Shown here piece after piece: positions 1-23,809 of a DNA stretch of 23,809 nucleotides (position 1 is its first letter; every line of letters begins with the position of its first letter). This DNA comes from a virus: positions 1 to 23,809 of the IMG/VR virus record IMGVR_UViG_3300029309_003906; one strand, given 5' to 3'. Both the position numbers and the translations under genes were made by a program. The notes below the pieces were generated by a model, which saw nothing but the letters and a program-made list of their open reading frames with translations, was not told the DNA's origin and made no database searches.

Positions 1-1
1 C

Positions 2-613
2 GCTGCCGGCTTGCGACAGAGCGAATTGCTAGCCGCTAGCGGTCAAGGCTCTGCGTTTGAAGTCTACAAGCGATTACAGGCGCTAATCACGCAACCGCAA
101 GGGCTTGTTGTGCTCGATACTGTAACCGAGACTAGCGAAAGCATTTTGCGCGATCTAGCGAGCGACACAGGTACCGTGCAGATCCAGGCTTACGGCGAAC
201 AAAAGCACCGCTTAGCGCGCATCGTGCGAGCGCTTCGAGATGCTGCCGGTGCTGGTACTTGCGCAGTAGCGACAGCCCAGCAAGATGCGCAAGACATTGA
301 AGGGCTGCCGGGCAACTGGCACCCGGCAGTACGCAAGTCGATGGTTACCGATCTAGTCAGTCAGTTTGACTGCGTCGCCAGGCTACGACAGGTGCAGGAC
401 CACGAAAGCGAAGCGCTAAAGCTGGAAAGCGGCACACGCTATCTAGACTTTAGACCAACGCACCAGCAGGTTGCAAAATGTCGAACGGCTAGCGAACTGT
501 TCGCAGGGCGTGCCACGCAATGGCACATTTACCCTATGCGAAACCAAGAAGATGCAACGCAGCTTTATGCTGCACTAAAGCGCCGAGCGGCGCAGATTGA
601 AGGAGGCAAATAA
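2..613 (+). CDS. Sak4-like RecA-fold ATPase / single-strand annealing recombinase, 5' end outside window
   Basis: This is the C-terminal part of a RecA-fold ATPase of the phage Sak4 type, which promotes homologous recombination on single-stranded DNA. The frame is open to the window edge, so the TTG at position 11 is unlikely to be the true start and the Walker A motif must lie upstream. A Walker B-like strand, GLVVLDTVTET, is visible, followed by a helix-rich segment and the polar stretch VATAQQDAQDIEG, which fits the strand after Walker B in RecA-like folds. The context supports the call: the next genes are a DUF669-type protein, a RuvC-like resolvase and a DnaB-like helicase, a common phage replication set. 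The stop touches the next start (TAAATG), and the AAGGAGG just before it serves the next gene. An alternative is another phage AAA/RecA ATPase; without the P-loop the subfamily stays tentative. Confidence 0.72.
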   Translation, partial: AAGLRQSELLAASGQGSAFEVYKRLQALITQPQGLVVLDTVTETSESILRDLASDTGTVQIQAYGEQKHRLARIVRALRDAAGAGTCAVATAQQDAQDIEGLPGNWHPAVRKSMVTDLVSQFDCVARLRQVQDHESEALKLESGTRYLDFRPTHQQVAKCRTASELFAGRATQWHIYPMRNQEDATQLYAALKRRAAQIEGGK

Positions 614-1087
614 ATGTCTAATAGTTGGGATGATTGGGAGCAAAAAACTAAGACGGCTTTCGAGCCGCTACCGCCAGGGCAATATGTGGCGGTTATTGAT
701 AACGCTTCGGTCGAGTACAACGACAGAGGCGCACGAACTAAGATTACGCTTAAGGTTGTCGAAGGGCAGCACAACGGGCGCTTGATCTGGGAAAGCTACC
801 CGCACATCGACAAGTTCCGCTGGTTCGGTCGCATGGCTTGGGAGTCGCTAGGCTTTCAGCATGTGCCCGAAGGCGACAGCATGGAACAGATGTTCTTGAG
901 CATTAGCCGTGCGTTGACTGACTCGATCGGCAAAGCCGTGCGCGTCACGACCGATCAAAAGACAAGCACTTGGCAAGGTCAAGCACGCGTCAACGTGATC
1001 GTTCGCAGGCTGGAAGCTATGGCACCACCGCAGCAGCAGCAACAGCAACCGCAGCAGCTGCCCGGCGGATATGACGCGCCATGGTAA
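614..1087 (+). CDS. DUF669-like phage single-strand DNA-binding protein candidate
   Basis: The protein has 157 residues and begins MSNSWDDWEQKTKTAF. The middle is a compact beta-rich domain (about residues 20-135) with the pattern PLPPGQYVAVIDNASVE, typical of DUF669 phage proteins that often sit beside Sak4 ATPases and probably act as single-strand-binding proteins. After it comes a glutamine-rich linker (about residues 140-150, encoded by CAG/CAA repeats) and a short end, GGYDAPW. That layout resembles SSB proteins, whose disordered Q/G/P-rich tail ends in an aromatic residue after acidic ones; here the tip has one Asp, then Pro and Trp. A strong AAGGAGG sits 8-14 bases before the ATG. The end overlaps the next gene by 7 bases. 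The SSB role comes from family context and tail shape, not from a visible OB-fold signature. Confidence 0.7.
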   Translation: MSNSWDDWEQKTKTAFEPLPPGQYVAVIDNASVEYNDRGARTKITLKVVEGQHNGRLIWESYPHIDKFRWFGRMAWESLGFQHVPEGDSMEQMFLSISRALTDSIGKAVRVTTDQKTSTWQGQARVNVIVRRLEAMAPPQQQQQQPQQLPGGYDAPW

Positions 1088-1617
1088 TCCTTGGACTGGA
1101 TCCAGGCTTTGCTAACCTTGGCTGGGCGTTGCTCGATTGTAGCAGCGCTCAGCCTCGGTGCGTAGCTGGTGGCGTGATTAGAACTAAACCTGACCGTAAA
1201 GTTGCGCGCTGCGACGATAACGTGCGTCGGTGCGGCGATCTGGCAGACGCAATCAACCAGCTGCATAAAGAACACCGCTTCGCTTTTATCGCAGCAGAGG
1301 CGCAAAGCTGGACAAGGCACGCAAACGCCGATCGTGCAGTGGCGCAAGCTTGGGGTGTGATCGCTGCGCTTAGCGAAGTTTACGGCTGCCCGGTAATCCA
1401 GATGCGACCGCAAGACGTCAAATTGAAAATTTCAGGCAGTCGCAGCGCGTCGAAAGGTGCGCTACAAAACATGGTCGAACATCAAATAGTCAACGCACGC
1501 AAAATGTTGCAGCAACTTGCTAAGTCACAGCAAAATCATGCAAGCGATGCTTTAGCGGTTGCGCTTGCAAGTCAATCGCACCCGCTGGTGCAAACCGTCA
1601 AACGAATGAGAGGCTAA
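1081..1617 (+). CDS. RuvC-like Holliday junction resolvase
   Basis: The protein has 178 residues, close to the size of cellular RuvC. The fold shows an RNase H-like start, VILGLDPGFANLGWAL, with the first catalytic Asp at residue 7. A second acid lies in AAEAQSW (Glu73), and a C-terminal HASDALAVA motif gives His153 and Asp156. These positions match the acidic catalytic set of RuvC nucleases, which bind metal ions and cut four-way DNA junctions symmetrically. In a phage this enzyme probably resolves recombination or replication intermediates before packaging. The gene overlaps the 3' end of the SSB-like gene by 7 bases and is followed two bases later by the helicase start, so it is translated within the same operon. 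The family call is firm; the exact substrate is inferred. Confidence 0.88.
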   Translation: MVILGLDPGFANLGWALLDCSSAQPRCVAGGVIRTKPDRKVARCDDNVRRCGDLADAINQLHKEHRFAFIAAEAQSWTRHANADRAVAQAWGVIAALSEVYGCPVIQMRPQDVKLKISGSRSASKGALQNMVEHQIVNARKMLQQLAKSQQNHASDALAVALASQSHPLVQTVKRMRG

Positions 1618-1619
1618 CC

Positions 1620-2894
1620 TTGACACCTAATGAGGCAAACGCTCGGCAAGCAGAGCTTGGCTTGCTAGGAGCCCTTATGCTGGCAACGAAGATCGACCCA
1701 GCAATTACCGAAGAACTAACACGCGACGATTTTGCAGACGCAAGACACGCCGCAATATGGCAAGCGATCTGCCAAGAGGTGCGCAACGGTGGCGAAGATG
1801 CGCCCAGCCTGGTCGTCGTCGATTGGCTGCGACAAGCCGGCGATTTAGAGCTAGCCGGCGGCTTAGAATACGTCGACAGTTTTAACAGTCACACGATCCA
1901 ACGCAATTACGGCAGCGCCGCACAGTGTGCGCACGCTGTCAAACAATGCGCCAGGCTGCGCAGAATCGCCGCTAACGCAAAAGCAACGGCAGACGCTGCC
2001 GAAGGTTACGCCGAAGGGTCAACGGCTGCCCTAATCGAACTGCAGCAATCGCTAGCAGCGCTGACCAACGACACAAAGAGCGAAACCGTCAACGCCTGGC
2101 ACGCTTTGACCTATGATTTAGAGCTAACGTTTCGCCCTGGCGTGCGCACAGCAACGCCGCTCGATCAATATATGCCGCTTTCGCCTGGTCGCATGTTTGT
2201 TTTAGGCGGTCGACCCGGTCACGGCAAAACGACGTTGACGCTGCAGATTGCTTTGTCATTGCTCAAGGCAAACCCTGACGCGCAGACGTTGGTTGCTAGC
2301 TGCGAAATGACAGAGCCGGAACTAAGCCTAAAAGCGCTGTGCTGCTTAGAGGGTCGCAACTTTATCGATCAGGTGCGTAACGATAAACAGCAAGGACTGA
2401 TTGCCGTTGCGCACGCTGTGCAAGAGCACGCCGACACGTTGCAGCGGTTGCACCTAAAACCTACGCGCAGCATGGACGCAATTATCGCAGAGGCGCACGC
2501 TTTACACCGAACGCAACCGCTGACTTGCGTAGTCGTTGACTACCTTAGCGCTATGGACGCGCCAGGCGGTGGCAATCACGACACGCGAACGCGTGAAGTT
2601 GGCGCAGTGTCTCGATCGTGCAAAGCGCTGGCGCAAGCCTTAGACTGCATTGTTTTGGCAGCGTCACAATTAAACCGTGGCGCTAAGGACAGCAGCAAGC
2701 CCACGCTTAAATCGTTGCGTGACAGCGGCGAAGTCGAGCAAGACAGCGACGGCGTCGCATTGTTGCACCGACCAGATCACGACGACGACGAGGCAACGGC
2801 GCAATTGCTGATTGCTAAAAACCGCTGGGGCGAGTTAGCAACGATCAGCCTAGAACCTGACCTAGCAAATCACCGTTTTCAATGGGGCTTTTAA
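1620..2894 (+). CDS. DnaB-like replicative helicase
   Basis: The protein has 424 residues, slightly short for DnaB. The N-terminal part (about 1-110) matches the DnaB N-terminal helical domain in style: EANARQAELGLLGALML is the usual opening, with DFADARHAAIWQAI after it. After a linker comes a RecA-like domain with Walker A GGRPGHGKTTLT (about 196-207), the motif ASCEMTEPEL downstream, Walker B CVVVDYLSAM (about 302-311), ASQLNRGA, and a DSGEVEQDSDGVALLHRP region typical of DnaB motif H4. It should unwind DNA as a hexameric ring at the fork. The start is TTG at 1620, chosen because GAGAGG at 1608-1613 sits six bases upstream and the domain begins immediately; no ATG fits. The stop lies two bases before the preferred start of the next gene. 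Confidence 0.92.
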   Translation: MTPNEANARQAELGLLGALMLATKIDPAITEELTRDDFADARHAAIWQAICQEVRNGGEDAPSLVVVDWLRQAGDLELAGGLEYVDSFNSHTIQRNYGSAAQCAHAVKQCARLRRIAANAKATADAAEGYAEGSTAALIELQQSLAALTNDTKSETVNAWHALTYDLELTFRPGVRTATPLDQYMPLSPGRMFVLGGRPGHGKTTLTLQIALSLLKANPDAQTLVASCEMTEPELSLKALCCLEGRNFIDQVRNDKQQGLIAVAHAVQEHADTLQRLHLKPTRSMDAIIAEAHALHRTQPLTCVVVDYLSAMDAPGGGNHDTRTREVGAVSRSCKALAQALDCIVLAASQLNRGAKDSSKPTLKSLRDSGEVEQDSDGVALLHRPDHDDDEATAQLLIAKNRWGELATISLEPDLANHRFQWGF

Positions 2895-2896
2895 TC

Positions 2897-3832
2897 ATGG
2901 GCGTTATGGACAGAATTGCTGACGGCGCACGGGATTGGTCAGACATTATTGAGGATCGCCCGCTTTTGGTATCGGTTAGCGGTGGCAAAGACAGCACGGC
3001 AATGGCGCTATGGCTTATTGACCAAGGACTAAAAGATCGCTGTTATTGGGTTTTTGCAGATACAGGTTGGGAACACCCGGCAGTCTACGAGTACTTAACA
3101 TATTTAGAAGGCGTAATTGGACCAATACACCGAGCAACAAACAGCAAATACCCTGGTGGCTTTGCCGATCTAGTGCGTAAAAAAGGCATGTTCCCAAGCC
3201 GTAAATTTAGGTTTTGTACTGACCAACTGAAGGTCACGCCGATCCGTGAATATGCAGCACAGCTTGCCGAGGAGTTAGGCGATAACCTTATTAGTTGCGT
3301 TGGGATACGCGCAGCAGAAAGTCGCAGCCGTGCTGCGCTCGACATGTGGGATAGTGGCGGACCTATCAAGCTGGACACCTGGCGACCGATTATTGAATGG
3401 GGCGTTGAAGACGTGATTGAATACCACAACAAGCACAACGTCGTGCCGTGCACGCTGTACTTGCGCGACAAGCATCCGTCAGAACGTGTTGGCTGCTATC
3501 CGTGCATTATGAGCCGCAAGGCAGAAATACAAGCAGTCGCAGTGCATGATCAATGGCGCGTCGATGAAATAAGACAGCTAGAAGCTGACGCGCAAGAAAA
3601 GTATATTGAGCGCAACCAAGATTGGGAAGAACGCAACCTGCAGTTGCCAACGATGTTTCAAGGCAGACAGCAAGACGAAAACGGCAAGCGGTTAATGACA
3701 CCGATCGATAAGGTTGTTGAATGGTCGAAGACTTCTAGAGGTGGCAAGCAATTGCAATTGATCGAGACAGGACAGCCAGGCTGTCGTATGTGGGGATTGT
3801 GCGACATGGGGACAAACAACAATGATGTATGA
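2897..3832 (+). CDS. PAPS reductase / DndC-like PP-loop protein
   Basis: This is an adenine-nucleotide alpha-hydrolase (PP-loop) protein of the CysH/DndC superfamily. The PP-loop SGGKDST is at about residues 28-34, followed by WVFADTGWEHP, the usual second strand. FCTDQLKV (one Cys) and GCYPCIM (CxxC), with a further Cys in VVPCTLY, resemble the cysteine set that holds an iron-sulfur cluster in DndC and assimilatory reductases; two more Cys lie near the C terminus (PGCRMWGLCDMG). Known relatives reduce PAPS or activate sulfur for DNA phosphorothioation; which applies here cannot be told. No dndB, dndD or dndE partner is visible. Three in-frame ATGs exist (2882, 2897, 2906). I prefer 2897 because GGGG lies nine bases upstream and it falls just after the helicase stop. 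The gene is part of the replication operon. Confidence 0.85.
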   Translation: MGVMDRIADGARDWSDIIEDRPLLVSVSGGKDSTAMALWLIDQGLKDRCYWVFADTGWEHPAVYEYLTYLEGVIGPIHRATNSKYPGGFADLVRKKGMFPSRKFRFCTDQLKVTPIREYAAQLAEELGDNLISCVGIRAAESRSRAALDMWDSGGPIKLDTWRPIIEWGVEDVIEYHNKHNVVPCTLYLRDKHPSERVGCYPCIMSRKAEIQAVAVHDQWRVDEIRQLEADAQEKYIERNQDWEERNLQLPTMFQGRQQDENGKRLMTPIDKVVEWSKTSRGGKQLQLIETGQPGCRMWGLCDMGTNNNDV

Positions 3833-3986
3833 CGCAAGACAGATCATGCGCGCTATGCTGCTTGGCTTAGCGCCGCCAGACCACCGCAAGCTGCCGTATA
3901 GAAAGCTGCGACAAATTGGCTACACGCGCAATTCTGCAGAGGCGCTGGTGCTAGCGGCTAAAGAACAGCAACAAACCAAAGATTAA
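3822..3986 (+). CDS. small hypothetical protein, possible helix-turn-helix
   Basis: This 54-residue ORF begins MMYDARQIMRAMLLGL and ends AAKEQQQTKD. It overlaps the end of the PP-loop gene by 11 bases in another frame, consistent with translational coupling. Its codon use (GCG, GCA, CTG, CTA) resembles its neighbours. The middle, KLPYRKLRQIGYTRNSAEAL, reads like two short helices around a glycine turn, as in small DNA-binding helix-turn-helix proteins, but this is only a resemblance. It is the last gene of the rightward operon; its final 36 bases overlap the end of the convergent - strand gene. I do not recognise a family. It could be a small regulator or a non-functional ORF. Confidence 0.5.
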   Translation: MMYDARQIMRAMLLGLAPPDHRKLPYRKLRQIGYTRNSAEALVLAAKEQQQTKD

Positions 3987-4220
3987 GCCGGTAACAAACG
4001 AGGCGCTAGCGATTTGCACAGTGCGATCAGGCGCCGGCTCTGGACAAGCTGGGCAAGGGTCGCACTCGAAGGTTTTGCGTAACTCAACCTCACGCTTGCA
4101 AGCGATCGCCTCTTTTGCTCGCTTGGCGCTAATCAATACGCCGTCGCAAGGCACGGTTTCGCCTTGATCGACTGCCGCCGATGATACGCAAGGCGCTGAC
4201 AATAAAACAACCGCTAGCAT
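3951..4220 (-). CDS. small secreted / tail-anchored protein with Cys-rich middle
   Basis: The protein has 89 residues. A signal-peptide-like start, MLAVVLLSAPCVSSAAV, is followed by a soluble stretch with GETVPCDGVLISAKRA. Next are a charged helix, a cysteine/proline cluster (CDPCPACPEP) and a hydrophobic C-terminal segment, ASFVTGLIFGLLLFF, about 15-18 residues, likely a membrane anchor. No lipobox is present: the residues before the first Cys are S-A-P. Position at the end of the late operon, next to other tiny membrane proteins, suggests a lysis or envelope role such as a spanin-like or holin-accessory protein, but this is inference. Its start overlaps the end of the preceding gene by seven bases. 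Its 3' end overlaps the convergent + strand ORF by 36 bases. Even numbers of Cys in a presumably periplasmic region would allow disulfides. Confidence 0.62.
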   Translation of the reverse strand: MLAVVLLSAPCVSSAAVDQGETVPCDGVLISAKRAKEAIACKREVELRKTFECDPCPACPEPAPDRTVQIASASFVTGLIFGLLLFFSR

Positions 4221-4303
4221 TTACCAGCCACGCGCGTAAACGCAGCAGCAAGCAGCGTGCCAATAATTGCCCAAATAAAAAGCACAACAAGCGCAAACGT
4301 CAT
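4214..4303 (-). CDS. tiny single-span membrane protein (29 aa)
   Basis: This 29-residue ORF starts MTFALVVLFIWAIIGTLLAA and is almost entirely one hydrophobic helix (about residues 3-21) followed by a short positive tail, FTRVAGKC. A good ribosome binding site, GAGAAGGG, ends six bases before the ATG. The start codon overlaps the stop of the preceding 34-residue ORF (ATGA), and its own end overlaps the next gene's start by seven bases, so it fits a run of coupled genes. A longer reading of the same frame, starting at 4408 or 4423, is possible, but it would run over the 34-residue ORF and puts a soluble sequence before the helix. The function is unknown; a pinholin- or accessory-type membrane protein is one possibility. 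Confidence 0.55.
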   Translation of the reverse strand: MTFALVVLFIWAIIGTLLAAAFTRVAGKC

Positions 4304-4404
4304 TTTGTACCCTTCTCGCCCCAATAAAAACCCATGAGGAAACCGAAGCAAAGCCAGCTGCTCAGCATCGCCCAGAAAAGCCAATCGGTCAGATTTACGA
4401 TCAT
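4300..4404 (-). CDS. tiny single-span membrane protein (34 aa)
   Basis: This ORF of 34 residues begins MIVNLTDWLFWAMLSSWLCF and ends FYWGEKGTK. It is a single aromatic-rich hydrophobic helix (about residues 6-27) with a charged C-terminal tail. Its ATG overlaps the TGA of the upstream coiled-coil gene (ATGA at 4404-4401), and its own TGA overlaps the ATG of the 29-residue ORF in the same way. That double coupling, plus the clear membrane-protein character in only this frame, is why I call it real despite its size. It has no recognisable family. The place in the operon suggests a small lysis or membrane function. The competing reading is an N-terminal extension of the 29-residue ORF in the neighbouring frame, which looks less protein-like. 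Confidence 0.55.
   Translation of the reverse strand: MIVNLTDWLFWAMLSSWLCFGFLMGFYWGEKGTK
4310..4317 (-). promoter_or_regulatory. ribosome binding site of the 29-residue membrane ORF
   Basis: GAGAAGGG on the - strand, ending six bases before the ATG at 4303 and lying inside the 34-residue ORF. It supports the short start over the longer reading of the same frame. Confidence 0.6.
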
Positions 4405-4676
4405 TCATCAAGCAGCGCCGCAAGTTGGTCTCGATCGTCTCGGCTGTCGCCTAGATCACGCAAAGGCTCGACCGCTTGCGTTATTTCTTCTTCGAGCGCT
4501 TCTTGCCTTTTTTCGTTTTTGGCTTGGGCTTCTTGACGCGCTTTGAGTAGTTCGACCCGTGCATGTTTTCGCTCCATTCGTTTTAAAGAAAGCATAGCAA
4601 TAAAAGCCGACACTGCGCCGACCACCGCAAGAAAACCAGCAATAATCTTAGCTAGCACCGTCTCGACGCCTGCCAT
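4401..4676 (-). CDS. membrane-anchored coiled-coil protein, i-spanin-like
   Basis: The protein has 91 residues from the ATG at 4676. It carries an N-terminal membrane helix (about residues 8-29, AKIIAGFLAVVGAVSAFIAM). A long charged helix follows that looks like a coiled coil (KRMERKHARVELLKARQEAQ and on to about residue 75), then an acidic end. This layout is that of an inner-membrane spanin (Rz-like), which together with an outer-membrane lipoprotein disrupts the outer membrane at lysis. No lipoprotein partner with a lipobox was found nearby, so the role is tentative. A GTG at 4697 would add seven residues; I chose the ATG because the extension (MQRRRCT) lies inside the previous gene and adds nothing recognisable, though the ribosome binding site does not clearly decide. 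It overlaps the upstream gene by 29 bases. Confidence 0.6.
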   Translation of the reverse strand: MAGVETVLAKIIAGFLAVVGAVSAFIAMLSLKRMERKHARVELLKARQEAQAKNEKRQEALEEEITQAVEPLRDLGDSRDDRDQLAALLDE

Positions 4677-4839
4677 AGTACAGCGCCGACGCTGCACCTG
4701 TCAGCAAGCCTGCGCCCACATTATCGAATTCAGCCCAGCCAAACGCTGCAGCCGTAAACGTAAACAAGGCAACGCCCCAAGTTGCGCACAAGATAAGCGC
4801 TGTCGGCGCCTTGCCGCCTGGTTTCATAAAGTTAAGCAT
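4648..4839 (-). CDS. small two-helix membrane protein, holin candidate
   Basis: The protein has 63 residues with a short positive start (MLNFMKPGGKAP). A hydrophobic helix follows (about 13-35, TALILCATWGVALFTFTAAA), then a short loop (WAEFDNV), a second weaker hydrophobic stretch (GAGLLTGAASALYYG) and a basic end (RRRDGAS). Size and topology fit a small class II-type holin, which would let the endolysin reach the cell wall, but many small phage membrane proteins look like this. The start codon ATG is three bases after the stop of the upstream gene; a second ATG four codons later is also possible. The 3' end overlaps the next, coiled-coil gene. The pairing of a holin candidate with an i-spanin-like gene supports a lysis role. 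Confidence 0.55.
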   Translation of the reverse strand: MLNFMKPGGKAPTALILCATWGVALFTFTAAAFGWAEFDNVGAGLLTGAASALYYGRRRDGAS

Positions 4840-4842
4840 AAC

Positions 4843-5133
4843 TCAGCCCACGTATTGAATGACGTTGACAGTTTGCGCTGCGGTGCCATTGACAAACAGC
4901 GGCGAGCCTTTAACGCATGCCGTCTCAAACGTGCCGCCAGGTTGCACCAAAACGCCCAGCACGCTGTTGCTTGGTCCGATGTTAACGTTGTTTGCGCCGG
5001 TGTTGCTGATAATCACGTAATAGCCTGTAACCGTGATAGCGTCGTAGCCGCCTGTTAGCGTTTCCTCGCTAACGGTTGTGTCATTATTCCAGATCGGCGC
5101 GTTAGCTGCCTTGGCGTCTGTAGGGTTTGCCAT
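4843..5133 (-). CDS. small beta-rich virion-like protein
   Basis: The protein has 96 residues and no charged or helical stretches to speak of. It is mostly alternating small, polar and hydrophobic residues, as in a beta-sandwich: TLTGGYDAITVTGYYVIISN, then NIGPSNSVLGVLVQPGG and NGTAAQTVNVIQYV. I do not recognise the family. Because it directly follows the tail-fibre-like genes in the late operon, a role as a tail-tip, receptor-binding or decoration protein is plausible but inferred. A good site, AGGAGT (5141-5146), lies seven bases before the ATG and overlaps the stop of the LamG-like gene. The single Cys (ETACVKG) and lack of a signal peptide argue for a cytoplasmically assembled virion part rather than a secreted protein. 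Confidence 0.5.
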   Translation of the reverse strand: MANPTDAKAANAPIWNNDTTVSEETLTGGYDAITVTGYYVIISNTGANNVNIGPSNSVLGVLVQPGGTFETACVKGSPLFVNGTAAQTVNVIQYVG

Positions 5134-5144
5134 TGTTTTAACTC

Positions 5145-5906
5145 CTATGGATGCGCCGGCTTGCCGGCATAATAATCTCTAAGTATTTCATCTTGACTAA
5201 GTACGCGATCATAGACACGAAAAGTGTCAAAGTACCCACTCCACATGCTAAAGTTTGCTGCACCTAGACGATCGCCTTCACCGCTTGGTGTGCTCCATTG
5301 TTGATTTAGACCTACGGTAACGCTTTTATACTGCACACCGTTTACATAAGATCTTAGTGTGCCGGGGTCACCCGGTTGCCAAGTAAGAGCATGCAGATAC
5401 CATATATCATCGGAGTTAGTAGGGAACACATCTAAAACGAATGCGTTTCCGGTATTGTTAAATACATCTAAATCTAATGGTCCAAGCCCTGTATTTAAAT
5501 TTCGCAAAGACCAACCTTTGGTATTTGTGCGACCACGAGTGGACACATAACACACATCTCCTGCAGGCGGAGGGTCGGAAGAATCTCTAGCAATCCACGC
5601 AGTAAAGGTCCATGGCACATCGTGGCGCTGCAAAGTTGTTGGATTTGTTGTGTCAATAAACTGTACGACCTGACCCGAGCCAGGGTTATTCGAAACACCA
5701 TCCCAAAACCAAGGGCCTGGTGGCGTATCGCCTAAAACAATATTTACGTTGTCAGGCCTTCCAAACTTGCCGCCTGTCCAATTACCGTGATTTTGATTAG
5801 GGCTAATATCGTACCATTTAGCGTCCGACGCGTCTCCTGTGTCACGTTCGAAACGCGCTGTAGCGTCGCCGGTTGCGCTCGGTTGTTTTATGCGTTGCTT
5901 TCTCAT
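5145..5906 (-). CDS. LamG/concanavalin-like domain protein, probable tail-tip adhesin
   Basis: The protein has 253 residues. From about residue 30 on it reads as a LamG/concanavalin A-like jellyroll: WYDISPNQNHGNWTGGKFG, then VPWTFTAWIARDS, the central DIWYLHALTWQPGDPGTLR, YVNGVQYKS, and the closing signature YFDTFRVYDRVLSQDEIL. Such domains commonly bind glycans on phage tail tips. The first ~25 residues (RKQRIKQPSATGDATARFER) are polar and may attach it to the tail. The bulk of the gene is markedly richer in A and T than its neighbours (by eye, 21-23 of 60 GC on several lines against about 41 of 60 in the next gene), which suggests import of the domain. AAGGTGA before the ATG is a good ribosome binding site. 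Binding specificity is unknown. Confidence 0.75.
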   Translation of the reverse strand: MRKQRIKQPSATGDATARFERDTGDASDAKWYDISPNQNHGNWTGGKFGRPDNVNIVLGDTPPGPWFWDGVSNNPGSGQVVQFIDTTNPTTLQRHDVPWTFTAWIARDSSDPPPAGDVCYVSTRGRTNTKGWSLRNLNTGLGPLDLDVFNNTGNAFVLDVFPTNSDDIWYLHALTWQPGDPGTLRSYVNGVQYKSVTVGLNQQWSTPSGEGDRLGAANFSMWSGYFDTFRVYDRVLSQDEILRDYYAGKPAHP

Positions 5907-5921
5907 GCTGTCACCTTATCC

Positions 5922-6524
5922 CTAACGCTGCGGCACGACAAGCGCCAACCATTGCCAACCTGTCACGCCAGAACTTCGACCTTCTATTTTACAAAACCCT
6001 GGCGGCAGGTGCAAACCAACGTCGCCGCTAGTCCAGGCTTGACCACCGCCAGGCGCAGCAAAACTTACGACTGTTTCGCTTGACGGTTGCCATTGCTCGT
6101 CGCGCCATACGCTGACGCTAAGCCGCAAAATAAACGCGCTAAACTGCCCATCAGTAAATGCCTTAACGTCAACGTATGTATAGCCACCGTTTGCCGTTGC
6201 GTCTTGCAGCGTCTCGCCAGTTAACGCCTTAGGGTCTGGCACGTTGCAAAACGTTACCAGCTCAAAGCGTGCGCTGCTTGATGTAGGGCGCACAGGACAA
6301 CTAAAACCAACGCCTAACGGTCTGCCCCAAATGCCGCCACGGTGATCGTGCGAAACGCTAGGCGTGTCACCTGTGCCGGTCGCTTGTCCGTCGATCCATT
6401 CAGCCACGCCCCGTGCGCTTTGCTGTATGCTGCGCAGTGTACTGTGCAAACCTTGGGCGCTGTTGCCGAACTTAGCATAGCCGCCAGGCGATACAGGACC
6501 ACGCTTTGCTGCTGGCTGACTCAT
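5922..6524 (-). CDS. tail-tip / fibre-like protein with HDH motif (third of three)
   Basis: The protein has 200 residues. The N-terminal ~57 residues are polar with a helix-like section (HSTLRSIQQSARGVAEWIDG) and a Gly/Thr-rich run. Then comes the motif VSHDHRGGIWGRPLG with His59-Asp60-His61. The rest is beta-rich, with TYVDVKAFTDGQFSAFILRL and FCKIEGRSSGVTGWQWLALV near the end. The two genes upstream have the same layout and a His-x-His motif at the same distance from the start, so the three look like diverged copies. Metal-binding HxH motifs are known in trimeric phage fibre tips (T4 gp37), which is why a fibre or tail-tip role is proposed. It starts with a four-base ATGA overlap with the upstream gene. 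No named family is recognised. Confidence 0.6.
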   Translation of the reverse strand: MSQPAAKRGPVSPGGYAKFGNSAQGLHSTLRSIQQSARGVAEWIDGQATGTGDTPSVSHDHRGGIWGRPLGVGFSCPVRPTSSSARFELVTFCNVPDPKALTGETLQDATANGGYTYVDVKAFTDGQFSAFILRLSVSVWRDEQWQPSSETVVSFAAPGGGQAWTSGDVGLHLPPGFCKIEGRSSGVTGWQWLALVVPQR

Positions 6525-7186
6525 ACCGAATACACCAAACTATGCCAGACACGCACAAAGTCGCCACTTGGCACGCTTATTTGTACTAACATCTCTAAAG
6601 GTCCGCCGCTGGTTAGGCTTGTTGCTGCCCAGTCGCCGATTTGTATTGTCTCCAAACCTGCAGCAGCGTTTGCGCTGTTTGCAACTATCGCCGTTCCGTC
6701 GATCGTAACTGTAACCGTTACCGCTGCGGCAGCGCTAAGCGTTGCGCCTTTTTCTATGAGCACCTGACTGCGCAACGTTGCGTTAGAACCGACAGCAGCA
6801 GGCGCAGCAGCAAACGGCGCAAAGATAAAAGAGCGAATAGGCGTAAGCGTTCCGCTGCCATCTGCCCAGCCGCCATTCGGTGCGTAATGCGGCAACAGCG
6901 AGCTAGGCGCTGAGCTGCTATCTGATCGCAAGAAAGGCGCGCCGAAACCTGTCGGGTAATCTGTCAAAATAAATGCGTCAGCTGTTAGTGTCTGATCGCG
7001 CACGCCGTCGTGCGTGTGCCCTTGTGGCGCGCTTAGCGCTGTGCCTCGACCATCTGCGCTGTTTGTTGTGACTTGCCACAAATAATCAATAGACTCGACG
7101 CTGCGCCCCATCACGTCGCCGCTAAGCGGCTGATCGGCTGCAACTAAGGCGCTTGGTAAGTGGTGGCGCGTAGGTGAAAACGTCAT
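6521..7186 (-). CDS. tail-tip / fibre-like protein with GHTHDG motif (second of three)
   Basis: The protein has 221 residues. It has a polar N terminus with an aromatic helix-like part (RSVESIDYLWQVTTNSAD) and then APQGHTHDGVRD, with His57 and His59. A low-complexity Ala/Pro section (FAPFAAAPAAVGSNA) leads to a beta-rich C-terminal domain (AAAVTVTVTIDGTAIVANS, then LEMLVQISVPSGDFVRVWH). GHxHDG-type motifs recur in phage fibre and tail-tip proteins. Together with the genes on either side it forms a set of three similar-length proteins. It lies downstream of the large tail hub and upstream of a LamG-like protein, the place where receptor-binding proteins are usual. Start and end are both four-base overlaps with its neighbours. 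The function is inferred from motif and position. Confidence 0.6.
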   Translation of the reverse strand: MTFSPTRHHLPSALVAADQPLSGDVMGRSVESIDYLWQVTTNSADGRGTALSAPQGHTHDGVRDQTLTADAFILTDYPTGFGAPFLRSDSSSAPSSLLPHYAPNGGWADGSGTLTPIRSFIFAPFAAAPAAVGSNATLRSQVLIEKGATLSAAAAVTVTVTIDGTAIVANSANAAAGLETIQIGDWAATSLTSGGPLEMLVQISVPSGDFVRVWHSLVYSV

Positions 7187-7815
7187 TCGTTCAGCCTTAC
7201 TTGGTCATTATCTGCGCACCAAACCTCTGCACCATACACCGACCAGCAAAGCCCGTTTATGTATGCGCCTGTAAAGTTTAGCGCTAGTGTATGCAAGCCT
7301 GCAGATACGCTGGCAAATTCTGCAGTAATAACCCACGCATTGCGATCTTGTGATGCAAGAAAGTTGTGCTCTGTTACCACGCCGTCTAGCTCTAGTTGTA
7401 AACCTGCCACGTCGATGCTTGGACGCTGCACGCCGTTTGCCTCGCCATCTCGACCGTACAAAACCAAAACGTAATCTTGCGCCGTGTATACTTGCAGCAT
7501 AGCCGCCCAGCAAAAAGTATTTGCTAAGCTAAACGGATGCGCCGTTGCTGCAACTTGCGGATCGCCCATCGATGCAAACCCTTGCCAACGACAAGCAGGC
7601 TGTGCAAGCATCGCGCCTTTACTGCCTTTTAAATGGTCATGTACCTGCGCAACAATACGCCCGCCGTTGCCTGGTGCTATGCCAGCCGTCAACGTTTCGT
7701 AGCTGTTGCCGATTGTCTGCCAGGCTTGCTGGAAAGCGTCAGCTCGCACAGGTTGCTGCGGTGCGGCAAAGTTGCCTTGCTGCTCTGGTCTAGGGTCTAA
7801 AATTGCTGTGCTCAT
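7183..7815 (-). CDS. tail-tip / fibre-like protein with HDH motif (first of three)
   Basis: The protein has 210 residues from the ATG at 7815. A GTG three codons upstream (7824) is rejected as start because the strong AAGGAG at 7824-7829 would overlap it, while it lies eight bases from the ATG. The N-terminal part includes AFQQAWQTIGNSYETLTAG and a glycine-rich run. Then comes VAQVHDHLKGSKG, with His59-Asp60-His61. The remainder is beta-rich: MLQVYTAQDYVLVLYGRDG, NAWVITAEFASVSAGLHTLA, ending in a Trp/Tyr-rich section. The layout is shared with the next two genes. It follows the tail hub with a stop/start overlap (TAATG), and is probably part of the tail tip or a fibre adaptor; this is inferred from motif and order. 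Confidence 0.6.
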   Translation of the reverse strand: MSTAILDPRPEQQGNFAAPQQPVRADAFQQAWQTIGNSYETLTAGIAPGNGGRIVAQVHDHLKGSKGAMLAQPACRWQGFASMGDPQVAATAHPFSLANTFCWAAMLQVYTAQDYVLVLYGRDGEANGVQRPSIDVAGLQLELDGVVTEHNFLASQDRNAWVITAEFASVSAGLHTLALNFTGAYINGLCWSVYGAEVWCADNDQVRLNE

Positions 7816-10073
7816 TAGATCCACTCCTTAGCATCTGCACCGCCTGCGCCTAGCGTGTTGTTGGCGTCGGCTAGCCATAAATAGGCTACTTCGTCAGCCG
7901 TAGGTTGCAAGCCTGGTCGGCGATTGCCTGACACATTGTCAAGAGGCGGCTGCGTGCTTGGTGCGCTGCCGAACGTGCCGTAGTCTCTTGGCGTCATGAT
8001 TTCGCCAACCAAAGGCGCAGCGGTTGCGCTGATCGTAATCTGCGCACCTGCTCCAATGCTCGTAACTTCGCCCGTCCACGTCACAGCACCAGTATCGCTT
8101 GTGTAGCCATGAATTGCCCAGCCTACTGCAAAATATTCGTTTTCATCAGCGTCAGCGCCGCCAGCTTTTAAACCAGATACAAGCCGGCTACTTGCTGCAG
8201 CCGTAAGCGTTAGCAAATACTGACCACCGCCTAGCGCTGTGACTGCTGTAATAGCACCAGCCGGCGAAAAATAGCCGCCTGCGCTGTTGCCTACTGCCTC
8301 GGCTGTAATGCGTACTAAACCGCTTTCTAGATCTGACTCGACGCCTGTAACCAGCGTTGCCACCGATACGCCTTGACTGCCTTTGCTATCAGGCAGCCGT
8401 GCGTTGGTGACGCCTGCCGTGTCACCGACGCGCACAAGATGCTGCGTCCAGTCATGCTCTAGCGCAAACTCTGGGCGTGGCGTGTTCCATCGACCAAGGA
8501 TTGCCGCAAGCTGCTCTTCGGTTGCTTCTAGTTCTTCAATCGTCGTTGGCTGCCGAAACCACGTCGGTGCGAATTCGTAATTGTCGCCGTCGTTATTTTC
8601 TGCCGTGCTAACGCCTGGGATATTGATTGTCAGGCGGTGCTCTTCGTCGATCACGTCATAATTGCCTTTGAGCACTATGCGCGTCACGATGCGACCGCCT
8701 ACGCGTAACTCTTCGCTTGCTGTCGCCAATAAGCTTGTGTCTGTTAGTTGGTGGTCGCAGTTCTGCGTTGTGACTGCGTAATGCACCTGACGCACAGTTA
8801 CTAGCCCGTCGCTGTCAATATCAACAAACATATCGAGCAAGCTTAACTCGCGCTCTAAAATATCAAGCAGCAGCTCGCCGGGCTCAATCGAAATTTCAAA
8901 ATCCTGAATATCGCCTAAAAGTCTTGTAATCTCTAAATCGTTGACTAGGCTTGCCGGAATACCTGCGCCAAGCTGTGCCTGTCCGTTGCCTGGCAGCGTA
9001 TCAAAACCACCGTTTGCTAAATCGCCAAGGCGGCTAGTCATTAGCTTTAACACGACATGATCGGCACGACCCCGCACCGTAATGCGTGGGCTTAGCTCTT
9101 CACCTATGCGGAAAGGCTGCCCACGGTTGCCGTCAAGCGTTGATATAGAAAATCCGCTTTGTCCGTTATACGGGAAAAGGTACGCATCGGGCACGTTTGG
9201 ACCTGTAAACTGCTCGCCTATGGCGTTCCCGTGCCGCTGCCTGTGCGTCAATATCTGATCGCTCGAAACGTAGACAGACGGCACCAGATGAAACCTTGCA
9301 CCGTCAAGCGCTGCGTAACGATCGCCAACGACAAGCAAGCCTTCGCTTGTTGTCGGCACGCGTGGCACCGTATAGCCTGCCGGGTCTGCAACCTTGATCG
9401 GTCCTAACCCTCTGCCGATCGGCTTGTTAAAAAAGCCTAGTGCGTCCTGCATTGGCAAGGTCCACACGCCATCACGATAGAAAGGTATGCCGTCAACAGC
9501 ATAAACAGCCGCTAGCCGCTCGTCGCCGTTAGGATAAATCAAATATTCTTTAACCAGCCGACCAACAAAGCTTTGCGGCGATGCGCCGCAAGGCGTGCCG
9601 ATAGCGTGACCGTACGGGTCGCTTTTGTAATCGCCAAGCCCTGACGCACGCGTGACCGTTAGCGCGTCGTGATCTGCTGCGCCGGCGATGTTTGTGACTG
9701 TCACCGTTTCGGCGCCCACGTGCAGATCAAAAGGCACAGCGCCAAGGGCTGCAGTCAGTTTTGCGCCGTCGCCTAGCCTGACCTTTAGCGTTGTTTGTAC
9801 TTGGTCGGCTTCTTCTGCTAAAAACACCTGAACGCCGTAGCCTGGCGCAAGCAGTTGTTGCACCGCCAACGTATTGACTAGCGTCACGTCGACACCCGCC
9901 AGCGTCTTGCGCGTGCTCAACGGGTCGAGCTGCGAACCAACGCTAGTTAAGCCTGCAAGCGGATACGTTGCGCCCGCTGCAGAGCTGAACGCCACAGCAT
10001 ACGATCCAGACGCCACGCGCATCTCGACCGTCAAGCTGTGCACCGTGCCGGCTGCTTGCGTTTCATAGGTCAA
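7815..10073 (-). CDS. large tail hub / tail-tip structural protein
   Basis: At 752 residues this is the longest gene in the window. It follows the tape measure and a distal-tail-type protein, the position of the tail hub (Tal / gp27-like) in siphoviruses. Residues ~1-150 are beta-rich. A conserved-looking stretch begins FVGRLVKEYLIYPNGDERLA, then AVDGIPFYRDGVWTLPMQDA. A later region, ILERELSLLDMFVDIDSDGL followed by VTVRQVHYAV, resembles the domain-linking part of hub proteins, and the section PEFALEHDWTQHLVRVGDTA fits a hub beta-barrel. The end is NNTLGAGGADAKEWI. It should close the tail tube and carry the receptor-binding proteins encoded next. The gene starts in an ATGA overlap with its upstream neighbour. 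No peptidase motif was recognised. The hub call rests on size, order and beta-rich character. Confidence 0.62.
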   Translation of the reverse strand: MTYETQAAGTVHSLTVEMRVASGSYAVAFSSAAGATYPLAGLTSVGSQLDPLSTRKTLAGVDVTLVNTLAVQQLLAPGYGVQVFLAEEADQVQTTLKVRLGDGAKLTAALGAVPFDLHVGAETVTVTNIAGAADHDALTVTRASGLGDYKSDPYGHAIGTPCGASPQSFVGRLVKEYLIYPNGDERLAAVYAVDGIPFYRDGVWTLPMQDALGFFNKPIGRGLGPIKVADPAGYTVPRVPTTSEGLLVVGDRYAALDGARFHLVPSVYVSSDQILTHRQRHGNAIGEQFTGPNVPDAYLFPYNGQSGFSISTLDGNRGQPFRIGEELSPRITVRGRADHVVLKLMTSRLGDLANGGFDTLPGNGQAQLGAGIPASLVNDLEITRLLGDIQDFEISIEPGELLLDILERELSLLDMFVDIDSDGLVTVRQVHYAVTTQNCDHQLTDTSLLATASEELRVGGRIVTRIVLKGNYDVIDEEHRLTINIPGVSTAENNDGDNYEFAPTWFRQPTTIEELEATEEQLAAILGRWNTPRPEFALEHDWTQHLVRVGDTAGVTNARLPDSKGSQGVSVATLVTGVESDLESGLVRITAEAVGNSAGGYFSPAGAITAVTALGGGQYLLTLTAAASSRLVSGLKAGGADADENEYFAVGWAIHGYTSDTGAVTWTGEVTSIGAGAQITISATAAPLVGEIMTPRDYGTFGSAPSTQPPLDNVSGNRRPGLQPTADEVAYLWLADANNTLGAGGADAKEWI
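7824..7829 (-). promoter_or_regulatory. ribosome binding site deciding a start
   Basis: AAGGAG on the - strand, eight bases before the ATG at 7815. It overlaps the alternative GTG start at 7824 and so rules that start out for the first HxH protein. Confidence 0.75.
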
Positions 10074-10852
10074 GAGACGTAACTCCTAGAATCGAAACCA
10101 AACGTAAAAAACGGAAATCCATCGATGCGACGAGTTGGCGCAAAGTCGGCTGATCCATCGAGCACCCACACAGCGTCAGTCGTGCGCGTTGTTTTGTCCA
10201 AACAATATTGCCATTGTGCGCCGTCGCTGCAGTCCTCAAACCAACGCTCGAAGGCGTCGGCGTCGTGCGTCGTTGCTGTCAGCGCTGCGCCACTATGAAA
10301 GACGCTAGCCTCTGGCACGTCGGTAAACTCAAAGCGCGTTGACAGATGCACGCCACGGCGTACCGTAACCACCCGCCCTGACACGCTAACGGCTTGCGCT
10401 GATTGCGCCACGCGTCGACGTAGGTAGCCAGAGCCTAAAGGCGTAGGGCTTGCCCACGTGCCAAGCGCTGCTTGCGGTGCTGTCGTGACTTGTGCGGCTA
10501 CAGTGTCGACGCCTTGACTAAAGCCAAAGCGGTGCAAGTCAAAAGTCGTTGCGGCGTCAGATCCTAAAATGCGCAGCGTATGCCCAGCGCCAACGTCGAT
10601 AACAACCCGCCAAGCTGCTGCATCGAGCGTAACCGTTGCAGCCGCCAGCGCAGCGTCTTGCGCCCTAATGTCAGTCTGCAGCACGGCAAGCAGATCGTTT
10701 GCCTCGCCATTGTCAGCGACAACGCCACTAGTCAAACCACCGCCAACCGTGTGCGTAAACTGCACAGCTCCACCGCCAACGTCATACTCAAAACGCACGT
10801 TTCCTAGCGTCTCTAAGACTCGGAATATTGCCGGGCTTGCTGCGATCGCCAT
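10070..10852 (-). CDS. distal tail-like protein
   Basis: The protein has 260 residues and sits directly after the tape measure (stop and start adjacent, TAAATG), the normal place of the distal tail (Dit-like) protein that joins the tail tube to the hub. It is beta-rich throughout: FRVLETLGNVRFEYDVGGGA, AWRVVIDVGAGHTLRILG, SVSGRVVTVRRGVHLSTRFE. The end, IDGFPFFTFGFDSRSYVS, has a run of aromatic residues. The middle holds DADAFERWFEDCSDGAQWQY, a helix-like insertion with two cysteines overall in the C-terminal third. No signature motif was recognised, so the name rests on order, size and predicted beta content. It starts ATG with GATGG-rich upstream sequence and overlaps the hub gene by four bases. 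Confidence 0.5.
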   Translation of the reverse strand: MAIAASPAIFRVLETLGNVRFEYDVGGGAVQFTHTVGGGLTSGVVADNGEANDLLAVLQTDIRAQDAALAAATVTLDAAAWRVVIDVGAGHTLRILGSDAATTFDLHRFGFSQGVDTVAAQVTTAPQAALGTWASPTPLGSGYLRRRVAQSAQAVSVSGRVVTVRRGVHLSTRFEFTDVPEASVFHSGAALTATTHDADAFERWFEDCSDGAQWQYCLDKTTRTTDAVWVLDGSADFAPTRRIDGFPFFTFGFDSRSYVS

Positions 10853-12460
10853 TTAAGCCCCCATTACTCGGCGATGCCTCGCCATCTTTAAACCGCTGTT
10901 TAAAACGTTACTAACGCCACGGCGATCGTAAGCGTCGCCATTAAAGTTGATTACCGTCGTGCCGCCTTCGCTGCTGCCTGCTGTCGATGCTGCACGGCTT
11001 TGCCTGGTATCGGTCGGCGTGCTGCTTGGCGTTGCTGCTGGCTGCCCTGCTCGACTAACCGCACCGCTTGCTGCGCCCATAGCCAGACCGCTGGCAATCA
11101 TCGCTGCGCCTGTGCCTGCCATTACAGGGTTAGCTGTAGCGACACCTTCGAAGGCGTGCAGCGTACCACGCGCAACTAACTCTTGCCCGGTGCTAGCCAG
11201 CACAGCTTCAAGCAGCTTTGACGCGTTTAGCTCGCCAGCTTTGGCTTGCTCGAACAATGCACCGGTCACCGTGTTGGCTGCTGCCATTGCCATATGCGTG
11301 CGCTCTTCGGCTAACTTTTTGGCAAAAGCGGCTTCTTGCAAAGCTAACTGTCGGCGCTTTTCGTGCGCAGCCAAATCAATTACAGCCTGCTTTTTAAAAG
11401 CCTCAAAGCGTATTTGGCGCTCTGCCTCTGCTGTCTGCTGCGCTGTTTGCAGGTTAAAAGCTGCGTTATCTTTGCGCACCTGCCGCTCATGTGCAGCATT
11501 GTCGAACACGTCTTTCTTTCGCTTGTCACTAACCGCTGTCGATTGCTTGGCTGCCTCGGTGCTAGCGGCTTGCATAGCCTCAGCGGCTTTTTGTGTCGTG
11601 CCTTTTGTGGCTTCGACAAAGCTGGTAACTGCTGACTCGCCAGACAACTTAAGGTCGTTTAAGTAGAATGCTTGTGCCTCTTTAGCCTCAGCCTGTGCAA
11701 AGCGCAGGCGGTTGCCAAAACCAGCAAGCATACGGTTTTGTGACGCCAGCGCTGCAGCCTCTTCTCGTAGTTGCCGCTCGATTCTGAAGATTTCAGATGC
11801 CTTATTAGCTGATCGCAATTCTGAATTAAGATCAGCAATTCGATCTTCAATCTGACGCTTGCGCAGTTGTTGGTTTAGCCGGTCCTGCTCGACAGCGCGC
11901 ACTTTTGCAAGAGCTACTTGCGCCGCTTCTTTAGCTTGCAAAGCTGCAATGCTAATGCCTGCGTCTACCGCTGCTTTTCCTAAATCTTCGAGCGCTTTCG
12001 CGTGCTCTTTTTCTGCTTTTGCCGCTTCTTCAGCTGCTGCCGCTTCGCTTTGCATTGCCGTTGCAATCATCGAGATACCAGCAACACCTGCAGCAATCGC
12101 AATGCCTACCACGCCACCAGACGCAAACGCCGCAATAGAATCACCCGCAAGCAAAAAGCCTGCGCCGATCTTATCGGCAGCCGTGGCGCCCTCATTGCCA
12201 AACTCGATAACAGCCATCTGCGCACGCGCGAATGCGCCCTCAGAGTCCCTTAGAGGCGTCTCCAGCTCCGTCAAACGTCCGTGCAAGCCCTCGCCTGGTC
12301 CAAACGCTTTGCCTAGCTTCTCGCCGTATCGATTGAGGTTTTTAGATTCACGGTCGACGCTGTCGCCTAAATCACCAAGCGAGTCTTTAGCTTGCTTTAC
12401 GCCACGATCAACACCGCTAGCGTCTGCCTCGATGCCTAAGCGTAGTGTATCATCTGCCAT
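10853..12460 (-). CDS. tail tape measure protein
   Basis: The protein has 535 residues. It begins DDTLRLGIEADASGVDRGVK, a typical tape-measure opening, followed by long charged and Ala-rich helices (EKEHAKALEDLGKAAVDAGI; RQIEDRIADLNSELRSANKA; NLQTAQQTAEAERQIRFEAF). Two hydrophobic stretches lie at about residues 105-137 (SGGVVGIAIAAGVAGISMIA) and 450-475 (GTGAAMIASGLAMGAASGAV), as in proteins that enter the membrane during DNA injection. It sets tail length and occupies the tube lumen. With the usual ~1.5 angstrom per residue, 535 residues suggest a short siphovirus tail of about 80 nm (rule of thumb, inference). The ATG has GGAAAGG a few bases upstream and overlaps the chaperone frame by 11 bases. 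Order after tube and chaperone genes supports the call. Confidence 0.88.
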   Translation of the reverse strand: MADDTLRLGIEADASGVDRGVKQAKDSLGDLGDSVDRESKNLNRYGEKLGKAFGPGEGLHGRLTELETPLRDSEGAFARAQMAVIEFGNEGATAADKIGAGFLLAGDSIAAFASGGVVGIAIAAGVAGISMIATAMQSEAAAAEEAAKAEKEHAKALEDLGKAAVDAGISIAALQAKEAAQVALAKVRAVEQDRLNQQLRKRQIEDRIADLNSELRSANKASEIFRIERQLREEAAALASQNRMLAGFGNRLRFAQAEAKEAQAFYLNDLKLSGESAVTSFVEATKGTTQKAAEAMQAASTEAAKQSTAVSDKRKKDVFDNAAHERQVRKDNAAFNLQTAQQTAEAERQIRFEAFKKQAVIDLAAHEKRRQLALQEAAFAKKLAEERTHMAMAAANTVTGALFEQAKAGELNASKLLEAVLASTGQELVARGTLHAFEGVATANPVMAGTGAAMIASGLAMGAASGAVSRAGQPAATPSSTPTDTRQSRAASTAGSSEGGTTVINFNGDAYDRRGVSNVLNSGLKMARHRRVMGA

Positions 12461-12731
12461 GGCTTAGCCTTTCCATCTCTTGCCGATGCTGCGCAGCACG
12501 TGCCGCCATCTGTCCGCTTACATACGCTTCGACACGATCGAGTAAAATAGGGTTTGCCGTAGCAATCGACGCACCAAAGCGCCCCTCGGTATGCCAAGCC
12601 CAGCGGCGCGCCTGTGACACTGCCAAGCGCTGCGACAACGACCCTGGGCAGCCCGTCCAAGGTTTGCCGCCGATCGTCAAAGGCGGTGCAGGTTGCTTTG
12701 CTTCGAACCCTGGCAAGGTGCAGCCCTTCAA
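12450..12731 (-). CDS. tail assembly chaperone, second frame (possible frameshift product)
   Basis: This frame lies between the first chaperone frame and the tape measure, the place of the GT-type extension in many phages. As a free ORF it would start at TTG (12731) with 93 residues. The frame, however, stays open upstream to 12824, overlapping the end of the first chaperone frame. The upstream part encodes WASQYDVFNCANCPEQARQL, so a CxxC plus a third Cys just after it seems to belong to the protein. That favours entry by frameshifting rather than TTG initiation; the only support for the latter is a weak AGCAGG eight bases upstream. The C-terminal part (NPILLDRVEAYVSGQMAARA) is helical and basic. 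It probably contacts the tape measure during tail assembly. Confidence is good that the frame is coding, moderate on the mechanism. Confidence 0.65.
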   Translation of the reverse strand: MKGCTLPGFEAKQPAPPLTIGGKPWTGCPGSLSQRLAVSQARRWAWHTEGRFGASIATANPILLDRVEAYVSGQMAARAAQHRQEMERLSHGR

Positions 12732-12780
12732 TTGTCGCGCCTGCTCTGGGCAGTTAGCGCAGTTAAAAACGTCGTACTGG

Positions 12781-13233
12781 CTAGCCCAGCCCGCTGCGAA
12801 ACAGTGCTCGCGCTTGATCGGAGTCTACTAGGTGCGCTTGCACAATTGCGCTGTAAGCCTCCCAGAATACACCATCAAGCGCGAGCGCCTCCAAATCATC
12901 AGCGTGCAACGCATCACCCTCTAACCGTAACAGCTCGCGCCCCTCGATTTCTCGAAGACTGAAACCGACCACCTCACCAGCAACTTGCAAAATACCCTCT
13001 TTAAACTTGCCAAGCTTTGCAGCGTCAGCAACAGGGTCTTCGCTGGTGCCATCTTCTAGCCTGCTCTCAATCGCAGCTAAACCTTTGCGCAGCGACGTAT
13101 CGCGCCCTAAAATCGACGACCAGCGACCGGCAGGAATAAACGCCAAGCGCGCACGCTTGCCGCTTTCTAGTTCAAGCCAGTCAGTCAACTCGTCGGCTGT
13201 TTCTGGCGTAATGTTGTCTAGCGCTTCGCTCAT
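12781..13233 (-). CDS. tail assembly chaperone, first frame
   Basis: The protein has 150 residues and lies between the tail tube and tape measure genes. It opens MSEALDNITPETADELTDWL, then LESGKRARLAFIPAGRWSSI, and continues as an acidic helical protein (KFKEGILQVAGEVVGFSLRE; LHADDLEALALDGVFWEAYS), ending ALFRSGLG. Size, acidity and position match the G-type tail chaperone that, with its frameshifted longer form, holds the tape measure while the tube polymerises. It overlaps the tube gene by four bases (ATGA). A second frame begins to be open 44 bases before its stop codon, which is the geometry expected for a programmed shift. The family is not recognised by a motif; the call rests mainly on order. 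Confidence 0.65.
   Translation of the reverse strand: MSEALDNITPETADELTDWLELESGKRARLAFIPAGRWSSILGRDTSLRKGLAAIESRLEDGTSEDPVADAAKLGKFKEGILQVAGEVVGFSLREIEGRELLRLEGDALHADDLEALALDGVFWEAYSAIVQAHLVDSDQARALFRSGLG
12796..12804 (-). other. candidate +1 ribosomal frameshift site
   Basis: On the - strand the first chaperone frame reads CTG TTT CGC here, seven codons before its TAG stop (counting CTG). Slipping one base forward turns TTT into TTC, read by the same Phe tRNA, and the ribosome then enters the second frame (GCA GCG GGC TGG and on). The second frame is closed further upstream by two TAG codons (12825-12830), so the shift must occur in the 44 bases between 12824 and 12781. The -1 frame instead meets TGA at about 12732, so a lambda-type -1 shift cannot give the long product. 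A -2 shift is formally equivalent but no good -2 slippery run is seen. Confidence 0.4.
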
Positions 13234-14585
13234 AACAAATGAATGCGCGCCGTTGCTGTGCCGTGCGTTGGTCGGTAACCTCGCCCGCTCATTTCAAGCG
13301 TAGCCAGACCGCCTTCTTCGCCTATCGTTGTATTGCACTGTGCCGCTGGGATCTCAATCACAACCGTATTGCCTGGCGTATCGCCAAACTGCATAAGCAC
13401 AGCAAAGACTTGATTATTCTGAAACGATAACGCCGCACCGTCGCCAAAGGTTTGCGAGCCGCTAGCCAACAGCTCGGCAGTTGTTCCGTCATGGTAAAGA
13501 CGCATTTCGGTCGTGCAGTTGTTCTGCACAGCAACAAAACCCTGCCGCCCGTTGGTGCCGGTTGCTGCCGTGCGTGGCTGCACGTCGGTCGCCGTGTCAA
13601 AGCCTGCGCTGATCGCAGTGGCTACGGCAACGCCTGTTGTAGCGCCAGGCGTAAAGTTGCCAGAGCCATCGACGCCCCAACAATCGTCAGCGCAGATAAG
13701 CACACGAGCGCCACGGGTTGAAACCGGACCCAGATTAGGCGCAGTAAATGTGCCAAACGTTGGCGCCCCTGCTGCATTTTGGTCTGCCGTCCATGTTTGT
13801 GCTTGTGCTGAATAGGTCGCCAAAAGCAAGCCGTCAGCGTCGCTAAACGCAACCGAGCCCATGCAGCCTTGAAACAAGCGGTCAATACCTGCATCTGCTA
13901 GCCTGCCGTGCACCGTAATGTGCGCACGCTCGCCTGCAGTCTGGTCGATAGGATAGGTGCGCATCCCGTAAATGTCGTCGCCATTTTGCGGCGCATCGCT
14001 GAATCCGCCGGTCATATTTACAGCGCTGTCGCCTGCCAGTCTGATGGTGTCGGCACCGTCTGCCTCAATCGCAACAACTGGCGCAGTCTCCATTTTTCCT
14101 GATGTAGGATTAACCCAACCGACAACGTCGCCAATAGCGTAACCAACAATGCCGACACGCCCAACGCCAAACTGCAAAACCCAGCGCGTAGAGCCTGCAA
14201 TAACGTCTTCGCCTTGGATGTTTCGCTTCGTGCCGCCGGTGGCTTGCTCGATCAGCATATCGTATTGGGGCGCAGCCGCAGATGCGTTGACAGCGTTAGC
14301 AGCGCCGCCGCTAAGATCAAGCCCCCGCATATAGAACGCAAGCGACGGGCTGGCGTCTTTGTTGCCGCTGACACCTGCCGGCGTCTCGCCGTCACCACGC
14401 TGACCGGTAATCGCGATCTGCTCACGCGTAAACTCCATGGTCGTCGCGCTAGTAATTTCAAGGTCAATAAAACCTGGCGGCACCATATCAGCAGCAGCAT
14501 ACTTCTCAGATAAATCCCAAGCCGTAGAGCCTACAACTGCGTTAATTTTGCCGATCTGCACGCGATTAATTCGCTTCAGTGTCAT
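13230..14585 (-). CDS. major tail tube protein
   Basis: The protein has 451 residues, large for a tube protein, and begins LKRINRVQIGKINAVVGSTA, followed by LEITSATTMEFTREQIAITG. It is beta-rich with many Gly, Thr and Ala residues and few charged helices. There are long repeats of short strands, for example RWVLQFGVGRVGIVGYAIGD, then GWVNPTSGKMETAPVVAIEA, and NCTTEMRLYHDGTTAELLAS. It lies between the tail terminator candidate and the chaperone frames, where the tube protein is encoded. The extra length beyond the ~200 residues of a simple tube protein suggests one or more added surface domains, possibly the C-terminal half. The ATG follows the previous gene by one base. An alternative is a tube plus decoration fusion; the structural role is fairly secure. 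Confidence 0.7.
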   Translation of the reverse strand: MTLKRINRVQIGKINAVVGSTAWDLSEKYAAADMVPPGFIDLEITSATTMEFTREQIAITGQRGDGETPAGVSGNKDASPSLAFYMRGLDLSGGAANAVNASAAAPQYDMLIEQATGGTKRNIQGEDVIAGSTRWVLQFGVGRVGIVGYAIGDVVGWVNPTSGKMETAPVVAIEADGADTIRLAGDSAVNMTGGFSDAPQNGDDIYGMRTYPIDQTAGERAHITVHGRLADAGIDRLFQGCMGSVAFSDADGLLLATYSAQAQTWTADQNAAGAPTFGTFTAPNLGPVSTRGARVLICADDCWGVDGSGNFTPGATTGVAVATAISAGFDTATDVQPRTAATGTNGRQGFVAVQNNCTTEMRLYHDGTTAELLASGSQTFGDGAALSFQNNQVFAVLMQFGDTPGNTVVIEIPAAQCNTTIGEEGGLATLEMSGRGYRPTHGTATARIHLL

Positions 14586-14586
14586 T

Positions 14587-15042
14587 TTACAACTCCCTCC
14601 GCACGCGTGCGGCTAATTCTATTTCTACAGAGTAAGCAGCCGTTGGCAATTGAGTAATGCGCCACGGTGCAGGTTTTAGGCTTAATAGCCCGGTGTTTGT
14701 GTAATCGTAATCCATACGCAGCAAAGCGCCCATAATGCGCTCTGCGTCGTCGGTCATTGCGTCAGAATCTTTGCCAATGCTGCGCTGATAGCGCCCACGC
14801 TCATAGAAAATTTCAACCAGATAGGTGCGGTCAATGTAAACGATACCGCCAGCACCGATTGCCGGCGCATCGGCTAAGCGCTGCAGGTTGCCGCTTGTAG
14901 TCAAAACCGAAAAGCGGCGCCAAGCCTGGCGCCCTAAATCCTCAATGCGATCCCACTCAATGAGCGCAGGCGTACCGGTTAGCGTCGTACCTGCAACCGT
15001 AGACGCGATTAGTGTTCGTATAGGATCGCTAGGCCAACTCAT
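14587..15042 (-). CDS. tail terminator / tail completion protein
   Basis: The protein has 151 residues and sits just before the tail tube gene, as tail terminators do. It starts MSWPSDPIRTLIASTVAGTT, and shows the alternating pattern of a small alpha/beta protein: GGIVYIDRTYLVEIFYERGR, then a helix with SDAMTDDAERIMGALLRMDY, and AAYSVEIELAARVRREL at the end. That arrangement (strand with Y-L-V-E-I, a helix of AERI-type, a closing V-E-I-E-L strand) is reminiscent of gpU/tail-completion proteins that cap the tail and join it to the head. The gene overlaps the upstream connector gene by four bases and is followed one base later by the tube gene. No named motif is seen; the call rests on order plus fold style. 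Confidence 0.6.
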   Translation of the reverse strand: MSWPSDPIRTLIASTVAGTTLTGTPALIEWDRIEDLGRQAWRRFSVLTTSGNLQRLADAPAIGAGGIVYIDRTYLVEIFYERGRYQRSIGKDSDAMTDDAERIMGALLRMDYDYTNTGLLSLKPAPWRITQLPTAAYSVEIELAARVRREL

Positions 15043-15938
15043 CGGTCAATAAAAACCTTTGCATGCTCGCTCTTGGTATCGCCTGACGGCGTGCCGTTTG
15101 CGTCGGTGTCGACCCAAGCAAAGCGGTCGACGGTGTCACGCAAAAAGCTGTTCGCTTGATTGTGCGCTTCTTCGGCTAGGTCGACAAAGTCAGGTCCCAT
15201 CGAGCCAAACTCTTGCGCAGCGCAGCGAGCTGCAATCGCCGGCTCTAACTGGTCCCACGAACGCAGGTTGTACCAGCCAAAGCCTATTCGCTCCATCGAC
15301 TCGATAACAAGCGTTAGCGCTGTGTCTAGGCTGACGCTAAAATCTGGATCTTCGGGACGCCCTTGATCGAGCAGCGCAGGGTATCTGCGCGTCAGGCTGG
15401 CATAGTCTGCAGGCTGCACGAGGTTTGCTGACGTGATCGCAATGCGCGTGACTTCTCGATGCTCGTCGCCTGCCTCGTCGTTAGCGATAACCTCGAACAG
15501 ATAAATGCCAGCATCGAGAACGCTAGTCGTGCCTGATGCTAGATTGACGACCACTTCGTTAACAACAATGCGGTCACCGCTCGCAATGTCGATCGGCAAC
15601 GGATCATACAACACGGCGTCGGTGTTGCTGTCGCCAACTTGGAACGGCAACGAAAAGCTGCGCAGGCTTTCCATCGTGCCCAAGCTTTGCGGTTGCACCA
15701 TCAAGTTGCGCCAGCCGCCTGCTAGGCTGTCGACCGTGCGTATAACTCGATCGCCACGCTTTGCAGCGCTGTTATGCGCTGTGGTGTCAGGCATTGAGCC
15801 GACAACGTTGTCTTGACTAGTAACAAGGTCGCCGCCTTCTTCGTACAGCCGCCAACTGAAAGTCGCCGAGTTAGGACGACCAAAGCTGCAAACATGCCTG
15901 ACGTTGCCGCCTGTGCTTTTGTGTATGGTCTGAATCAT
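15039..15938 (-). CDS. head-tail connector protein, probable two-domain fusion
   Basis: The protein has 299 residues and lies between the capsid genes and the tail terminator. Residues ~1-185 look beta-rich: SATFSWRLYEEGGDLVTSQD, then DRIVVNEVVVNLASGTTSVL and AGIYLFEVIANDEAGDEHRE. From about residue 190 it becomes helical, with ASLTRRYPALLDQGRPEDPD, TALTLVIESMERIGFGWYNL and RSWDQLEPAIAARCAAQEFG. The helical part resembles the gp6/gp15-type adaptor that sits under the portal, so the gene may fuse an adaptor with a beta domain of the head-closure or virion-surface kind. No separate head-closure gene is visible, which would fit such a fusion. It starts in an ATGA overlap. The connector role is inferred from position and helical pattern. 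Confidence 0.5.
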   Translation of the reverse strand: MIQTIHKSTGGNVRHVCSFGRPNSATFSWRLYEEGGDLVTSQDNVVGSMPDTTAHNSAAKRGDRVIRTVDSLAGGWRNLMVQPQSLGTMESLRSFSLPFQVGDSNTDAVLYDPLPIDIASGDRIVVNEVVVNLASGTTSVLDAGIYLFEVIANDEAGDEHREVTRIAITSANLVQPADYASLTRRYPALLDQGRPEDPDFSVSLDTALTLVIESMERIGFGWYNLRSWDQLEPAIAARCAAQEFGSMGPDFVDLAEEAHNQANSFLRDTVDRFAWVDTDANGTPSGDTKSEHAKVFIDR

Positions 15939-16183
15939 CGCCGCTTTAGCTCCACCATGACGCCCGCCATATTCTCAGCAAGCCGATCCAGCTTGCCGTC
16001 TAACGCTTCAAGGCGTTCAATACGTCGGCTGTGATCGTCTAGCCGCTGTTCGATAACCGGCAGACGTTGAGCGGCAAGCACCGCACCGTCAACTTGTGCC
16101 TTTGCTGTACTGGCAAACCAGAGCAGCAACGCCCAAGTTACGACGTGAGACATAACGGTAAGGTGCTTGCCTTCAATGCTCAA
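15935..16183 (-). CDS. small membrane-anchored coiled-coil protein
   Basis: The protein has 82 residues from a TTG whose last three bases form part of the preceding stop (TTGA overlap, matching the ATGA junctions nearby), with AAGG seven bases upstream. An ATG ten codons later (16153) is an alternative start. The sequence MSHVVTWALLLWFASTAKAQ is a hydrophobic helix that could be a membrane anchor or a cleaved signal peptide (A-K-A-Q). It is followed by a heptad-like charged helix, PVIEQRLDDHSRRIERLEAL, then DGKLDRLAENMAGVMVELKR. It looks like an i-spanin- or holin-accessory-type protein, but it is encoded in the middle of the head and connector genes, an odd place for lysis. No family is recognised. 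Confidence 0.6.
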   Translation of the reverse strand: MSIEGKHLTVMSHVVTWALLLWFASTAKAQVDGAVLAAQRLPVIEQRLDDHSRRIERLEALDGKLDRLAENMAGVMVELKRR

Positions 16184-16383
16184 TCTTTCGCCTTAGCTTT
16201 CTTTTTAGCTGGCGCCCGCTTCTTCGGTGCAGGCTTTGCTTGTGCCTTCTCAACTTCGATAAGGCGCAAAATCTGCCAGCCATTTGCTTGATATTCTGCC
16301 ACGTCAGCAGCAGCGACAAGCCTTTGCCTGCCGCTACCGCTGACCATGTAAGCGTCAGCAGACATTAGGTTGACTGCACGCAT
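16180..16383 (-). CDS. small protein with Lys/Ala/Pro-rich tail
   Basis: The protein has 67 residues. The first ~50 form a small domain (LMSADAYMVSGSGRQRLVAA, then DVAEYQANGWQILRLIEVEK). The last ~18 are a basic low-complexity tail rich in Lys, Ala and Pro (PAPKKRAPAKKKAKAKD). Basic tails of this sort resemble histone H1-like segments and could bind nucleic acid or the inner capsid surface. It starts 19 bases before the end of the major capsid gene, so its translation may be coupled to that of a highly expressed gene. The pattern EYQANGWQILRLIE is reminiscent of small phage proteins found just after the capsid gene, but I cannot name a family. It could be a head-associated or connector-accessory protein. 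Confidence 0.55.
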   Translation of the reverse strand: MRAVNLMSADAYMVSGSGRQRLVAAADVAEYQANGWQILRLIEVEKAQAKPAPKKRAPAKKKAKAKD

Positions 16384-17312
16384 ACAAGCTGGTGGCTAAT
16401 ACGAGCAGCTTCGCCGACCATTCCGGCGACCGCATTCATACCACCGCTACCGATAAGGCACGACTCTTCCATTCGGATGTTCGGTGCTTTTTGCAGAACG
16501 AAACCGATCGAGTTGTCGATAGCAACCAAAGCGCCTTTGCGCGTAGTGCCTGCAGCAAGCGTTGCGCCAGTCTGTAATTGAACGCCAGAGCCAGCAGCGC
16601 TTACAAACGTGCTAGCAACAACGCCAGCCGAAGAAATAACCGGCACGCCGTAGTAACCAAAGGCGACGCCGTTACCGCTAAGCGCTGGGAACGTTGCCAA
16701 GATGTCTTCCCGGCTAATGTAGTTCGACGAAGCGCGAACAGCAGCACGCAAAGACGAAACTTGCGACGGGTGCAACACAAAAGCAAGCTGTCCAGGCGTA
16801 CCAAACGACTTGCTAAGCTTATTGTTTCCCTCAGCAATTTCAAGCGCCAGTTCTAGCGTTTGAATATCCATTGCCGCAGCGTTGCCGCCGCCGTCAGTGC
16901 TGGCTGCAACTTCACGAACGCCAGCGGTACCGAACGTATCGTCAAAGGTTGCGCAAACCAAAGCGTTGGCACGATCGCCAAGGGCTTTGCCTAAAGCGCC
17001 TGACAAGTTGATCCAGTCAACTTCTTGCGTTTCCATTGCAAGGTTGGTGATCTGAATCGCAGGCACCTCTTGAGGCGTTGCAACGATGCGCACGCTTTCC
17101 GGCGTGACAGTCGATGGCGTGAGCGCTGCGCCTTCGGTAACGCTAACCGCTGCTAAGTTGTTCAGTTCTGCAAACTTATAGGCAACAAAACCTTGTTGCA
17201 CGTTGCAGATGTCGAGTAGGTTTGCCTGATCGCCCATGCTTTGCTGCAAGACGCCAGACATTAGCTCGTGAGGAATTAACCCCGCTAAGCTGCTTGATGT
17301 AGTCGCTGACAT
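16365..17312 (-). CDS. major capsid protein (HK97-like fold)
   Basis: The protein has 315 residues and follows a scaffold-like gene, the usual order. It begins ATTSSSLAGLIPHELMSGVL and shows features of HK97-fold capsid proteins: an N-terminal helix region, FAELNNLAAVSVTEGAALTP, the ITNLAMETQEVDWINLSGAL helix, LAFVLHPSQVSSLRAAVRAS, and FGYYGVPVISSAGVV, a common capsid motif before the last domain. The section GALVAIDNSIGFVLQKAPNI leads to the P-domain-like end. No long N-terminal delta domain is present, in line with a separate scaffold gene. The codon use looks more restricted than in neighbours, as expected for a highly expressed gene (by eye). AAAGGA sits eight bases before the ATG. Confidence is high on role; the exact capsid family is not assigned. 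Confidence 0.85.
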   Translation of the reverse strand: MSATTSSSLAGLIPHELMSGVLQQSMGDQANLLDICNVQQGFVAYKFAELNNLAAVSVTEGAALTPSTVTPESVRIVATPQEVPAIQITNLAMETQEVDWINLSGALGKALGDRANALVCATFDDTFGTAGVREVAASTDGGGNAAAMDIQTLELALEIAEGNNKLSKSFGTPGQLAFVLHPSQVSSLRAAVRASSNYISREDILATFPALSGNGVAFGYYGVPVISSAGVVASTFVSAAGSGVQLQTGATLAAGTTRKGALVAIDNSIGFVLQKAPNIRMEESCLIGSGGMNAVAGMVGEAARISHQLVCVQST

Positions 17313-17324
17313 TGGTTTTATCCT

Positions 17325-17915
17325 TTATCCGTAATGTCGTTTTAAATATGCCCTCTGCTCTGACCTCGTCATCTTGGCGATTTCCTCAGCCGTCGCTTTG
17401 CCGCCATTACTCACAGCGGTTACACGTCCGGCGCTCGGTTGTGCGCCAATACTACGAGGCATAACAGCGGGCGCTGATTGCGCCTGCAATGACTCAGCAA
17501 GAGAAACCGCATTATCGAAAGCATCAAGGTCCGGCGTGTCGCCTAACTGCTGCTGCAGATGTTCGCGCACTGTATCCGGCAAAGCCTCGAATCGGCGATT
17601 GACCTGCGCCCTGTGCTTATCGCTTAGGCTGTTCAATCGTTGCTGGTTCGCTTCGAGCTTTGCAAATAGGTCTGCGGCTTTCGCCTCTGCCTCTTGTGCT
17701 AACTCTTGATAACGCCCCTGCGCCTCTTTTTCGGCTCTGTCTCTTTCTGCCTGCGCCGCTTCGAGCTGTGCTAGTCGTTCTTCGGCAGATCGGGCTCTTT
17801 CCAGGGCGCTTTGTCTGCGTGCTATCGCTTCGTCTAGCTCTTTGCGGTTTACGGTTTGTACAGTTGCGTCCGCTACTGATTCGGTGGCGTCCACCACCTG
17901 GCTGCTGTCGGTCAT
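17325..17915 (-). CDS. capsid scaffolding protein
   Basis: The protein has 196 residues and lies directly upstream of the capsid gene. It has an acidic start (TDSSQVVDATESVADATVQT) and then a long Ala/Glu/Arg/Gln-rich coiled coil from about residue 25 to 105 (ALERARSAEERLAQLEAAQA; ELAQEAEAKAADLFAKLEAN). A Ser/Pro/Gly-poor-to-rich linker follows, ending in a short basic helix, KMTRSEQRAYLKRHYG. The coiled-coil centre with a basic C-terminal helix is the standard arrangement of phage scaffolds, whose C-terminal end binds the capsid protein during procapsid assembly. No maturation protease gene is seen between portal and capsid, so the scaffold may be expelled intact. A GGAGGG lies nine bases upstream of the ATG. 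The call is secure on context and composition. Confidence 0.85.
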   Translation of the reverse strand: MTDSSQVVDATESVADATVQTVNRKELDEAIARRQSALERARSAEERLAQLEAAQAERDRAEKEAQGRYQELAQEAEAKAADLFAKLEANQQRLNSLSDKHRAQVNRRFEALPDTVREHLQQQLGDTPDLDAFDNAVSLAESLQAQSAPAVMPRSIGAQPSAGRVTAVSNGGKATAEEIAKMTRSEQRAYLKRHYG

Positions 17916-17933
17916 TGTTAGACCCTCCCTTGT

Positions 17934-18578
17934 TTATCGCCGTTGACGGCGTTGGTCAAATATCTCTTGCAATAGGTTGATCGCTCGCCTGCTGATCTGC
18001 TGACGGCGTTTGCTGTTCTTCGATCCAAAGCCAAACCATGGGCGCTGCCTGTTCGTATAGCGCGCCTTTTCGCTCGGCAACGCTTGAGGATGCCCAGAGA
18101 ACAGCGGACCTTGTCGCCTGCCGCTAGTTGCGCTGCGATTGCGCCTTGGTCCTGTGCCTGGTCGTTTGCCTGCTTTGCGCTTTGCCGCTGCGGCAATAGC
18201 GTAAAAGCTGCGTTTCGTGCTTTCGCTAAGCTTTGGCCACGCCTTGGCTAGAATGCTTTTGCGGTCAGGGTTGACCGTATCAATAAAGCCAACAGTAACG
18301 CCGTTATTGCGTGCATCGGTCACGCTAATTGCGTTTATCATGTGCCCTGTGTCCGTCAGATCAACACGCGTGCTACGCCCTGCTGCCTTGCGCACCTCTG
18401 CATATAGTTTGCTGTACGGTCGAAACCGTCGGTTGTTCTTGTCTTTGCCTAGATCTTGCGTCTCAACAATAATGCGGCTGATTGCCTGCTCGCCAATAAT
18501 GCGCATTGTCTGCTTGCCTGGCGGCTCGCGCAAGAAATCTAGATCGACCGTGCCCTCTAGCTTGATGCCCCAACTCAT
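17934..18578 (-). CDS. phage virion morphogenesis / gp10-like head-tail protein
   Basis: The protein has 214 residues. The N-terminal ~110 residues read EQAISRIIVETQDLGKDKNN, RFRPYSKLYAEVRKAAGRST, then DLTDTGHMINAISVT, the conserved DxTGxM...I pattern of gpG/gp10-type virion morphogenesis proteins. The motif RPWFGF near residue 180 matches the family's usual R-P-W/F-F-G signature. Between them, about residues 135-175, is an unusually basic, Gly/Ser/Pro-rich region (KRPGTGPRRNRSATSGRRQG), longer than I would expect for the family. The C terminus is also very basic (LLQEIFDQRRQRR). Such proteins join head and tail or complete the tail. Here it is encoded before the scaffold, between the minor head gene and the capsid. 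It overlaps the upstream gene by four bases. Confidence 0.68.
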   Translation of the reverse strand: MSWGIKLEGTVDLDFLREPPGKQTMRIIGEQAISRIIVETQDLGKDKNNRRFRPYSKLYAEVRKAAGRSTRVDLTDTGHMINAISVTDARNNGVTVGFIDTVNPDRKSILAKAWPKLSESTKRSFYAIAAAAKRKAGKRPGTGPRRNRSATSGRRQGPLFSGHPQALPSEKARYTNRQRPWFGFGSKNSKRRQQISRRAINLLQEIFDQRRQRR

Positions 18579-19453
18579 AACAACGCCGCCGCTTCTCGGT
18601 TTAGATCGTCGCCGTCAAACTGAAAGATCTTGCGCCCGTCTTCTCTTGCGTCTCTAAGGCTAGTCGCAACTAACCGGTGACGACAGCGCCAGCCGCCCAA
18701 GCTTGGAATGATCGGCGGCTGCCTGCCGTCTTTATCTCGCAGCTTGCGCAAGTTGCTGTAAGCCGGGTCATTATCGATCGCCGCTAAATCTTCGGCACGC
18801 ACAACGACGCCTTGCATCAAACGGCAAAACGGGCGCGTCGTTGCGATCTTTGTGCCTTGATAAATAAAGTAACGTATACCGGCTTCGCTCGCCTCGATAA
18901 GCTGTATCTGCCGCACCATGCTCGCTAGCGCAGTCGACACAGCGCTACTTGACCAATTCAGCCATTGGCTAAACTCTGCATCAAGCGGCGCTGTCAGTTG
19001 TATGCTTGCGCGTCCTGGTCCTGCAATGCCTGCGACTAAATCATTGATTGGCGCATTCGTCAGCATTGCCGCTTCGACCGTCTCTTGTATTCTGCCGGTC
19101 ATTGTAAACCAGGCGTTGTCAAGGTTGCGCGTCATGTTTGACGCAAAGGCGGCTAAGGCGCTTTCGCTAACAGCTAGCGCCTCGCTGTCGCCGTCTGCTT
19201 CTCGCTCTAGTTCGTCGGCTAGTTCGCTGTACAGCGTGCGCACGGTGCTCTGGAATCCGAGCCTATTCAACTCGTCGGTTAAACGCTGACGAATCAAAAC
19301 GGCGCGCTCTAGGTTTAGGCGCGTGGTTTCAAGCCTGCCTTCGTCGGTGTCTAGCTCAACGATTAGTTCAGCGGCGAAAGCTTCCAGCCGGTCGATCTGA
19401 CGACGCAAGGCGCGCTCGAAGTTGTTCGCTATGCCTTTATCGTCAATCGCCAT
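18575..19453 (-). CDS. minor head protein, Mu gpF / SPP1 gp7-like
   Basis: The protein has 292 residues. The first ~130 are helical and charged (NFERALRRQIDRLEAFAAEL; NLERAVLIRQRLTDELNRLG). The C-terminal domain carries the gpF-like signature: ASEAGIRYFIYQGTKIATTR, PFCRLMQGVV, then PPIIPSLGGWRCRHRLVATS. The Cys, Trp, Cys and His residues there are those conserved in the Mu F-like head morphogenesis family (PF04233). The protein is thought to sit in the procapsid near the portal. It lies immediately after the portal gene (four bases apart), the standard place. The length is at the short end for the family. The ATG is preceded by GAGGCG. The assignment is based on the C-terminal signature and gene order. 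Confidence 0.82.
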   Translation of the reverse strand: MAIDDKGIANNFERALRRQIDRLEAFAAELIVELDTDEGRLETTRLNLERAVLIRQRLTDELNRLGFQSTVRTLYSELADELEREADGDSEALAVSESALAAFASNMTRNLDNAWFTMTGRIQETVEAAMLTNAPINDLVAGIAGPGRASIQLTAPLDAEFSQWLNWSSSAVSTALASMVRQIQLIEASEAGIRYFIYQGTKIATTRPFCRLMQGVVVRAEDLAAIDNDPAYSNLRKLRDKDGRQPPIIPSLGGWRCRHRLVATSLRDAREDGRKIFQFDGDDLNREAAALL

Positions 19454-19456
19454 GCG

Positions 19457-21013
19457 CTACGCCTCGCCGTTGCCTACGATGCCAAGCGCCGCTTCGGCTA
19501 AGCCCTGCCCTGCTGGTCGTATCTGCTGGCGGTTGGTGTCGATGTTTGCCGCAAGCCTGTCTTCAGCTTCTTGCTCGCTAATGCTCAACGCTCGCGCCAT
19601 AGCCTGCGCAGCGGTCAGCCAGTTTTTGCTTACGTCGTGATCGAGCACGCGCCGCTGTGCCTCTTCGTCTGTCGGAATCGTCGTTGGTCCCGGTCGCCAG
19701 ACTAAGCGCATTGTCGGGTCTAGCGGCGTGTCGCCTGTCATCGGTGCGTACGTGTTCCAAGTAGCAAGCGCAATTTCCCAAGCGTCGTCCTCCTCGATGC
19801 GCTCAAACCGATTGATTGACTGCGCACGGGCTAACTCGCTTTCTAAATTCTCGACCTTGAGCGCCACGCCGCTGAGTTGCGGTCTGTTCTTCGGTGCCCA
19901 GCTTGACGGTGGCAACCCTAGCCGCTGCGCTTGCTGCAGCAAATAATCCTGCAACAGCTCAACGTGCTCGGAAAGTCGACTGTCTGCTGTGATGCTCTGC
20001 AAGCTTTCGCCCTCTTCAAGCACGCTAACACCGCCTGGCGTGATGTTTAGCGCACCACGTGCTCGCTCAGTGTCTAGCGCTGTCGCAACGTAGGAGCCGT
20101 AGCCGCTAGTCTGCGCTCGCATGTTGATGTCGCACCAGGCGCTATTGACTGCGTCTTGACTCTGCAGCAGATCAACAGGCGGTCGAGGATAGACTACGCC
20201 GTGCCCTTTTTCACGCTGCACCCAGATCATCGGCAACACGGTGTTGCCGTCTGCGTCTTTGATCGGTGCTGTAAAATCCATGGCGTCAGGTAATGCGCCA
20301 AGTTCCAGGCTGCCATCTTCTCGCACGACCACAGCTTGCCAGTCTTCGCGCCCGTTTTCGTCAACGCCTCGCCAATAAGCCAGAAAGCGTCTGTTCTCTT
20401 GATTGTATCGCACGCCCTTGTCTGTCGCTAACTCGATGAGCACGGCATAGGCTGCGCTAATGTCGTCAGGTCGGTCTACGTCGGGCACGATGTGCACTAG
20501 ATGCGGCTGCACAACGTTGCACTCTATGCGGTTGCGGAAGGTGTTCCAACTGTAGAGCATAAGCCCAGCGCCAAACAGATGCACCGTGCGGTCCAACCGT
20601 TGCCATACTTCCCAATACGCTGCGTCTCGCTGTAGCTTCTCAAACGCTGCAATCTGCGCAGGGTCTTCGACAGCTTCGCCGCTTTGCTCGTCCATCAGCG
20701 TGCGCGCTGCTGGCGTCAAATACACGGTGGCTTGCTGGTCGATCCAACGACGCAGCACAGGCAGCACCATGTTCGTAGGGAAACGACGAAAGGTTTTCGG
20801 AAACTGCTTTTGCAACTGCGCCGTCAAGCCTTCTTGCTGTTCGCCTAGGTAGTAATCGTTGAGCATCTCGCAAGCGTGGCGGTAGCCGTACGGGCGCCAC
20901 TCGCTGCTTAGCTCTAAGATCTGCTTAACCCAGTCAGCCCGGCTGGTAATCGCCCGTTGCGATATATCGCGCATCAACTGCTGCGCTGGTCCGTTGATTA
21001 AATCAAAATACAC
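19457..21013 (-). CDS. portal protein
   Basis: The protein has 518 residues, a normal portal length, and follows TerL. Typical stretches are YGYRHACEMLNDYYLGEQQE near the start, FRRFPTNMVLPVLRRWIDQQ (entry to the wing domain), VLPMIWVQREKGHGVVYPRP, VDLLQSQDAVNSAWCDINMR, and the stem/helix region LSGVALKVENLESELARAQS, then INRFERIEEDDAWEIALATW. It forms the twelve-fold ring at the capsid vertex through which DNA is packaged and to which the tail is attached. The start is GTG and shares its first base with the last base of the TerL stop (TAGTG), with GAAAGG eight bases upstream. The C terminus is acidic and Ala-rich (ALSISEQEAEDRLAANIDTN). No fused head protein domain is present. Confidence 0.9.
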   Translation of the reverse strand: MYFDLINGPAQQLMRDISQRAITSRADWVKQILELSSEWRPYGYRHACEMLNDYYLGEQQEGLTAQLQKQFPKTFRRFPTNMVLPVLRRWIDQQATVYLTPAARTLMDEQSGEAVEDPAQIAAFEKLQRDAAYWEVWQRLDRTVHLFGAGLMLYSWNTFRNRIECNVVQPHLVHIVPDVDRPDDISAAYAVLIELATDKGVRYNQENRRFLAYWRGVDENGREDWQAVVVREDGSLELGALPDAMDFTAPIKDADGNTVLPMIWVQREKGHGVVYPRPPVDLLQSQDAVNSAWCDINMRAQTSGYGSYVATALDTERARGALNITPGGVSVLEEGESLQSITADSRLSEHVELLQDYLLQQAQRLGLPPSSWAPKNRPQLSGVALKVENLESELARAQSINRFERIEEDDAWEIALATWNTYAPMTGDTPLDPTMRLVWRPGPTTIPTDEEAQRRVLDHDVSKNWLTAAQAMARALSISEQEAEDRLAANIDTNRQQIRPAGQGLAEAALGIVGNGEA

Positions 21014-22320
21014 TATAGCCGCCTTTCTTCGTATCGGCGCGCAACATGCTGCTGCTGTTGCTCATGCGCCACCGTCCGGCGGCTAACTCCGTCCATATTT
21101 GCCCAGAAATAGCGCGCAGCGTCGCAAGCGTGATCGTGCACGTTATCCTTTTCTGGTGCCTCCGTATTGCCTTTGAATCGGTACGATAGCAACGACCGAT
21201 GCAACCCCCGCTTGCTGCCCTTGGTCAATCGCTCATGCACTAGAAAGCGAGGCGGCGATCCGTCTGCAGGGTCCATGGCTGCGCGCATGACTTCAAGCCC
21301 GAAGGCAATGCGGCGCACCTTGCTACTAGTGCGATAGCGTGCCGGGATGCCTGCACGCCTTAGCACGTCAACGTCAGTGCGCCCTGCGGTTGTGGCTTGC
21401 TTGCCTGCAGGGTCGCACCATACCTCTTGCAGATTGTAACCTTTAGCTAAGATGCGATCGGCGAGCTGCTCTGTCGTTGTGTCGTTAGGCATTAGCTCAT
21501 CAAAGGCTACCCAGGCTTCTCGCTCTGGATGCCGTCGAAAGAACACAACAGCCGGCGACCGATAGCCAAAGTCGAGCCCTGCGTAGGTTTCGGCGTCCTG
21601 CTGCCAGTTGCAATCAACCACGTGCTGCCCTGGCTTGTAGTCAAATACCTGCCCTTCAAGGTGCACAACTTCGCCCGATAGCTCTTGCGCTGCTAGCCGT
21701 GCGCTGTAGAGCCCTCGCAGGCTGTCGATGTAGCCCTCTGGCAAGTTGTCGACGTTGTCCTCTGTTGCTGCTTTGACGACGTGAACGCCTTCGTCTAGCC
21801 GCTCGCCTGGATTGCCAAATGCATCATGCACCCAGTTGTAGCCGCTAGGCGTGCCGGTCAATAGCACCTGATGCAGCCAGCGCGTCTTTGATCGAATGCG
21901 CCCTGTAATGGTGGTCCATATCTCGGCTTTCATTTCTGCCGGCTCGTCAAGCCAAGCCCAAGCCACCTGAATGCCTCGAAGTCTGCCCGGTCGCTCTGCA
22001 GATCGCAGCAGCACCTTGCTGCCGTTGCTCCACGTATAACTGCGCTCGGTGCCGTGCCACGTTGCCACAACCTGACGCGGCCATAACTCCTCGATCTGCG
22101 GTCTGATTACATCGTCAAGCATTGAGTAAGTCGGCGAAATAATCACGCCTGTCGTGCCTTCGGTATGCAGCAGCACGTTAGCCGCTGCCCATTGGCAACC
22201 AACCCAAGTCTTGCCTGTGCCTAGCCCTGCTCTGAAATAAACAAACCGATGCGGTGACATGAGCACCTTAGCCTGTGCCTCGTGCGGCTCGCCGAACTGC
22301 CACCGCTCAACTGTCGCCAT
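21013..22320 (-). CDS. terminase large subunit
   Basis: The protein has 435 residues from the ATG at 22320. It drives DNA packaging and cuts concatemers. The ATPase domain has Walker A FRAGLGTGKTWVG (about 29-41) and Walker B VAWAWLDEPAEM (Asp125-Glu126), with LLTGTPSGYNWVHDAF as motif III. The nuclease domain shows AGLDFGYRSPAVV (Asp250), VWCDPAGKQ (Asp303) and NVHDHACDAARYFW (Asp400), the three acidic positions of RNase H-like terminase nucleases. I prefer this ATG over an upstream TTG at 22374, since AAAGGG is well placed and the extra 18 residues (RAAAGLIDALKRAKGKP) lie inside the small-subunit gene and add no motif. It overlaps TerS by 14 bases. The tail has a short Gln run (HEQQQQH). 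Confidence 0.95.
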   Translation of the reverse strand: MATVERWQFGEPHEAQAKVLMSPHRFVYFRAGLGTGKTWVGCQWAAANVLLHTEGTTGVIISPTYSMLDDVIRPQIEELWPRQVVATWHGTERSYTWSNGSKVLLRSAERPGRLRGIQVAWAWLDEPAEMKAEIWTTITGRIRSKTRWLHQVLLTGTPSGYNWVHDAFGNPGERLDEGVHVVKAATEDNVDNLPEGYIDSLRGLYSARLAAQELSGEVVHLEGQVFDYKPGQHVVDCNWQQDAETYAGLDFGYRSPAVVFFRRHPEREAWVAFDELMPNDTTTEQLADRILAKGYNLQEVWCDPAGKQATTAGRTDVDVLRRAGIPARYRTSSKVRRIAFGLEVMRAAMDPADGSPPRFLVHERLTKGSKRGLHRSLLSYRFKGNTEAPEKDNVHDHACDAARYFWANMDGVSRRTVAHEQQQQHVARRYEERRL

Positions 22321-22756
22321 CGGTTTGCCCTTTGCCCGCTTCAATGCGTCGATCAAGCCAGCCGCAGCCCTCAACGATCAAACTGCCGTTAGCCTGTATG
22401 TCTAGCCGCTGTTTACCCCACTGCTCCGGCAACCGGCGTTCGAGCGTCCACGCTGCAGCCTGCCAAGCGCCATCACGAGCTGCGCCATCGATCAGGCGCA
22501 AGCGGTCAAGCTGGAAATCGCTGGTCGCCTTTTCATAAGCAAGCAGCAGTTTCAAGAAAGCGCTTTCGCGCTTACGTGGTTTCTTGCCGCTGTCAATGTG
22601 ACGACGCTCGACGCCACCACGTCGCAACCATGCGTTGAGGCTTTCCGTCGAGATGCCCAAATGCAAAGCAGCGTCCTTTTTGCTTAGACCTAAGCGCACG
22701 CATTCAACGATGCGGTTAATCACGCTTTCCGTAGGTCCAGAGCGTTTTGCTACCAT
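22307..22756 (-). CDS. terminase small subunit
   Basis: The protein has 149 residues and lies just before TerL. The N-terminal part is a helix-turn-helix (SVINRIVECVRLGLSKKDAA, then LHLGISTESLNAWLRRGG), typical of small terminases that recognise the packaging site. The middle is helical (SAFLKLLLAYEKATSDFQLD; AARDGAWQAAAWTLERRLPE), for oligomerisation. The motif RLPEQWGKQ is a common feature of the phage terminase small subunit family, in which W follows P-x-x. The Gly/Asp-rich C terminus (EAGKGQTDGDS) probably binds TerL. The start codon overlaps the preceding gene by seven bases. A packaging site (cos or pac) is often in or near this gene but I could not recognise one in the sequence. Confidence 0.88.
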   Translation of the reverse strand: MVAKRSGPTESVINRIVECVRLGLSKKDAALHLGISTESLNAWLRRGGVERRHIDSGKKPRKRESAFLKLLLAYEKATSDFQLDRLRLIDGAARDGAWQAAAWTLERRLPEQWGKQRLDIQANGSLIVEGCGWLDRRIEAGKGQTDGDS

Positions 22757-23022
22757 TTCACCTTATCCGCCCAATACGCTGCGCTCATTTTGCCTTTGGC
22801 GATGTTCTTGGCGTGCCTGGCTTTGAAGCTAGCACGACGCGCCGCCTCTGCCTTGGTGCTGGTCTTCTTGCCCTCACCTCGCACGCCCTGCTGACCGAAG
22901 CGAATAAGCTTGACCTTGTCACCTTCCTTAGCGAGCACAGCGTGACTCTTCGTCTTGTGCTTTGGTGTGCGCTTCGGCTTGTTGTAGCCTTTAAACTTTT
23001 CGCCTGCTCGCTCTACAGTCAT
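22750..23022 (-). CDS. small basic phage protein, conserved SAAYWADKVKW end
   Basis: The protein has 90 residues and about a quarter of them are Lys or Arg. It contains KSHAVLAKEGDKVKLIRFGQ, QGVRGEGKKTSTKAEAARRA, then SFKARHAKNIAKGKMSAAYW and ends ADKVKW. I recognise this pattern as a small protein found in many unrelated phages (the FKARH...NIAKGK...SAAYWA core, as in DUF6321-like proteins), with no established function. The basic character and lone HxxN-type core suggest nucleic-acid contact, but that is inference. It lies between a holin-like gene and TerS, coupled to both (ATGA overlap upstream, seven-base overlap downstream), so it may be linked with packaging. The last segment, SAAYWADKVKW, is encoded up to the stop. 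Confidence 0.75.
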   Translation of the reverse strand: MTVERAGEKFKGYNKPKRTPKHKTKSHAVLAKEGDKVKLIRFGQQGVRGEGKKTSTKAEAARRASFKARHAKNIAKGKMSAAYWADKVKW

Positions 23023-23339
23023 TTCAGCGCGATCCTCATTTCCCGTATTTGGTTCTCTAGGTCTTCGAGCTTGTCAGCGCTACGGGTTAGCGCTGCTGTC
23101 ATTTCGCTGCTCATGCTGTCACGGTGCCGGTTTAAATCGGCTATCACGGTATCATATCGAGCTCGCATGGCGTCTTCTCGCTGTTCGTGCCGATCTTGCA
23201 ATGTGTCGATCTGCTTTTGAAACCTAAGCGTCAGCGACTGCAGTGCTTGCTGCAGCTTGTTCTGCTGCCATGCCAGATAACCAGCAAACAAGCCCAGAGC
23301 GCCGTAGTCCGTCAGCGTTTGCAAGATCGCATCTTCCAC
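23019..23339 (-). CDS. membrane-anchored coiled-coil protein, holin-like
   Basis: The protein has 106 residues. A short N-terminal hydrophobic helix (about residues 5-25, ILQTLTDYGALGLFAGYLAW) is followed by a long charged coiled coil (KLQQALQSLTLRFQKQIDTL; QDRHEQREDAMRARYDTVIA; ALTRSADKLEDLENQIREMR). The arrangement and short N-terminal helix resemble BhlA/UviB-type holin-like proteins and also i-spanins. It directly follows the endolysin gene (two bases between), which supports a lysis role. The start is GTG with AAGGG seven bases upstream. Its 3' end overlaps the next gene by four bases. I cannot distinguish holin from spanin by sequence alone. Confidence 0.62.
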   Translation of the reverse strand: MEDAILQTLTDYGALGLFAGYLAWQQNKLQQALQSLTLRFQKQIDTLQDRHEQREDAMRARYDTVIADLNRHRDSMSSEMTAALTRSADKLEDLENQIREMRIALK

Positions 23340-23341
23340 CG

Positions 23342-23809
23342 CTAGCCCTTGACGATCTTAGCCCACGCCTTGCGCAGCCTGGTATGATAGCCGTGCTTTG
23401 CATAGGCTGGCCCGTTGTACAGTCGAGCTAAGCCTGTCCAGTCGATCGGCGTTTGGTTTGCGGCGTAGCGTGCTCTTGGGTTCGCTGCAAACCATTGCGC
23501 AACCAGCTTATTGCTAACGCTCTCCGGTTCAGCGTCAAACGCCTCGACGGCTGCGATCGGGTCGCCGTTGTACAAGTCAAGCAGATGCGATCCGAGCACC
23601 TGAAATAAGCCCCAGCTCGTCGACTTTATCGCTGCTTCTGCGTCTAGGCTTGCGGCATGATCGAAGGCGGCTCTATTCGTCTCGCTCGGTTCAGTGCTCC
23701 AAACGTATTTAGCCCTTGTGTAAGGCACTTTGCTGCGCAAGTCTGGCGCTAAGCGCAGAAAAATGTGCGGCTCGAAGCGTACAGCGGCAGGCTTGCCGTT
23801 ACTTTCGAC
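23342..23809 (-). CDS. endolysin, N-acetylmuramidase (DUF3380-like), 5' end outside window
   Basis: The frame is open to the window edge, so the TTG at 23740 is not the likely start. The first visible residues, VESNGKPAAVRFEPHIFLRL, match the motif around the catalytic Glu (second codon in the window) of the N-acetylmuramidase family PF11860. More of the family follows: SLDAEAAIKSTSWGLFQVLG, then WFAANP and WTGLARLYNGPAYAKHGYHT, and RLRKAWAKIVKG at the end. The enzyme cuts the glycan strands of peptidoglycan at lysis. The visible part is 155 residues; a cell-wall-binding domain could precede it. It is the first gene seen of the leftward operon and sits upstream of a holin-like gene. Lysis genes thus precede the packaging genes here. 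Confidence 0.88.
   Translation of the reverse strand, partial: VESNGKPAAVRFEPHIFLRLAPDLRSKVPYTRAKYVWSTEPSETNRAAFDHAASLDAEAAIKSTSWGLFQVLGSHLLDLYNGDPIAAVEAFDAEPESVSNKLVAQWFAANPRARYAANQTPIDWTGLARLYNGPAYAKHGYHTRLRKAWAKIVKG

Follow-up and report, generated by a model that had tools for sequence, protein, structure and literature searches.

Two overlapping frames ahead of the tape measure gene

The window analyzed here is the whole stretch of 23,809 nucleotides in the IMG/VR virus record IMGVR_UViG_3300029309_003906 (positions 1 to 23,809), and the target locus lies on its minus strand. The features at and around the locus are as follows.

10853..12460, minus strand: tape measure protein, 535 aa, assigned by position and homologue matches; its first 11 nt overlap the end of frame 2
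12450..12797, minus strand: +1-frame extension, putative T-like part, 115 aa plus stop, with a CxxC...C...C pattern
12781..12783, minus strand: frame-1 stop codon TAG, whose position is not conserved among relatives
12781..12824, minus strand: 44-nt stretch in which both frames are open; a TAG at 12827-12825 closes frame 2 upstream
12781..13233, minus strand: frame 1, putative G-like tail assembly chaperone, 150 aa by standard decoding, from ATG at 13233 to TAG at 12783-12781
12796..12801, minus strand: candidate shift site TTT_CGC, with TTT (12801-12799) as the P-site codon, CGC (12798-12796) as the A-site codon and +1 re-pairing on TTC (12800-12798)
13230..14585, minus strand: probable tail tube protein, 451 aa, the upstream neighbor, assigned by position only

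We confirmed that frame 1 stops at 12781, as an earlier sequence-only reading of this DNA had proposed. Frame 2, in the +1 register, has no stop between 12824 and a TGA at 12452-12450. That reading had described it as lacking an ATG or GTG start, and this was borne out for its early part: the first possible start, and the earliest of any ATG, GTG or TTG, is a TTG at 12731, with in-frame GTG and ATG codons far downstream. If TTTC is read as a single Phe step, the two frames join into an uninterrupted 260-aa fusion (...QARALF|AAGWASQYDVFNCANCPE...). The -1 frame is blocked, also as described, by a TGA that had been placed near 12732 and lies exactly at 12730-12728. Alignment of the window with its relatives identified several invariant stretches and residues in frame 2 (FxAGWASQ, C, C, KGCTLPG and GCPGSL). 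The invariant cysteines are C22 and C25 (the CxxC), C35 and a fourth, C59, in keeping with the suggestion that the CxxC and a third Cys belong to the protein. Judged by its sequence, frame 2 has no usable start and would add 115 aa to frame 1, reaching as far as the start of the tape measure gene.

We also examined the identity of the pair. Tape measure homologues in two relatives matched phrog_1538, annotated as 'tail length tape measure protein' (E 4.2e-5 for L023 and 8e-3 for L007). No family match was found for the probable tail tube protein (13230..14585), which is strongly conserved in the relatives, and the window also holds terminase, minor head protein and muramidase genes. Neither frame matched at threshold in Pfam, PHROGs or NCBIfam; phrog_722, at E 0.11, was not counted as evidence of a family match. 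A profile search with frame 1 against PDB sequences returned nothing. For structure comparison the two frames were folded separately, and the AlphaFold model of frame 1 reached a pLDDT of 83, while that of frame 2 was unusable (pLDDT 46). The best BFVD match of the frame-1 model was an unnamed viral protein with 49% identity, and many annotated tail assembly chaperones were found among its next 50 BFVD matches, albeit weak ones (E 0.1-3). Frame 1 aligned with YqbN (3klu), which we take to be a tail-chaperone relative, at Z 5.2 over 90 aligned residues (rmsd 4.2), a result tied with those for unrelated helical chains. VIA-align of the same model gave only middling matches, to common helical arrangements. 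It seems likely that the pair is a tail chaperone pair, a conclusion drawn from position and expression pattern rather than from homology. The pair geometry claimed earlier stood, with the overlap, the +1 relation and the lack of a conserved start found in 11/11 sequences; the chaperone identity held less firmly, drawing on position and weak structural matches.

Elsewhere in the window, a gene of the PAPS reductase family (2882-3832, plus strand; PF01507, E 1.4e-19) lies beside a DnaB-like helicase and a RuvC-like gene and is a possible auxiliary sulfur gene. Among the tail genes, a protein with a concanavalin-like (Laminin_G_3) domain is encoded at 5145-5906 on the minus strand and possibly functions in receptor binding.

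Conservation of the junction and the switch in coding constraint

Scans of IMG/VR yielded ten relatives (L001-L009 and L023), and these contigs together with the window form a set of 11 sequences that represents one virus group with shared ancestry. Identity to the window among the relatives goes down to 45% in frame 1 and to 54% in frame 2. The +1 relation is kept in 11/11, and the nucleotide alignment is free of gaps around the junction. In L007 (4039-4050) and L023 (3039-3050), the TAG is lost and frame 1 continues for three more codons, reaching a TGA 9 nt further on. A second scan employed the motif-free DNA pattern AGWASQ[YF], which leaves out TTTCG and is hence blind to the slip motif; it recovered the same ten relatives, with TTTCG directly upstream in each, and its remaining hits were unrelated proteins. 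A wider scan by the probable tail tube protein found further contigs, but the new ones end before the junction. Frames 1 and 2 had no match in the INPHARED cultured phage records, and frame 2 had none in GTDB bacterial and archaeal genomes.

The CTG TTT CGC that had been suggested to allow slippage is indeed at 12804-12796, with TTT at 12801-12799. Conservation of TTTC at the junction among related phages had been set beforehand as a check, and it was found in 11/11. The invariant stretch is TTTCG, in the context CTG, CTA, CTT, TTG or ATG followed by TTT and then CGC or CGT, so that every sequence has a zero-frame TTT and a CGN codon where the +1 frame takes over. When 16 frame-1 codons (-24 to +21) were scanned, TTT was the sole codon with full +1 tRNA re-pairing in all 11, and none re-paired fully after a -2 shift in all 11. 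The base preceding TTT varies freely (G, A or T). TTT is the common Phe codon in the window (72%) and therefore is not remarkable by itself. Likewise, among the Arg codons of the window CGC is the most frequent (24.8 per 1000), and a pause at a rare A-site codon is therefore not supported. TTT_C occurs in the window's genes less often than simply expected (22 vs 36); this avoidance was not distinct from that of TTC_C (Fisher p 0.2-0.35) and was set aside as evidence.

RNAalifold returned a covariation term of +0.16 at the junction and no supported stimulatory structure, and no Shine-Dalgarno-like stimulator was consistent across the 11 sequences. In the four most divergent relatives (L006, L007, L008 and L023), an invariant Arg located 7-9 nt before TTT is coded by the uncommon AGG. 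This codon gives a weakly Shine-Dalgarno-like AGG_G just upstream of the slip in those four, while the window's clade has CGA or CGG for the same Arg and AGG_G is absent. The AGGG may be a weak stimulator or may reflect shared ancestry.

To locate the change in coding constraint, nucleotide changes were counted on a tree (Fitch) and one breakpoint was fitted without reference to the motif. The most variable codon position was the frame-1 third position upstream of TTT, with 2.55-2.87 changes per column, and the frame-2 third position downstream, with 2.35. A single frame switch outperformed no switch by 23-26 log units. The best breakpoints fell +2 and +5 nt from TTT, and those within 2 log units ran from 0 to +8, plus +11 in one fit. 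From the slip to the TAG, the residues of frame 1 drift (S/R/G, G/R/W, L/M/V), whereas frame 2 changes mostly at third positions and its residues stay. Residue conservation in frame 2 starts at the F of TTC, and the residues preceding it vary.

Routes from frame 1 into frame 2

These observations make it very probable that the locus encodes a tail assembly chaperone pair of the G/GT type whose expression relies on +1 programmed ribosomal frameshifting. From the conserved frames, the conserved site and the constraint switch we infer that slippage takes place, as well as how efficient it is and what the products do. Most ribosomes would end at the TAG, giving a protein of 150 aa. A smaller share would slip one base forward while tRNA-Phe (anticodon GAA) is on the P-site TTT and the A-site CGC is unfilled. 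By analogy with lambda G/GT, the short product would attach to the tape measure protein, and the long one would bring in tail tube subunits through its Cys-rich C-terminal part. A slip of Phe-tRNA from TTT to TTC joining the two frames, as the sequence-only reading had put forward, is the best-supported reading, given the invariant TTTCG and full re-pairing in 11/11.

Other routes into frame 2 are conceivable. The relation had originally been given as +1 or -2, and a Mu-like -2 shift would indeed enter the same frame, since the frame arithmetic is identical; its product would have the same C-terminal part and a single additional residue. Full re-pairing of tRNA-Phe after such a shift is possible in L006 and L007, which have CTT TTT, and the record of the haloarchaeal virus HRTV-27, which has TTT_CGC, labels the shift a 'putative programmed translational -2 frameshift'. 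However, in 9/11 sequences Phe-tRNA would land on TGT or TAT with a middle-base mismatch, whereas +1 re-pairing is complete throughout and leaves the base before TTT free to vary. We therefore retain +1 and consider -2 improbable. Slightly less probable still is that frame 2 is a separate gene, translated from a non-AUG start or by re-initiation after the frame-1 stop. Potential starts do exist: L004 and L009 carry a frame-2 ATG 24 nt upstream of the site, the window has TTG 12731, and ATC or CTG occurs upstream in a few relatives. Yet none of them is conserved, the residues upstream of F vary, and in L005 the region between the frame-2 stop and a point 60 nt beyond the site is devoid of ATG, GTG, TTG, ATT, ATC, ATA and CTG. 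In several relatives TTG 12731 is replaced by CTG, AGT or GCG, and frame-2 residues are already conserved from about 70 nt upstream of it; being unconserved and inside the conserved frame-2 region, this TTG is not the start. Three findings had been named in advance as speaking against frameshifting, namely a clear ATG and ribosome site for frame 2 among relatives, an overlap that is not conserved, or a peptide starting at TTG 12731. Only the two relatives mentioned have an ATG, no Shine-Dalgarno sequence was seen for either, the overlap is conserved, and TTG 12731 is not.

A +1 slip at the frame-1 stop itself, as in RF2 (CUU_UGA) or the Listeria phage tsh gene (CCC_UGA), would draw on the usual A-site stimulus for +1 shifts in bacteria, and GGC_TAG is present in 9/11 sequences. 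We nevertheless regard it as very unlikely, as GGC re-pairing at GCT is incomplete (2 of 3 at best) and the frame-2 constraint starts before the TAG. Moreover, L007 and L023 have GAG and CAG in place of the TAG, a change that is synonymous in frame 2, and a stop-driven slip is therefore excluded as a shared mechanism. Finally, an indel error can also produce two frames that fuse in some contigs, and the overlap could in principle be a sequencing or assembly frameshift within one gene. All 11 contigs show the identical +1 relation and align without gaps around the junction; these independent contigs refute the error reading, and we give it almost no credence. +1 slippage at TTT_CGC remains our preferred explanation.

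Comparison with known frameshift sites and implications

Lambda G/GT and a wider range of tail assembly chaperone frameshift pairs were reportedly treated by Xu, Hendrix and Duda in 2004; a review is given in PMC5009743. Like lambda G/GT, the present locus consists of a pair of short, overlapping frames immediately ahead of the tape measure gene, and its second frame, which lacks a start, would form a C-terminal extension of the first. It differs from lambda G/GT and Mu in that the shift would be +1, at TTT_CGC/T, and in lacking a sequence-family match to a known chaperone; lambda G/GT and most of its relatives shift -1, and Mu shifts -2 (PMC3498833, PMC5009743).

A parallel in both site and position comes from haloarchaeal viruses. 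A TTT-CGC +1 site has been proposed for the tail chaperones of the HF1 group (PMC7230728), the only viruses for which we found a UUU_CGN proposal for tail chaperones in the literature. We read the sequences of five Hafunaviridae (HF2, Serpecor1, HSTV-2, HRTV-7 and HRTV-27) and found TTT_CGC at the +1 junction of the tail chaperone pair in each. In HRTV-27 (NC_062760.1, 13063-13903), annotated as a putative -2 shift, the junction AAG_TTT_CGC_GGC permits +1 re-pairing as in HF2 and HSTV-2. The present virus resembles the HF1 group and HSTV-2 in gene position, +1 relation and site. Unlike these archaeal myoviruses, it carries an N-acetylmuramidase, and the frame-1 protein of HF2 is not detectably related to frame 1 here (hhalign probability 0.1%).

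The same class of site is used outside prokaryotic viruses. In influenza A PA-X, +1 shifting at UCC_UUU_CGU has been shown by mass spectrometry (PMC3498833), and plant amalgaviruses have UUU_CGN +1 sites (PMC5052127). As in these viruses, the site described here has UUU in the P site and CGN in the A site, allows +1 re-pairing on UUC and would need no stop codon; in contrast, those systems use eukaryotic ribosomes and involve unrelated genes, and the codon before TTT is CTG, CTA, CTT, TTG or ATG here vs UCC in PA-X. In tailed bacterial phages, +1 shifts are known from Listeria tsh (PSA, A118 and A500), PSA cps and an SPP1 tail protein (PMC5009743, PMC3498833). The present locus would share +1 frameshifting in a tailed bacterial phage with them, but those shifts act in major tail or capsid genes instead of a chaperone gene. 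In Listeria the shift occurs at CCC_UGA or CCC_UCC (PMC5009743); the A-site codon here is CGC or CGT, and L007 and L023 lack the downstream TAG at the corresponding position.

The N-acetylmuramidase gene (23342-23809, minus strand; PF11860, E 1e-20) is cut by the contig end. Since a virus that encodes such an enzyme would have a bacterial host, its presence points to bacterial hosts for this virus group. What we add to the earlier reading is that the site, as read from sequence, belongs to the named UUU_CGN class of +1 sites and is conserved across the whole virus group. By the same comparisons, the motif is common to these viruses and to the tail chaperones of archaeal viruses, and the ancestry of the proteins is not detectably so.

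In bacteria and phages, +1 sites are usually explained by a stop or a rare codon in the A site. It is about an even chance, in our estimation, that UUU_CGN is a cross-domain +1 site that works on bacterial ribosomes without a stop, a Shine-Dalgarno sequence or a conserved downstream structure, and that bacterial and archaeal tailed viruses adopted it independently for the tail-chaperone switch. No general forward frameshift motif has been identified so far (PMC10885494). A conserved UUU_CG[C/U] site in a bacterial virus, paralleled in influenza, amalgaviruses and haloarchaeal viruses, would give a simple search motif for phage annotation, in which second frames of this kind can easily escape notice or be entered as -2. 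It would further suggest that the vulnerable step is the reading of UUU by tRNA-Phe beside an A-site CGN, a form of decoding that is widely conserved.
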